Shown here: piece after piece, positions 1 through 64,000 of the stretch
Layout of the letters: each line of letters opens with the position of its first letter
Numbering within the stretch: position 1 is the stretch's first letter
From: Variovorax sp. S12S4
GTDB lineage: Bacteria > Pseudomonadota > Gammaproteobacteria > Burkholderiales > Burkholderiaceae_C
Reading direction: 5' to 3'
Assembly (NCBI RefSeq): GCF_023195515.1
Contig: NZ_JALPKR020000002.1
Coordinates: forward strand, 1,217,001 to 1,281,000
DNA: 64,000 bases
Made by a program: the position numbers and the translations under genes
The notes under the pieces: generated by a model
Told to the model about the DNA's origin: nothing
Seen by the model: the letters and a program-made list of their open reading frames with translations, nothing else
The model's database searches: none

Positions 1-1247
1 AAGGATTTCGACCGCAATCTGGTGCTCGAGAAGCGCACCGAGCTCGTTGCCAGCAAGGTCTGGGAATATCTGAAGGCCACCGACCCAATGGCCAAGACAA
101 TTGTGTTCTGCGACGACCAAGATCACGCCGAACGCATGCGCCAAGAGCTGGTCAAGCTCATCCCCTCCGCTGCCAGCAACCGCCGCTACGTGATGCGCAT
201 CACTGGCGACGACACCGAAGGCAAGGCGCAGCTCTCTTACTTCATCGATAACGATGAGCCCTACCCAGTCATTGCCACGACGTCCAAGCTGCTCACGACC
301 GGCGTTGATGCCAAAACCTGCAAGCTCATCGTGCTGGACCAGAACATCAACTCGATGACCGAGTTCAAACAGATCATTGGCCGTGGCACGCGCTTGCGTG
401 AGGACTACCAGAAGCTGTACTTCACCATCATGGATTTCAAAGGTGCCACTCGCTTGTTCGCTGACCCGGATTTCGATGGCGAACCCGTGGTGATCTACGA
501 ACCCGAACCCGACGAACCCGTGGTGCCGCCAGAAGACACGGTTCCACCTGGTGCTGGCGAACCAGAGCCGCCCCCTATGGTCCCGGCGCCACAGTCGAAG
601 ACAACACGCCACCCGGGGGCAATACAGGTGGAGGCGGCGGCGAAGGCCGCACCAAGTATGTGATTGACGACGCCAACGTGCGCGTGGCCGTGGAGCGCTC
701 GCAGTACCTCGACGCTGATGGCAAGCTCATCACCGACGACTATCGCGTTCTGCTCAAGGACGACATCAAGAAGGCACTGCAAGCCGAGTTCGGCACCATG
801 ACCGACTTTTTGCACCGGTGGAACAGTGCCGAGCGCAAGCAGGCCGTCCTGGAGGAACTCGCAGACCACGGCGTGCCTTTCGAAATACTGCGGCAGGCAG
901 TAGCTAACGGCGCTGAGCTTGATGTATTTGATCTGGTCGCCCACGTCGCCTTCGACCAAAAGCCATTGACCCGCCGGGAGCGCGCCAACAACGTCAAGAA
1001 GCGCGATGTCTTCGGCAAATACGGTGAACAAGCGCGCGCCGTGCTCGATGCCTTGCTGGACAAGTTTGCCGACCACGGTGTGCAAGACATTGAAGACGCA
1101 AAGGTGCTGGAACTGCCGCCGTTTGATCAATTCGGCAGCAAAACCCAAATCCGGCGTGGCATCTTTGGCAGCCTTGAGCAATACACCCAAGCCGTTCACG
1201 AGCTGGAACAAGCGATCTACGAGCAGCCAGAATTGAAGCAGGCCTGA
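1..1247 (+). pseudogene. hsdR: Type I restriction enzyme R subunit, 3' part, frameshifted
   Basis: Motor and cleavage subunit of a type I restriction-modification complex. The gene enters from outside the window and is open from base 1. The first frame (to 663) carries the second helicase lobe: TIVFCDD near residue 35, TTGVDA near 100 and [10 protein letters not shown] near 125, the motif IV, V and VI region of SF2 enzymes. The frame then breaks. The continuation (about 573 to 1247) gives a Pro/Gly-rich linker followed by an EcoEI-R-type C-terminal domain, starting [13 protein letters not shown]. The join lies in a C5 run at 571-575; one extra C restores one continuous protein. The stop is 35 bases before hsdM, consistent with an R-M-S operon. 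The nuclease domain expected at the N-terminus lies outside the window. Identification is firm; whether the break is biological or a read error is not decidable here. Confidence 0.85.
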
Positions 1248-1282
1248 CACTACGTCAAGCCACGTAAAACGAACACAACAAG

Positions 1283-3061
1283 ATGAATCTCAGTAGCACC
1301 ATCAAATCCATTCAGGACATCATGCGCAAGGACGATGGCGTCGATGGCGATGCTCAGCGCCTCGGCCAACTCACCTGGATGCTCTTTCTCAAGGTCTTTG
1401 ACCAGCGCGAGGAAGAATGGGAAGACGACAACAAGAAATACAAATCACCGATGCCCGAGCGCTGCCGCTGGCGCAATTGGGCTGCCTATATCGTCGATGC
1501 CGATGGTAAGAAGAAGCCGCAGATCGCTGCGAGCGACTTGGTGCCCTTCGTCAACAACGAACTCTTTCCGGCGCTCAAAGATCAAATTGATGCGAGCAAG
1601 AGCCCGCAGCACAAGGTCATCAAGCAGGTGTTTGAAGACGCCAACAACTACATGAAATCCGGCCCGCAGATGCTGGCTGTGATCGAGAAGCTGGAAGACG
1701 CCATCAACTTCCACGACTTCAAGACCCGCGCCAGCTTGGGTGATGTCTACGAGCAAATGCTCAACGACCTGCGCGGCGCTGGCAATGCCGGCGAGTTTTA
1801 CACCCCGCGCGCTATCACCGCCTTCATGGCCGACCGCGTCAACCCACGGCTGGACAAACGTGAAACCGTGATGGACCCGGCCTGCGGCACCGGCGGCTTC
1901 TTGACCGCCGCCATCGACCATTTTCGCAATCAACTTTCAGCCAAATCCAGTGCTGAAGACAAACGCGCCATCGAAGAACTGATCCACGGCATCGAGAAGA
2001 AGCAACTGCCCCACCTGTTGTGCACCACCAATATGCTGCTGCACGACATCGACGTGCCCAGCCAGATTGAGCACCGCAACACCCTGGGCATCGGCTGGAA
2101 CGAATGGAGCGCCAACCACAAGGTCGACTGCATCATCACCAACCCACCCTTTGGTGGCTATGAAGATGATGGCGTGGGCAGTGACTACCCGGCCGACCTG
2201 CGCACCCGGGAAACCGCCGATATGTTCATGGCGCTCATCATCAAGAAGCTCCTCAAAGAAAACGGCCGCGCCGCCGTGGTGCTGCCCGATGGCTTTTTGT
2301 TTGGTGACGGCATCAAGGGCACGCTGAAAAAGCTGCTGCTGCGCGACTGCAAGCTGCACACCATCATCCGCCTGCCCAGAGGCGTGTTCGCCCCCTACAC
2401 CGCCATCAAGACCAACCTGCTGTTCTTCACCAGGGGCACTGCGGTGGACGATGGCACCGAGCACTTCCAAACCGACGCCATCTGGTTCTACGAGCACCCC
2501 TACCCAGCGGGCTACAAGAGCTATTCCAAGACCAAGCCGATCCGGCTGGAAGAATTCAAGCCCGAGCAGGAGTGGTGGGGCACAGAGGCCAACGACTTTG
2601 CCGACCGCCTGGAAAATGAATTCGCCTGGAAGGTGGACTTTAAAACCAAGCGCGAGCAAGCCGAAGCCGCTGCCCAACCGCATTGGCAACGCGCCGAAGA
2701 CCTGAACAACCAAGCTGCCAAACTGGAAGGCGAAGCGGGCGACTTGCGCAAGAGCCTGGTTGGCACCACCGATGTCGCCTACCGCGAAAAGATCGAAGCC
2801 CAGATTGCCGAGCTGCGCGCCCAAGCCGAACCACTGCGCCTGCAAGCGCGAGATGCGCAGGCCGCTGGCGACCGCATCTACTGGCCCATCTTCAACCTGG
2901 ACATCAAAAACCCCAATGCGCCAGAGGAAGAGACCCACGACCCCGATGCGTTGCTGGTGAAATACAAAGAACTGTTGAGCGAAATTGAAGAAACCGAGAA
3001 CCAGCTCAAGAGCGAATTAGCCGCCGCACTTGCGCATCACTTCGTGAGCGAGGATGCCTGA
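1283..3061 (+). CDS. hsdM: Type I restriction-modification DNA methyltransferase subunit (N6-adenine)
   Basis: Methylates adenine in the recognition site given by HsdS and forms the core of the M2S and R2M2S complexes. The 592-residue protein begins MNLSSTIKSIQDIMRKDDG, a typical HsdM N-terminal helical domain. The SAM-binding motif DPACGTGGF is near residue 197 and the catalytic NPPF motif near 286. A charged, coiled-coil-like stretch lies around residues 455-540. Length is normal for the family. The TGA stop overlaps the ATG of hsdS by one base (TGATG), so translation is probably coupled. The frame is intact, so methylation could persist even if hsdR were truly broken, but only with a functional S subunit. 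Confidence 0.95.
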   Translation: MNLSSTIKSIQDIMRKDDGVDGDAQRLGQLTWMLFLKVFDQREEEWEDDNKKYKSPMPERCRWRNWAAYIVDADGKKKPQIAASDLVPFVNNELFPALKDQIDASKSPQHKVIKQVFEDANNYMKSGPQMLAVIEKLEDAINFHDFKTRASLGDVYEQMLNDLRGAGNAGEFYTPRAITAFMADRVNPRLDKRETVMDPACGTGGFLTAAIDHFRNQLSAKSSAEDKRAIEELIHGIEKKQLPHLLCTTNMLLHDIDVPSQIEHRNTLGIGWNEWSANHKVDCIITNPPFGGYEDDGVGSDYPADLRTRETADMFMALIIKKLLKENGRAAVVLPDGFLFGDGIKGTLKKLLLRDCKLHTIIRLPRGVFAPYTAIKTNLLFFTRGTAVDDGTEHFQTDAIWFYEHPYPAGYKSYSKTKPIRLEEFKPEQEWWGTEANDFADRLENEFAWKVDFKTKREQAEAAAQPHWQRAEDLNNQAAKLEGEAGDLRKSLVGTTDVAYREKIEAQIAELRAQAEPLRLQARDAQAAGDRIYWPIFNLDIKNPNAPEEETHDPDALLVKYKELLSEIEETENQLKSELAAALAHHFVSEDA

Positions 3062-5059
3062 TGGATGCACAGCGGTTTTTGGCGGAGTTTGGGCATATTG
3101 CGAATGCGCCAGCGGGTGTTGGCAAGCTACGTGAGCTGATCATCCAATTGGCCATTTCAGGCCGACTAGTAGAGCGCATCGAATCTGAAGCTGCTGTCTC
3201 GCAGGCAATTGAAGCTGCTACAGGGATGCGCCGTGCGTATGAAGAAGAGCTCGATCTCCGGGCCACCAGAATGCATCCACCAATGCATTCGAAGCCATTC
3301 GCGGTGCCCGATCATTGGCTGTGGATTCGCCTAGAACAAATCTGTCTCTACATTCAACGAGGCAAAGGCCCTAAGTATGTCGAGAAGAGCTCGACTCACG
3401 TTGTCTCACAAAAATGTGTGCGATGGTCTGGGTTTGATCTGTCGGCCGCGCGCTTTGTCGCCGACGACTCATTGAATTCCTACGGCAAAGAGAGATTTCT
3501 TTGCGCAGGCGACTTGTTGTGGAATTCGACCGGAACCGGCACAGTCGGACGTGTGGCAATCTATCCGCCGGCAGAGAACATCACGGCCGTCGCAGATTCA
3601 CACGTTACGGTTGTTCGTCTCGCCAGCTGCTCCCCACGCTACCTGTGGTGTGTAATCGCTTCGCCTTGGGTGCAGGCACGTATCGAGCCGTCGCATCCAG
3701 ATTCGCTGGTGTCAGGTACAACGCAGCAGGTGGAATTAAATACCAGCACAGCACGCGCGCTTCCCATTCCACTTCCGCCAATCGAAGAACAATCTCGCAT
3801 TGTCGCCAAGGTCGATGAACTGATGGCCTTGTGCGACACGCTGGAAGCGCAACAGCGAGCCCGCCGCAAACTGCAAAACAACCTGCGTCAGTCCACCCTG
3901 CAAGCCGTCGCCAGTGCCACCAGCCCGCACGAACTGCAAACCACGTGGACGCGCTTGGCCGACAATTTTGGGAGACTGTTTCATGCGCCGGAGGATGTGG
4001 CAGACCTCAGAAAAATGGTGGTCGAACAAGCAATACGTGGTGCACTCGTCGCACGCAGCGAACCCTCAGATGAAACTGCTGTTGATACATATCTAGCAGA
4101 ACTAGCTGGCAAAAAGTCTGGAAAGAGGTTTGCAAAAATCACTCACATTGACGAAGACATTCCTCTACCCAACGGGTGGCGCTGGGTTTTTTCTTGAAAA
4201 TCTCCTTGTCGGTTCTGAGTCGGGATGGAGTCCAAAATGTGACCCTGAACCTCGGCGCGGCAATGAATGGGGTGTGTTAAAGGTGAGTGCTGTTACTTGG
4301 GGATTCTTCAATCCAGAAGAAAATAAGCGATTACCACTATCCTTAGAAGCCAGGCCTGAATGTGAAGTGAAGCCTGGCGACTTCATGCTTTCTCGCGCAA
4401 ATACAGCGGAGTTGGTAGCTCGAAGCGTGATAGCCCCTACGAACTGCCCAGAGCAGCTATTGATGAGTGACAAAATTGTTCGGTTAGTTTTTTTGGATGA
4501 GAGATTGAAGCCGTGGGTAAATTTGGTCAATAACTCAGAATTATCGCGCTCGTATTACAAAGCAAGAGCAACAGGCACAAGTGACTCGATGCGGAATGTG
4601 TCGCGCCAAGTGATTCATGAATTACCCATTCCGCTTCCATCACTGCAAGTTCAAGAGCGTGTTTTGAAGGCGTTGGGTCGTATGATGACTTTCTGTGATG
4701 AGCTGGAGCGGCAATTGGTATCTCGTATGAGGTTGAGTTCGCAACTATCGATAGCAGCCGTCTCCAGTCTCACTGGCATCACCATCGAACAAGAAGAGGA
4801 CCCTATGAAAGCCCCGCAGACCGAATTGATCGCACCACTGCGTCTGGGCACTGCGCCCGACATCAAAGCCCAGGCCCCGCTAGCCACCATCCTAGCGCGC
4901 CACAACGGAGAAATGAGCGCCAAGGATTTGTGGCAGCGCTTCGCCGGCGAGATTGACGCGTTTTACGCGCAACTGAAAACCGAAGTGGCCCACGGCTGGA
5001 TTCTGGAGCCCGCGCCCGCCGAAATGCGCGAAAAGCGAACTGACGCGGTGAGCGCCTAG
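3061..5059 (+). pseudogene. hsdS: Type I restriction-modification specificity subunit, frameshifted between TRD1 and TRD2
   Basis: Target-recognition subunit. The first frame (3061-4197) holds TRD1, which begins near PDHWLWIRL, then the first central conserved region LPIPLPPIEEQSRIVAKVDEL at residues about 235-255 with its helix. It ends in GWRWVFS-stop just as TRD2 starts. The second frame, to 5059, carries TRD2 and a second conserved ELPIPLPSLQVQERVLKAL. It ends with a C-terminal extension containing LATILARHNGEMSAKDLWQRF. The break is in a T6 run at 4187-4192; removing one T gives GWRWVFLENL, the expected joint. The two-TRD layout and total length near 665 residues fit HsdS with a small extra tail. 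TRD2 is noticeably lower in GC than its neighbours, as is common for exchanged TRDs. The stop is one base before the ATPase start. Confidence 0.85.
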
Positions 5060-5060
5060 T

Positions 5061-6932
5061 ATGCAACTACAGCGCATCCGCATCCCGGCCTTCCGCAATC
5101 TGCGAGATCTCGACATCGCCTTCGATTCGCACTTGCCGCTTGCTGCGGGGACCTTTGCGGACGCGATGCCCAAATCTATCCGCAGCCACGCCCTGATCGG
5201 TCAGAACGGCACCGGCAAATCCAACTTGATCGAGGCGCTGATTACCATCTTCCGGGATGTCGATCTGGCTCGCGAAGCGGCTTTTGATTACACGCTGGAA
5301 TACAGCATTCGCGGCCATGCAGTGCGCATTGAAGCCGATGGCTCCAAGCAGAAACGCCCCTTTGTGTGGGTGGATGGCGAGGCCGAATCGAACGGCTATC
5401 TGCTGAAAAACCGTGAGCTGCTGCCGGCGCATATCTTTGCCTATTACTCGGGCCGCAATGAGCGCATAGAGACCTTGTTTCAGGAGCACCAGCGCCGTTT
5501 CAACCAGCGGCAGGAAATCACCACTGACGAGGTGCTGTCAGCGGCAACACTTAGTGCGTTCACCGAATCGGAAAAGTTTCTGGAGCTTGAGCAAGGATTG
5601 CGTAAATTCAAAGGGAAGCAAGAAGAAGAGCTCAGTGATATTGAACGCGTTGAGCTACAAAGAATTCTGCAGGAGCTCAAACCGTTTGAGGAGCAAAGAG
5701 CAGAATTCCTAGAGCGGACCGCAACCCGCAATCGGGGAAGGTTCGCGCACCTTGGCGACGACCGCCTGCGCCGGCTGTTTTACTGCCGTGGTGGCCATAG
5801 CCAGTTGGTGCTGCTGGCGTGTTTGCTCTCGGATGACCCAGTTTTTCAGAAGGTGCTCAAGAACCTTCACATCGAATCATTGGAATCCGCGCTGTTCGTT
5901 TTGAAAGAGCCGCACCGCCTGCGTGAAAAACGCCGCACCGGCAAGTTTGATGAACAGGAACTGATCGAGGGCGACCCGCGCTTTTGGTATGCGCGCGGCA
6001 ATGTGGTGAGCGAGTTCCTCGACAAGCTCTGGCAAGTGGCCTGGGCACCGATTGAGCAAGAAGCGACCAAGCAGATCGACTTCCGGGGACGTACGGAAAA
6101 GCAGAAGCAGCTTTATCTGTTTGTGCCGAGCCAAGACAAACTGAAGCGATTGGGCGAACTGGTAGGTAGCGCCGACAGCTTCTTCCGCTACGCCGAGGGT
6201 GCTTACATCGGTGACCTCATCGACGAAGTGCGCATCACGGTCAAGAAACGCGATGAACATGGTGGCAAGGTGAGCTTCACCCAACTCTCGGAAGGCGAGC
6301 TGCAAATGCTCACGGTGCTGGGCCTGATGCGTATCACCCGCGAAGACCACTGCCTGTTCCTGCTCGACGAGCCAGACACCCACCTGAACCCCATCTGGAA
6401 GCTGCGGTATTTCGATGACATCGAAGGCGTGCTGACCTCAGAAGACGGTGCGCTGATGCAGGGCGAATCCCAGATCCTCATCACCACCCATGACCCGATG
6501 ATGGTGGGCAGCCTCAAGCGCGAGCAGGTCCACATCCTGCGCCGGGATGCTAATCGCACGGTGGTGGACACGCCGGATGAACACCCGCAAGGCATGGGCG
6601 TGACCGGGCTGCTGAAAAGCGAGCTGTTCGGCTTGTCATCTACGCTGGACATTGAGACCGAGCGGCGCTTGTTCCGGCGCAACGAGCTATTCGTCAAGCA
6701 GCCTCGCACAGCCGAAGAAGGCGCGGAGTTGACCAGGCTATCGACTGAGCTTGCGGACTTGGGCTTCTCGACAGCTGACTTCCGCGATCCCGACTACGCC
6801 CTGTTCGTGCGCAAGATGGCACAGCACCGCAAGTTCCGCAAACCTACGCTCAGTCCAGAAGAGCAAGCCGAGCAAAACAAGGTGGCGGACGAGATCATCG
6901 ATGAGATCTTGCGCGAGGAGGCTGGCAAGTGA
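5061..6932 (+). CDS. AAA/ABC-type ATPase, Septu PtuA-like
   Basis: A 623-residue ATPase of the SMC/RecF/OLD-like group. Walker A GQNGTGKSN is near residue 47, a signature-like LSEGELQ near 409, Walker B FLLDEPDTHLNP near 433 and the H-loop ITTHDP near 474. A long charged coiled-coil segment lies around residues 165-220. The gene starts one base after hsdS stops and overlaps the following HNH gene by four bases. An ATPase of this form followed by an HNH protein of the TIGR02646 type is the arrangement of Septu (PtuA-PtuB), in which the ATPase controls the nuclease. The Septu assignment is inference from motif and neighbour. A generic RloC- or Abi-like ATPase is the main alternative. Confidence 0.7.
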   Translation: MQLQRIRIPAFRNLRDLDIAFDSHLPLAAGTFADAMPKSIRSHALIGQNGTGKSNLIEALITIFRDVDLAREAAFDYTLEYSIRGHAVRIEADGSKQKRPFVWVDGEAESNGYLLKNRELLPAHIFAYYSGRNERIETLFQEHQRRFNQRQEITTDEVLSAATLSAFTESEKFLELEQGLRKFKGKQEEELSDIERVELQRILQELKPFEEQRAEFLERTATRNRGRFAHLGDDRLRRLFYCRGGHSQLVLLACLLSDDPVFQKVLKNLHIESLESALFVLKEPHRLREKRRTGKFDEQELIEGDPRFWYARGNVVSEFLDKLWQVAWAPIEQEATKQIDFRGRTEKQKQLYLFVPSQDKLKRLGELVGSADSFFRYAEGAYIGDLIDEVRITVKKRDEHGGKVSFTQLSEGELQMLTVLGLMRITREDHCLFLLDEPDTHLNPIWKLRYFDDIEGVLTSEDGALMQGESQILITTHDPMMVGSLKREQVHILRRDANRTVVDTPDEHPQGMGVTGLLKSELFGLSSTLDIETERRLFRRNELFVKQPRTAEEGAELTRLSTELADLGFSTADFRDPDYALFVRKMAQHRKFRKPTLSPEEQAEQNKVADEIIDEILREEAGK

Positions 6933-7785
6933 TCTTCATTGACCTCGAACACAAGAAGCCCACTGACAGTGACATCCCTGGGTGGACACCGTGGACGCGG
7001 GCGGAGTGGGATGCTTGGCTTGCCAAGTCTGCGCAGTTGGTGACCGACATGGCCGCTTTGCAGGCTGCTGGCAAGCGAGACGAGCGCAATGCACTGATTG
7101 ATGTCAACAATGCGCACTGGGGTGCGCTGAAGCAGTGGCTTTTGGCGCTGTCGGGCGGAAAGTGCTGGTTTTCCGAAGTTCGTGACCTCTACTCGCATTA
7201 CGACGTCGAGCACTTCCGACCCAAGAAGGAGGCCAAGACTCCGGATGGCGCGCAGCGTGATGGCTACTGGTGGTTGGCGTTCGACTACATGAACTTTCGA
7301 GTCTGCGGGAATGTTGGCAACCGCAAGAAGGGGGCTGGTTCCCGCTGCAGCAGGGGTCGCTTTGTTCCACGTTCTCCGCGCGCTGCGAGGAGTCTGAGGC
7401 CCCGTACCTGCTGGACCCGATTGACGACGACGACGTATCGCTGATCGCTTTCGATGAAGAAGGGAAGCTCGTTCCGATGCCCGGGAGTTCCCAGTGGGAA
7501 CAAGACCGTGTGAGCGAAACCGTGAAACGGCTCAAGCTCAACGAGCATGTGCCCTTGGCTGAGGCCCGTCGAAGTGTCTGGCAGAAGGTCGATGCACTTG
7601 TCGAAGACTTTCTGGCTGCGAAAGCAAAGTGCGCCGCTGGGAAGAACCCAGCCGCAAAAGCCAAGCTGCTTGAGGTGCGCGCAAAGGTGCGCGAACTCAC
7701 CCACCGGTCGGCAGAACTATCGTCGGTGGCGCGTTGGTGTCTCCAGGTTCGCAATGAGCCGCAACTGCTGAAGCTTGTAGCTTAA
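6929..7785 (+). pseudogene. HNH endonuclease, Septu PtuB-like, frameshifted
   Basis: Probable effector nuclease paired with the upstream ATPase. It starts at GTG 6929, overlapping the ATPase stop. The first frame includes GKCWFSEVRDLYSHYDVEHFRPK (cut here to its key parts GKCWFSE and DVEHFRPK), with a later YWWLAFDYMNFRVCGNVGNRKKG. This order, a Cys-containing knuckle, then DxEHFRPK, then YxWxxxNxxxxC, is that of TIGR02646/PtuB-type HNH proteins. The reading frame breaks in a G5 run at 7330-7334. One added G continues into GGWFPL, the expected FPL after the HNH, and then to 7785, for about 285 residues. The second Cys of the usual CxxC knuckle is Ser here. Family call is moderately firm; function in defence is inferred from context. 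Confidence 0.65.
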
Positions 7786-7795
7786 GGAGAGCGCG

Positions 7796-8899
7796 ATGCC
7801 TATTCATCACGCCATCTGGCGCATCGGCGATCAACCAGCGCCTTTGTTTCCCGGCCGACTTGCCAGCGAGCAGCAGCTTGAGGACATGATCGTGCGGGAT
7901 CCCCGGATTCTGTCCAGCGAGTGGATGTTGATCGGTCGCCAGGAGGTCACGTCGCATGGTGGACGTATTGACCTGCTGGCGATTGCGCCCGATGCGTCCC
8001 TGGTGCTCATTGAGCTGAAGCGCGACCGCACGCCGCGCGAAATCATCGCCCAAGCGCTGGACTATGCATCGTGGGTCGAGCAGTTGACGCCGGACCGAGT
8101 GGCTCAGATCTTCCAGCGGTTTTCCGGTGGCAAGAGCCTGGATGCAGCCTTTCAGCAGCGCTTCGGTCTGGAGCTGGACGAGGAGACCCTGAACCAGTCA
8201 CATCAGATCATCATCGTTGCTGCTGAGCTCGACCCGTCCACCGAGCGGATCATCGGCTACCTAAACGCCCGCGACATCGCAATCAATGTCGTGTTCTTCC
8301 AAGTCTTTGAGCATGGGATCGACAAGCTGCTTAGCCGTGCTTGGCTGATCGACCCCGTTGAGACCCAAGCCAATGTGGCTTCCACGAGCACTGCCAAGGT
8401 AGAAAAGGAGCCATGGAACGGTGAGTTCTACGTTTCTTTTGGTGATGAATCGTCAAGGAGTTGGGATGACGCTCGTCGCTTCGGCTTCATCAGTGGTGGC
8501 GGCGGCAGTTGGTACAGCCAGACGTTGAAGCTCTTGTCACCCGGTGACCGGGTGTGGGTCAAGATCCCAAAGAAAGGATACGTTGGCGTCGGCACAGTGC
8601 TCGAGTCCGTGCAGTCGGTCAACGACTTCAAAGTGCAAACTGAATCAGGCGAGCAGCCCGCTTTGATAGTACTCAAGCACGCCGACCTATACCTGCTGAC
8701 TGCCAATGATCCGGAGCGTGCTGAGCACTTCGTTCGAGTGCAATGGTTGGATACCGTTTCAGAAGACAAGGCGATCAACGAGGTCGGTCTGTTTGGCAAC
8801 CAAAACACCGTTTGTAAGCCGACAACGCCCAAGTGGCGCCACACGGTCGACCGACTCAAGGGCGTATTTCCGAGGTGGGCGGAGCACCCGGGCGTCTGA
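7796..8899 (+). CDS. NucS/DUF91-like PD-(D/E)XK nuclease with C-terminal PUA/EVE-like domain
   Basis: A 367-residue protein with a clear nuclease core: GGRIDLLA near residue 57 and LIELKRDRT near 73, giving the D...ExK pattern, followed by the helix REIIAQALDYASWVE typical of the NucS C-terminal (DUF91) family. After a linker at about 190-205, the segment WNGEFYVSFGD to KGYVGVGTVLE resembles a PUA/EVE-like base-binding fold. The start has a good ribosome site (AAGGAG seven bases upstream). It lies 10 bases after the HNH gene, the last gene of the defence operon. A reader of modified DNA fused to a nuclease would suit a defence role, but that is inference. Confidence 0.7.
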   Translation: MPIHHAIWRIGDQPAPLFPGRLASEQQLEDMIVRDPRILSSEWMLIGRQEVTSHGGRIDLLAIAPDASLVLIELKRDRTPREIIAQALDYASWVEQLTPDRVAQIFQRFSGGKSLDAAFQQRFGLELDEETLNQSHQIIIVAAELDPSTERIIGYLNARDIAINVVFFQVFEHGIDKLLSRAWLIDPVETQANVASTSTAKVEKEPWNGEFYVSFGDESSRSWDDARRFGFISGGGGSWYSQTLKLLSPGDRVWVKIPKKGYVGVGTVLESVQSVNDFKVQTESGEQPALIVLKHADLYLLTANDPERAEHFVRVQWLDTVSEDKAINEVGLFGNQNTVCKPTTPKWRHTVDRLKGVFPRWAEHPGV

Positions 8900-9170
8900 G
8901 CGTCGTCGGGCGGCTGGTTGCGACGCACACCGGAAAAGCCACTTTGGATGCATGAGCGGCAAGCTTTGCCAACGGCGGTCGTTCTCCTCGCGCATCCGTC
9001 CGTCGGCAACCAGTCTGAAGCCGACTTGAATGAGCTTACGCAGGCCGCTTATCGATACCTCTTCGCAATCGCTGCAGCCCTACCCAGACTCGATGCGCTT
9101 CCTGATGCACGGCACCCGACACTGCGCCAAAAAATGAAGAGGGGCGGTTGGAAAAGCATCTCCAGACGAG
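8900..9170. other. Gap between defence operon and tRNA, no gene recognised
   Basis: About 270 bases follow the last island gene. Short open frames occur on both strands, but none has a recognisable domain, a good ribosome site or a plausible composition. The stretch probably is the non-coding edge of the island. No integrase remnant was recognised in it. Confidence 0.5.
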
Positions 9171-9208
9171 AAAACAAAAAGCCGGACACCTGTGCAAGTG
9201 TCCGGCTT
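9171..9208 (-). terminator. Rho-independent terminator of tRNA-Arg
   Basis: Read on the - strand, a perfect 11-bp stem (AAGCCGGACAC with GTGTCCGGCTT, arms 9179-9189 and 9198-9208, 8-base loop) is followed by TTTTTGTTTT. It starts seven bases past the tRNA CCA end. Confidence 0.85.
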
Positions 9209-9214
9209 CATATC

Positions 9215-9289
9215 TGGTCCCGCCGCCAGGAATCGAACCTGGATCTCAGCCTTCGGAGGGCCGAATTCTATCCGTTGAAATACAGCGAG
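9215..9289 (-). tRNA. tRNA-Arg (anticodon CCG)
   Basis: Read on the - strand. CCA is encoded at 9217-9215. The T arm (9226-9242) has a CCAGG/CCTGG stem and TTCGATT loop. The anticodon arm (9247-9263) has loop CTCCGAA, so the anticodon is CCG. The D arm retains the TTCAACGGATAGAA core. The acceptor stem is CTCGCTG against CGGCGGG, all seven pairs formed but two of them G-U. Base 10 is U, which leaves the first D-stem pair mismatched with U25, where G is normal. The gene is followed by a strong terminator. Its 3' end abuts the defence island, which makes it the likely attachment site. Whether the slightly degenerate 5' half affects function cannot be told. Confidence 0.85.
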
Positions 9290-9332
9290 GAATCTGGGTT
9301 CCGGCAGAACCGGAGCCCCGCATTATCGCCTA

Positions 9333-9998
9333 TCAGGCGGCGACTTCTTCAGCTTCGTTCTCAACGCTTGGGGTCGAGTTCCGGCCAAAGCCCAGTCCGG
9401 CCAGGTAAACGCGAAAGGTGCGCCGGCCGCTTTGCACCAGGTCGAAGGCGGCGGGGTCGAGCAGCCAGTTCTGAATGAGCCCGCTGATGAGCGCATGCAA
9501 ACCCTGCGCGGCCACATGGCCGGGCACGGGCAACTTGATGCTGGCGCGGCGGGCGGCCAGGCGCAGGGCTTTTTCAAAATCGGCCACGCAGGCGTTGCGT
9601 GCGTCCAGGTGCCGCTGCTGCACCGACGCCATGTCGTGCGTGTATTCGACCTTGTGGGTGGCCACGTCGAACACGCGGCGCACCTGGGGGTCGGTCACCA
9701 TGAGGGTGAGCGCATGCACCATGCCCTCTTCAATCTCGGCCAGGGGGTCGTCGTTGCCGGCCGCCGCGGCGGCCCGGGGGCCGGCCTCCAGCGGCAGGAT
9801 GACGCGCTCCATCATGGCGTTGAAGAGGTCGGCCTTGTCCTTGAAGTGCCAATAAATGGCGCCACGCGTCGCGCCGGCCTGCTGTGCAATCTGTTGCAGC
9901 GAGGTCTGCGAAACGCCCTGCGCCTGAAACAGCAGCTCCGCGGCATCGAGCAACCGATGCCGCGTGGCCAATGCTTCTTCCTTCGTACGACGTGCCAC
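9333..9998 (-). CDS. acrR: TetR/AcrR-family repressor of the adjacent RND efflux operon
   Basis: Repressor with an N-terminal helix-turn-helix (LQQIAQQAGATRGAIYWHFKDK at about residues 33-54, given here by its core ATRGAIYWHF) and a ligand-binding C-terminal domain. I chose GTG 9998, giving MARRTKEEALATRH, because AcrR/TtgR/MexR-type proteins begin this way and AGGAG lies five bases upstream. A frame open to 10067 would add 23 unconvincing residues that run into the operator. It is divergent from acrA, and an AcrR-like palindrome sits between them. By analogy with AcrR and TtgR it should release DNA when it binds pump substrates. Confidence 0.88.
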   Translation of the reverse strand: MARRTKEEALATRHRLLDAAELLFQAQGVSQTSLQQIAQQAGATRGAIYWHFKDKADLFNAMMERVILPLEAGPRAAAAAGNDDPLAEIEEGMVHALTLMVTDPQVRRVFDVATHKVEYTHDMASVQQRHLDARNACVADFEKALRLAARRASIKLPVPGHVAAQGLHALISGLIQNWLLDPAAFDLVQSGRRTFRVYLAGLGFGRNSTPSVENEAEEVAA

Positions 9999-10062
9999 CA
10001 AGTCTCCTGATTTGTAAACCCAAGCCCTTTCCGCATCGTGGGGCCATTCCATGCTGTCACTA

Positions 10063-10082
10063 TACATCCATGAATGTATGTA
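10063..10082. promoter_or_regulatory. AcrR/TtgR-type operator
   Basis: The 20-mer TACATCCATGAATGTATGTA matches its own reverse complement at 16 of 20 positions. It closely resembles the known AcrR operator built on TACATACATT and AATGTATGTA. It lies between the divergent repressor and pump operon, 64 bases from the repressor GTG and 95 bases from acrA. Confidence 0.75.
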
Positions 10083-10177
10083 AACTATCGGGCTTCCCCG
10101 ATGGCCCGGCTATTTATGCTGGCTTTCTGTTCGCTTTGCGAACGCGCCATCTCCCGTCTTTGCTTCAAAGGATTCGC

Positions 10178-11467
10178 ATGCCTCTCCTGCATGTTTCGCG
10201 TCAATCTTCGTTCTCGCCGCGCCTCGCGATCGTGGCCGCTGCCGTGGTGCTGGCGCTTGCGGCCTGCTCCAAGGGCGATGCGCCCGCCGGCAAGGGAGGT
10301 GCAGCCGGTGGCGGTGCCCCGCCGGCGCCCGAAGTGGGCGTGGTGGTTGCCACGCCGACGGACGTGGGCTTGGTGACCGAACTGCCGGGCCGGCTCGAAG
10401 CCTCGCGCGTGGCGCAGGTTCGCGCCCGCGCCTCGGGCATCCTGCTGAAGCGCGAATTCCGCGAAGGCAGCGACGTAAAGGCCGGCCAGCTGCTGTTCCG
10501 CATCGACCCGGCGCCGCTGGTGGCCGCATCGCAAAACGCGCAAGCCACGCTGGCCCGCGCTGAGGCCAACGCCGTGCAGGCCAAGGCACTGGCCGACCGC
10601 TACAAGCCGCTGGTCGAGGCCAATGCGGTCAGCAAGCAAGAATATGCAAACGCCGTGGCCGCGCAAAAAACGGCCGAGGCCGACGTGGCCGCGGGCCGCG
10701 CCGCGGTGCAAACCGCGAAGATCAACCTCGGCTATGCCGACGTGACCTCGCCCATTGCCGGCCGCATTGGCCGCGCGCTGGTAACCGAAGGCGCACTGGT
10801 GGGCCAGGGCGACGCCACCGAGTTGGCCGTGGTGCAGCAGATCAACCCGATGTACGTGAACTTCACGCAATCTGCGTCCGACGTGCTGAAGCTGCGCCGC
10901 GCGCTGGCCGCCGGCCAGTACAAGCGCGCGAGCGGCGACGAAGCCGCCAGCGTAACCGTGGTGCTCGAAGACGGCACCGACTACGCGCTGCCCGGCAAGC
11001 TGCTGTTCTCCGACCTGACGGTGGACCAGGCCACGGGCCAGGTCACGCTGCGCGCCGAAGTGCCCAACCCGAAGGGCGAGCTGCTGCCCGGCCTGTATGT
11101 GCGCGTAAAGCTCGAGCAGGCGCAGGCCACCAACGCGATCACGGTTCCGCAGCAGGCGGTGACGCGCACCCAGCAGGGCGACACGGTGTCGGTGGTAAGC
11201 GCCGACGGCAAGATCAGCCAGCGCACCGTGAAGATCAGCGCCGCCAAGGACAACCAATGGGTGGTGCTCGACGGCCTGAAGGCGGGCGAACAGGTGATGG
11301 TCGACGGCTTCCAGAAGCTGCAGATGATGCCGCCCGGCACGCCGGTGAAGGCGGTGCCTTGGCAAAAGTCCGCGCCTAACGGTGCGGCACAACCGGCAGC
11401 GCCGGCGGCGTCTGCCGCGGCGGCGCCAGCCAGCGGTGCGGCGGCTGCGCCGGCCGAGAAGAAGTAA
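10178..11467 (+). CDS. acrA: RND efflux periplasmic adaptor subunit (AcrA/MexA family)
   Basis: Lipoprotein adaptor that joins the inner-membrane pump to the outer-membrane channel. Start ATG 10178 gives MPLLHVSRQ and a lipoprotein signal ending LALAAC, with Cys near residue 31 as the lipid site; AAAGGA lies just upstream. A lipoyl/biotinyl hairpin follows (RARASGILLKREFREGSDV), then the alpha-hairpin coiled coil at about residues 120-190 and the beta-barrel region. The C-terminal tail is rich in Ala and Pro. Length of 429 residues is slightly above MexA because of that tail. The gene is 18 bases before acrB and is the first gene of a three-gene pump operon. Confidence 0.92.
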   Translation: MPLLHVSRQSSFSPRLAIVAAAVVLALAACSKGDAPAGKGGAAGGGAPPAPEVGVVVATPTDVGLVTELPGRLEASRVAQVRARASGILLKREFREGSDVKAGQLLFRIDPAPLVAASQNAQATLARAEANAVQAKALADRYKPLVEANAVSKQEYANAVAAQKTAEADVAAGRAAVQTAKINLGYADVTSPIAGRIGRALVTEGALVGQGDATELAVVQQINPMYVNFTQSASDVLKLRRALAAGQYKRASGDEAASVTVVLEDGTDYALPGKLLFSDLTVDQATGQVTLRAEVPNPKGELLPGLYVRVKLEQAQATNAITVPQQAVTRTQQGDTVSVVSADGKISQRTVKISAAKDNQWVVLDGLKAGEQVMVDGFQKLQMMPPGTPVKAVPWQKSAPNGAAQPAAPAASAAAAPASGAAAAPAEKK

Positions 11468-11485
11468 TAGCAGGAGCGCGCCCGC

Positions 11486-14400
11486 ATGGCCAAATTCTTT
11501 ATCGACCGCCCGATCTTCGCCTGGGTGATTGCCCTGTTCGTCCTGGTGATGGGCGGCGTGGCAATTACGCAGCTGCCGATCTCGCAATACCCGCCGGTGG
11601 CACCGCCGGCCATCGTGATCAACGTGGCGTACCCCGGCGCCTCGGCCCAGACGCTGGAGGACAGCGTGCTGTCCGTGATCGAGCGTGAAATGAACGGCTC
11701 GCCAGGCCTGATCTACATGGAATCGGTGGCCCAGGCCGACGGCACCGGCACCATCACCATCAGCTTCGAGGCCGGCACCAACGACGACCTTGCACAGGTG
11801 GACGTGCAGAACCGGCTCTCGCGCGCAACACCGCGCCTGCCGGCGGCGGTAACGCAGCAGGGCGTGCGCGTGGACAAGTCGCGCGACAACTTCCTGATGT
11901 TCGTGATGCTGTCTTCGGACAACCCGGCGTTCGACCCCATTGCGCTTGGCGACTATGCCGCGCGCAACGTGGTGCCTGAGCTGCAGCGCGTGGTGGGCGT
12001 GGGCCAGGCCCAGCTGTTCGGCTCTGAAAACGCGATGCGCGTGTGGATCGACCCGGCCAAGCTGCAGGGCTTCAACCTGTCGGCCACCGACGTGAACAAC
12101 GCGATTCGCGCGCAGAACGCACAGGTGTCTTCGGGCACCCTGGGCGACCTGCCCAACGTTCCGGGCCAGGCTATTGCGGCCACCGTGGTGGTGAACGGCC
12201 AGCTTGCCAACGTCGACCAGTTCAAGGAAATTGTGCTGCGCGCCAACCCCGACGGCTCGACCGTGCGGCTGAAGGACGTGGCCCGCGTTGAGCTGGGCGG
12301 CCAGTCGTATGCCACCTCGGCGCGCCTGAACGGCGTGCCGGCGGTGGGTGTCGGCGTGCAGCCCACGCCCAACGGCAACGCGCTCGAATCGGCCAAGGCC
12401 ATCCGCGCCAAGATGGCGGAGCTCGAGCGCTTCTTCCCGCAGGGCGTGAAGTGGAACATTCCGTACGACAGCTCGCGCTTCGTGCAGATTTCCATCACCG
12501 AAGTGGTGAAGACGCTGCTTGAAGCCATTGCGCTGGTGTTCGTGGTGATGTTCCTGTTCTTGCAGAACTGGCGCTACACGATCATTCCGACCATCGTGGT
12601 GCCAATTGCGCTGCTGGGCACGTTTGCCTCGCTGCTGGCGCTGGGCTTCTCGATCAACGTGCTGACCATGTTCGGCATGGTGCTGGTGATTGGTATCGTG
12701 GTGGACGACGCCATTGTGGTGGTCGAAAACGTCGAGCGCATCATGAGCGAAGAGGGGCTGTCGCCGCTCGAAGCCACGCGCAAGGCCATGCGGCAGATCT
12801 CGGGCGCCATCATCGGCGTGACGGTGGTGCTGATCTCGGTGTTTGTGCCGCTGGCGTTCTTTGCGGGCTCCACCGGCAACATCTACCGCCAGTTCTCGGC
12901 GGTGATGGTGACGTCGATCGCCTTCTCGGCCTTCATGGCGCTGTCGCTCACGCCGGCGCTGTGCGCCACGCTGCTCAAGCCGGTGGAAGCCGGCCACCAC
13001 CACGAGAAGCGCGGCTTCTTCGGCTGGTTCAACCGCGGCTTTACGCGCACGGCCAAGGGCTACGAAAGCATGGTCGCGCGCATTCTGCGCCGCGCCGCGC
13101 GCTACCTGATCATCTACGCCGTGATCATCGGCGCGGTGGTGTTCACGTACATGCGCCTGCCAAGCTCGTTCCTGCCGCAAGAAGACCAGGGCAACATCAT
13201 CGTGAACGTGCAGCTGCCGCCGGGCGCCACGCAAGAGCGTGCGCTGTCGGTCATGCAGCAGGTCGAAGGCTTCATCCTGAAGCAGCCTGAAGTGCAGAGC
13301 ATGGTGGGCGTGATGGGCTTCAGCTTCTCGGGCCAGGGCCAGAACGCCGGCCTCGCCTTCGTCACGCTGAAAGATTGGGAAGAGCGCAAGGACCCGGCCC
13401 ACTCGGCCAGCGCCCTCGCGGGCCGCGCCTTCGGTGCGCTCTCGGGCATTCGCGATGCGTTCATCTACCCGCTGAGCCCGCCGCCCATTCCTGAACTGGG
13501 CAACGCCAGCGGCTTCAGCTTCCGGCTGCAAGACCGTTCGGGCGCGGGCCACGACGCGCTCATCAACGCGCGCAACCAGTTGCTGGGCATGGCCAGCCAG
13601 AGCAAGGTGCTGACGCAGGTGCGCCCTGACGGCCTGGAAGACGCGCCGCAGCTGCAGATCGACATCGACCGCGACAAGGCCAACGCCCTGGGCGTGAGCT
13701 TCGATGCGATCAATGCCACGCTGTCGACCGGCCTGGGTTCGAGCTACATCAACGACTTTCCGAACCGCGGCCGCCTGCAGCGCGTGGTGGTGCAAGCCGA
13801 TGCACCGGCCCGCATGCAGCCGGACGACCTGCTGCGGCTGAACGCCAGCAACTCGCAGGGCCAGCCGGTGCCGCTGTCGGCCTTTGCCACCACCAAGTGG
13901 GTGACGGGCGCCACGCAAACGGTGCGCTACAACGGCTACCCCGCCATCCGCATCAGCGGCGACGCGGCGCCGGGCTTCAGCACGGGTGCGGCAATGGCCG
14001 AGATGGAAAAGCTTGCAAGCCAACTGCCTCAAGGCTTCGGCTTTGAATGGACGGGCCAGTCGCGCGAAGAAAAGCTGGCGGGCTCGCAGGCCATCATCCT
14101 GTACGGCTTCGCCATTCTTGCGGTGTTCCTGTGCCTGGCCGCGCTGTACGAGAGCTGGTCGATCCCGCTGTCGGTCATTCTGGTGGTGCCGCTCGGCGTG
14201 CTGGGGGTGCTGCTGGCAACCATGCTGCGCGCCTACTCGAACGACGTGTACTTCCAGGTGGGGCTGATCACCATCATCGGCCTCTCGGCGAAGAACGCGA
14301 TTCTGATCATCGAGTTTGCGAAGGACCTGCAGGCGCAGGGCAAGGGCATCGTCGAATCGGCGCTGGCCGCCGCCCACCTGCGGTTCCGCCCGATCATCAT

Positions 14401-14650
14401 GACCTCGCTGGCCTTTGGCCTGGGCGTGGTGCCGCTGGCCATTGCCTCGGGCGCCGGCTCGGCAAGCCAGCGCGCCATTGGCACCGGCGTGCTCGGCGGC
14501 ATGGTCACGGGCACGATCCTGGCCGTGATCTTCGTGCCGGTGTTCTTCGTGGTGGTGCGCACGCTGTTCAAGGGCAGCGCGCGCCAGCATGAAGCCGACA
14601 AGCGGCATGCTGAGGCCGCCGGCATCACGGAGGAAAAGACACATGACTAA
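11486..14650 (+). CDS. acrB: RND multidrug efflux permease (AcrB/MexB, HAE1 family)
   Basis: Proton-driven inner-membrane pump of 1054 residues, the usual HAE1 length. It begins MAKFFIDRPIFAWVIALFV with TM1. Between the first and second TM clusters lies the large periplasmic porter/docking domain. TM4 carries GIVVDDAIVVVENVERI with the two proton-relay Asp residues, and TM10 carries GLSAKNAILIIEFAKD with the relay Lys. The stop overlaps the start of the channel gene by eight bases, so the two are translationally linked. Substrates cannot be read from sequence; homology to MexB/TtgB suggests lipophilic drugs and solvents. Confidence 0.95.
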   Translation: MAKFFIDRPIFAWVIALFVLVMGGVAITQLPISQYPPVAPPAIVINVAYPGASAQTLEDSVLSVIEREMNGSPGLIYMESVAQADGTGTITISFEAGTNDDLAQVDVQNRLSRATPRLPAAVTQQGVRVDKSRDNFLMFVMLSSDNPAFDPIALGDYAARNVVPELQRVVGVGQAQLFGSENAMRVWIDPAKLQGFNLSATDVNNAIRAQNAQVSSGTLGDLPNVPGQAIAATVVVNGQLANVDQFKEIVLRANPDGSTVRLKDVARVELGGQSYATSARLNGVPAVGVGVQPTPNGNALESAKAIRAKMAELERFFPQGVKWNIPYDSSRFVQISITEVVKTLLEAIALVFVVMFLFLQNWRYTIIPTIVVPIALLGTFASLLALGFSINVLTMFGMVLVIGIVVDDAIVVVENVERIMSEEGLSPLEATRKAMRQISGAIIGVTVVLISVFVPLAFFAGSTGNIYRQFSAVMVTSIAFSAFMALSLTPALCATLLKPVEAGHHHEKRGFFGWFNRGFTRTAKGYESMVARILRRAARYLIIYAVIIGAVVFTYMRLPSSFLPQEDQGNIIVNVQLPPGATQERALSVMQQVEGFILKQPEVQSMVGVMGFSFSGQGQNAGLAFVTLKDWEERKDPAHSASALAGRAFGALSGIRDAFIYPLSPPPIPELGNASGFSFRLQDRSGAGHDALINARNQLLGMASQSKVLTQVRPDGLEDAPQLQIDIDRDKANALGVSFDAINATLSTGLGSSYINDFPNRGRLQRVVVQADAPARMQPDDLLRLNASNSQGQPVPLSAFATTKWVTGATQTVRYNGYPAIRISGDAAPGFSTGAAMAEMEKLASQLPQGFGFEWTGQSREEKLAGSQAIILYGFAILAVFLCLAALYESWSIPLSVILVVPLGVLGVLLATMLRAYSNDVYFQVGLITIIGLSAKNAILIIEFAKDLQAQGKGIVESALAAAHLRFRPIIMTSLAFGLGVVPLAIASGAGSASQRAIGTGVLGGMVTGTILAVIFVPVFFVVVRTLFKGSARQHEADKRHAEAAGITEEKTHD

Positions 14651-16172
14651 GAAACTGATTCCCACGGCCCTGGCCGCGGCCATGCTGCTGGCCGGCTGCT
14701 CGCTGATTCCGACCTACGAGCGCCCCGCTGCGCCGGTACCCACCACCTTTCCGGGCGACCCGGCGCAGCCGGCGGGCCAGGCCGCGGCCGCCCTGCCCTG
14801 GCAGGACTTCTTCACCGATCCGCGCTTGACCGGGCTCATTCAGACCGCGCTGGCCAACAACCGCGACCTGCGCGTGTCGGTGCTCAACATCGAGCAGGCA
14901 CGCGCGCAATTCCAGATCGAGCGCTCGGCTTTGTTCCCGGCGCTGGGCCTCACGGGCAGCGGGTCGCGTTCGAGCCCCAACCAGCTGCAGGCCTTCGACA
15001 GCAGCGCGGGCAGCGTGTCGTCGCAGTACAGCGTGAACCTGGGCATTACCGCCTGGGAGATCGACTTCTTCGGCCGCATCCGCAGCCTGAAGGACCAGGC
15101 GCTGGCGCAATACCTCGCCACCGAAGAAACGCGCAAGGCCGCGCAAATCAGCCTGATCGCGGCCGTGGCCACCGGCTGGCTCACGCTGATTGCCGACGAC
15201 GAACTGCTCGAGCTCACGCGCCAGACGATGGTGACGCGCGAAGAATCGGTGCGCCTGACCAAGCTGCGCTTCGACAACGGCGTGTCGTCGGAGCTCGACT
15301 TCCAGGCCGCGAACTCGCTGGCCGAAACCGCGCGCGCTTCTTATGCGCAGCAGCTGCGCACGCGCCAGCAGGACGAGAACGCGCTGGCCCTGCTGCTCGG
15401 CGCGCCGGTGCCGGCGGAAGCCACGGCCGGCGGCGCCAAGGGCCTGGACGGCATCAAGCCGATGCCTGACGTGCCGGCGGGCCTGCCGTCCGACCTGCTG
15501 ACCGAGCGGCCGGACATCCGCTCGGCCGAGCAGCAGCTGATTGCGGCCAATGCCAACATCGGCGCGGCGCGTGCGGCGTTCTTCCCGCGCGTGTCGCTGA
15601 CCACGTCGATCGGCACCGCCAGCAGCGAGTTCTCGGGCCTGTTCGACAGCGGATCGAAGGCCTGGGCCTTCTCGCCGCAGATCACGCTGCCCATCTTCGA
15701 TGCGGGGCGCAACATTGCGGGGCTCGACTCGGCCAAGGCCGGGCGCGAGATTGCCGTGGCGCAGTACGAAAAGTCGATCCAGACGGCGTTCCGCGAAGTG
15801 GCGGACGCGCTGGCCGGCCGCGCCACGCTGGGCGAGCAGGTGCGGGCGCAACGCGCGCAGGCCGACGCCGAAGCGGTGCGCTTCAAGCTTTCCGACATGC
15901 GCTACCGCAACGGCATTGCCAGCGCGCTCGACCTGCTGGACGCGCAGCGCTCGCTGTACACGGCGCAGCAATCGGCCGTGACCACGCGGCTCCTGCAGCT
16001 GCAAAACCAGGTCACCCTGTACAAGACGCTGGGCGGCGGCTGGGCGGGCCGCGAACAAGGGCTGAGGCTTTCGCGCGACGGCTCCGGGCAGGCCTTCCGT
16101 CCTTTGGGCGGAGGGCCTCTCTATAATCGCCGGTTGATTCGAAAAAGCCCCCCGACGAGCCCCCGTTATTGA
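14643..16172 (+). CDS. oprM: Outer-membrane efflux lipoprotein (OprM/TtgC, NodT family)
   Basis: Trimeric outer-membrane channel of the pump. I use ATG 14643 (MTKKLIPTALAAAMLLAGCS) because it gives a proper lipoprotein signal with lipobox LLAGC; a longer in-frame start would not. Two OEP repeats are visible, with long helical segments around residues 60-250 and 270-470, including AWEIDFFGR, typical of NodT proteins. Length is about 509 residues. The last 45 or so residues after LYKTLGGGW are atypical and read through the spacer up to seven bases before the next gene. That tail could mean a lost stop, but no indel is evident. Confidence 0.9.
   Translation: MTKKLIPTALAAAMLLAGCSLIPTYERPAAPVPTTFPGDPAQPAGQAAAALPWQDFFTDPRLTGLIQTALANNRDLRVSVLNIEQARAQFQIERSALFPALGLTGSGSRSSPNQLQAFDSSAGSVSSQYSVNLGITAWEIDFFGRIRSLKDQALAQYLATEETRKAAQISLIAAVATGWLTLIADDELLELTRQTMVTREESVRLTKLRFDNGVSSELDFQAANSLAETARASYAQQLRTRQQDENALALLLGAPVPAEATAGGAKGLDGIKPMPDVPAGLPSDLLTERPDIRSAEQQLIAANANIGAARAAFFPRVSLTTSIGTASSEFSGLFDSGSKAWAFSPQITLPIFDAGRNIAGLDSAKAGREIAVAQYEKSIQTAFREVADALAGRATLGEQVRAQRAQADAEAVRFKLSDMRYRNGIASALDLLDAQRSLYTAQQSAVTTRLLQLQNQVTLYKTLGGGWAGREQGLRLSRDGSGQAFRPLGGGPLYNRRLIRKSPPTSPRY
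16122..16127 (+). promoter_or_regulatory. Possible -10 element upstream of cytochrome gene
   Basis: A perfect TATAAT lies 52 bases upstream of the cytochrome start, inside the 3' end of the oprM frame. No good -35 hexamer is seen at 16-18 bases, so this is a weak call. Confidence 0.3.
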
Positions 16173-16179
16173 GGACGCC

Positions 16180-16797
16180 ATGAGCGCAGACCCGCACTAC
16201 CAGGCCACAGAAGAAGCCCACACCGGCCCGATCAAGAACCCGAAGCAACTGCTGCTCGCGGTATTTTTCTCTTTTCTTGCCCCCATCCTGATCATCGTGG
16301 GCCTTGTGGCCTATGTGGTTTCGGGCAACAAGCCCGCGGGCACGGCCGAGGGCGACAACATGGCGCTCTACGGCGTGTCGCAAGACGCGCGCAACCGCGA
16401 AGTGGCCGAGCGGCTCAAGAAGGTCGGCACCATCGAAATCCGCGATGCCAACCGCCCCCTTGCGGCTGGCGAGACCGTGTTCAAGGCCCAGTGCGCCGCC
16501 TGCCATGCGCCGCCCGGCATTCCCGGCGCCCCGCACCTGAACGACGCCGCAGCCTGGGGCCCGCGCATCGGCCAGGGCTACGCAACGCTGCTCGACCATG
16601 CGCTGCATGGCAAGGGCGCCATGCCGGCACAGGGCGGCGGCGACTTCGAAGACCTCGAAATTGGCCGTGCCGTGGTTTACCTGGCCAACGCCGGCGGCGC
16701 CAAGTTCCCGGTGCCCGAGCGTCCCGCCGCGGCAGCGGCACCCGCCGAAGGCGCTGCTTCGGCCGCCGCACCGGCGGCGCCCACCGCCAGCAAGTAA
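16180..16797 (+). CDS. Membrane-anchored c-type cytochrome (cytochrome c5-like)
   Basis: A 205-residue protein with one N-terminal membrane anchor (about residues 27-47, LLLAVFFSFLAPILIIVGLV) and a single haem-binding CAACH near residue 106. The conserved tail of the cytochrome c5 group follows: MPAQGGGDFEDLEIGRAVVYLANAGG, whose Met would be the sixth haem ligand. The C-terminal 30 residues are an Ala/Pro linker. It is probably an electron carrier on the periplasmic face of the inner membrane. It stands alone, 7 bases after the pump operon and followed by a strong terminator. Confidence 0.88.
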   Translation: MSADPHYQATEEAHTGPIKNPKQLLLAVFFSFLAPILIIVGLVAYVVSGNKPAGTAEGDNMALYGVSQDARNREVAERLKKVGTIEIRDANRPLAAGETVFKAQCAACHAPPGIPGAPHLNDAAAWGPRIGQGYATLLDHALHGKGAMPAQGGGDFEDLEIGRAVVYLANAGGAKFPVPERPAAAAAPAEGAASAAAPAAPTASK

Positions 16798-16816
16798 CCC
16801 AGGGCTTCGCCCCAAT

Positions 16817-16844
16817 AAAAAAGCCGGCCTCGAGCCGGCTTTTT
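16817..16844. terminator. Bidirectional rho-independent terminator
   Basis: A GCCGGC/GCCGGC stem with a five-base loop (CTCGA) is flanked by A6 on one side and T5 on the other. It can end both the cytochrome gene (+) and the convergent DUF2946 gene (-). Confidence 0.88.
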
Positions 16845-16864
16845 CATGCGCGCGACCTGAACAG

Positions 16865-17415
16865 CTACTGTTTTGATAGCGTAGCGGACTGGCGTGCCGC
16901 GGGGCTCAGCACATGACCGAAGCGCTGCGGCAAGTCCGCCGAGCGCACCGGCTCAGGCGTCCACAGCCCCTGGTCGATGGCCTCTGCGGCCAGGCCAACG
17001 TCCTGCGTGTGAACCAGCCCCAGCCCGATGGGAGCGGCCAGGTAGAGGCGGCCCTCCTCGTCGAGCAGGCACCCGGAAACCTCGACTGCCTGCCCGGTGT
17101 GGGCGGTGACGGCAAAGCCCCCGTGTCGTCGGCAATGCGCCAGACAAAAGGCGCCGCCTCCAGTTCGACATAAACGCGCTGCGGTCCGTTCTGGAAGAAC
17201 CACTGGCCTTCGCCGTCATGGTCGTAGTTGCGATGGATGAAGTCGATGAGCTTCTCGTGCCGCAGCATCGAGCCCTTGGCGGCCGGAAACGGCCCCTGGG
17301 CCTGGGTGCGGTCGTCGCGCATGTACCAGTTGCCGCGCGCGTCCAGGCCAAGCCAGCCGTAGCAATGCGGCACGTTGGGCCACTTGGCGAGCGCTTGTTT
17401 AACGATGTCGTCCAT
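16865..17415 (-). pseudogene. DUF2946-family protein, frameshifted
   Basis: The 5' part (from 17415) starts MDDIVKQALAKWPNVPHCYGWLGLDARGNWYMRDD, the conserved beginning of DUF2946 proteins, and runs to about residue 100. The frame then degrades. A second frame, to 16865, continues sensibly: GGFAVTAHTGQAVEVSGCLLDEEGRLYLA, then a terminal region with WTPEPVRSADLPQRFG. The break is in a C5 run (+ strand 17118-17122); one more C joins the halves into about 183 residues. The function of the family is not known to me. It ends just before the shared terminator. Confidence 0.75.
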
Positions 17416-17450
17416 GAAAGCTATTCTGCGCGCCCGCGCGGCAACCAGGG

Positions 17451-18476
17451 CTAGGCGAATTGCCCGAGCCAGCTACCGACGCTCTCCGGCATGCCGCGCA
17501 CATGACCCGGCGGCACGCCGAGCGGAAAACCCACATGGCCGCCGTGCGCGGGCTGCCACAGCGTGACATGTCGGCCCACCTCGCCCGGCCCCGGCAGGCT
17601 GCGGGCCGGAATGAACGGATCGTTCAGTGCGTTCACCACCAGCGTGGGCACGCGAATCGCGCTCAGGTGCGGCTTGGACGAGCCCCGCGCCCAGTAGTCG
17701 TCGGTGTTGCGAAAGCCGTGCAGCGGCGCGGTGAACACGTCGTCGAAGGTGTAGAGGTCTCGCGCCGCCAGCAGCCGCTCGCGGTCGAACAGCCCCGGAA
17801 ACTGGGCCAGCTTGGCTAGGGCCTTGGGCTTCATGGTGGCGAGGAACATGCGCGTGTAGACCAGCCGGTTGAAGCCGCGGCCGATGGCCTCGCCGCCGGC
17901 TGCCAGATCGAGCGGCGCACACACCGAGGCCACCGCGGCCACCGAGGCGTGGGCCGAGTCGCCGGCCTCGCAGGCCCAGCGCAGCAGCGCATTGCCGCCC
18001 AGCGAAACGCCCGCGGCCAGCACGGGGCCGCCGCCATGGAGCGCCTGCCGCTCGCGCATGCGCCGCAAGATCCAGTCGATCTCTTCGTAGTCGCCCGAGT
18101 GGTAGGCGCGCGGCGCCAGGTTCAGCTCGCCGCTGCAGCCCCTGAAATGCGGCACCGCGAAGTCCATGCCGCGCTCGGCCGCAAAGGCGGCAAAGGCTTC
18201 CGCATAGTGGCTGCGGGACGACCCCTCCAGGCCGTGGAACAGCACCAGCAGCGGACGCGGTCCGGCGCTTGTGCCCTGCAGGACCGAATCGGCGAAATCG
18301 ACGTCGATGAAATCCCCGTCCGGCGTGTTCCAGCGCTCGCGGCGGTACACCGGCGCCAGGCCGGTGAAGCGGCGCGCATACAGCGCCGCCCAGATGGTCT
18401 GCAGGTTGCCGCCGGGCAGCCAACGCGGCGCCGCATAGCCCATCGATGAGTGCGGGGAAGAAACGTCGCCAGGCAT
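17451..18476 (-). CDS. Alpha/beta-hydrolase, YheT/ABHD family
   Basis: A 341-residue hydrolase starting with the family hallmark RWLPGGNLQTIWAAL near residues 18-32. An oxyanion segment LFHGLEGSS is near 99 and the nucleophile elbow GVSLGGN near 156. A DPF region (NALNDPFIP) near 285 and the catalytic His in PAHGGHVGF near 309 complete the triad. Length and motifs match YheT-type esterases of the inner membrane or cytosol. Its start is three bases after the stop of the upstream NTF2-like gene, so the two probably share a transcript. The natural substrate is unknown. Confidence 0.85.
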   Translation of the reverse strand: MPGDVSSPHSSMGYAAPRWLPGGNLQTIWAALYARRFTGLAPVYRRERWNTPDGDFIDVDFADSVLQGTSAGPRPLLVLFHGLEGSSRSHYAEAFAAFAAERGMDFAVPHFRGCSGELNLAPRAYHSGDYEEIDWILRRMRERQALHGGGPVLAAGVSLGGNALLRWACEAGDSAHASVAAVASVCAPLDLAAGGEAIGRGFNRLVYTRMFLATMKPKALAKLAQFPGLFDRERLLAARDLYTFDDVFTAPLHGFRNTDDYWARGSSKPHLSAIRVPTLVVNALNDPFIPARSLPGPGEVGRHVTLWQPAHGGHVGFPLGVPPGHVRGMPESVGSWLGQFA

Positions 18477-18479
18477 TTC

Positions 18480-18932
18480 TCAGTGCAGGATCTGGGGCGG
18501 GTCGTTCGCGTCGACGGGCTCCCGCGCGCTGCCGGGGCTTGCATGGTGCGCCACCATGCGCCAGCCTTCGGCGGTCTTGTGATAGACGTTGGTGGCCAGC
18601 ACAAAGGCGTGCTTCGGGCCCTCGGCCGTGAGCACCTCGATGCGTTCGAGGACGTTGTGCACCGCGCTTGCGAGCGACTCGATCTTGCGCACGCGCGCGG
18701 GCATGGCGTGAATTGCGCCGTTGCCGAACATCTGCTCGAAAGCGGCGCGGATTGCCGTGGCGCCCACCAGGCGGGGGCCGCCCGGGTGCACGCAAAACAC
18801 CTCGTCCTCGTCGGCCCAGCACGCCATCAGCGCTTCGATGTCGCCGCGCTGCAGCGCCTCATAAAACGCGGCCTCGATGTCGTCGGCAGTACCGCCGACG
18901 GCAGCGGCGGCGCGGAGTGGGGTCTTGGGCAT
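18480..18932 (-). CDS. NTF2-like/SnoaL-like domain protein
   Basis: A 150-residue protein with the alpha+beta cone-fold pattern of the SnoaL-like/YybH group: DDIEAAFYEALQRGDIEAL, then WADEDEVFCVHPGG, then AIRAAFEQMF and late strands HNVLERIEVLT and WRMVAHHAS. Start ATG 18932 gives MPKTPLR; a longer frame upstream has no ribosome site and would run into the rutA promoter region. Catalytic or ligand-binding role cannot be told. It shares a strand and tight spacing with the YheT-like gene. Confidence 0.75.
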   Translation of the reverse strand: MPKTPLRAAAAVGGTADDIEAAFYEALQRGDIEALMACWADEDEVFCVHPGGPRLVGATAIRAAFEQMFGNGAIHAMPARVRKIESLASAVHNVLERIEVLTAEGPKHAFVLATNVYHKTAEGWRMVAHHASPGSAREPVDANDPPQILH

Positions 18933-19030
18933 GGGGTGATTTTGCCGCGCGATCCATGACGCCGGCGCTGCACCGGTTTGGCCTTGCCGCGCACCGTGCT
19001 GCCGCAAGCCGGGCGGTTCATCTGCTCCAC

Positions 19031-19049
19031 TTTGGACCAAATGGTCAAA
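19031..19049. promoter_or_regulatory. RutR operator upstream of rutA
   Basis: The segment TTTGGACCAAATGGTCAAA contains the perfect core GACCA-AA-TGGTC (19035-19046), matching the RutR consensus TTGACCAnnTGGTCAA with one flank mismatch. It sits 52 bases upstream of the sigma-54 element of rutA. Confidence 0.85.
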
Positions 19050-19100
19050 AAGAAACATTAAAAAACATTCAACGTGTTGATTTGAAAGGGATTTTTTAAC

Positions 19101-19117
19101 TGGCACGGGCCATGCAT
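19101..19117 (+). promoter_or_regulatory. Sigma-54 promoter of rutA
   Basis: TGGCACGGGCCATGCAT has the -24 GG and -12 GC with exactly 10 bases between. It predicts a transcript start near 19127, 24 bases before the rutA ATG. The E. coli rut operon is under NtrC control, so nitrogen limitation is the likely signal. Confidence 0.8.
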
Positions 19118-19150
19118 AGGGCTTTGCGACCCTGCAACTGGAGCTTCTGC

Positions 19151-20263
19151 ATGAACGTCGGCATCTTCATCCCCATCGGCAACAACGGCTGGCTGCTCTC
19201 CGAAAACGCACCGCAGTACAAGCCGAGTTTCGAACTCAACAAGGAGATCACGCTCACGGCCGAGCGCTACGGCGTCGACTTCGTGCTGTCGATGATCAAG
19301 CTGCGCGGCTTTGGCGGCAAGACCGAGTTCTGGGACCACAACCTCGAGTCGTTCACGCTCATGGCCGGGCTCGCGGCCGTCACCACCAAGATCAAGCTCT
19401 TTGCCACCGCGGCCTCGCTGGTGATGCCGCCGGCCATCGTCGCGCGCATGGCATCGACCATCGATTCGATTTCCAACGGGCGCTTCGGCCTGAACCTTGT
19501 CACCGGCTGGCAGCGGCCTGAGTACTCGCAAATGGGCATGTGGCCCGGCGACCAGTTCTTCGGCACGCGCTACCAGTACCTGTCTGAATACATTCAGGTG
19601 CTGCGCGACCTGTGGGGCACCGGCCAATCGGACTTCAAGGGCGCGCACTTCCAGATGGACGACTGCCGCCTGAGCCCCCGGCCGCAAGCGGACATGAAGG
19701 TGATCTGCGCGGGCCAGAGCGACGCCGGCATGGACTTTTCCGCCAGGTACGCCGACTACAACTTCTGCTTCGGCAAAGGCGTGAACACGCCCAAGGCCTT
19801 TGCGCCCGCGGCCGAAAAGCTCATCGAGGCCACGGGCAAGACCGGCCGCCACGTGACCACCTACGTGCTGATGATGGTGATTGCCGACGAAACCGACGAA
19901 GCCGCGCGCGCCAAGTGGGAGCACTACAAGGCGGGCGCCGACCACGAAGCCATTGCCTGGCTGGGCCAGCAGGGCGCGGCCGACACCAAGTCGGGCGCCG
20001 ACACCAATGTGCGCCAGATGGCCGACCCGACCTCGGCCGTCAACATCAACATGGGCACGCTGGTGGGCTCGTACGCCACCGTTGCGCGCCTGCTCGACGA
20101 AATGGCCGAGGTGCCGGGCACCGAAGGCGTGTTGCTCACTTTCGACGATTTTCTGCAGGGTGTTGCGGCCTTCGGCGAACGCATCCAGCCGCTCATGAAG
20201 AGCCGCGCGCATGTGCAGAGCCCCGTGGCCTCGCAGGCCGAACCCGAGCGCCTTGCGGCCTGA
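19151..20263 (+). CDS. rutA: Pyrimidine monooxygenase RutA
   Basis: Flavin-dependent monooxygenase of the bacterial luciferase fold that opens the uracil ring to ureidoacrylate peracid. The 370-residue protein begins [22 protein letters not shown], the RutA hallmark, and carries [19 protein letters not shown] and VTGWQRPEY segments of the flavin pocket. Length agrees with E. coli RutA. ATG 19151 follows CTGGAGCTTCTGC with GGAG as ribosome site. It is the first gene of rutABCDEF, all on the + strand with short gaps or overlaps, under the RutR box and sigma-54 element upstream. Confidence 0.95.
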
Positions 20264-20277
20264 AAGGAACGACGCGC

Positions 20278-21069
20278 ATGGCCACGCCCGCACGCAACAC
20301 CACGCTCAGCTCGACCACGCCCGTCGGCGCCCCGCGCCTGCCCGGCGCACCCGCGCCGCTGGTGCTGCCCGCCCGGCCCGAACCGCTGGCGCTGCATGCC
20401 ACCGACTCGGCCCTGATCGTGGTCGACATGCAGAACGCCTACGCATCGATTGGCGGCTATGTCGATTCGGCGGGCTTCGATATTTCCGGCGCGCAAGGCA
20501 CCATCGCCAACATCGCGCGCACCATTGCGGCGGCGCGTGCGGCCGGCATGCTGGTGGTGTTTCTGCAGAACGGCTGGGACGCCGCCTACGTCGAGGCCGG
20601 CGGACCGGGCTCGCCCAACTGGCACAAGTCGAACGCGCTCAAGACCATGCGCGCCAAGCCCGAGCTCGCAGGCAAGTTCCTCGCCAAGGGCGGCTGGGAC
20701 TACGAACTCATCGCAGAGATGAAGCCGCAGCCCGGCGACATCGTGGTGCCCAAGACGCGCTACAGCGGCTTCTTCAACAGCACGCTCGACAGCACGCTGC
20801 GCGCACGCGGCATCCGCCACCTGGTGTTCACCGGCATCGCGACCAACGTGTGCGTGGAGTCGACGCTGCGCGATGCCTTCCACCTCGAATACTTCGCCGT
20901 GATGCTCGAAGACGCCACGCACGAGCTTGGCGGCGCGGCCATACAAAAGGCCTCCGTCTACAACGTCGAGACCTTCTTCGGCTGGGTTTCGACCGTGGAC
21001 CAGTTCTGCGCCACCTTTGCACCCCAGCCCGCCGCGCAGCCTGTAGCAGCTGAAGCGGCCATCGCCTGA
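20278..21069 (+). CDS. rutB: Peroxyureidoacrylate/ureidoacrylate amidohydrolase RutB
   Basis: Isochorismatase-like cysteine hydrolase that releases carbamate from the ring-opened product. It has 263 residues from ATG 20278, with AAGGA upstream. The catalytic Asp is in [10 protein letters not shown] near residue 45, and the nucleophile Cys is in [16 protein letters not shown] near residue 191, with the expected Lys in [10 protein letters not shown] near 159. About 15 extra N-terminal Pro/Ala residues precede the domain. It starts 14 bases after rutA. Confidence 0.93.
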
Positions 21070-21094
21070 TTTTTTTCAAAAGGAGCCCGTCCTC

Positions 21095-21487
21095 ATGCCC
21101 AAGCAAGCCATCATCCCCGCCGGAACCACCACGCCCATCGCCCCGTTCGTGCCCGGCACCATGGCCGACGGCGTGGTCTACGTGTCGGGCACGCTGCCCT
21201 TCGACAAGGACAACAACGTGGTGCATGTGGGCGACGCCTCGGCGCAGACGCGCCACGTGCTCGAGACGATCCAGAACGTGATCAAAACGGCCGGCGGCAC
21301 CATGGACGACGTGACCTTCAACATGATCATGATCAAGGACTGGGCCGACTACGCGAAGGTGAACGCGGTGTACGCCGAGTTCTTTCCGGGCACCAAGCCT
21401 GCGCGCTACTGCATCCAGTGCGGCCTGGTAAAGCCTGATGCACTGGTCGAAATCGCCTCCATCGCCCACGTCGGCAACAAGGCCTGA
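21095..21487 (+). CDS. rutC: 3-aminoacrylate deaminase RutC (RidA/YjgF family)
   Basis: Small trimeric protein of 130 residues that deaminates 3-aminoacrylate to malonic semialdehyde. The RidA signature is present: [12 protein letters not shown] near residue 27, and [24 protein letters not shown] at the C-terminus with the ligand-binding Arg. AAAAGGAGCCC precedes ATG 21095, a strong ribosome site. Length is exactly that expected of RutC. Confidence 0.94.
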
Positions 21488-21489
21488 GC

Positions 21490-22290
21490 ATGCCGCTGCA
21501 CTACGAAGTGCATGGGCCGGCCGACGGCGAGGCTGTGCTGCTGTCGTCGGGCCTCGGCGGTTCGGCCGCCTTCTGGCAGCCGCAGATCGGCGCGCTCGTT
21601 GCAGCGGGCCATCGCGTGATTGCGTACGACCAGCGCGGCACGGGCCGCAGCCCCGCCACACTGAGCGCGGACTACGCCATCGCCGACATGGCCCGCGACG
21701 TGGTGCAGATTCTGGACGCCACGTCAACGCCGCGCTGCCACCTGGTGGGGCATGCGCTCGGCGGACTCGTCGGGCTGCAGCTGGCACTTGACGAGCCCAC
21801 GCGCGTGGCGAGCCTGGTGCTGGTCAATGCATGGTCGAAGCCCAACCCGCATTCGGCTCGCTGCTTCGAGGCACGGCTCGCGCTGCTCGATGCCTGCGGA
21901 CCGCGCGCATACGTGGAAGCGCAGCCGATCTTCTTGTACCCCGCGGCCTGGTGCGCGGAACATGCGCAGCGCGTGGCCGACGAGGTCGACCATGCGTTTG
22001 CGCACTTTCCCGGTGAAGCCAACATGCGTGCGCGCATCGGCGCGCTGCGCGCCTTCGACATCGACGCGCATCTTGGCGACATCACGGCGCCCACGCTGGT
22101 GGCCGCCGCCATGGACGACGCGCTAGTGCCGTGGACCTGCTCGCAGCACCTGGCCGATGGCCTGCACGACGTGACGCTGCACTTCATGCCGCACGGCGGC
22201 CATGCGCACAGCGTGACCGAGGCCGACGCCTTCAACCGCAGCCTGCTCGACTTTCTTTCCCGGGTCAGCGCACCCGGCGTTCCCGCATGA
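21490..22290 (+). CDS. rutD: RutD alpha/beta-hydrolase-fold aminohydrolase
   Basis: A 266-residue alpha/beta hydrolase of the rut pathway thought to speed hydrolysis of carbamate or aminoacrylate. The oxyanion region is [13 protein letters not shown] and the nucleophile elbow reads [14 protein letters not shown] near residue 82, with Ala where classical hydrolases have Ser. The C-terminal acid and His appear in [11 protein letters not shown] and PHGGHAHSV. It starts two bases after rutC and overlaps rutE by four bases. Pathway position is firm; the chemistry is the least understood of the set. Confidence 0.9.
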
Positions 22291-22883
22291 CCACCACCAC
22301 CGCCCTCGACGACGCCGCACTGGCACTTCTCTTTACCGAGGCACGCAGCCACAACGGCTGGACCGCGGAGCCCGTGACGGATGAGCAGCTCCGGCAGGTC
22401 TATGCGCTTGCCCGCATGGGCCCGACCTCGGCCAACTGCTCGCCCGCACGCTTCGTGTTCGTTCGCACCCCCGAGGGCAAGCAACGCCTTGCGCCTGCGC
22501 TTTCCAAGGGCAACCTTGAGAAGACCATGACGGCACCGGTCACCGTCATCGCAGCATGGGACCGCAAGTTCTACGACAAGCTGCCCATGCTGTTCCCGCA
22601 CACCGATGCGCGCAGCTGGTTCACCGGCAGCCCCGAGGCCGCGCACGAAACCGCCTTTCGCAATGCCAGCCTGCAGGCGGGCTACCTGCTGCTCGCCGCG
22701 CGCGCGGTGGGGCTCGATGCAGGCCCGATGTCGGGCTTCGACAAGGCGAAGGTGGATGCCGCGTTCTTCGAGGGCACCGACTGGAGCACCAACTTCTTGA
22801 TCAACCTCGGCCACGGCGATGCGGCCAAGGTGTTCGGCCGCCTGCCGCGGCTCAGCTTCGAAGAAGCCTGCGTCCTCGCCTGA
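22287..22883 (+). CDS. rutE: Malonic semialdehyde reductase RutE (nitroreductase family)
   Basis: FMN-dependent nitroreductase-fold enzyme of 198 residues reducing malonic semialdehyde to 3-hydroxypropionate. ATG 22287 overlaps the rutD stop (ATGA). The FMN-binding [19 protein letters not shown] near residue 42 and the late [16 protein letters not shown] near 147 match RutE. FINLGHGD-type segment (FLINLGHGD) and the terminal [11 protein letters not shown] are also conserved. Confidence 0.93.
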
Positions 22884-22905
22884 AACCATTCCGGAAATCT
22901 CTCCC

Positions 22906-23448
22906 ATGCTGCTGAACGCAATGGCCTCCCACCACGTCACGCCGAGCGGCCTGCCCCACGCGCTGCCCAAGGCCGACTACCGCAATGCCATGGCGCGGCT
23001 GGGCGCGGCGGTCAACATCATCACCACTGACGGGCCTGCGGGCCGTGCCGGGTTCACCGCATCGGCCGTGTGCAGCGTGACCGACGAGCCGCCGATGCTG
23101 CTGGTGTGCCTGAACCGGTCGGCATCGGTGTATCCCGCGTTCACGGCCAATGGCGTGCTGTGCGTGAACGTGCTCGCGGCGGGTCACCAGGCGCTCTCGG
23201 GCCTGTTCGGCGGCAAGACGCCGATGGACGAGCGCTTTGCCGCGGCCCGCTGGAGCCGCAAGGCGACCGGATCGCCGGTGCTGGAAGATGCCGCGGCGTC
23301 ATTCGACTGCCGTGTGGTGCGGGCCACGAGTGCGGGAACGCATGACGTGCTGTTCTGCGAGGCGCTGGCGATCGCGATTGGCGGGGCGGCGCAGAGCCTT
23401 ATTTATTTCGACCGGCGGTACCACGAGATCGCGGCACCGCCGCATTGA
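22906..23448 (+). CDS. rutF: FMN reductase RutF
   Basis: Flavin reductase of the split-barrel (flavin reductase-like) family that supplies reduced flavin to RutA. It has 180 residues from ATG 22906. Motifs: [42 protein letters not shown] (FMN site, given by its core TASAVCSV) and SGLFGG. It is the last rut gene; no rutG permease follows. A hairpin repeat lies between it and the convergent rutR. Confidence 0.92.
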
Positions 23449-23460
23449 CCTGGTCTTGTC

Positions 23461-23481
23461 CCCTCTCCCTCTGGGAGAGGG
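23461..23481. repeat. Hairpin between convergent rutF and rutR
   Basis: CCCTCTCCC-TCT-GGGAGAGGG forms a perfect 9-bp stem with a 3-base loop. It lies 13 bases past the rutF stop and 12 bases before the rutR stop. This is a common REP-like hairpin in proteobacteria and may act as a mRNA 3' end on both strands. Confidence 0.6.
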
Positions 23482-23493
23482 AGAAAAGACCGA

Positions 23494-24237
23494 TCACCGC
23501 GGCGCAATCCCCTGCAGCACGATCCGCTGCACGTTCTCCACCGTCTGCTCGAAGAACACCGGGTCCTCCAGCGTGTGCCCCGTCAGCGCCTGCACCTGCA
23601 CGCCGAAATCCGCGTAGTGCTGCGTGACGGCCCAGAGCGCAAAAATCAGGTGATGCGGATCGACCGGCGCGAGCTTGCCCGACGCGACCCATGAACGGAT
23701 GACCTCCGACTTGCGTTCCACCAGCGTGCGCAGTTCGCGGTCGAGCTCGTCGCGCAGCAGCGGCGCTCCCTGGATCATTTCAAGGCAGAACAGGCGCGAC
23801 GCATCGGGCCGGTCGCGCGAAACCACGAGCTTGCGGCGGATGTAGCCGCCGATGGCCTCGCCCGGGTCCTGCTCGGCACTGAAGCCGCGCAGCGGCTCAA
23901 GCCACAGCGCGAGCAGGTCGCGCAGCACGTTCACATACAGCTCTTCCTTGTTGGCAAAGTAGTAGAGCAGGTTGCTCTTCGACACATCGGCGCGCGCCGC
24001 CACCTGGTCGATCGAGGTGCCATGCAATCCGAAGCGCGAGAACAGGCCCAGCGCCGCACCGAGGATGGCGCTGCGCTTGTCCTCGATCTGGCGCAGCCTG
24101 CGGCTCACCGCCGAGGCGCTGCGCACCGGGGGCTTCGCGGACTTGCGCACCAGGCCCTTCACGGCGCTCTTCACAGCGCTCTTGGCTGGAGTCTTCTTTG
24201 TGCTGCTGGCTGCGGCCAGCGCTTTGGTCTTCGGCAT
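23494..24237 (-). CDS. rutR: TetR-family repressor RutR with Lys-rich N-terminal tail
   Basis: Uracil/thymine-responsive repressor. The HTH region FGLHGTSIDQVAARADVSK and YYFANKEELYVNVLRDLLALWL match E. coli RutR closely, as do DRPDASRLFCLEMIQGAPLL, GWVKSGKLAP-like SWVASGKLAPVDPHHLIF and the C-terminus FFEQTVENVQRIVL. I use ATG 24237 (MPKTKALAAA), which has GAGGG just upstream; a start at 24270 adds 11 residues but has no ribosome site. The first 45 residues are an Ala/Lys/Ser-rich tail absent from E. coli RutR. It is convergent with rutF and divergent from the oxygenase gene, so it sits inside its own regulon. Confidence 0.93.
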   Translation of the reverse strand: MPKTKALAAASSTKKTPAKSAVKSAVKGLVRKSAKPPVRSASAVSRRLRQIEDKRSAILGAALGLFSRFGLHGTSIDQVAARADVSKSNLLYYFANKEELYVNVLRDLLALWLEPLRGFSAEQDPGEAIGGYIRRKLVVSRDRPDASRLFCLEMIQGAPLLRDELDRELRTLVERKSEVIRSWVASGKLAPVDPHHLIFALWAVTQHYADFGVQVQALTGHTLEDPVFFEQTVENVQRIVLQGIAPR

Positions 24238-24367
24238 CTTCCCTCGCTTCTCGATTTGCAGGCTCTTCATTCAACGCGCACCACTGTAAGGCCACGGTGC
24301 ATCGCGTTGCGCCAGGCAGACCGTTCAGCACGCGCGGCGCGCACCATGCTGACGCGACAAATGCGTT

Positions 24368-24384
24368 TTGTCCATTTGGTCCAA
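24368..24384. promoter_or_regulatory. RutR-type operator upstream of oxygenase gene
   Basis: TTGTCCATTTGGTCCAA differs by a single base from the reverse complement of the box upstream of rutA and fits TTGACCAnnTGGTCAA with one core mismatch. It directly abuts the sigma-54 element, a position suited to repression. Confidence 0.75.
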
Positions 24385-24385
24385 C

Positions 24386-24402
24386 TGGCACAGACGTTGC
24401 AT
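24386..24402 (+). promoter_or_regulatory. Sigma-54 promoter of the oxygenase/transport operon
   Basis: TGGCACAGACGTTGCAT is a near-perfect -24/-12 element (consensus TGGCAC-N5-TTGC), with GG and GC 10 bases apart. It predicts a start near 24412, 24 bases before the ATG, the same geometry as at rutA. Confidence 0.85.
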
Positions 24403-24435
24403 GGCGAAAGGCATGCCAAGCACGAGGACCGACAC

Positions 24436-25440
24436 ATGACCACCCTGCTGTCCGTACCCATCATCGATCTCGCGCCCTACTTCGCCGGCACGGCCGAAGG
24501 CAAGGAACAGGTCGCGAAGAAAGTCGACGAGGCCTGCCGCAGCATCGGCTTTCTCGTCATCACCAACCACGGCATTCCGGCCGAACTGATCGCGCGCGTG
24601 TCATCGCTCTCGCGCCAGTTCTTCGACATGCCGCTGGCCGAGAAGCGCAAGGTCGACCGGCCGCGCGAAGACGCGGTGCGCGGCTACAGCGCAGTCGGCG
24701 AAGAAGGGCTTTCGTACAGCCTGGAAGAGGCCGCGCCCGGCGACCTGAAGGAGTCGTTCTCGATCGGCCCCTCGAACGTGCCCGACGACGACTACCACCG
24801 CGGCCCCGCCGCCGGCCCGCACTTCGAGCCCAACAGCTGGCCACCGATCGAAGGTTTCCGCGAAGCGTACGAAGCCTACTTCGAGGCCATGAGCGATCTC
24901 TCCCGCTCGCTGATGCGCATCTTCGCGCTCGGCCTTGCGCTGCCCGAGACGTTCTTCGACGACAAGATCGACAAGCACATCAGCATGTTCCGCGTGCTGA
25001 GCTATCCGCCGCAGCGTGAAGCGCCGCTGCCGGGCCAGTTGCGCGCCGGCGCGCACAGCGACTACGGCAGCCTCACCATCGTGCTGCCCGACGACAAGGG
25101 CCTGCAGGTGTTCAACAAGGCGGGTCAGTGGGTCGACGTACCGCAGGTGGAAGGCGGCCTGGTGGTCAACATTGCCGACCTGATGATGCAGTGGACCAAC
25201 GACCAGTGGGTGTCCACGCTGCACCGCGTGGTCAATCCGCCGTTCGAAGTGGCCAGCACCAACCGCCGCCAGTCGCTGGTGTTCTTTCACCAGCCCAACT
25301 ACGACGCGATGGTCGAGTGCCTGCCAAGCTGCCTGGCGCCGGGCGAGCAGCCGAAGTACGCGCCCATTTCATCGGGCGACCACCTGACCTCCAAGTTCGT
25401 GAAGCAGACGACCTTTGGTGGCACCAAGGCTGTGGCCTAG
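24436..25440 (+). CDS. 2-oxoglutarate/Fe(II)-dependent oxygenase, isopenicillin N synthase-like
   Basis: A 334-residue oxygenase of the IPNS-like superfamily. The N-terminal non-haem dioxygenase domain begins VPIIDLAPYF and includes GFLVITNHGIP. The metal triad is visible: His and Asp in AGAHSDYGSL near residues 207-209 and the distal His in STLHRVVNPP near 262. RxS for 2-oxoglutarate is in NRRQSLVFFHQ near 277. ATG 24436 follows a GAGGACC. The RutR box and sigma-54 promoter place it in the rut regulon. Fungal thymine 7-hydroxylase is in the same superfamily, so a nucleobase substrate such as thymine or a purine is a reasonable guess but unproven. Confidence 0.85.
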   Translation: MTTLLSVPIIDLAPYFAGTAEGKEQVAKKVDEACRSIGFLVITNHGIPAELIARVSSLSRQFFDMPLAEKRKVDRPREDAVRGYSAVGEEGLSYSLEEAAPGDLKESFSIGPSNVPDDDYHRGPAAGPHFEPNSWPPIEGFREAYEAYFEAMSDLSRSLMRIFALGLALPETFFDDKIDKHISMFRVLSYPPQREAPLPGQLRAGAHSDYGSLTIVLPDDKGLQVFNKAGQWVDVPQVEGGLVVNIADLMMQWTNDQWVSTLHRVVNPPFEVASTNRRQSLVFFHQPNYDAMVECLPSCLAPGEQPKYAPISSGDHLTSKFVKQTTFGGTKAVA

Positions 25441-25492
25441 GCACCGTGATGAAAACTTGTTTTTTCAGTCGCGGTGCTGTGCGTGAGTTGCC

Positions 25493-25755
25493 TTGTTCGG
25501 GGCGCGCACCCGCCGACGGGGTACCTTGCTCCGCGAATGTCCCCCGGCCTGCGGCCTCCTCCTTTATTTCGCTGCGCAAGGCACCCCGCCAGCGGGAGCG
25601 TTACAAAGAGCGGTCGTTGATCAGCGGTACACCAGCAGCGTGCCCCAGTGCACAGGGCATCGGGTGCTCCGCGCAGCGAAATAAAGGAGGAGGGCGAAGC
25701 CCGGGGACATTCGCGGAGGGGAGTACCCGGTGGCCTTTGCACAAGCCCTGAACAA
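25493..25755. repeat. Inverted-repeat element with 94-base arms
   Basis: Arms 25493-25586 and 25662-25755 are imperfect reverse complements, very strong over the inner part (CTCCTCCTTTATTTCGCTGCGC against its complement, shown here only in part) and over CCGCGAATGTCCCC. The outer ends are TTGTTC and GAACAA. The central 75 bases contain TGATCA. Short open frames in both arms are by-products of composition. No transposase is present, so it is a MITE-like non-autonomous element or a large stem structure. It fills the 355-base gap between the oxygenase and VOC genes. Confidence 0.8.
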
Positions 25756-25795
25756 GAACAACAGCGCCAAAAACGAAGAGCAATGAGCCCTTGAC

Positions 25796-26182
25796 ATGCC
25801 CCATCTCTCTTACGTCAACGTCTTCGCCAAAGACGTGGTCGCACTCAGCGGCTTCTACCAGCGCGTGTTCGGATTCCCCGAGATCGAGGCCATTCGCTCG
25901 CCGATCTTTCGTGGACTCGACACCGGCAAGTCGAGCCTCGGCTTCAACGCGCTCGATGCCTACGAACTATTGCGCCTGGCCGAGTTTTCCGACACGCGCG
26001 GCGTCAAGTTTTTGCTGAACATCGACGTCGACAGCAAGGACGACGTGGACCGCATGGTGCCCGTCGCGCTCGAGGCCGGCGCCACGCTGGTGAAGCCGCC
26101 TTACGTCACCTACTACAACTGGTACCAGTCGGTGCTGCTCGACCCCGAGGGCAATGTGTTTCGCATCAACTTCATGATGTGA
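25796..26182 (+). CDS. VOC/glyoxalase-fold protein
   Basis: A 128-residue single-domain protein of the vicinal oxygen chelate fold. It starts MPHLSYVNVFAKDVVALSGFYQRVFGF, the usual first beta-alpha-beta unit. It ends YYNWYQSVLLDPEGNVFRINF, whose DPEGNxxxI is the family signature with a metal-binding acid. It lies between the oxygenase and the importer, separated by the inverted-repeat element on one side and 64 bases on the other. Metal ligands on the first half (His near residue 3) fit an active enzyme or a binding protein. The substrate is unknown; its place suggests a step of the same catabolic route. Confidence 0.75.
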   Translation: MPHLSYVNVFAKDVVALSGFYQRVFGFPEIEAIRSPIFRGLDTGKSSLGFNALDAYELLRLAEFSDTRGVKFLLNIDVDSKDDVDRMVPVALEAGATLVKPPYVTYYNWYQSVLLDPEGNVFRINFMM

Positions 26183-26246
26183 CGCGCGCGGCACCTCCGT
26201 CTTTCAACGCTTCTTCCCTGACTTGCTTCTCACGAAAGGTCGCTCC

Positions 26247-27353
26247 ATGCTGCGCACTCCCACCCACGGCTTCACCTCCGGCCTTGCCCTGGCGCTTGCA
26301 GCCGGCGGCGCGTTCGTCTCGCTGCCCGCGGCAGCCGCCGACGGCTTTACGCTCAAGGACAAGCCCAAGATCGCAATGCTCTACTTCGGCCCGAAGAACG
26401 ACGGCGGCTGGACGCAGGCCTTCGACGAAGCGCGCGTGAAGATCGAGAAGGAAATCGGCCAGAAGATCCAGTTTGTGGAGAACGTTCCCGAAGACGCATC
26501 GGCCATCAAGCCTGCGGCCGAGAAGTTCATCCAGCGCGGTGCCAACATCGTGATCGGCACCGCCTTCGGCTATTCGGACAGCTTCAAGGACTTGGCCGCC
26601 AAGTACCCGGGGGTGGCTTTTCTCAATGGCTCGGGCACCACCAACGGCAGCAACCTCGAATCGTTCTACGGCCGCACCTACGAGAGCCAGTACCTCTGCG
26701 GCATGGCCGCGGGCGCGGCCTCCAAGACGGGCAAGCTCGGCTTCGTTGCGGCCAATCCGTTCGGCGTGGTGAACTGGACCATCAACGCCTTCGCGCTCGG
26801 TGCGCAGAAGATGAACCCCAACGCCACCGTCAACGTGATCTACACCGGCGCCTGGAACGACCCCGTGAAGGAACGCGCCGCCGCGGCCGCGCTGATCGAC
26901 CAGGGCGCCGACGTGATCGGGCAGCACGTGGACTCGCCCACGCCGCAGATCGTGGCACAGGAGCGCGGCGTGTACGGCACCGGCCACCACCGCGACCTGC
27001 GCCAGTTTGCACCCAAGGCCACGCTGTGCTCGTCGGTGTGGGTGTGGGACCGCTTCTTGACGCCCGAGCTCAAGAAGATCATGGCCGGTGACTGGAAGCC
27101 CGGCCAGTACGGCGCCTTCATCGAGATGAAGGACGGCGGCACCGACATTGCTGGCTTCGGCCCCGCGGTGCCCAAGGACAAGGCCGCGGCCATTACCGCC
27201 GAGCGCGACGCGATCATGAAGGGCAAGCAGGTCTATGCCGGCCCGCTTGCCGACCGCGACGGCAAGGAGCGCGTGGCCAAGGGCGCGGTGCTTTCGGACG
27301 CCGATCTGTGGAAGATGGACTGGTTCGTCAAGGGCGTGGTCACACAGAAGTAA
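26247..27353 (+). CDS. BMP-family ABC transporter substrate-binding protein
   Basis: Periplasmic binding protein of the Bmp/PnrA family, whose characterised members bind nucleosides or purines. ATG 26247 gives a signal peptide ending LPAAAADG near residue 34. The mature part begins KPKIAMLYFGPKNDGGWTQAF, the family start, and has FGYSDSFKDLAAKYPGVAFLNGSG and GKLGFVAANPFGVVNWTINAFALGA. Length is 368 residues. It heads a set with an ATPase and two RnsB/NupC-type permeases directly downstream. Since rutG is absent from the rut operon, this importer is the probable route for the nucleobase or nucleoside. Confidence 0.9.
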   Translation: MLRTPTHGFTSGLALALAAGGAFVSLPAAAADGFTLKDKPKIAMLYFGPKNDGGWTQAFDEARVKIEKEIGQKIQFVENVPEDASAIKPAAEKFIQRGANIVIGTAFGYSDSFKDLAAKYPGVAFLNGSGTTNGSNLESFYGRTYESQYLCGMAAGAASKTGKLGFVAANPFGVVNWTINAFALGAQKMNPNATVNVIYTGAWNDPVKERAAAAALIDQGADVIGQHVDSPTPQIVAQERGVYGTGHHRDLRQFAPKATLCSSVWVWDRFLTPELKKIMAGDWKPGQYGAFIEMKDGGTDIAGFGPAVPKDKAAAITAERDAIMKGKQVYAGPLADRDGKERVAKGAVLSDADLWKMDWFVKGVVTQK

Positions 27354-27384
27354 CCCAAGAGAAGAAAAAGCAAGGCGATCCGGC

Positions 27385-28917
27385 ATGCCCAACGCGCTCG
27401 AACTCACCGGCATCCGCAAGAGCTTCGATGGCTTTGCGGCGCTGACCGACGTGCACTTTGCCGCGCGCTGGGGCGAGGTGCATGCGCTCCTGGGCGAGAA
27501 CGGCGCGGGCAAGTCGTCGCTGATGAACATTGCGGCCGGGCTCTATGCACCTGAAGCCGGCCAGCTCTTGGTCGACGACAACGTGGTGCGCTTTGCCGGC
27601 CCGGCCGACGCGGCAAGGCAACGCATCGGCATGGTTCACCAGCACTTCAAGCTGGTGCGGCCGTTCACGGTGGCAGAGAACATCCTTCTCACCGCACCGC
27701 CCGCGCCCGGGTTCCAGAGCCACGGGGAGCGCCTTCGCGAAATCACGCGCAGCATCCGCAACAAGGCCTCGGAGCTGGGCTTCGACATCGATCCCGCAAG
27801 GCGCGTCGATTCGCTCTCGATTGCCGAGCAGCAGCGGGTGGAAATTCTCAAGGTGCTGCTTGCGGGCGCCCGCATCCTGATACTCGACGAACCCACCGCG
27901 GTGCTTACCGACCAGGAGGCTGCGCGCCTTCTGCAAACCGTGCGCGGCCTTGCGCGAAGCAGGCTCCGCCGTGGTGCTGGTCACGCACAAGATGGCCGAC
28001 GTGAAAACGTATGCCGACCGGGTAACGGTGATGCGCGGCGGCCGCACGGTGGCCACGCTGGCGCCAGATACAGCCTCGGTGGCCGAGCTGGTGAAGCTCA
28101 CGGTGGGCGAATCGATTGCCACGCAAAGTTTCCAGGCGGCAAAGTCGCCGCGCGGCGCTGTGCGGCTCGCGGTGCGCGGCCTGCGCTCTGCGCCCCCGCC
28201 GGAAGGCCGCCGCGTGCTCGACGGCGTCGACCTCGAACTGCATGCGGGTGAAATCTACGGACTGGCCGGTGTCGGCGGCAACGGACAGGGCGAGTTGGCC
28301 GGCGCCATCATGGGCCTGCCCGATGCGGGCGGTGCGCTCGAAGGCGAGATCCACCTCAGCGGCCACGGCGACCTGAAGGCCATGAGTGCACCAGCGCGCC
28401 GCAACGTCGGCATTGCCGCCATTCCGGCCGACCGCTACGGCCTTGCGCTGGCCGGCGGCCTCTCGGTGGCCGAGAACTACGCCATCGGCCGCGTGCACAC
28501 CGGCCGCTACGGCCCGGCGTGGCATCTGCGGCGCGGCCGCATCCAGGCCGATACGCAGGAGGCGGTTCGCGCCTTCGATGTGCTGGGGTGCGCTCGGTCG
28601 CGCAGAAGGCCGCGCTGCTCTCCGGCGGCAACGCACAGAAGCTGGTGCTCGCGCGGGAGTTCGGCAAGTCACCCTCGCTGGTGCTGGCGCACAGCCCGAG
28701 CCGCGGGCTCGACGTTCGCGCGAGCGCCGAGGTGCATGCGCGCCTGCGCGCGGCGCGCGACAGTGGCGCCGCGGTGCTGCTGATCAGCGAAGACCTCGAC
28801 GAAGTGCTGCAGCTGGCCGACCGCGTGGGCGTGATGACACGCGGACGCATTGCAGGCGAGTTCGCGCAACCCGCCGACCGGCAGGCGATTGGACAGGCGA
28901 TGGTGGACCATGGTTGA
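27385..28917 (+). pseudogene. Nucleoside-type ABC transporter ATP-binding protein, two frameshifts
   Basis: Double-domain ATPase of the RnsB/NupA/MglA type, about 510 residues if repaired. Domain 1 (from ATG 27385) has Walker [13 protein letters not shown], the LSIAEQQRVEILKVLL signature and Walker B ILILDEPTAVLT. The frame is lost at 27952-27956 in a CG repeat; two more bases would give LAREAGSAVVLVTHK. Domain 2 continues in another frame with GVGGNGQGELAGAI. It breaks again in a G4 run at 28585-28588, where one G restores LGVRSVAQKAALLSGGNAQKLVLA. The last frame ends at 28917, overlapping the permease start by eight bases. All domains are otherwise intact, which argues for read errors. Confidence 0.85.
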
Positions 28918-30061
28918 CGCCACGCTCGCGGCCATTGCGCAGCCCGCGCAGACCGACCCGGATGCCGCGCAACGGACACGCCGCCAGCCGCTGGCGCGCC
29001 GCCGCTATGCGCTGGAGATCCGCCAGCACATGGGGCGGCGGCGGCAGGCGCTGATTCTTGCGGCGGCGCTGCTGGCCGGCCTGGCAATTTCCGCCGCCAT
29101 TCTTGTGGCCGCCGGCGTTCCCGCGGACGAACTCGCCAACGAGTTCGTGATGCAGACCTTTTTCGACGGCCAGAACTTTCGCGCCGTGCTGTTCCAGGCT
29201 GCGCCGATGATCCTCGTGGGCCTGGCAGGCTCGCTGGCGTTTCGCGCGCGCTTCTGGAACCTGGGCCTCGAGGGCCAGATGGTGTGGGGCGCCATCGGTG
29301 CCACGGCCGTCTCGATGTGGCAGATCGGCCCCGAGCCGCTGCGCCTGCCGCTGATGTTTGCGGCCGCCATCGGCTGCGGGCTGCTCTGGGTGCTGGGGCC
29401 GGCGTGGCTGAAGATCAGGCTCGGCGTGAACGAAATCATCTCCACGCTGATGCTCAACTACATGGCGGCCAACTTTTTGCTGCACCTGGTGTACGGCAGC
29501 TGGAAGGACCCGAAGGACAACTTTCCCTATTCGCCGCAGTTCCGCGCCTTCGAGCGGCTGCCCGAACTGGGCGCCGGCGTGAGCAGCGCCATCTTGCTCA
29601 CGGCGGCGGTGGCGCTGCTGGCATGGTGGCTGGTGGGCGTGAGCCGAGCCGGGCTGTACCTGCGCTTCGTCGATGCCAATCCGCGCGTGGCGCATGCCAA
29701 CGGCGTGCCGGTGCGCCGCACCATCTATGGCGCCGTGCTGCTGTCGGGCGCGATGGCCGGGCTGGCAGGGTTTGCGGTGGCCTCGGGGCAGGAAGGGCGG
29801 CTCACGCAGGCCTTCTACCAAGGCTATGGCTTCTCCGGCATCCTCATCGCCTTTCTGGCGCGCAACAACCCGCTCGCGGCCACCGTGGTGGCGCTGCTGG
29901 TAGCGGCGCTGTTCGTCACCGGCCGCAGCCTGCAGGTGTTCTACCAGGTGCCGTTCTCGATGGTGCAGCTCATCCAGGCCATCATCGTGGTGTGCGTGGC
30001 GTCGAGCGATTTCTTCATTCGCCACCGGCTGCGGCGCGTGGGTGGGGAGCAAGCGCAATGA
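28910..30061 (+). CDS. ABC transporter permease, nucleoside/BMP type (first of two)
   Basis: Inner-membrane permease of the RbsC/BPD-2 family in the subgroup paired with BMP binding proteins. It has 383 residues with a 45-residue cytosolic N-terminus, then about nine hydrophobic segments. Family marks: FWNLGLEGQMVWGA near residue 112, LGVNEIISTLMLNYMA near 174 and YGFSGILIAFLARNNP near 306. ATG 28910 overlaps the ATPase gene by eight bases and its stop overlaps the next permease (ATGA). Together they form one importer. Confidence 0.9.
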   Translation: MVDATLAAIAQPAQTDPDAAQRTRRQPLARRRYALEIRQHMGRRRQALILAAALLAGLAISAAILVAAGVPADELANEFVMQTFFDGQNFRAVLFQAAPMILVGLAGSLAFRARFWNLGLEGQMVWGAIGATAVSMWQIGPEPLRLPLMFAAAIGCGLLWVLGPAWLKIRLGVNEIISTLMLNYMAANFLLHLVYGSWKDPKDNFPYSPQFRAFERLPELGAGVSSAILLTAAVALLAWWLVGVSRAGLYLRFVDANPRVAHANGVPVRRTIYGAVLLSGAMAGLAGFAVASGQEGRLTQAFYQGYGFSGILIAFLARNNPLAATVVALLVAALFVTGRSLQVFYQVPFSMVQLIQAIIVVCVASSDFFIRHRLRRVGGEQAQ

Positions 30062-30990
30062 GCGGAAGCATCGTCCTCAACTGGCTCGCGAGCACGCCCG
30101 ACTTCGCGGTGCCCTATGCGCTTGCCGCGCTGGGCCTGATCATCAGCGAGCGCGCGGGCGTGCTTTCGCTGGGCGCCGAAGGGCTGATGCTAGTGGGCGC
30201 ACTCGCGGGCATCGGTGCGCAAATCGCCTTGGGGCAACCGGGCGTGTCGCTGGTGCTTGCCATGCTGGCGGCCAGCGCGGTGTCGCTGCTGTTCGCGGTG
30301 ATGGTGATCTGGCTGCGCGTGAACCAGGTGATTGCGGGGCTGGCACTGGTGTTCTTCTGCCAGGGCTTCACGGCACTGGTCGGCTCGCTGGCCGAATGGA
30401 CCAACCACGCCACCGAAGGCATCGGCTCGATGGCGCTGTGGCCGCTGTCCCTCATGCCCGGTGCCGGCCGCCTGTTCGAACAGAACGCAATGGTGTGGCT
30501 CACGCTGCCCATCTTCGTTGCGGTGGCGTGGTTTCTCTCGCGCACCTCGGCCGGGCTGCGGCTGCGCGCGGTGGGCGAAAACCCGCAGGCGGCCGATGCG
30601 GCCGGCATTCGCGTCACCACATGGCGGCTGGCCGCGGTGCTGGCGGGATCGGCGCTGGTGGGCCTTGCGGGTGCCTACATCTCGGTGGTGAGCACCAAAC
30701 TGTGGATCGCAGGCATGACCGGCGGGCGCGGCTGGATTGCGGTGGGGCTGGTGATCTTCGCGCGCTGGTCGCCGTGGAAGGCGCTGGTGGGTGCGCTGCT
30801 GTTCGGCTGCATCGAGGCGCTCATTCCCCAGCTTGCGGCGGCCGGAGTGCAGCTGCCGCAGTACTTCGTGATGATGACGCCCTATGCGGTGACGCTGGGC
30901 GTGATGGTGTGGGTCGCATTGGCCCGGCGCGGCGGAGACGACGAGCCGGGCGCGCTCGGCCAACCCTATGTTCGGGAGGAGCGGCGATGA
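30058..30990 (+). CDS. ABC transporter permease, nucleoside/BMP type (second of two)
   Basis: Partner permease of 310 residues with about eight hydrophobic segments. Marks of the second subunit of the pair: PYALAALGLIISERAGVLSLGAEGLMLVGA near the N-terminus (core ERAGVLSLGAEGLML), LRVNQVIAGLALVFF, and GRGWIAVGLVIFARWSPW near residue 221. Both ends overlap neighbours by four bases (ATGA), linking it to permease 1 and to the hydrolase gene, so transport and hydrolase are co-translated. Confidence 0.9.
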   Translation: MSGSIVLNWLASTPDFAVPYALAALGLIISERAGVLSLGAEGLMLVGALAGIGAQIALGQPGVSLVLAMLAASAVSLLFAVMVIWLRVNQVIAGLALVFFCQGFTALVGSLAEWTNHATEGIGSMALWPLSLMPGAGRLFEQNAMVWLTLPIFVAVAWFLSRTSAGLRLRAVGENPQAADAAGIRVTTWRLAAVLAGSALVGLAGAYISVVSTKLWIAGMTGGRGWIAVGLVIFARWSPWKALVGALLFGCIEALIPQLAAAGVQLPQYFVMMTPYAVTLGVMVWVALARRGGDDEPGALGQPYVREERR

Positions 30991-31673
30991 AGGCCTGGGT
31001 GTACGGCGAAGAGCGCGAACTCGGCGCCGCGCAGTTTGCAGACTACCTCGATCCGGCCACCACGGCTGTGGTGTCCATCGACATGCACCGCGGCCACCTG
31101 GACGACAGCCCCGACTGCCCCTGCCCCGCGCCGCGTGCACGCGACGTGGTGGCGCCCATCGACAGCTTTCACGACGATGCCCGCGCGCTGGGCGTGCGCA
31201 TCGTGCACGTCAAGTCGGTGCTGCGGCCCGGTGGCGCCGATGACATCAACGGCATTCCGGCTGCGTGGCGGCGCACCTTTCCGCTGCACGTGGGCGCCAT
31301 ACCGAATGCCGATGCGCATGCCATCGAAGGCTCGCGCTGGACCGAGTGGGTTACGCGCGTGGAGCCGGGCGACATGCGCGTGGAAAGCAAGCGCCGGCTG
31401 TCGGCTTTCTATCCGACAGACCTCGACTTTCTGCTGCGCAACCAGCGCATTGAAACGGTGGTGCTCAACGGCGGGTTTACCGATTGCTGCGTGCTCAACA
31501 CCGCGTTCGACGCCAACAACCACAACTACCGCGTGATCGTGCTGCGCGACCTGGTGCGCGGCACCGATGCGCATCTGGAAAGCGCCGCGCTCAGCATGGT
31601 GTCGCTGCACCTGGGGCTGGTGGTCGACTCGGCCGAACTGCTGCGCCAGTGGCGCGGCGCTGGCCAAAGCTAG
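30987..31673 (+). CDS. Isochorismatase-family cysteine hydrolase
   Basis: A 228-residue hydrolase of the family that includes RutB, nicotinamidase and N-carbamoylsarcosine amidase. The catalytic Asp is in VVSIDMHRGHL near residue 32, a Lys in VESKRRLSAFYPT near 132 and the nucleophile Cys in GGFTDCCVLNTAFDA near 169. It is not a second copy of RutB: the N-terminus and the CP-rich loop (DDSPDCPCPAPRARD) differ. ATG 30987 overlaps the permease stop. As last gene of the RutR/sigma-54-linked operon it probably opens an amide or ureido bond of the imported compound. Confidence 0.85.
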   Translation: MKAWVYGEERELGAAQFADYLDPATTAVVSIDMHRGHLDDSPDCPCPAPRARDVVAPIDSFHDDARALGVRIVHVKSVLRPGGADDINGIPAAWRRTFPLHVGAIPNADAHAIEGSRWTEWVTRVEPGDMRVESKRRLSAFYPTDLDFLLRNQRIETVVLNGGFTDCCVLNTAFDANNHNYRVIVLRDLVRGTDAHLESAALSMVSLHLGLVVDSAELLRQWRGAGQS

Positions 31674-32437
31674 TCGGCAAGGCCCAGCCAACGCCGCAGC
31701 ACGGGCTGCATCTCTTTCTGCGCCGCTTCCCACACCAGTTCGGGCGCGGCCACGTGCACGCCGGCGGGTGCGATGCGCAGGGCCACGTCGACCAGCTCGG
31801 CCACCTTGGAGGGACGCACCGGCTGCTCGCTGGTCGGCACCATGAAACGCATGATCGACAGCATCCACGCGGCCAGCCTTTCGGCGGGGTTGGCCAATTT
31901 CGCATTCAGCGGCTTGCGCGCGGAACGCAGGAGAATCACGCGCTCGAAACCGCTGGCGACCACTGCCTGCTCGTCGAGGCTGGCCAGCCCACGCTTGAGC
32001 GCCTCGGGCAGGCGGCCCTGGTCGTGCGGCTGCACGATGGCAAGCGTCTGCACGCCGCAGGCGCGCAGCCAGCGCGAGAGTTCGGGCAGGTCGGAAGGCT
32101 GCGGCACCCACAGGGCGCGCTCGCGGCCGTGATACAGCCGGGGCGGATCGAATGCGATGACCGCGGTATCGGCGGACGTGAGCCCCCATTGCGCGATCGG
32201 CAGGTCGGGGCAGAGGCAGGTCTCGACCCCGCGCATGCCGTCGCGCATGGGTTCGCGCGACAGCACCCGCACGTGGGCAAAGCGGTGGCCGCCCGCGAGC
32301 CGGCGCAGCAGCTCCTGGCCCAGGGCGCCGGTGGCGCCGGCAATCAGCAGCGTTCCGGCCGTTGCGGTGGAAACGGCGGTTGCAGGCGGCACCGCGCGGT
32401 TGGCAGCCTGCAGGGCTTGAAGGGGATCGAGGGCCAT
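31670..32437 (-). CDS. NAD(P)-binding Rossmann-fold protein (epimerase-like)
   Basis: A 255-residue protein with an N-terminal nucleotide-binding GATGALGQELLRRLAGG near residue 33 after a 28-residue lead. The rest resembles short atypical SDR/NmrA-like proteins: TLAIVQPHDQGR, then SGFERVILLRS and a tail with MRFMVPTSEQPVRPSKVAELV. The active-site YxxxK of classic SDRs is not obvious. It is convergent with the hydrolase gene (the ends overlap by four bases) and divergent from lemA. The role is unknown. Confidence 0.7.
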   Translation of the reverse strand: MALDPLQALQAANRAVPPATAVSTATAGTLLIAGATGALGQELLRRLAGGHRFAHVRVLSREPMRDGMRGVETCLCPDLPIAQWGLTSADTAVIAFDPPRLYHGRERALWVPQPSDLPELSRWLRACGVQTLAIVQPHDQGRLPEALKRGLASLDEQAVVASGFERVILLRSARKPLNAKLANPAERLAAWMLSIMRFMVPTSEQPVRPSKVAELVDVALRIAPAGVHVAAPELVWEAAQKEMQPVLRRWLGLAD

Positions 32438-32483
32438 GGAGACATCTATGCTAACTTCCGGCTCTTCTGCGGAGGTAATGCAA

Positions 32484-33083
32484 ATGATGATGAAACGCTG
32501 GCTCTTGATTCTTGCTGCGGTCCTGTCCCTGAGCGGATGCGGCTACAACCAGTTCCAGTCGCTCGACGAGACGAGCAAGTCGGCCTGGAGCGAGGTGCTC
32601 AACCAGTACCAGCGGCGTGCCGACCTCGTGCCGAACATCGTGGCCACCGTGAAGGGTGAGGCCAGCTTCGAGCAGGACACGCTCACCAAGGTGATCGAGG
32701 CGCGCGCCAAGGCCACGTCGATCCAGGTGACGCCCGAGACGCTGAACAACCCCGAGGCATTCAACAAGTTCCAGCAGGCGCAGGGCGAGCTCTCGTCGGC
32801 GCTGTCGCGGCTGATGGTGGTGTCCGAGCGCTACCCGGAGCTGAAGGCCAACCAGGCCTTCCGCGACCTGCGCGTGACGCTGGAAGGCACCGAGAACCGC
32901 ATCACCGTGGCGCGCAACCGCTACATCCAGACGGTGCAGGAGTACAACGTGCTGGCGCGCAGCTTCCCGACGAACATCACGGCCAAGATCTTCAGCTACG
33001 AGCCGAAGCCGAACTTCTCGGTGCAGAACGAAGCGCAGATTTCCACGCCGCCGACCGTCGACTTTTCTACTCCGAAGAAGTAA
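32484..33083 (+). CDS. lemA: LemA family protein
   Basis: Membrane-associated helical protein of 199 residues. I chose ATG 32484 (MMMKRWLLILAAVLSLSGCGYNQF) as GGAGG lies seven bases upstream. This yields a lipoprotein signal with lipobox LSGC near residue 18. The LemA core is plain: WSEVLNQYQRRADLVPNIVATVKG, and EYNVLARSFPTNITAKIFSYEPKPNF near the C-terminus. It is 12 bases before two TPM-domain genes, the usual LemA-TPM association. Function of the set is not settled. Confidence 0.9.
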   Translation: MMMKRWLLILAAVLSLSGCGYNQFQSLDETSKSAWSEVLNQYQRRADLVPNIVATVKGEASFEQDTLTKVIEARAKATSIQVTPETLNNPEAFNKFQQAQGELSSALSRLMVVSERYPELKANQAFRDLRVTLEGTENRITVARNRYIQTVQEYNVLARSFPTNITAKIFSYEPKPNFSVQNEAQISTPPTVDFSTPKK

Positions 33084-33095
33084 CACGCGCGATCG

Positions 33096-34022
33096 ATGAC
33101 CGTTGCCCTGATACGCCGCGTGCTGGCTGCCGTTCTGCTGGCGGCCACGGCGTGGGCCGGGCTTGCGGCCAGCGCATGGGCGCAAGACCTGCTGCCGGTG
33201 CCGGCACTCACGGCGCGGGTGATCGACCAGACCCAGACGCTGGCTGAACCGGAGCGCGCCGACCTCGAGGCCAAGCTGGCCGCCTTCGAGCAGCGCAAGG
33301 GCTCGCAGATGGTGGTGCTGATGGTGCCCACCACCCAGCCTGAAGACATTGCCAGCTATGCCAACCGCGTGGGCAACGCCTGGAAGATCGGGCGCAAGGA
33401 CGTGGGCGACGGCATCATGGTGATCGTGGCCAAGAACGATCGCAAGATGCGCATCGAAGTGGCCAAGACGCTCGAAGGCGCGGTGCCCGACCTGGCGGCC
33501 ATTCGCATCATCGACGAGGAGATGAAGCCGCGCTTTCGCAACAACGACTTTGCAGGCGGGCTGAACGCGGCGGTGGCCCGGCTCATCGGGCTGGTCGACG
33601 GCGAGGCGCTGCCCGCGCCTTCCAGCGGCAGCGACGAAAGCGCCGGTGACGGCATCGACTGGGAGAACCTTGCGATCTTCCTGTTCGTCGGCGTCTTCGT
33701 TGCGGCGCCCATCGTGCGATCGATCGTCGGCAAGAAGCTCGGCTCGGTGGTCATGGGCGGCGGCATCGGCGTGATCGCGTTCTTCATCACGACCAGCATC
33801 GTCATTGCGGTGCTCGCGGGCTTCGTGGCGCTGATGGTGTCGCTGTTCTCGGCGGTTGCGGCAACCGCTCCCGGGCGCCGGGGCGGCGGTGGCGGCGGCT
33901 TTGGCGGCTGGAGCGGCGGCGGTGGAGGCGGCGGCTGGAGCAGTGGCGGCGGCGGAGGCGGCGGTTTCAGTTCCGGCGGCGGCGGTGATTTTGGAGGCGG
34001 CGGCGCCTCGGGGGATTGGTAG
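33096..34022 (+). CDS. TPM-domain protein (YgcG family) with Gly-rich tail
   Basis: A 308-residue secreted or membrane protein. It has a signal peptide to about residue 29 (ASAWAQD), then a TPM domain with RVIDQTQTLAEPERADLEAKL and GNAWKIGRKDVGDGIMVIVAKNDRKMRIE (core KDVGDGIMVIVA), which gives the YgcG-type pattern. Two hydrophobic segments follow around residues 190-250. The last 45 residues are almost only Gly, Ser and Trp (GGGGGGFGGWSGGG type). Such tails are common on YgcG homologues. It lies between lemA and a second TPM gene in one operon. Confidence 0.88.
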   Translation: MTVALIRRVLAAVLLAATAWAGLAASAWAQDLLPVPALTARVIDQTQTLAEPERADLEAKLAAFEQRKGSQMVVLMVPTTQPEDIASYANRVGNAWKIGRKDVGDGIMVIVAKNDRKMRIEVAKTLEGAVPDLAAIRIIDEEMKPRFRNNDFAGGLNAAVARLIGLVDGEALPAPSSGSDESAGDGIDWENLAIFLFVGVFVAAPIVRSIVGKKLGSVVMGGGIGVIAFFITTSIVIAVLAGFVALMVSLFSAVAATAPGRRGGGGGGFGGWSGGGGGGGWSSGGGGGGGFSSGGGGDFGGGGASGDW

Positions 34023-34024
34023 GC

Positions 34025-34543
34025 ATGGCAACGCTTTTCTCCAGGCTCGGCCGCATCTGGCGCCACCAGTGGATGGACGAGGCCGATGTGCGCCGCGTGC
34101 TGCCCGACGCCGCCATGGAACGCCTGGCCGCGCGGGTGGCTGCGAGCGAGCGGCGCCACAGCGGCGAGATCCGCATCTGCGTCGAGGCGGGCCTGCCCTG
34201 GTCTTACCTGCGGCGGGATGCCTCGGCGCGCGAGCGTGCCGTCACCATGTTCGGCAAGCTGCGCGTGTGGGACACCGAGCACAACAACGGCGTGCTCATC
34301 TACCTCTTGCTGGCCGAGCATGCGATAGAGATCGTGGCCGACCGCGGCATCAGCGCGCGGGTCAGTGCCGCCGAATGGGCCGCGATGACGCAGCGCATGG
34401 GCGCGGCATTCCGCGAAGGGCGTTTCGAGGATGGGCTCACACAGGCGCTGGAAGAAATGTCGGCCTTGCTGGTCGAGCACTTTCCGCTGGCGGACGACCA
34501 GCCGGACACCAACGAGCTGCCGGACGCGCCCGTGGTTCTTTGA
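34025..34543 (+). CDS. TPM-domain protein, short form
   Basis: A 172-residue protein with one TPM domain and no signal peptide: RHQWMDEADVRRVLPDAAMERL, then GEIRICVEAGLP and the core KLRVWDTEHNNGVLIYLLLAEHAIEIVADRGI. ATG 34025 is two bases past the previous stop, and an in-frame earlier ATG lies inside that gene. It is the third gene of the lemA-TPM-TPM operon, probably a cytosolic companion of the anchored TPM protein. Confidence 0.85.
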   Translation: MATLFSRLGRIWRHQWMDEADVRRVLPDAAMERLAARVAASERRHSGEIRICVEAGLPWSYLRRDASARERAVTMFGKLRVWDTEHNNGVLIYLLLAEHAIEIVADRGISARVSAAEWAAMTQRMGAAFREGRFEDGLTQALEEMSALLVEHFPLADDQPDTNELPDAPVVL

Positions 34544-34551
34544 ATTTGTTT

Positions 34552-34653
34552 TTCCCTCCCCTTCCCGGGGAGGGTTGGGGTGGGGGCAAGCGGCGTTGGC
34601 GATGGGCACGCTCTGCCTGCCCCCATCCCAGCCTTCCCCGGAGGGGGAAGGAG
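34552..34653. repeat. REP-like element, copy 1
   Basis: Two G/C-rich arms (34552-34588 and 34618-34653) are inverted relative to each other. Each contains its own small hairpin (CTTCCCGGGGAGG type) and the phrase GGGATGGGGGCA or its complement. It lies between the convergent TPM and PdeM genes and may end both messages. Related copies are at 38511 and 40305. Confidence 0.75.
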
Positions 34654-34662
34654 CTAAATCCC

Positions 34663-35346
34663 CTACTCCGGTGCCGGCAGCGCCCAAACGGTTTCGCCAC
34701 CTACCGCGTAGAAGCGCCTGCCGGGCGCCCGCTCCACCAGCCACCCGCCCGTGAACTCGCCGAAAGCCGGCAGCACCGCCTGTTGTTCGTCGCTCACGAA
34801 ACACGGCAACCGCACGCTGTCCCGCCCCGGCCCGTAAAGCCTGCACACCGGATGCAGGTGCCCGGCCAGCACAAAGTGCGTGGCATGCGACTGCGGATGA
34901 TGGCAGCAGGCGAAGGGGCCGAGCAGATAGGGCTCGTCGACCACCTCGATATCCAAGGCCGCAGGCGGATCGCCCGCGCGGCTGTCGTGGTTGCCCCGCA
35001 CCAGCGTCATGCGGACGGCCCCGTGCGTGGCCCGCCAGTCGGCGAGCGCGGCCAGCACTTGCGGCGTGCGCGCCTGTGCCGCATGCATGAAGTCACCGAG
35101 AAACACGATGCGCTGCGGCGCATGGGCCGCGATCAGCGCGTCAATCCGCGCCAGGTTCTGCTGCGTGGTGCCGCCCGGCACCGGCTGCCCCAGCGCGCGG
35201 TAGGTCGCGGCCTTGCCGATATGCAGGTCGGCGATGAACAGCACACCGCTCGCCGGCCACCAGATGGCGCGTTCGGGCAGCAGATGAACCCACTCGCCGG
35301 CCCATCGGACCGGCAGGGCCGATGCGGAAAGTTGCGGGGAAGTCAC
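34663..35346 (-). CDS. pdeM: Ligase-associated phosphoesterase/endonuclease PdeM
   Basis: Calcineurin-like metallophosphoesterase of the ligase-associated DNA damage set. Metal-binding motifs in order: LFIADLHIGK near residue 37 (DxH), FLGDFMH near 78 (GD), VRGNHDSRAGD near 111 (GNHD) and VLAGHLHPVCRL near 152 (GHxH). I take GTG 35346 (VTSPQLSASALP); no ATG fits, and a GTG two codons upstream is also possible. Length is about 227 residues. It is divergent from trxC and lies on the same strand downstream of the helicase-ligase-exonuclease set, separated by trxC on the opposite strand. Confidence 0.85.
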   Translation of the reverse strand: MTSPQLSASALPVRWAGEWVHLLPERAIWWPASGVLFIADLHIGKAATYRALGQPVPGGTTQQNLARIDALIAAHAPQRIVFLGDFMHAAQARTPQVLAALADWRATHGAVRMTLVRGNHDSRAGDPPAALDIEVVDEPYLLGPFACCHHPQSHATHFVLAGHLHPVCRLYGPGRDSVRLPCFVSDEQQAVLPAFGEFTGGWLVERAPGRRFYAVGGETVWALPAPE

Positions 35347-35426
35347 TGGCACCAAGTGTCGCAAAAGCCGGTGCGCATGGGCGGCCGTCACTTGCAATTC
35401 ACCCCTGCGAACCCCAGTTCTTCGGT

Positions 35427-35876
35427 ATGACCGAAACGCCATCGCTGCACATCGTCTGTCCGCACTGTCACACGACCAACCGCGTGCGCGCGGCACAGCT
35501 GGGCAGCGCGCCCGATTGCGGCAGTTGCCACCGCCCGCTGTTCGCCGGCCATTCGACTGCGCTGCCGGACGAAAAGACCTTCGACCGCCACATTGCACGC
35601 AACGAAATTCCGGTGCTGGTGGACTTCTGGGCGCCGTGGTGCAGCCCGTGCCGCCAGATGGCGCCGGCCTATGAGCAAGCCGCGGCCCAGCTGGAGCCGC
35701 GGGTGCAGCTGGCCAAGGTCGACACGGAAGCCGTGCCCAACCTGGGCGCGCGCTTCAACATCCGCAGCATCCCCACGCTGGCGCTGTTTCGCGGTGGCCG
35801 CGAGGTGGCGCGGCAGGCCGGTGCCATGGGCGCGGCGGACATCGTGCGCTGGGTCAAGGCGCACGGCGCCGGCTGA
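35427..35876 (+). CDS. trxC: Thioredoxin 2 (TrxC type) with N-terminal zinc finger
   Basis: A 149-residue thioredoxin with a zinc-binding N-terminus, CPHC near residue 11 and CGSCH near residue 31, as in E. coli Trx2. The thioredoxin fold follows with active site PWCSPCRQM near residue 72, where Ser replaces the usual Gly. The cis-Pro is in SIPTLALFRGG. ATG 35427 gives MTETPSLHIVCPHC. It is a cytosolic, oxidative-stress-related disulphide reductase by homology. It sits alone on the + strand inside the - strand repair cluster. Confidence 0.92.
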   Translation: MTETPSLHIVCPHCHTTNRVRAAQLGSAPDCGSCHRPLFAGHSTALPDEKTFDRHIARNEIPVLVDFWAPWCSPCRQMAPAYEQAAAQLEPRVQLAKVDTEAVPNLGARFNIRSIPTLALFRGGREVARQAGAMGAADIVRWVKAHGAG

Positions 35877-35898
35877 GCCGGACGGCTCGCTCCTCACT

Positions 35899-38646
35899 TC
35901 ACAGCGGCGGCAACGGCCGTGAGCGGCGCGAGGGCGGCCTGCGCTGGCGCTGCGGGGTGGGTGGCTTGCCCGGGCTTTCTTGGCCGAACGCGAGCGTGCT
36001 CTTCACGCGTTCGATTCCGCCAGCGGTGACAATGCCGCCCGCGGCTTTTTCGAGCTGCTCGACCATGCGCGCGATGCGGTCGGCCACGTTCTCGTTCGAC
36101 AGCTTTTCGCGGAACAGCTCGACCATGAGCGGAAACGAAAAAGGCGTCGGCCGCTCGAGCGGCTTCAGCACCAGCTGTTGAGTCGCCATGCGCGCAAGGC
36201 TGGCGCGCAGGCGGCCGATTTCGAGCTCCTGCGCGAGCAGCTCCTGCTCGGCCTGCAGCAGCAGCTTGTTGGCGGGGTCGTACTTGCGGAACACCTCCCA
36301 GAACAGCGACGACGAGGCCTGCAGCTGCCGGTTGCTGCGCTTCTCGCCGGGGTAGCCCTGGAAGATGAGGCCCGACACACGCGCAATTTCGCGAAAGCGG
36401 CGCTGCGCCAATTCGCCCGCGTTGAGCGAAGCCAGCACTTCGTGCAGCAGTTCGGCATGCGCATCTTCGCCCTGCGGCAAGCGCAAGACCTGCGGCAGCA
36501 GCGCGGGCCAATCGACCGGCACGGCGCTCAGCAGTTCGAAGCCGTAGTCGTTCACCGCAATGGAGAAGGTGCGCGCATCGTGCTGCGCCACGCGCCAGGC
36601 CAACAGGCTTGCAAGCCCCAGGTGCACGTGCCGCCCCGCGAAGGGATAGAGAAACAGGTGCGAGCCTTCGCGTGTCGTCAGCGTTTCGGCCAGCAGGGTT
36701 TGCGGCGTTGGCAGGGCCGACCATTGCTGCTGGATCTCCAGCAGCGGCCGCACGCACTGCAGTTCGGGTGAGTCATAGCGGCCTTCCCCGGCCAGCGCGA
36801 GCTGCTGCACCACGGCATCGGCCAGCGTGGTCGACAGCGGCATGCGCCCGCCGTTCCAGCGCGGCACCGCGGCGCGCTTGCCGGTGGCGCGCCGCACCCA
36901 GGCCGTCATGTCGTGGATGCGCACGAGCTCCAGCAGCCGGCCGCCGAAGAGGAAGCAATCACCGGGCTTCATGCGCGCAACAAAGCCTTCCTCGACGCTG
37001 CCGATCTTCGCGCCGCCCATGTACTGCACCGCCATGCTGGCATCGCTCACGATGGTGCCGATGTTCATGCGGTGCCGCCGCGCGAGCCGCGCGTCCGGCA
37101 CGCGCCAGACGCCTTCGGCATCGGGCACCGCGCGGCGGTAGTCCGGGTAGGCGGCCAGCGAAGGGCCGCCCTGCGAGACGAAGGACAGGCACCACTCCCA
37201 GCTCTCCCGCGACAGCCCCGCATAGGCCGCGGTGCCGCGCACCTCCGCATACAGGTCGTCGGGCACGAAGCCGCCGCCGAGCGCCACCGTGACGAGGTGC
37301 TGCACCAGCACGTCGAGCGGCTGCACGGGCGTGTGGCGCGCCTCGATATGGCCTGCCGCAATGGCCGCGCGCGCCGCGGCGCCCTCGACCATCTCGATGC
37401 TGTGCGTGGGCACCAGCGTGATTCGCGACGGCCGGCCGGGTGCATGGCCCGAGCGCCCCGCGCGCTGCAGCAGCCGCGCGACGCCCTTGGGCGAGCCGAT
37501 CTGCAGCACGCGCTCGACCGGCAGGAAATCGACGCCCAGGTCGAGGCTCGATGTGCAGACCACCGCCTTGAGCTCACCGCTCTTCAAGCCGAGTTCCACC
37601 CACTCGCGCACCGCACGGTCGAGCGAGCCGTGGTGCAGCGCAATGGTGCCCGCCCATTCGGGCCGCGCCTCGAGCATGGCCTGGTACCAGATCTCCGATT
37701 GCGAGCGCGTGTTGGTGAACACCAGCGTGGTGCTGCTGGCGGCAATTTCATCGAGCACCTGCGGCAGCATCGTGAGGCCCAGGTGGCCGCCCCACGGAAA
37801 GCGCTCGGCGCGGCCGGGCAGCAGCGAATCGACCACCAGCTTCTTGGGCACCGCGCCCTGCACCAGCACGCCCTCTTCATCGCCGAGCAATGCGCGCATG
37901 GCCTCCTGCAGGTTGCCCAGCGTGGCCGACATGCCCCACACCGCAAGCCCCGCATTCCAGCGCCGGAACCGCGCAAGCGCCAGTTGCACCTGCACGCCGC
38001 GCTTGTTGCCGAGCAGCTCGTGCCATTCGTCGACCACCACCATCTTCACGCGGCCGAGCACCTCACTCGCATCGGCGCGCGCGAGCAGCAGCGAAAGGCT
38101 CTCGGGCGTGGTGACGAGCACGGTGGGCAGGCGCTCGTTCTGCGCGGCGCGCTCGGCGGACGATGTGTCGCCGCTGCGTGCACCGGCGCTCCACGGATGC
38201 ACCTCGGCGCCGAGCGCTTCGAGCGGCTGCTTCAGCGCGCGCAGCGTGTCGGCCGCAAGCGCGCGCATGGGCGTGAGCCATAGCACCGTGAGCGGCGGCG
38301 CGGCGGGGCGCGCGGTTTCTTTTCTGGCTTGCGAGAAGACCTGCAGCGCGCCGAGCCACACGGCGTAGGTCTTGCCCGCGCCGGTGGTGGCATGCAGCAT
38401 GCCGGACTTTCCTTGCGCGACGGCTTTCCACACATCGCGCTGGAACTTGAAGGGCTTCCAGCCGCGAGCGGTAAACCACGCATCGAGCGCCGCCTTCACG
38501 GTGGTCTTGCTCCTTCCCCTCCCGGGGAAGGCTGGGATGGGGGCAAGCGGCCTTCGACAAGCGGCTGGCCTTTGATACGCCGCTTGCCCCCACCCCTGCC
38601 CTCCCCGGGAGGGAGGGAGAAATTCGGGGTCCACCGGCGCAGTCAT
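35899..38646 (-). CDS. Ligase-associated DEXH-box helicase (Lhr-like)
   Basis: SF2 DNA helicase of about 915 residues. Motifs: FQRDVWKAV near residue 65, Walker [12 protein letters not shown] near 84, [16 protein letters not shown] box [11 protein letters not shown] near 202, motif III MSATLGN, and VI-region [11 protein letters not shown]. The long Lhr C-terminal region follows. The helicase, a ligase and an MBL exonuclease form the known ligase-associated set. Start ATG 38646 overlaps the ligase stop (ATGA). The first 48 residues then come from a REP-like element read in frame ([13 protein letters not shown]...). A GTG at 38499 with GGAG upstream is the alternative start and would skip it. 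The Ala/Pro/Arg-rich end is unremarkable. Confidence 0.88.
38511..38619. repeat. REP-like element, copy 2, inside the helicase frame
   Basis: Inverted arms 38511-38550 and 38580-38619 share TCCTTCCC, GGGATGGGGGCAAGCGG and complements, each with an internal hairpin. It lies between the two possible starts of the helicase gene, just after the ligase stop. Confidence 0.75.
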
Positions 38647-40297
38647 GACGGCAGCAATGCGGCCAGCGTCTGCAACGTATCCGCCTCCGCCACCGGCTTG
38701 TCCTCGCGCCAGCGCAGCATGCGCGGAAAGCGCACGGCAATGCCGCTCTTGTGGCGCGTGCTGCGCGCAATGCCCTCGAAGCCGAGCTCGAACACCAGCG
38801 TCGGCTCCACGCTGCGCACCGGGCCGAAGCTCTCCACCGTGGTCTTGCGGATGATCGCGTCCACCCGCGCCATCTCGGCATCGGTCAGGCCCGAATAGGC
38901 TTTTGCAAAGGACACGAGCTTGCGGTCTTGCTGTTCGGGCGGACCGTCCCACACGGCAAAGGTGTAGTCGCTGTAGAGGCTGGCGCGCCGGCCATGGCCG
39001 CGCTGCGCGTAGATGAGCACGGCGTCGATGCTGAGCGGGTCGATCTTCCATTTCCACCACACGCCAACGTCCTTGGTGCGGCCCACGCCGTACTGCGCGT
39101 CGCGGCGCTTGAGCATCATGCCTTCCACACCCATGCTGCGCGCTGCTTCACGCTGGCGCGCCAGGTCGCCCCACTCGGCGCCGGTGAGCATCGGGCTCGG
39201 CAGCAGCGACGGGTGCTGCATGCGCGTGACGAGCTCGTCGAGCAGCGCGCGGCGCTCCCACTGCGGCAGCGCGCGCAGGTCGCGGCCTTCCCATTCGAGA
39301 ATGTCGTAGGCCAGCAGCACCACCGGTATTTCGCGCAGCAGCTTCGCGCCCAGGGTCTTGCGGCCGATGCGCTTTTGCAGTTCCGCAAAGGGCTGCACCT
39401 TGTCTTCGCGCCAGACGGCGATCTCGCCATCGAGCACCGTGCCGTCGGGCAGCGCCTCGCCCAGCACGGCGAGCTCGGGAAAGCGCTCGGTCACCAGCTC
39501 TTCGCCGCGCGACCACAGCCAGACCGCACCCGCGCGCTTCACCAGTTGCGCGCGAATGCCGTCCCACTTCCACTCGACGACCCAATCGGCCGGCGGACCG
39601 AGCGCCGCATCGAACTGCTCCAGCGGCAGGTTGAACGCATGCGCAAGAAAGAAGGGGTACGGCTGCCCGCTGGTCTTTTGCACCTGCTCCGCACCCGACT
39701 CCGGCGCGATGAGCGCGCGGTAGTCGTCGGCCCGCGGGCGGCCGCCGATGTGGGTGTAGCCCATGAGCCGCTGCGCCACGCGCTTGGGGTCGATGCCGCC
39801 CACCGCCGCGAGGGCCTGCGTGACCTGCAGCTTCGACACGCCTACGCGGAACGCGCCGGTGATGAGCTTGAAATACACCAGCCGCTCTTCGGCCGCCAAC
39901 TGGCGCCATTGCGCACGCAGCCTCGCGGGCAACTCGTCGGGCGCCGACTTGCCGGCTTCGCGCAGCGGCAGCAGATGCTCCTCGACCCAGCGCGCCAGAC
40001 CGAGATCGTGCGCCTCGGTGGGTGGTGGCAGCAACAGCGCGATGGTTTCCGCAAGATCGCCTACCGCCTCGTAGCTCTCGTCGAATAGCCATTCGGGAAG
40101 GCCCCCGCCTCTTGCGCAAGCAATCGCAGCAGCTTGGTGGGCACGAGCTGGCGTGGCTTGCCGCCGGCCAGGAAGTACACGGCCCAGGCCGCATCGGCGG
40201 GGTCGGCCTCGCGCAGGTAACGCTGCAGCGCGGCCTGCTTGGCAAGGCTCGAGGTGCTGGCGTCGAGCTCGCGGTAGAGCGCGGCGAAGTCCTTCAT
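38643..40297 (-). pseudogene. ATP-dependent DNA ligase (ligase-associated set), frameshifted near the N-terminus
   Basis: Type LigB/Lig-family ligase of about 550 residues if repaired. The first frame (from ATG 40297) gives MKDFAALYRELDASTSSLAK, ending soon after LRLLAQEAG. The second frame continues LPEWLFDESYEAVGDLAETIALLLPP and carries the catalytic motif EWKWDGIRAQL (nucleotidyl Lys in KWDG), DGEIAVW (motif III), EGMMLKRRD (motif IV), and [15 protein letters not shown] (motif V). The OB domain follows to RWREDKP. The break is in a C5 run at 40102-40106 on the + strand; one more C joins EAG to GLPEWL. ATG overlaps the exonuclease stop by four bases, and the stop overlaps the helicase start. 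Confidence 0.88.
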
Positions 40298-41412
40298 GCC
40301 TTTGCTCCTTCCCCCTCTGGGGGAAGGCCGGGATGGGGGCTGCCAGCGTCCCCATCGGGCGCCGCTTGCCCCTTCCCGGCCCTCCCCAGCGGGGAGGGAG
40401 TTTCCTGGTCGTCCTCATCGCCGTACTCGGTCTTGAAGCCCTGTGCCTCCAACCCGTTCTCGGTGAGCCAGCGCACCATGACCGCCACGCTGCCGTGTGT
40501 GACGAACACCCGGCTCGCGCCCGTGCCCGCGATGGCCTGCTGCAGGCCGGGCCAATCCGCGTGGTCGGACATGACGAAGCCGCGGTCCACACCGCGCCGG
40601 CGGCGCGTGCCGCGCAGTTGCATCCAGCCGCTTGCGAAGGCGTCGGCGTAGTTGCCGAAGCGGCGCATCCACGGCGTGCCCTGGGCCGAAGGCGGCGCCA
40701 GCACCAGGGCGCGCTTCAAAAGCGCGGCGTCCACGCCCGGGTCGGTCACGCGCAATGTCTCGGGCAAGGCCACACCCGCCGCGCGATACACGGCGTTGAG
40801 CGGCTCGACCGCGCCGTGCACCACGATCGGCCCGATGGAGGCATCGACGCCATGCAGGATGCGCTGCGCCTTGCCGAAGGCATAGCAGAACAGCACAGAT
40901 GCGCGGCCGGCCTCCGCGTTGGCGCGCCACCACGCATCGATCTCCGCGAACAGCGCCGCCTGCGTGGGCCAGCGATAGATCGGCAGCCCGAAGGTCGATT
41001 CGGTGATGAAGGTGTCGCACGGCACAGGCTCGAAGGGCGTGCAGGTTCCGTCGGGCTCGGTCTTGTAGTCGCCCGAGGCCACCCACACGCGCCCGCCGTG
41101 TTCGAGGCGAACCTGTGCCGAGCCCAGCACATGCCCGGCCGGATGCAGCGAAACGCGCACGCCGTGGTGCTCGATGGCTTCGCCGTAGCCTAGCGTCTGC
41201 AGCGCGATGTCGCTGCCGAGGCGAGTGCGCAGCGTGCCGGCGCTGTCGGTATGCGCCAGGTAGTGCGCATGGCCCATGCGCGCGTGGTCGGAGTGGGCGT
41301 GCGTGATGACGGCGCGCGCCACCGGCCGCCACGGGTCGATGTAGAAATCGCCCGGTGGGCAATACAGCCCCTCCGGGCGTGCGACGACGAGATCTTCTTC
41401 CTTCGCGGCCAT
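40294..41412 (-). CDS. Ligase-associated DNA exonuclease (MBL/beta-CASP fold)
   Basis: A 372-residue metallo-beta-lactamase-fold nuclease of the SNM1/Pso2-like type. The zinc motif THAHSDHARMGH is near residue 37, HPAGHVLGSAQV near 110, SGDYKTEPDG near 133, and the beta-CASP segment DHADWPGL with VTHGS near 298-320. It is first in the exonuclease-ligase-helicase operon. The real domain ends near residue 335. The last 33 residues (SPLGRAGKGQAAPDG...) are a translated REP-like element, and the stop still overlaps the ligase start. Confidence 0.88.
   Translation of the reverse strand: MAAKEEDLVVARPEGLYCPPGDFYIDPWRPVARAVITHAHSDHARMGHAHYLAHTDSAGTLRTRLGSDIALQTLGYGEAIEHHGVRVSLHPAGHVLGSAQVRLEHGGRVWVASGDYKTEPDGTCTPFEPVPCDTFITESTFGLPIYRWPTQAALFAEIDAWWRANAEAGRASVLFCYAFGKAQRILHGVDASIGPIVVHGAVEPLNAVYRAAGVALPETLRVTDPGVDAALLKRALVLAPPSAQGTPWMRRFGNYADAFASGWMQLRGTRRRRGVDRGFVMSDHADWPGLQQAIAGTGASRVFVTHGSVAVMVRWLTENGLEAQGFKTEYGDEDDQETPSPLGRAGKGQAAPDGDAGSPHPGLPPEGEGAKA
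40305..40400. repeat. REP-like element, copy 3, inside the exonuclease frame
   Basis: Arms 40305-40340 and 40361-40400 share CTCCTTCCCC, GGGATGGGGGC and GCCGCTTGCCCC with copies 1 and 2. It encodes the C-terminal tail of the exonuclease and lies just before the ligase start. Confidence 0.75.
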
Positions 41413-41482
41413 GGCCGCATCGTAGGCGGTGGCGGCCTTGCGCGTTGCCGAACGCGGGCCGCGAAGCGCTGTGGGCCGGCGC

Positions 41483-42001
41483 CTACTTCTTGCGCCCGCC
41501 CGCCATTTCGAGCACGTTCATCTTCATGCCGTTGGACATGATCATGTCGCCGGGCTTCTGGCCGGCCTTGCAGGAGCCGATCCACTTGGCTTCGATGACG
41601 GCGGAGCCTTCGGCGCGGCCCATCAGCGGCGGGCTGTAGGTCGACTTGCTTTCCATGCGATAGGCCGAGCTGAAGTCGCCGCTCATCACGGCGTGCGACG
41701 TGGCGGTGGTGGAGCCGATCTTGCAGACTGAATCGATCACCAGCTTGCCGCCTTCGTTGCGCAACTCCTGCTTGGAGCACGTGTCCTTGCCCATGCCCTG
41801 GCCCATGTCGCGCAAGGCCTTGTCGCTGGCCGCGTCGATGCACTGCTGGATGGTCTGGCTGGCGCCCTTGGCAGCGGTCCCGTCGCCGGTCTGGATTTCC
41901 CAGAGGCCGGGCTTGCGCGCGGGGTAGTCGATGGCCATGGCGGGCATGGCGGCCGCGCAGGCCAGCGTGAGAAAGGCAATGGCGGTCTGGCGAATCTTCA
42001 T
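41483..42001 (-). CDS. DUF3617 family periplasmic protein
   Basis: A 172-residue protein. Start ATG 42001 gives MKIRQTAIAFLTLACAAAMPAMAID, a clean signal peptide cut near residue 23. The DUF3617 domain follows: RKPGLWEIQTGDG, then IQQCIDAASDKAL, a pair of Cys (DTCSKQEL and SVCKIGS) and MGRAEGSAVIEAKWIGSCKAG. The C-terminus is Met/Lys-rich. The function of the domain is unknown. The gene stands alone, between the repair operon and the PAP2 gene. Confidence 0.85.
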   Translation of the reverse strand: MKIRQTAIAFLTLACAAAMPAMAIDYPARKPGLWEIQTGDGTAAKGASQTIQQCIDAASDKALRDMGQGMGKDTCSKQELRNEGGKLVIDSVCKIGSTTATSHAVMSGDFSSAYRMESKSTYSPPLMGRAEGSAVIEAKWIGSCKAGQKPGDMIMSNGMKMNVLEMAGGRKK

Positions 42002-42080
42002 GGCGGGCTCCGTGTCGGTTCGAGAGAACGATGCCCGGTTTTTACCGCAGGCGCCGGCCGTGAGGAATAGCGCAATCGGC

Positions 42081-42785
42081 CTACGCCGGCTCCGCCTGCA
42101 CAGCCGCTGCCGCAACGGCTTGGCGTGGCCGCGAAGCCAGCCCGAACCCGATGCCCAGTGCCAGCCCGCCGAGCACGTCGATCAGCACATGCTGGCGCAC
42201 CGCCATCGTCGAATAGACGATTCCGAATGCCCATGCGATGTTGAGCATGCGAAGCCACGTGGGCGCCGCCACGTCGCGCAATTGCCTCGCAAGCACCACG
42301 CAGGCAAACACCGAGAACGACACGTGCAGCGACGGAAACGCGTTGCCGGCCGCATCGATCGTTTTCAGCAAGTGAAGCGACGTGCCCGGGCTGGTGTCGA
42401 TGGTGAAGTTGGGTATGGCCGTGGGCATGAACCAGAACACCACGAGCGCGATGCACGTCATGAAGGCGCAGCCCAGCGCAAAGCTCGAGAGCTCCCGCCG
42501 GTCCTTGGCCAGGAACACCGGCAGCGCGATGTAGAGCCAGAGCGAAAGATAGACCGGCAGCAGCGCCGGCCAAAAGGCGATCAGCCGGTCGAATGCCGTG
42601 AGCGGCAGCGTCCAGGGCTGGCCGGCGTTCTTCATGATCCAGAAGTACAGCGGGAAGAACCCGGCAGTGGCCACCGTGTTGCCGACGAGCTTCAGCGGCC
42701 AGAGCGCAAGGCAGCGCCGGCCCAGGGCGCGAAGCCACGGTGGTGGGCCGGAAGGCGGCAGGTCTCGAAGGGAAGAAGGTGTCAT
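42081..42785 (-). CDS. PAP2-superfamily membrane phosphatase
   Basis: A 234-residue integral membrane protein with about five or six hydrophobic segments. The phosphatase signatures are NAFPSLHVSFSVF near residue 149 (PSxxH) and VYSTMAVRQHVLIDVLGGLALG near 191 (SxxxxxxHxxxD). The first motif KxxxxxxRP is less clear. This resembles inositolphosphotransferase/PAP2-like lipid phosphatases. It is probably active at the periplasmic face. No obvious operon partner; 79 bases precede the DUF3617 gene. Confidence 0.82.
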   Translation of the reverse strand: MTPSSLRDLPPSGPPPWLRALGRRCLALWPLKLVGNTVATAGFFPLYFWIMKNAGQPWTLPLTAFDRLIAFWPALLPVYLSLWLYIALPVFLAKDRRELSSFALGCAFMTCIALVVFWFMPTAIPNFTIDTSPGTSLHLLKTIDAAGNAFPSLHVSFSVFACVVLARQLRDVAAPTWLRMLNIAWAFGIVYSTMAVRQHVLIDVLGGLALGIGFGLASRPRQAVAAAAVQAEPA

Positions 42786-42837
42786 GGGCGCCAGGCGCCG
42801 TGCGTTGCGTGCCCGCAGGTGCGGGCATGCGGCACGG

Positions 42838-44001
42838 CTACCAGGGCGTCCACTTTAATTCGCTTTTCGACGATGCCACCGTGCGCTCGATGAAGCGGAC
42901 GCCGCGGGCGCCGTCTTCCACGCGCGGATAGTCGGCGGCGATGGCATCGGCCTGCTGGCCCGCGATGCGTGCGCGGATGTCGGCCGCTACGCCGCCATAG
43001 ATGTTGGCAAAGGCCTCGATGAAGCCTTCGGGGTGCCCCGCGGGCAGCCGGCTCGCGCGCTGGGCCGATTCGCAAAGCCACGGCGAGCCGCGCGTGAGAA
43101 TGCGCTTGGGTCCGTCGTGCGGCAGGTGCAGCAGTTCGCTCGGCCCCTCCTGGCGCCATTCGAGCGTGCCCAGCGCGCCGGAGATGCGCAGGCGCAGGTC
43201 GTTCTCCAGCCCGGTGTTGATTTGCGAGGCGATCAGCACGCCGCGCGCGCCGCCCTTGAAGCGCAGCAGCAGGCTGCCGTCGTCGTCGAGCATGCGGCCC
43301 GGCACCAGCGCGCTCAGGTCGGCGCAGAGGCTTTCGATTTCCAGCCCGGTCACGCTTGCGACGAGGTTCTCGGCATGCGAGCCGATGTCGCCGATGGCGC
43401 CGGCTGCGCCGCTGCGCGCAGGGTCGGTGCGCCAGTCGGCCTGCTTGTTGCCGGCGTCTTCGAGCTGGCTCGCGAGCCAGCCCTGGTTGTATTCGACGAC
43501 CACCTTGCGCAGCTCGCCGAGTTGGCCCGAGCGGACCATCTCGCGCGCCTGCCGCACCATCGGGTAGCCGGTGTAGTTGTAGGTCACGCCGAAGACCGTG
43601 CCTTGCTTTTTCACGGTGGCCACGAGCGCATCGGCCTGCTCGCGCGTGTGCACCAGTGGCTTGTCGCACACCACGTGAAAGCCCGCCTCGGCAAAGGCCT
43701 GCGCCACCGGAAAGTGCACGTGGTTGGGCGTGACGATCGAGACGAAGTCGATGCGCTCCTCGGGCGGGCGCTTCAGCTCGTCAGCCAGCAGCGACTGCCA
43801 GTCGCCGTGGTTGCGGTCGTCAGCCAGCCCGAGATCGCGGCCCGAGGCGCGCGCCTTCTCGGGGCTCGAAGACAGCGCGCCGGCCACGAGCTCGATCTGC
43901 CCGTCCAGCGCCATGGCCTTGCGGTGCACGGCGCCGATGAAGGCGTCGCGCCCGCCGCCGACCATGGCGCAGCGGAGCTTGCGAAAAGCGTTCTCGGTCA
44001 C
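42838..44001 (-). CDS. Gfo/Idh/MocA-family oxidoreductase
   Basis: A 387-residue NAD(P)-dependent sugar or polyol dehydrogenase. The N-terminal Rossmann start is [21 protein letters not shown]. The conserved VHVPVA-like [27 protein letters not shown] carries the catalytic Lys near residue 135 (core CDKPLVHT). The C-terminal alpha/beta domain has [10 protein letters not shown] with the conserved His. It is directly downstream of the sugar transporter genes (one base after the binding protein stop), so it is likely the first step for the imported sugar. Confidence 0.9.
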
Positions 44002-44002
44002 C

Positions 44003-44965
44003 TTAGAACGGCGAGTTCGGGTGGTAGAAGTCTTTCGCGTTTTCCTTGGTGATCAGCACCGAAGGAATGATCGTCGTCGCGGGCAGCTTCTCGCCCTTCA
44101 GCCGCGCCTCGGCCGTGAGCTTGATGGCGTCGTAGATGAACTTGGGCGAGTAGCTCACGTCGGCGCCAATGCGCTTGTCCTTGCCGTCCATGATGGTCTT
44201 GACCATGCCCTTGGCGCCCGCGCCGCCGAAGACGATCTTGATGTCGTCGCGCTTGGCCTGCTCGATGGCCTTGAGCACGCCCACGGCCATGTCGTCGTCG
44301 GCCGCCCAGATGGCGTCGATCTGCTTGAAGCGCGTGAGGTAGTCCTGCGTGACCTTGAAGGCGTCGTCGCGGTTCCAGTTGGCGTACTTGGCGTCGAGCA
44401 GCTTGATGTCCGGATGGTTCTTGAGCACCGCGTTGAAGGCGTCCATGCGCTCGTTGTCGAGCGTGGTGGCAATGCCGCGCAGGGCGACCACGTTGCCCTT
44501 GCCGCCGAGCTGCTTGGCAATGTACTCGGCCGGAATGCGGCCGAACGCGGTGTTGTCGCCGGCCACGTATGCGTCTTGCGCGCTGGTGTCCGTCAGGCCG
44601 CGGTCGACCACGGTCACGTAGGCACCTTTGGCCTTGACCTGCGCCACCGGCTTGGTGAGTGCGGCCGATTCGAACGGAAACACCACGAGCGCGTTGATCT
44701 TGGTGACGGTCGAGAGGTCTTGCAGCTGGTTGGCCTGCTCGGGCGCGTTGGCGGCGGTCTTGATCGTGATCTTCAGGTCCTTGTGCTGCTTCTCCAGGTC
44801 CTTCTTGGCCTGGTTGGCCCAGTAGTTGATGCCGCCCATGAAGCTGTGCGTGGCCGCGGGAATCGAAACGCCGAGGTTCACTTTCTCGGCGGCGAGGGCG
44901 GGCAGGCTCGCGAGCGCTGCTGCGGCCACGGCCGTGAGTGCGATGCGGCGGGTGAAGCTTGTCAT
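44003..44965 (-). CDS. Sugar ABC transporter substrate-binding protein (RbsB/type 1 periplasmic family)
   Basis: A 320-residue periplasmic binding protein. ATG 44965 gives a signal peptide [19 protein letters not shown] cut after LPALAA, with AAGGAGA upstream. The mature part begins [22 protein letters not shown], the usual sugar-binding start. [18 protein letters not shown] and [20 protein letters not shown] are hinge-proximal parts. Ligand unknown; with the oxidoreductase and ROK gene it suggests a sugar or polyol such as inositol or an uncommon aldose. Confidence 0.88.
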
Positions 44966-45011
44966 GCTGGATGTCTCCTTGTGGTTGATGGTGAAGCGGA
45001 ACGGGAACGAA

Positions 45012-46037
45012 CTAGCGGCGCCCTCTTTGGAGGAACGCAACGATGATGATCACGAAGCCCTGCACCGCGGCGTTGAGGTACACGCTGATGATGCTGGTGA
45101 GATTGAGGATGTTGCTGATGACCGAGAGCAGGATCGCGCCCACCACGGTGCCGGTGATGCTGCCTGCACCGCCCTTGAGCGCGGTGCCGCCGACGATGAC
45201 CGCGGCAATCGCCTCGAGCTCCCACAACAGGCCCGTGGTCGGCGACGCCGAGCCCAGGCGCGGCACATACAGCAGCGTGGCAATGCCCACGCACACGCCC
45301 AGCAGCACGTAGGTCAGGATCTTCACGCGGTCGACGTCCACTGCCGCATAGCGCGCGACCTGTTCGTTGGAGCCGATGGCTTGCACATAGCGGCCATAGG
45401 CCGTGCGGTTCAATATGACGCCGCCGATGATCGCGACGATCACGAACACCCACACCGGCACCGGAATGCCCGCTAGGCTTGCGTAGTACACCGGCGCATA
45501 GAGGTCCGACAGGTCGTTGTCGAGCGTGAGCGCGCCGCCGTCGGCAAAGTACGTGAGGTAGGCGCGAAAGATGCCGAGCGTGCCCAGCGTGACGATGAAG
45601 GGCTCGATGCGCCCCTTGGTGATGAGCAGGCCGTGCGCCAGGCCGAACAGCGCGCCCAGCACCACCGCGAGCACCGCGCCCATCACCACCGCCATGAGCG
45701 GCGAGCCTGACGCAGGCCCGGCCCAGTTGATGAACATGATCACGCTGCCCGCGATGAGCGCCGCCATCGAGCCCACCGAGAGGTCGATGCCGCCCGAGAT
45801 GATCACGAAGCACATGCCCACCGCAATGATGCCTATGAAGGCCGTGCGCGTGAGCACGTTCATGGCGTTGTCGACGGTGGCGAAGTCGCTGTTGAGCAGC
45901 GTGCCGCCGATGCACAGCAGCACAAGGCCGATGACGGGGCCGAGGCCGTGCAGGCGCTCGGTCCAGCGCGGCTTGCTTTCGCTGCGGTGCTGCGCGGCTT
46001 CAGGCTGCGGCATGGGTGTCTGCTGTTCCGGTGGCAT
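45012..46037 (-). CDS. Sugar ABC transporter permease (RbsC family)
   Basis: A 341-residue permease with a 30-residue cytosolic start and about ten membrane segments. Marks: [16 protein letters not shown] near residue 83, [25 protein letters not shown] near 138 (core [10 protein letters not shown]) and the late [19 protein letters not shown] near 284. The start overlaps the 3' end of the ATPase gene by 38 bases. It pairs with the RbsA-type ATPase and RbsB-type binding protein. Confidence 0.9.
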
Positions 46038-47535
46038 GAGCGATGAGCTCCTCTTCAGTCAGGTTGTCGGCATTGAGCGTGGCGACGAGGCGCCCCGCGC
46101 GCATCACCGCCACGCGGTGGCACAGGCCGATGAGTTCCATCAGTTCCGACGAAACGACGATCACCGCGAGCCCTTCACGGGCGAGTCGCTGGATCAGGAA
46201 ATAGATGTCGCGCTTGGCGCCGATGTCCACGCCGCGCGTGGGCTCGTCGAGCACCACCACCTTGGGCTTGGGCTGCAGCACCTTGGCGAGCGCGAGCTTC
46301 TGCTGGTTGCCGCCCGAGAGCGACGATGCGCGCACGTCGAGCGAGCCGGTGCGAATGCCGTAGTCCTTCACGGCCTCGGCCAGCGCGCCGCGTTCGGCAT
46401 CGGGCTGGAGCCATGGGCGGGTGTAGCGCTCGAGCGCCATCAGCGTGAGGTTCTGGCGCAGTCCGAAGTTCACGTGAAGGCCCTTGCCCTTGCGGTCTTC
46501 GCTCAGGTAGGTGAGGCCGTGTTTTGCGGCGTCGCGCGGATTGCGCCAGCCCTTCTGGTCGGGCACCGCCTTGCCGAGCATCTCGACCTGGCCGCTCGCA
46601 GGCCGGAGGCCCAGCAGGCCTTCGAACAGCTCGGTGCGGCCCGCGCCGACCAGGCCCGCAAAGCCGAGGATCTCTCCGGGACGCACTTCGAAGCCGACAT
46701 CGTTCGCCCAGCCGGGCACGCTGAAGTTGCGCACGCGCATGGCAGGCGCGTCGGCGGCCACCACCACGTCGCGCGGCGGGTACAGGTCGGCCAGTTCGCG
46801 GCCCACCATGAGGTTGGCCATCTGCTGGCGCGAGACCTCGGGCGTGGGTGCGCGCGCGACAAAGCGGCCATCGCGCATCACGATCACCTCGTCGGTCACC
46901 TGCTCCACTTCGTCGAGCTTGTGCGAGATGTAGACGATGGTCACGCCGTCGGCGCGCAGCTGCGCAATGAGCTTGAAGAGCCGCTCGGTCTCGCCGGGCG
47001 TGAGCGTGGCGGTGGGCTCGTCCATGATGAGCAGGCGCGCGCGGCGTGCAATGGCCTTGGCAATTTCGACGAGCTGCTTTTCCGCGACGATGAGGCGGCG
47101 CACCTTGGTGCGCGGATCGACCTGCAGCCCGACTGCGGCCAGTGCGGCGGCGGCATCGCGTTCCATTGACGCATCGTCGAGCAGCCAGCCTTTTTTCTTC
47201 TCGTGGCCGAGAAAGATGTTCTGCGCCACGCTCAGGTCTTCGGCGAGATTGAATTCCTGGTGAATCAGCACGATGCCCAGCGCCTCCGCATCGCGCGAGC
47301 TCGCAAAGTGCCGGGGCTCGCCGTTGATGCGCAGCGTGCCGCCGGTCGGCTGTTCGTAGCCCGAGAGAATCTTCATCAATGTCGATTTGCCGGCGCCGTT
47401 TTCGCCGAGCAGCCCGTAGACGCGACCCGGCGCCAGCGCAAAGCTCACGCCGTGCAGCACCTGCACGGGGCCGAAGGCCTTCACCACATCGGCAAACTCG
47501 ACTGCAACGCTTCCCTTGGTTTCTGCTGCGGTCAT
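46000..47535 (-). CDS. Sugar ABC transporter ATP-binding protein (RbsA/MglA family)
   Basis: Double ATPase of 511 residues. Domain 1: Walker [16 protein letters not shown] near residue 42, a Q-loop HQEFNL, signature-like [14 protein letters not shown] and Walker [13 protein letters not shown]. Domain 2: [14 protein letters not shown] in place of a classic Walker [16 protein letters not shown] signature, and [14 protein letters not shown]. This asymmetry is normal for sugar importers. ATG 47535 overlaps the ROK gene stop by four bases. Confidence 0.92.
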
Positions 47536-48734
47536 GGCGCCACTCCGCGGACTTTCAGTGTTTCGTGCATTGCGAGCACGCCGGCGCCGATCAGCCCGCC
47601 CTGCACGCCCAGCGGCGTGTACTGGATCTCCAGGTGCCGGGTCGAGAGCGCGAGCGAGCGCTGGTAGACGCTCTGCCGCACGGCCGCCAGAAACAGCGGC
47701 CCGATGCGCGTGATGCCGCCGCCGATGAACACGTGCGACGGATTGAAGAAATTCACCACCGACGCCAGCATCTGGCCGATGAGGTTGCCGGCGTTCTGGA
47801 TGATGCCGTTGGCCGCCGTGTCGCCCGCGCGGCTCGCCTGGCCGACGTCGACGGCTTCGATGCGCCCATGCACCCGCAGGCATTCGGCGAGCATGGCGCT
47901 TTCGCCGGCTTCGGCCGCCTGCACGGCCATGCGCGTGATGGCCGGCCCCGCCGCCATGGCTTCCACGCAGCCCACGTTGCCGCAGTGGCAGCGCGGGCCT
48001 TCCTGGTCGACGCAGATGTGCCCCACGTCGCCGGCCGAGCCGGCGGCGCCGCGATAGACCTCGCCGTGGCAGACGATGCCGCAGCCGATGCCGGTTCCGA
48101 TCTTGATCACGAGAAAATTGTTGAGCGAGCGCTTCAGCCGCCAGAGCTCGCCGAGCGCCATCAGGTTCACGTCGTTGTCGACGAAGACGGGCGCCGCGTA
48201 ATCTTCGCGCAGGTAGTCGCGGATCGAGAAGCTGTCCCACGCGGGCATCAGCGGCGGGTTCACGAGCTGGCCGATCTCGAAGTTGACGGGGCCGGGCACG
48301 CCGATGCCGATACCGAGCACGTCCTTTGCGCCGCTGTTGCAACGCGCGAGCAATTCGCGCATCAGCACGCGCACCCGCGCCAGCACGACAGCCGGGCCTT
48401 CGCGCACGTCGGCGGGTTCGTCATGCTGGGCAAGCACGGTGAGGTCGGGGCGCAACACCGCAACATCGAGGCTGGTGGCGCCAATGTCGATGCCGACCAG
48501 CACGCCCAGGCCGGCATGCAGCTGCAGGTTTTCGGCACGCCGCCCGCCGGATGAGCGCTGGAGACCAGCTTCGGCCAGGAGGCCTTGTTCGACGAGGCCC
48601 GCAATCAGCGCATTCGCCTTGCTCTTGGAGAAGCCGAGCTGTTCGGCCATGGCATGGCGCGAGCCGCCGGCCGACCAGAAGGTGGTCTCCAGCAACCGCA
48701 TTTCGTCCGCAGTGATGCCGCTCCAGCGTGTCAC
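47532..48734 (-). CDS. ROK-family transcriptional regulator
   Basis: A 400-residue regulator with an N-terminal winged helix (AEQLGFSKSKANALIAGLVEQGLL near residue 30, core FSKSKANALI) and a ROK sugar-kinase-like domain. The latter has VGIDIGATSLDVAVL, VDNDVNLMALGE and GTGIGCGIV. The zinc motif CHCGNVGCVEAMAAG is complete, with His in VGHICVDQEGPRC. It is first in a - strand operon with the transporter and oxidoreductase and likely represses it until the sugar or a phosphate derivative is present. Confidence 0.9.
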   Translation of the reverse strand: MTRWSGITADEMRLLETTFWSAGGSRHAMAEQLGFSKSKANALIAGLVEQGLLAEAGLQRSSGGRRAENLQLHAGLGVLVGIDIGATSLDVAVLRPDLTVLAQHDEPADVREGPAVVLARVRVLMRELLARCNSGAKDVLGIGIGVPGPVNFEIGQLVNPPLMPAWDSFSIRDYLREDYAAPVFVDNDVNLMALGELWRLKRSLNNFLVIKIGTGIGCGIVCHGEVYRGAAGSAGDVGHICVDQEGPRCHCGNVGCVEAMAAGPAITRMAVQAAEAGESAMLAECLRVHGRIEAVDVGQASRAGDTAANGIIQNAGNLIGQMLASVVNFFNPSHVFIGGGITRIGPLFLAAVRQSVYQRSLALSTRHLEIQYTPLGVQGGLIGAGVLAMHETLKVRGVAP

Positions 48735-48882
48735 GCGTTGTTGTCTCCGTCTTTGTTGCCTGCTGCCCCAAGGCTCGCCGCAGGTGAGTGAACGCGAATA
48801 CTAGAGGCAGGTCTTCAGCCGGACAAGGCTGAACTTCGACCAAATTCAGATCGAAGACATCGGGAGATCGAACTTTGCGGAC

Positions 48883-48908
48883 GAAAAAAGCCGCCCGGAG
48901 GCGGCTTC
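48883..48908 (-). terminator. Terminator of the atp operon
   Basis: On the - strand, AAGCCGCC-loop-GGCGGCTT (arms 48888-48895 and 48900-48907) is followed by TTTTTT. It lies 32 bases past the atpC stop. Confidence 0.85.
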
Positions 48909-48939
48909 TTCTGGCGGGCCCTGGGGGCTGCCGCGGTAT

Positions 48940-49359
48940 TTACTTCTTCTGGCGGTACTTGCGAAGCGCCGCGATCTGGGCAGCCATGACGGCGAGTTCG
49001 GATTGCGCCATGGCAATGTCGATGTCGCTCTTGGCATTCTTGAGCGCTTCCTCGGCGGCGGCCTTGGCCTGGTTGGCCTTTTCGTCGTCGAGGTCCTTGC
49101 CGCGAATGGCGGTGTCGGACAGCACGGTGACGGTGTCGGGCTGCACTTCGAGAATGCCGCCAGCCACGAAGACGAACTCTTCGCCGCCGTCGGCCGTTTC
49201 GATGCGCACTGCACCCGGGCGGATGCGCGTGATCAGCGGCGTGTGGCGCGGATAGATGCCGAGCTCGCCGGCTTCACCGGGCAGCGCGACGAACTTGGCC
49301 TCGCCCGAGAAGATCGACTCTTCTGCGGAGACCACGTCGACGTGAATGGTGTTTGCCAT
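48940..49359 (-). CDS. atpC: F1Fo ATP synthase subunit epsilon
   Basis: Central-stalk subunit of 139 residues. It starts [42 protein letters not shown], the conserved beta-sandwich start (core [12 protein letters not shown]). The C-terminal two-helix domain spans about residues 90-135 and ends RKYRQKK. It is the last gene of the atp operon, separated from atpD by 129 bases that contain a hairpin. Confidence 0.95.
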
Positions 49360-49432
49360 CTTTTTTCCTTTGCCGTTCTATGGAGAACTTCGGAAAGCAA
49401 GCAGTCGGTCGGCTGGTGAGGCGCCGCGCACA

Positions 49433-49450
49433 GCCGTACAGAAGTACGGC
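49433..49450. repeat. Hairpin in the atpD-atpC spacer
   Basis: GCCGTAC-AGAA-GTACGGC is a perfect 7-bp stem with a 4-base loop, 38 bases after the atpD stop. It lies in a 129-base spacer that is longer than others in this operon. It may be a small REP-type unit or a message-processing site. Confidence 0.6.
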
Positions 49451-49488
49451 GAGCACGGCAACGAAGCCAGACGGTCGAATGCGCCGCT

Positions 49489-51827
<2,339 letters not shown>

Positions 51828-51848
51828 GGGGGCTCCTTGTCAGGTCGA

Positions 51849-53402
<1,554 letters not shown>

Positions 53403-53451
53403 GACTCTTTCCTTCTTTCTGTAAATGGGGCCAACTGGCTGCCGGCCGCCG

Positions 53452-53982
53452 TCAGGCGGTCAGCGCCGCTTTCATTTGTTCGAGGCGCGCCCTGACCGAG
53501 GTGTCGAGCACTTCGTCGCCAACCACGGCACGGATGCCGCCGATGAGCGAGGGGTCGAGTTCGACCCGCGTCGTGAGCTTGCGCGCAAAGCGCCGCTCCA
53601 GCGCCGCGCCAACCTCTTGCAGCGCCGCGTCGTCGATCGGAAAAGCGCTGTAGATCACGGCATCGGCAGCCCCGCTGCGCGCATTGCACAAGGCACGGAA
53701 CTGGATTGCCACTTCGGGCAATGCAGCCAACCGGCCGTTGTCGATGACGGCGCGCAGAAAGTTCTTGCCCGCATCGGGCAAGGGCTGCTTCGAAAGCCCG
53801 GCGATCAGCTCGAACACCTGCTCGGGCGGCACCTTCGGGTTGGCCGCGAACTCCAGGAGCTGCGGGTTGCCGGCGACGGACGCCAGCTGGTCGAGCCAGC
53901 CTGCCGTGCCTTCGAGGTCGCCGGAGCACGCCTTGAACAGCGCCTCGGCGTAGGGACGGGCAATGGTCGCGAGTTCGGCCAT
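53452..53982 (-). CDS. atpH: F1Fo ATP synthase subunit delta
   Basis: Peripheral-stalk subunit of 176 residues. It starts [18 protein letters not shown] and its C-terminal half has the conserved [32 protein letters not shown] (core [14 protein letters not shown]). Normal length for OSCP/delta. It overlaps nothing; seven bases separate it from atpF. Confidence 0.95.
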
Positions 53983-53989
53983 GTCGTCC

Positions 53990-54460
53990 TCAGAGTTCGG
54001 TCTTCAGGCGGCTGAGCAAGTCGGCATGAACGCCGGCGTTGACTTCCTTGCGGAGAATCTGCTCGGCACCCTTGACGGCCAGTGCGGCCACCTGCTCGCG
54101 CAGCGCCTCACGCGCACGCACGGACTGCTGGTTGGCCTCTTCGCGCGCGGCGGCCACGATCTTGTTGGCCTCCTCGGTTGCGCGGCTCTTGGCCTCTTCG
54201 ATGATCTGCTGGGCACGGCGCTCGGCATCGGCCAGGCGATTGGTGGTCTCGTTACGAGACGCCACCAGTTCCTGCTCGACACGCTGGTTGGCGGAGGCCA
54301 GTTCGGCCTTGGCCTTCTCGGCGGCCGCCAGGCCCGCAGCGATCTTTTGTGCTCGTTCGTCCAAGGCCTTCGCGATCGGCGGCCACACGAATTTCATCGT
54401 GAACAGCACAAGCAGCAGGAAGACGATGGCCTGAACGAACAGGGTCGCGTTGATACTCAC
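53990..54460 (-). CDS. atpF: F1Fo ATP synthase subunit b
   Basis: Membrane-anchored stator stalk of 156 residues. I use GTG 54460 ([20 protein letters not shown]), which has AAAGGTG upstream and gives the usual length. The longer frame from 54547 would add 29 non-conserved residues overlapping atpE. After one membrane helix with [13 protein letters not shown], the rest is a long Ala/Glu-rich coiled coil ending [11 protein letters not shown]. Confidence 0.94.
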
Positions 54461-54494
54461 GGCAACACCTTTCTGGAGTGGCGTTGAACGGAAA

Positions 54495-54761
<267 letters not shown>

Positions 54762-54801
54762 TTAATACAGATTGAAAGCAAACGAAAAGAAAAAAGCAAA
54801 C

Positions 54802-55680
54802 TCAATGCGCTTCATGAGCCTGGCCGAGATAGATCAGGGTCAGCATCATGAAAATGAATGCCTGAAGCGTGATCACCAGGATGTGGAAGATCGCCCAGAC
54901 GGTACCGGCAATGACGTGCCCGATGGGCAGCATCACTCCCGAGAACGAAGCCGCCATCGCACCACCCATGAGCGCGATCAGCATGAAAACGAGCTCACCC
55001 GCATACATGTTGCCGAACAACCGCATGCCGTGCGAGACGGTCTTGGCCAGGTATTCGATGACTTGCATCAGCAGGTTGATCGGCCAGAGCACCGGGTGCG
55101 CACCGAAAGGCGCAGTGATGAGCTCGTGACCCCAGCCGCCCAGGCCCTTGATCTTGATGCTGTAGAACAGGCACAGCAGCAGCACCGAGGTCGACAGGCC
55201 CAGCGTGGTGGACAGGTCGGCCGTGGGAACGACGCGCATGTAGGCGTGGTGCGGATCGTGTCCGGCTGCCTCGAAGACCTTGGCCCACAGCGAGGGCAGC
55301 AGGTCGACCGGCAGCATGTCCATGGCGTTCAAGAGGAAGATCCAGACGAACACGGTGAGCGCCAGAGGCGCAATGAACTTGCGGCTTTTTGCGTTGTGGA
55401 TGTTCGACTTGGCCTGGTTGTCGACCATTTCAACGAGCATTTCGACCGCAGCCTGGAACCGGCCGGGTACGCCCGGCGTGGCCTTGCGAGCAGCCAGCCA
55501 CAGCACGAAGCAGCCCAGCGCACCGACGATCAGCGCATAGAGCACCGAGTCGAGGTTGATGACATTGAAGTCGACGATGGCCTTCTGGACCACGGGATTG
55601 AGGCTCCAGTCAACTTGCCAGTGCTGGAGGTGGTGAACGATGTATTCACTCGCGGTCGGGGCGTGTCCTTCGGCGGCCAT
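54802..55680 (-). CDS. atpB: F1Fo ATP synthase subunit a
   Basis: Membrane subunit of 292 residues forming the proton half-channels. It has about six hydrophobic segments. The essential Arg is in [20 protein letters not shown] near residue 220 (core [13 protein letters not shown]). The N-terminal extension [22 protein letters not shown] is typical of betaproteobacteria. It is 24 bases after the atpI gene. Confidence 0.96.
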
Positions 55681-55704
55681 CTTTCAGCGTCTCTTTTTAA
55701 ACAG

Positions 55705-56178
55705 TCAAATCCGGTTCAACAATCCGGGCCGCACCAGCAGGGCCACCCAGTACATTTTCATGGCGACCACCACGCCGGCCAACAAGGCCAGCCAACTGAT
55801 GCCCTCGATCAGCCACGGTGCCGCCGCCAGCAAGGCAACGGTCAACGCGATCTTGATCAACTCCCACACAAAAAACCGCAGCATGACAGCAGATTGCGAC
55901 ACGGCACCCCGTGCCCGCCGCACACCCCGCACGAACAACGCCGCCGGGATCGCTACCGCCATGGCTCCGTAAAACGCCGACACCGCGGCACCCGGCCGCT
56001 GAGTCCACATCCATGCCACTCCGGCCACAAGAATTCCCATGGCCACCTGGGCCCCAATCACCCACCAGGGCGACATTTCGGGATTTTTCTCGCGAAGCCG
56101 CTGGGCCTCTTCGGCGGTCAGCGGCTTGAAGTCGGAGACTTCAGCATCGATCTCGGAGACAGGAGCGCTGGTTGTCAT
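55705..56178 (-). CDS. atpI: ATP synthase assembly-type subunit I
   Basis: A 157-residue protein with about four membrane segments. Start ATG 56178 gives MTTSAPVSEIDAEVSDFKPLTAEEAQRLR, a cytosolic lead, then hydrophobic WWVIGAQVAMGILVAGVAWMW, SAFYGAMAVAIPAALFV, WELIKIALTVALL and SWLALLAGVVVAMKMYWVALL. Betaproteobacterial AtpI proteins have this lead. A much longer open frame upstream is a shadow of the dat gene. It is the first gene of the atp operon. Confidence 0.88.
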   Translation of the reverse strand: MTTSAPVSEIDAEVSDFKPLTAEEAQRLREKNPEMSPWWVIGAQVAMGILVAGVAWMWTQRPGAAVSAFYGAMAVAIPAALFVRGVRRARGAVSQSAVMLRFFVWELIKIALTVALLAAAPWLIEGISWLALLAGVVVAMKMYWVALLVRPGLLNRI

Positions 56179-56224
56179 TGGAATGCCGCTCGCGTTGTCA
56201 GCCGTGAATTTAACAAAGCCATTG

Positions 56225-56230
56225 ATTATA
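56225..56230 (-). promoter_or_regulatory. Possible -10 element of the atp operon
   Basis: On the - strand, a perfect TATAAT lies 47 bases upstream of the atpI ATG in an AT-rich stretch. No clear -35 hexamer is seen at the right distance, so the promoter is likely but its -35 is weak or activated. Confidence 0.35.
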
Positions 56231-56334
56231 AGTAGAAACCCAGCCTGCCCGGCCACCTGAACTGTCACGTTTGCAAAACGAGGCCTCGTTGGCTGACTGG
56301 AACCCGACCTGGCGCACACAACCATAATTCCCGC

Positions 56335-57240
56335 ATGCACCCTCTTACTGCCGCTCTCCCCACCACGCTCTGCTACCTCGACGGCGAGTTCACCGCCCTT
56401 CGGGATGCGAAGATCAGCGTTCTCGACCGTGGCTTCATTTTCGGCGACGGCATCTATGAAGTCGTCCCTGTCTACGGCGGCCAGCCTTTCTGCTTCGAAG
56501 AACACATGGCGCGGCTCGATCGGTCGCTGGCCGAGCTTCAGATTGCCAATCCGCTCACGCTCGCCCAATGGCGCGACATCGTGATGCGACTGGCCGAACC
56601 CGGCGGCGATGCGCCCCAGGCCGTGTACTTTCAGATTACCCGCGGTGTGGCGCCGCGCGATCATGCCATGACCAAGGGCGTGCGCCCGACGGTGTTCGTG
56701 ATGGTGAATCCGCTGCCGCCGGTGTCCGACGCCGTGCGCGCCAAGGGCGTGGCCTGCGTGACCGCGGCCGACTTTCGCTGGGAGAAGGCGCACATCAAGA
56801 GCACCAGCCTGCTGGGCGCGGTGCTGGCGCGGCAGATCAGCGTGGAAGCCGGTGCGGCCGAAACCGTCATGTTCAGGGGCGAATGGCTGAGCGAAGCCTC
56901 TTCCAGCAACGTGTGGATCGTCAAGGATGGCCAACTCATCGGTCCGCCCAAGGACAACCTGGTGCTGACCGGCATCCGCTACGGCCTGCTGGAGCGCCTG
57001 TGCGCCGAGCGCGGCATTCCATTTGCCCTGCGCCGCGTTTCGCGCGACGAAGTGTTCGGCGCCGATGAGTTGCTGCTCTCGTCGGCCAGCAAGGAAGTGC
57101 TGCCGGTGGTGACGCTCGACGGCCAGGCCATTGGGAATGGCCGCCCCGGCCCCATCTACCAAGCCTTGTACGCGGCTTACCAAGAGGCCAAGCAGCGCAA
57201 CGCAGAGAAGCCACAGAAACAAGGAGTGACCCCCGCATGA
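56335..57240 (+). CDS. dat: D-amino acid aminotransferase (class IV PLP enzyme)
   Basis: PLP-dependent transaminase of 301 residues. It starts with LCYLDGEFTALRDAKISVLDRGFIFGDGIYE (core VLDRGFIFGDGIYEV), the class IV opening. The PLP Lys is in FRWEKAHIKSTSLLGAVL near residue 150 and the cofactor Glu in EWLSEASSSNVWIV near 184, with LTGIRYGLL later. This fits D-alanine transaminase better than branched-chain transaminase. It is followed by ybeD and the lipoate genes, a common betaproteobacterial order. Its stop overlaps ybeD by four bases. Confidence 0.88.
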   Translation: MHPLTAALPTTLCYLDGEFTALRDAKISVLDRGFIFGDGIYEVVPVYGGQPFCFEEHMARLDRSLAELQIANPLTLAQWRDIVMRLAEPGGDAPQAVYFQITRGVAPRDHAMTKGVRPTVFVMVNPLPPVSDAVRAKGVACVTAADFRWEKAHIKSTSLLGAVLARQISVEAGAAETVMFRGEWLSEASSSNVWIVKDGQLIGPPKDNLVLTGIRYGLLERLCAERGIPFALRRVSRDEVFGADELLLSSASKEVLPVVTLDGQAIGNGRPGPIYQALYAAYQEAKQRNAEKPQKQGVTPA

Positions 57241-57542
57241 CCGACAGCACCACCGACACGAGCACTCCGATTCCCGATCCGCGCAAGGAGTCGCTGATCG
57301 AGTACCCCTCGCAGTTCCCCATCAAGGTCATGGGCGTCAAGGCCGACGGCTTCGTGCATGCCATCACGCAGATCGCCGAACGCTTCGATCCGACCTTCGA
57401 CGCCACCACGGTCGAGCTGCGCGACAGCAAGGCGGGCAACTACCTGGGCGTGACGATCACCGTGACCGCCACCAGCCGCGAGCAGCTCGACGACCTGTAT
57501 CGCGCGCTGTCGACGCATCCGTCGGTCAAGGTCGTCCTCTGA
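57237..57542 (+). CDS. ybeD: YbeD/DUF493 family protein
   Basis: A 101-residue protein with an ACT-like fold. Core: [28 protein letters not shown] (core [11 protein letters not shown]) near residue 20 and [28 protein letters not shown] at the end. Family members lie next to lipB in many proteobacteria, as here (13 bases). The role is not established; a regulatory part in lipoate biosynthesis has been suggested for its location. Confidence 0.9.
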
Positions 57543-57555
57543 CACCAAGGCGCTG

Positions 57556-58257
57556 ATGACGGTCGCAGAACACGCACCCGCCACCGCCATTGCCGCGCAA
57601 TGGCTGGGTCGCGTCGGCTATGCCGAGACCTTCGAGGCAATGAAGCGGTTCACGCTCGAACGCGAGGCTGAAACGCCCGATGCGCTATGGATGTGCGAGC
57701 ACGCGCCCGTGTTCACGCAAGGCATCGCAGGCAAGCAGGACCACATCCTGAACCCAGGCGACATTCCGGTGGTGCAGACCGACAGGGGCGGGCAGGTCAC
57801 CTTCCACGGCCCGGGCCAGGTGGTGGGCTACCCGCTCATCGACCTGCGCCGCGCGGGCTACTTCGTGAAGGAATACGTCTACCGCATCGAGGAATCGGTG
57901 CTGCGCACGCTGGCGCATTTCGGCGTGACCGGACACCGCGTGGCGGGCGCGCCGGGCATCTACGTGCGGCTGGACGACCCGTTCTCCCATGCCGCGCTGA
58001 CCGGCCCGCTGCCCGCGGCCGACCCGTTTCGGGGCCTGGGCAAGATCGCGGCGCTGGGCATCAAGGTGAGCCGCCACGCCACCTACCACGGCGTGGCGCT
58101 CAACGTTGAAATGGACCTCGAACCCTTCTCGCGAATCAACCCTTGCGGCTACGCAGGGTTGCAAACGGTCGATCTTTCTACAATCGGGGTCCAAACCACA
58201 TGGGAAGACGCTGCCCGGGTCCTGAGCCAGAAGCTCACCACCTATCTGGCGCCCTAG
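57556..58257 (+). CDS. lipB: Octanoyl-[acyl-carrier-protein]-protein transferase LipB
   Basis: Moves octanoate from ACP to lipoyl domains. It has 233 residues; the conserved [23 protein letters not shown] is near residue 77 (core [11 protein letters not shown]). The late [22 protein letters not shown] near 163 carries the catalytic Lys, and [12 protein letters not shown] follows (the usual Cys of PCGY). The start [19 protein letters not shown] is the only sensible one. It is followed by lipA seven bases later. Confidence 0.94.
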
Positions 58258-58264
58258 CAATCCA

Positions 58265-59248
58265 ATGAGCACCACCGAAGTCGTCCGCGACGCGCAAAGC
58301 GCCGAAAACTACAACCCGCTGGCCAAGCAGAAGGCCGCGGCCAAGCTCTCGCGCATCCCCGTCAAGGTGGTGCATCAGGGCGAAGTGCTCAAGAAGCCCG
58401 AGTGGATTCGCGTGAAGGCCGGCAGCCCCACCACCCGGTTCTACGAAATCAAGCAGATCCTGCGCGAAAGCAACCTGCACACGGTCTGCGAAGAAGCCTC
58501 GTGCCCGAACATCGGCGAATGCTTCGGCAACGGCACGGCCACCTTCATGATCATGGGCGACAAGTGCACGCGCCGCTGCCCGTTCTGCGACGTGGGCCAC
58601 GGCCGCCCAGATCCGCTCGACAAGGACGAGCCGCTCAACCTTGCCAAGACCATCGCCAAGCTGCGCCTGAAGTACGTGGTGATCACCAGCGTCGACCGCG
58701 ACGACCTGCGCGACGGCGGCAGCCAGCATTTCGTCGATTGCATCAAGAACATCCGCGAGCTCTCGCCGATGACGCAGATCGAGATCCTGGTGCCCGACTT
58801 CCGCGGCCGCGACGACCGCGCGCTCGAGATCCTGAAGGCCGCGCCGCCGGACGTGATGAACCACAACCTCGAGACCGCGCCGCGCCTTTATAAAGAAGCG
58901 CGCCCCGGCAGCGACTACCAGTTCAGCCTGAACCTTCTCAAGAAGTTCAAGGCGCTGCACCCTAACGTGCCGACCAAGAGCGGCATCATGGTGGGCCTGG
59001 GCGAAACCGACGAAGAGATCCTGCAGGTGATGCGCGACATGCGCGCCCACGGCATCGACATGCTGACCATCGGCCAGTACCTGTCGCCGTCGGGCTCGCA
59101 CCTGCCGGTGCGCCGCTACGTGCACCCGGACACCTTCAAGATGTTCGAGGAAGAGGCCTACAAGATGGGCTTCAGCCATGCGGCGGTTGGCGCGATGGTG
59201 CGCTCCAGCTACCACGCGGACCAGCAGGCCCACGCCGCCGGGGTTTAA
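58265..59248 (+). CDS. lipA: Lipoyl synthase LipA (radical SAM)
   Basis: Inserts two sulphurs into the octanoyl chain. It has 327 residues. The auxiliary-cluster motif [13 protein letters not shown] is near residue 75, and the radical SAM motif [10 protein letters not shown] near 101. [21 protein letters not shown] (core [12 protein letters not shown]) and [16 protein letters not shown] follow, with the C-terminal SPLVRSSYHA-like [10 protein letters not shown]. All required Cys are present. Confidence 0.97.
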
Positions 59249-59349
59249 CAATTGATGCGGCCGCGGCGGCAAGCAGTCCGTCGCGTGCAGCTCACCCGGT
59301 CCGGCGCTTCTTCGCTATCCTGCCGTCTGGCCAAGACGAAGGATCGATT

Positions 59350-60912
59350 TTGCAAACGCACCCCGCCATCCAAGCCGCGATGGAACGCGATTTCGGCGCC
59401 ATTGCCGACCTGGTTCGCCTCCATGCGCAACACACGCCCGACCGCCCCGCCCTTGCGGACGCCCATCGCACACTGAACTACGGCGCGCTCGATGCACTGA
59501 TGGACCGCATCGCGGCCAGCCTGCAGCAGGGCGGCTTGAAGCCCGGCGACGCCATCGCGGTCTGCGCGGCTTCGTCGGTGAACTACGCGGCGGTCTTTCT
59601 CGGGGCGTTGCGTGCGGGTGTGGCGGTCGCGCCGCTCGCGCCCGGCTCCACGCCGGCCAGCCTGGCCCGAATGATCGAAGACGCGGACGCGCGCATTCTT
59701 TTCACCGACGCCGCGGCGGCCGAGGTTGTCGGCCCGGCCAAGGATGGCGGCATTCCGCGCGTGGCGCTCGACGGCTCCGCCGCCGGCCAAAGCCTGGAGA
59801 GCTGGCTGGCACCCATGGGCGCACGGCCCACCGGCGTCGAGACGCAGCCTTCCTGGCCCTTCAACATCATCTATTCCTCGGGCACCACCGGCGAGCCCAA
59901 GGGCATCGTGCAGGGCCACGGCATGCGCTGGGCCCATGTGCAGCGCGGTGCCAAGTACGAGTACGGCGCCGACACGGTCACGCTGCTGTCGACTCCGCTG
60001 TATTCGAACACCACGCTGGTGGTGTTCTTTCCCACCATCGCCTTTGGTGGCTGCGTGGTGCTGATGCCGAAGTTCGACGCGCTCGGCTATCTGCAGCTGG
60101 CCGAGCAGCGCCGCGTGACGCACACCATGCTGGTGCCGGTGCAATATCAGCGGCTGATGGCGCATCCGCGCTTCGACGCGCACGATCTCTCGTCGTTCCG
60201 CTTCAAGTTCAGCACCAGCGCGCCCTTCAACGCCGCGCTCAAGGCCGACGTGCTCGAGCGCTGGCCGGGCGGGCTGATCGAGTTCTACGGCATGACCGAG
60301 GGCGGCGGCACCTGCATCCTGGAAGCGCACCTCAACCCCGACAAGCTTCACACCGTGGGCCGCCCGGCCGAGGGAAGCGACGTCCGGCTGATCGACGAAG
60401 ACGGCCATGAAATCCCGCGCGGCAACACCGAGCTGGCCGGCGAGGTGGTGGGGCATTCGGCCGGCATGATGACCGGCTACCACCGCCAGCCCGCCAAGAC
60501 ACGCGAAGCCGAATGGTTCGACGACACCGGCAAGCGCTTCATCCGCACGGGCGACGTGGGCCGCTTCGATGCCGATGGCTTCCTGACGCTGTTCGATCGC
60601 AAGAAGGACATGATCATCAGCGGCGGTTTCAACATCTACCCGAGCGATCTCGAAACCGTGGTGCGCGGCCATGCGGCGGTGGCCGACGTGGCCGTGGTGG
60701 GCGTGCCTTCCGAGCAGTGGGGCGAGACGCCGGTGGCCTTCGTGGTGCGCCGCGAGGGTAACGACACCACTGAGGCCGCGCTGCTGCAATGGACCAACGA
60801 CCAGCTCGGCAAGACGCAGCGCCTGGCGCGCCTGCATTTCATCGACGAGCTTCCGCGCAGCGCGATCGGCAAGGTGCTCAAGCGCGAGTTGCGTGACCTC
60901 GTCGGCCGCTGA
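59350..60912 (+). CDS. Class I adenylate-forming enzyme (AMP-binding, acyl-CoA ligase-like)
   Basis: A 520-residue ANL-family enzyme that activates a carboxylic acid as an acyl-AMP. Motifs: IIYSSGTTGEPKGIVQGHG near residue 175 (P-loop-like YSSGTTGEPKG), FYGMTEGGG near 314, TGDVGRFDADGFLTLFDRKKDMIISGGFNIYPSDLE (core RKKDMIISGG) and the C-terminal PRSAIGKVLKREL with the catalytic Lys. It appears to begin at TTG 59350, seven bases after AAGGA; the next ATG is eleven codons on. Its end overlaps the permease. Substrate unknown; a short or aromatic acid is typical. Confidence 0.82.
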   Translation: MQTHPAIQAAMERDFGAIADLVRLHAQHTPDRPALADAHRTLNYGALDALMDRIAASLQQGGLKPGDAIAVCAASSVNYAAVFLGALRAGVAVAPLAPGSTPASLARMIEDADARILFTDAAAAEVVGPAKDGGIPRVALDGSAAGQSLESWLAPMGARPTGVETQPSWPFNIIYSSGTTGEPKGIVQGHGMRWAHVQRGAKYEYGADTVTLLSTPLYSNTTLVVFFPTIAFGGCVVLMPKFDALGYLQLAEQRRVTHTMLVPVQYQRLMAHPRFDAHDLSSFRFKFSTSAPFNAALKADVLERWPGGLIEFYGMTEGGGTCILEAHLNPDKLHTVGRPAEGSDVRLIDEDGHEIPRGNTELAGEVVGHSAGMMTGYHRQPAKTREAEWFDDTGKRFIRTGDVGRFDADGFLTLFDRKKDMIISGGFNIYPSDLETVVRGHAAVADVAVVGVPSEQWGETPVAFVVRREGNDTTEAALLQWTNDQLGKTQRLARLHFIDELPRSAIGKVLKRELRDLVGR

Positions 60913-62023
60913 AGCCAAGGCAACGCCGCCGGGCGAACAGGGCGGCGGCAACGGCCTGCTGTGGGTGCTGGTCGCCGTGGCGGTGGCGTTCGCCTTCCTG
61001 CGCCCGCGCGCGCCGATGGACTGGCTGCGGCTGGTCGACTGGGAGACCGTGGGCGCGCTTGCGGGGCTGCTGGCCATTACGCAGGGGGTGGAAAAAAGCG
61101 GCATGCTGCAGGCCACCGCGCAGCGCCTGCTCGCGCGCACGCACAACCAGCGCAGCCTTGCGCTGCTGCTGACCGCGAGCGCGGCCTTTCTCTCGGCGCT
61201 GGTGACCAACGACGTGAGCCTGTTCCTGCTGGTGCCGCTCACGCGGGTGCTCGCCAACCAGGCGCACCTGCCGCTCGCGCGGCTCGTGGTGCTGGAGGCG
61301 CTGGCGGTGAATGCGGGCTCGGCGCTCACGCCCATCGGCAATCCGCAGAACCTTTATCTCTGGCACCGTTCGGGCGAGAGCTTCTTCGCCTTCATGGCCA
61401 TGATGGGGCCGACGGTGGCGGTGATGCTGTTCTGGCTCTTCGTGGCCGTGTGGCTGCTGGTGCCGCGCACGCCCATAGCGCTCAAGCCCGAGGCCGAGGC
61501 CACGCCGGTGCAGCCGCGCCTGCTGGCATTGGCGGGCGTGCTGTTCGTCGGCTTCGTCGTCGCGCTCGACCGGCACTGGCTGCTGGCGGGCCTGGGCATG
61601 GTGTTCGGCGTGTTCCTGCTCGCGTATCCGCGCGTGCTGCGCGGCATCGACTGGGCGCTGCTTGCGATCATCGCGCTGATGTTCGTGGACCTGCGCCAGC
61701 TGGCCGAGCTGCCCGCCGTGGTGGCCCTGCTGAATCATTGGCCGATTACCGAAGGATGGCGCGCCTACCTTGCCGCCATTGCCGCGTCGCAGCTCATCAG
61801 CAACGTGCCGGCCGCCATCCTGCTCGACGGCCATGTGCGCGATCTGCCGGCACTCGCCGCCGGGGTGAGCGTGGGCGGCTTCGGGTGCGTGCTGGGTTCG
61901 CTGGCGAACCTGATCGCGCTGCGGCTCGCCCGTGTGCCGCACGGCCTGCGCGAGTTTCACCGCATCAGCATTCCGTTCCTGCTGGTGTGCGCGGCTTCGG
62001 CGCTGCTGCTGCGGCTGGGGTGA
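60893..62023 (+). CDS. Ion/anion permease (ArsB/NhaD- or SLC13-like)
   Basis: Integral membrane protein of about 376 residues with roughly ten hydrophobic segments. I use GTG 60893 (VTSSAAEAKATPP), which overlaps the end of the adenylate-forming gene; ATG 61016 is a later alternative. Family-like features are FLSALVTNDVSLFLLVPLTRVL and NAGSALTPIGNPQNLYLW, which match the TND/GNPQN patterns of ion-transporter-superfamily (citrate/arsenite/Na) carriers. LISNVPAAILL repeats the first pattern in the second half. Substrate is not readable. Next gene is an AraC regulator 35 bases on. Confidence 0.75.
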   Translation: MTSSAAEAKATPPGEQGGGNGLLWVLVAVAVAFAFLRPRAPMDWLRLVDWETVGALAGLLAITQGVEKSGMLQATAQRLLARTHNQRSLALLLTASAAFLSALVTNDVSLFLLVPLTRVLANQAHLPLARLVVLEALAVNAGSALTPIGNPQNLYLWHRSGESFFAFMAMMGPTVAVMLFWLFVAVWLLVPRTPIALKPEAEATPVQPRLLALAGVLFVGFVVALDRHWLLAGLGMVFGVFLLAYPRVLRGIDWALLAIIALMFVDLRQLAELPAVVALLNHWPITEGWRAYLAAIAASQLISNVPAAILLDGHVRDLPALAAGVSVGGFGCVLGSLANLIALRLARVPHGLREFHRISIPFLLVCAASALLLRLG

Positions 62024-62058
62024 CAGCCGCCACGGTGCGGAAGACAATTCGACGGCCC

Positions 62059-62775
62059 ATGCAAACGCCAACAGTACGCCCCCACGCAGAACCGGGCAGC
62101 CTTTCGCTGCGCGACTACGGAGACTCGCGCGGCAGCCACGCGCATGACCATTTCCAGGTGCTGATCGGCCTGGCGGGCGTGCTCGAACTCGAAGTGGAAG
62201 GCCGCGGAGCCCGCGTCGGCGCCGGCGAGTCGCACGTGGTGGTGCCCGGTGACCGGCACGACTTTGAATCCCGCGGCGGCAGCCAGTGCCTCATTCTCGA
62301 TACCCACCAGCCACAGTGGGCGCGCTGCGCAGGGCGCCCACCGGTGGATGCGTCGCGGCTGCATGCCTTGGCAAAGTACCTCGCGCAATGCGCGCAGCAT
62401 CCGTACGCGTCCGCCTTGGCCCTGCAGCACGGCCCTGCGCTGCTGCTGGAAGCTTGGGGAGCGGCAGCGCCGGCCCACGGTCGCGGCCGCGCCATCGACT
62501 GGACCGCGCTCGCGGCCTGGGCCCGTGCTCGCTGGCATGAGCCGCTGGGCGTCGCCGATCTCGCACGCGTGGCGTGCCTGAGTCCGAGCCAGTTCGCGCA
62601 GCGCTGCCGCGACGAGCAAGGCATGAGCGCGATGCACTGGCTGCGCGCGATGCGGCTCGCGCATGCGCGCGAGCTGCGGCTGGCCGGCGTGGGCGTGGCC
62701 GAAACGGCGCGCCGCACGGGCTACCGTTCGCCCTCCGCGCTCACCGCGGCATTGCGCAGGCTTGGCAGCTTCTAA
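62059..62775 (+). CDS. AraC-family transcriptional regulator
   Basis: A 238-residue regulator. An N-terminal cupin-like sensing domain has GSHAHDHFQVLIGLAGVLELEVEG (core HAHDHFQVLIGL) and GESHVVVPGDRHDF. The C-terminal domain has two HTH units: LGVADLARVACLSPSQFAQRCRDEQGMS and AETARRTGYRSPSALTAALRRL, ending LGSF. ATG 62059 gives MQTPTVRPHAEP. It may control the neighbouring permease or exporter genes. The inducer is unknown. Confidence 0.85.
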   Translation: MQTPTVRPHAEPGSLSLRDYGDSRGSHAHDHFQVLIGLAGVLELEVEGRGARVGAGESHVVVPGDRHDFESRGGSQCLILDTHQPQWARCAGRPPVDASRLHALAKYLAQCAQHPYASALALQHGPALLLEAWGAAAPAHGRGRAIDWTALAAWARARWHEPLGVADLARVACLSPSQFAQRCRDEQGMSAMHWLRAMRLAHARELRLAGVGVAETARRTGYRSPSALTAALRRLGSF

Positions 62776-62849
62776 GCCGCACCGAAGATCGTCGCCGCGC
62801 GACGATGCACCGGCGCTGCGCGACGACCGGGCCGCTTAAGCTCGGAGCG

Positions 62850-63773
62850 ATGTCTCCCACGCTCCTCGCCCTGATCGCCATCGCGCTATGGGCCACGCTC
62901 GCTTCGCTGGGCACGGCGCTTTCGCACCTGCCGCCCTTCCTGCTCACAGGCCTTGCTCTGATCATCGGCAGCATTCCGAGCTGGCCGCTGGTGCTGCGCG
63001 ACCGCAACGCCTGGCGCGTGCCGCCGCGCACGCTGGCGCTGGGCATCTATGGCCTGTTCGGCTTTCACTTCCTGCTGTTCATCGCGTTGCGGCATGCCCC
63101 GCCGGTCGAAGCCAATCTGGTGAACTACCTGTGGCCGCTCTTCATGGTGGTGCTCGCGCCGGTGCTGCTGCCAGGCATGTCGCTGCGGCCGCTGCATGTG
63201 GTGGCCGCCTTGCTGGGCTTCGCGGGCGCCGCCATTGCGATTCTCGGCGCCCGCGAAGGCGCCGCTTCCACCTCGGGCGCCGCGGGGCAGTACTGGGGCT
63301 TTCCGCCGGCGCTGGGCTCGGCTTTCATCTGGGCCAGCTATTCGCTGTGGACCAAGCGCGTGGCGGCCTTCCCCACCTCGGCCATCGGCCTGTTCGGCCT
63401 GGTCTCGGGCGTGCTGTCGCTGGCTTGCCATGCGCTGCTCGAAGCCTCGATCGTGCTCTCCGCCAAGGACTGGCTGCTGGTCGCGCTGTGCGGCCTGGGC
63501 CCGCTCGGTGCGGCCTTCTTCGTCTGGGACATGGCGCTCAAGCGCGGGGATGCGCGGCAGATCGGCATCCTGAGCTACATCACGCCGCTGGGCTCCACCG
63601 CGCTGCTGCTGGCGGTGACGGGACGCCCGCTCACCTGGAGCATCGCGCTGGCCGCGGCGCTGATCATCTCGGCCGCGGTGATGGGCACACGCGCGCGTGA
63701 ATACGTCCGCGTCCGACGGATTGGCGCCGTTTTTATGGCTAGAGTGGAAGCTCCGGAAAAAAGGAGCCCACCC
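62850..63773 (+). CDS. EamA/DMT-family transporter, stop codon not seen
   Basis: A drug/metabolite transporter with about ten hydrophobic segments and the EamA two-half arrangement. It starts MSPTLLALIAIALWATLASLG; half 1 includes HAPPVEANLVNYLWPLFMVVLAPVL (core EANLVNYLWPLF) and half 2 ASYSLWTKRVAAFPTSAIGL and ILSYITPLGSTALLL. ATG 62850 has GGAG five bases upstream. The domain finishes near 63705, but the frame has no stop and stays open into the next gene and to the window end. I close the entry before the next likely start. A lost stop or a small indel near 63690-63710 is possible. Confidence 0.75.
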
Positions 63774-64000
63774 ATGGACAACAAGAACAACAACGAAAAT
63801 TTCGAGATCACCCCCAAGCTGGTGTTCGACCTGAACCTGGCGCTGTACCTCGACCTGGTGGCCGCGCTCCAAGGCGCGGGCGCCATCACCTACCGGCAGA
63901 TGGCGGCCCGGGTGCTCAACATCAGCATGGACGCCCGCGCAGACGGCGAGACCGGTCTCTCGACGGTGCTCGAAGGCATTGCCAAGGGCTTTGCCGGGCA
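63774..64000 (+). CDS. Hypothetical protein, partial
   Basis: Starts at ATG 63774 with AAAAAAGGAG seven bases upstream and runs past the window end. The visible 75 residues read MDNKNNNENFEITPKLVFDLN and go on to ALYLDLVAALQGAGAITYRQMAARVLNISMD-type helices. No domain is recognised. It is in the same frame as the upstream EamA transporter with no stop between, so a fusion is not excluded. A TTGGCG and TATGGC-like pair in the short spacer (63721-63740) may be its promoter, but this is weak. Confidence 0.55.
   Translation, partial: MDNKNNNENFEITPKLVFDLNLALYLDLVAALQGAGAITYRQMAARVLNISMDARADGETGLSTVLEGIAKGFAG

Follow-up and report, generated by a model that had tools for sequence, protein, structure and literature searches.

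The closest described system is the rutABCDEFG operon of Escherichia coli with its regulator gene rutR, in which a RutR box and a sigma-54 promoter precede rutA (accessible part of PMC10891134). RutR regulons have been surveyed in 68 genomes from 13 taxa and comprise about 10.9 genes per genome (accessible part of PMC5343134). The accessible main text of that survey contains none of the words oxygenase, BMP and rutA, and its supplementary tables may already list the operon described below. RutA and the reductive pathway both accept thymine natively, according to the accessible part of PMC7662398.

Two characterized proteins resemble products of the present locus. AtzT, a periplasmic binder of guanine and 2-hydroxyatrazine, holds guanine between Y45 and W194 through contacts with S97, E165, N218 and N220, and its Kd is 0.11 uM for guanine, 620 uM for thymine and 1600 uM for uracil (accessible part of PMC6834077). 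The fungal thymine-7-hydroxylase (T7H) contacts thymine through N87, E122 and N294 (PMC4787775). Demethylation of 2'-O-methyl nucleosides is carried out by PHYHD1-like dioxygenases, which belong to another oxygenase family than the enzyme considered here (accessible part of PMC12709175). A literature search, conducted mostly outside subscription journals, found no description of an operon of this kind. To our knowledge, little has been described of how soil and aquatic bacteria deal with modified pyrimidine bases.

Organization of the locus

The window, meaning the whole 64-kb stretch of DNA that was analysed, corresponds to contig positions 1217001-1281000 in a genome of 5.97 Mb. As in E. coli, a RutR box and a sigma-54 element lie before rutA, and the order rutABCDEF is kept. 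Unlike in E. coli, rutG is missing, and a second operon with its own RutR/sigma-54 promoter encodes an importer and an oxygenase. The features are as follows.

19033-19048, unstranded: RutR-type box before rutA, TGGACCAAATGGTCAA, 52 bp upstream of the rutA sigma-54 element
19101-19116, +: rutA sigma-54 -24/-12 element, TGGCACGGGCCATGCA, 1 mismatch to consensus
19151-20263, +: rutA (TIGR03612, 706 bits, cut-off 498)
20278-21069, +: rutB (TIGR03614, 403.6 bits, cut-off 378)
21095-21487, +: rutC (TIGR03610, above cut-off)
21490-22290, +: rutD (TIGR03611, above cut-off)
22287-22883, +: rutE (NF003768, malonic semialdehyde reductase, above cut-off)
22906-23448, +: rutF (TIGR03615, above cut-off)
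23494-24270, -: rutR, divergent (NF011584, 295 bits, cut-off 230; TIGR03613, 314.9 bits, below its cut-off of 368)
24368-24383, unstranded: second RutR-type box, TTGTCCATTTGGTCCA, by palindrome match
24386-24401, +: sigma-54 promoter of the second operon, TGGCACAGACGTTGCA, 0 mismatches to TGGCACRNNNNTTGCW
24436-25440, +: IPNS-family 2OG/Fe(II) oxygenase with a T7H-like fold (PF14226 and PF03171)
25516-25731, unstranded: palindromic insertion between the oxygenase and VOC genes, not part of the system
25796-26182, +: VOC-fold protein, partner of the oxygenase, in 78/80 loci
26247-27353, +: BMP/AtzT-like periplasmic binding protein (PF02608)
27385-28917, +: importer ATPase, frame-broken in the assembly (pieces translated separately, the first two profile-scanned)
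28910-30061, +: importer permease 1 (PF02653)
30058-30990, +: importer permease 2 (PF02653)
30987-31673, +: isochorismatase-type cysteine hydrolase, optional (PF00857; biuret hydrolase nearest)

If its start at 24270 is correct, the RutR protein is extended at the N terminus by about 55 residues. A scan for related loci found 321 stretches that encode a relative. Counts of loci refer to the best 80 of these 321 and thus describe near relatives, the closest being Variovorax strains with up to 98% identity over the oxygenase. Within this set of 80, rutR is present at 71 loci (at least 50% identity). The absence of rutG, proposed in the initial annotation, extends from the window to all 80 loci: a query with E. 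coli RutG found no match in any of them, and the window has no NCS2 permease. The same query recovers PbuX in a more distant locus (L122) at 1.6e-18.

The promoter of the second operon

As had been noted initially, a single base separates the box of the second operon from the reverse complement of its counterpart at rutA, and the box abuts the sigma-54 promoter; the two lie 2 bp apart. The promoter, described at that time as near-perfect, has no mismatch to TGGCACRNNNNTTGCW, which we take to be the sigma-54 consensus. The gap between box and sigma-54 element is thus 2 bp here, compared with 52 bp before rutA and 64 bp in E. coli K-12, whose rut promoter has 3 mismatches in the box and 2 in the sigma-54 element by the consensus used here.

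RutR boxes were scored against an E. coli-type palindrome, assumed to be the RutR consensus. With up to 2 mismatches it occurs in the window only at 19033 and 24368, and the sigma-54 consensus with up to 1 mismatch only at 19101 and 24386, so that the window has two RutR/sigma-54 pairs in total, at rutA and at the second operon. The box alone was rejected as evidence, because the 5.97-Mb genome has 31 sites with up to 2 mismatches versus 48 for a reversed-pattern control; the rutA box is the sole match at up to 1 mismatch. The case therefore rests on the pairing and its conservation. When ten of the 31 sites (L083-L092) were inspected, a sigma-54 element (up to 1 mismatch) was found within 150 bp only at rutA and the second operon.

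A tight pair, defined as a box with up to 2 mismatches and a sigma-54 element with up to 1 at a gap of 2 or 4 bp, is found at 63 of the best 80 loci (2 bp in 53, 4 bp in 10) and is missing from 17. Fourteen of these have a weak box 50-55 bp before the sigma-54 element under a looser rule (up to 5 and 2 mismatches, respectively), and three (L045, L046 and L054) have neither. The -24/-12 element itself is present with up to 1 mismatch at 75/80 loci and with up to 2 at all 80. In shuffled upstream regions the tight pair occurred in 0/8000 and the sigma-54 element (up to 1 mismatch) in 15/8000, the shuffles being mononucleotide and the 80 loci related and hence non-independent. Candidate NtrC half-sites, GCACCA, lie upstream at 55/80 loci, against 7% of mononucleotide shuffles, and the candidate NtrC motif GCAC-N4-7-GTGC at 17/80, against 3%. 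At rutA, a box with up to 3 mismatches lies 49-55 bp before a sigma-54 element with up to 2 in 51/61 loci.

The second promoter and the extended rut system of the initial annotation are thereby borne out: judged from sequence, the second operon very probably belongs to the rut regulon, and the case for its co-regulation and partnership with pyrimidine catabolism is strong.

Gene content of the module

The core of the module is formed by the oxygenase, the VOC protein and the BMP importer. At the level of at least 50% identity, the VOC protein and the binding protein are each conserved at 78 of the best 80 loci, the ATPase at 76, the permeases at 72 and 70, rutA at 65 and the hydrolase at 54. 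The two loci without VOC (L018 and L036) end just after the oxygenase. Several of the genes missing among the 80 loci are absent owing to short contigs. In one locus (L043) the ABC genes are missing from its 21 kb.

The genes had been described as co-directional and mostly overlapping. They do share one strand, but the gap between the oxygenase and VOC genes is 355 bp, as compared to a median of 4 bp in 78 relatives, because of the palindromic insertion.

In the alphaproteobacterium Tistrella mobilis the operon is carried on plasmid pTM3, where a perfect sigma-54 element follows 41 bp after the box CTGACCAGTTGGTCAG; no rut gene was found within the 27 kb of plasmid around it. A class-wide search with the VOC protein found it in 2/240 genomes, and the last 15 kb of the second (L147) are identical to a known locus.

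Association with ring-opening pathways

The family was surveyed in 397 genomes, of which 23 encode the oxygenase (E <= 1e-120) and 25 encode RutA. All 23 oxygenase genomes have RutA, and two RutA genomes lack the oxygenase (23/25 have both). The Fisher probability of this co-occurrence is 2.5e-35, a value inflated by relatedness; by genus, all 11 oxygenase genera are among the 12 RutA genera (5.9e-15). Neither is present in G366 and G516, two genomes from the genus to which the window belongs. Across the order, RutA is above cut-off in two of 250 sampled genomes, the same two that have an oxygenase at 85% identity or more, and oxygenase homologues at 67, 55 and 48% occur in genomes without RutA above cut-off.

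Fifteen loci have no rutA in view. Thirteen of them (all except L024 and L036) were searched genome-wide, and RutA is above cut-off in nine. A further genome (L059) has two overlapping RutA pieces below cut-off. RutA was not found genome-wide in the remaining three, a Paraburkholderia (L046) and two Paracidovorax (L049 and L054). In each of the three, about 2 kb separate a dihydropyrimidinase (573-583 bits) and a PreA-like protein (170-178 bits, below the TIGR01037 cut-off of 270), and these are accompanied by an NCS1 permease and by a divergent TetR gene that resembles RutR at 36-39%. At the one locus scored for PreA (L140), the match reaches 745 bits, where the cut-off is 335. TIGR02033 was rejected as a marker of the reductive pathway, being present in 163/397 genomes and in 14/23 with the oxygenase, and the pathway was therefore called from gene context; the two Paracidovorax loci were assigned by family matches and the NCS1 match. 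As the module occurs beside either ring-opening pathway, we read it as a likely supplier of a free base, on the evidence of three genomes that represent two lineages.

Proposed function

We give about an even chance to the reading that the operon imports and oxidises a modified uracil-type base for the ring-opening pathway, as a nitrogen-scavenging accessory of pyrimidine catabolism. When nitrogen is limiting, sigma-54 polymerase, acting with NtrC, would transcribe the second operon, which RutR would repress, as at rutA, until uracil or a similar base is present. The BMP/AtzT-like importer would take up the free modified base, not guanine. The base is probably methylated, and the oxygenase with its constant VOC partner would oxidise it, probably at a methyl on C5 or N. 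The product would then enter the resident pathway, Rut in most genomes and reductive PreTA in a few, and the hydrolase, where present, may handle a side product or alternative substrate.

More tentatively, and on balance short of probable, the module may represent a new way in which alpha-, beta- and gammaproteobacteria process methylated uracil bases. A BMP system would import the base, a T7H-fold 2OG oxygenase with the VOC protein would demethylate it or oxidise its methyl group, and the product would pass to the Rut or reductive pathway, all under RutR and sigma-54. The turnover of tRNA and rRNA would be an example of a source of such bases. Given how closely the module is tied to RutA and how constant the pocket residues described below are, it could lead to the naming of a catabolic step and an importer ligand that are both new.

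The oxygenase

The oxygenase has an IPNS-type fold with the HxD...H motif and the 2OG-binding residues all present. Its nearest solved fold among 1000 Foldseek matches re-examined is fungal T7H, which also ties for its best sequence match. It resembles the Neurospora enzyme in fold, 2-His-1-Asp triad, 2OG residues and aromatic sandwich, and differs from it in the polar contacts to thymine: the positions of N87, E122 and N294 are V, S and Q in 81/81 orthologues. The stacking residues were rejected as proof of a thymine enzyme, F292 being kept in 17/17 sequences and an aromatic residue at Y217 in 17/17, paralogues included.

Given this similarity, and because the title of a cited reference describes RutR as uracil/thymine-sensing, the module might be a thymine hydroxylase system, in which 5-hydroxymethyluracil or a further product is made from thymine and RutA and the second hydrolase finish the degradation. 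We consider this unlikely. The replaced contacts, together with the native acceptance of thymine by both uracil pathways, make thymine a weak candidate; moreover, the module is also retained in genomes with the reductive pathway, and the hydrolase is dispensable. A full T7H route would need a 5-carboxyuracil decarboxylase. The original proposal, that a T7H-like oxygenase makes a base acceptable to RutA, thus stands as regards fold and cofactor residues, and is weakened as regards thymine. A modified uracil-type base remains the preferred substrate.

The importer

AtzT is the best sequence match of the binding protein (E 1.7e-66). The two proteins share the aromatic sandwich and differ in the guanine contacts: in a hand-matched alignment of 78 sequences, Y45, W194, S97, E165, N218 and N220 of AtzT correspond to W, W, A, V/Q, H and D. 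The Tistrella protein (46% identity) retains W, W, A, H and D by eye. Replacement of the guanine contacts by constant residues implies a changed but fixed ligand, and the genomic context leads us to infer that this is a pyrimidine. The BMP system is the only nucleobase-type importer in view, RutG being absent, which supports the earlier suggestion that it supplies the pathway in place of RutG.

It is rather doubtful that the module imports and oxidises purines or methylpurines and merely shares with rut an induction by low nitrogen. Guanine is indeed the ligand of the nearest solved binding protein, and the next, 3s99, presumably holds adenine. In addition, a 48% oxygenase homologue lies with a VOC gene in a true xanthine dehydrogenase (XdhA/XdhB) and PbuX cluster with AtzE (L122), so that other members of the family may act on purines, and a Marinobacter paralogue is seen by eye near an AtzB-like amidohydrolase. 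Against this, the guanine contacts are replaced, the RutR box is retained at most loci, and RutA accompanies the oxygenase in all 23 genomes. A further reading is that the importer only takes over uracil uptake from RutG, the oxygenase and VOC protein acting on a product that arises later in the Rut pathway or beside it. This would fit the absence of RutG from all 80 loci and the tight pairing with RutA, but is improbable, as the module is kept in the three genomes without RutA, whose reductive operon includes an NCS1 permease of its own, and on the rut-free plasmid stretch of Tistrella. Uptake of a modified uracil-type base is therefore preferred to either.

Compared with six aligned relatives, the ATPase frame is broken by an additional base near 27961 and the loss of a base near 28588; its first two pieces form one shared frame in 75/75 relatives. 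The break may be a sequencing error or a real defect, and this particular genome may lack a working importer.

The hydrolase and the wider oxygenase family

The nearest NCBI models of the hydrolase are BiuH, PRK11440 (an unnamed hydrolase model) and RutB, all far below cut-off. It is accordingly not supported as RutB, the ureidoacrylate amidohydrolase (TIGR03614, 45.1 bits against 378), or as BiuH, the biuret amidohydrolase (NF050097, 65.5 bits against 370). The locus lacks the gene in 26 cases; of 13 such genomes searched at E <= 1e-20, 12 have no match and one (L043) has a match at another place. It is present in both Paracidovorax genomes without RutA. The hydrolase is therefore optional and need not act on the RutA product, so that the initial proposal that it may take the ureido product is not supported.

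Paralogues of the oxygenase are found in several other settings: in Rhodococcus near an NCS2 permease, a second oxygenase and a VOC protein, in Rhizobium near a pseudouridine-phosphate glycosidase and a nucleoside hydrolase, and in Shinella near BMP systems, an amidase and an amidohydrolase. We read these neighbourhoods as suggesting a family that acts on modified nucleobases or nucleosides, with the rut-linked clade as one fixed branch. A second oxygenase (OXY2; 32% identity) was rejected as an orthologue of the Rhizobium pseudouridine-cluster protein (31% identity).

Related oxygenases and regulators

A second IPNS-type oxygenase is encoded close to the hydrolase gene in one of the related loci (L027).
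L027 16931-20987: second IPNS-type oxygenase region, also found at 17 other loci

Genes whose products are at least 60% identical to the L027 copy occur at 18 loci, and 17 of these also have a PotD-like gene. In L027 the second oxygenase and the PotD-like gene, together with more ABC genes, follow the hydrolase directly, and in L047 the second oxygenase is flanked by two BMP genes. A homologue 40% like the window oxygenase is present on pRL12 of Rhizobium johnstonii 3841 (L152), situated between an ABC importer on one side and a kinase and a pseudouridine-phosphate glycosidase gene on the other.

A TetR gene, 36-39% like RutR, is divergent from each of the reductive pyrimidine operons of L138, L139 and L140. 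In L138 and L139 the sequence close to this gene includes a palindrome, TTTACCA-N2-CGGTAAA, along with a sigma-54 element free of mismatches; the sigma-54 element of L140 has one mismatch. Provided that translation starts at 24270, the RutR of the window (23494-24270) has some 55 additional residues, rich in lysine and alanine, N-terminal to the TetR domain.

Local irregularities of the sequence

The genes for the oxygenase and the VOC protein are separated by a palindromic element.
25516-25731: palindromic element, at most 260 bp

The corresponding gap has a median of 4 bp and exceeds 200 bp in five of 78 relatives. The insertion resembles a small mobile element, and in L026 a copy of it lies between rutF and rutR.

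Compared with six aligned relatives, the ATPase frame in this assembly is broken and then restored by two single-base differences, at 27961 and about 28588. The first two ATPase pieces share one frame in all 75 relatives.

The contigs of L122, the xanthine dehydrogenase/PbuX cluster, and L147 are identical at the contig end (15 kb compared). Their genomes (G074 and G810) are assigned to different families, and both contigs are 27,595 bases long. The identical stretch might represent the same organism, transfer or contamination.
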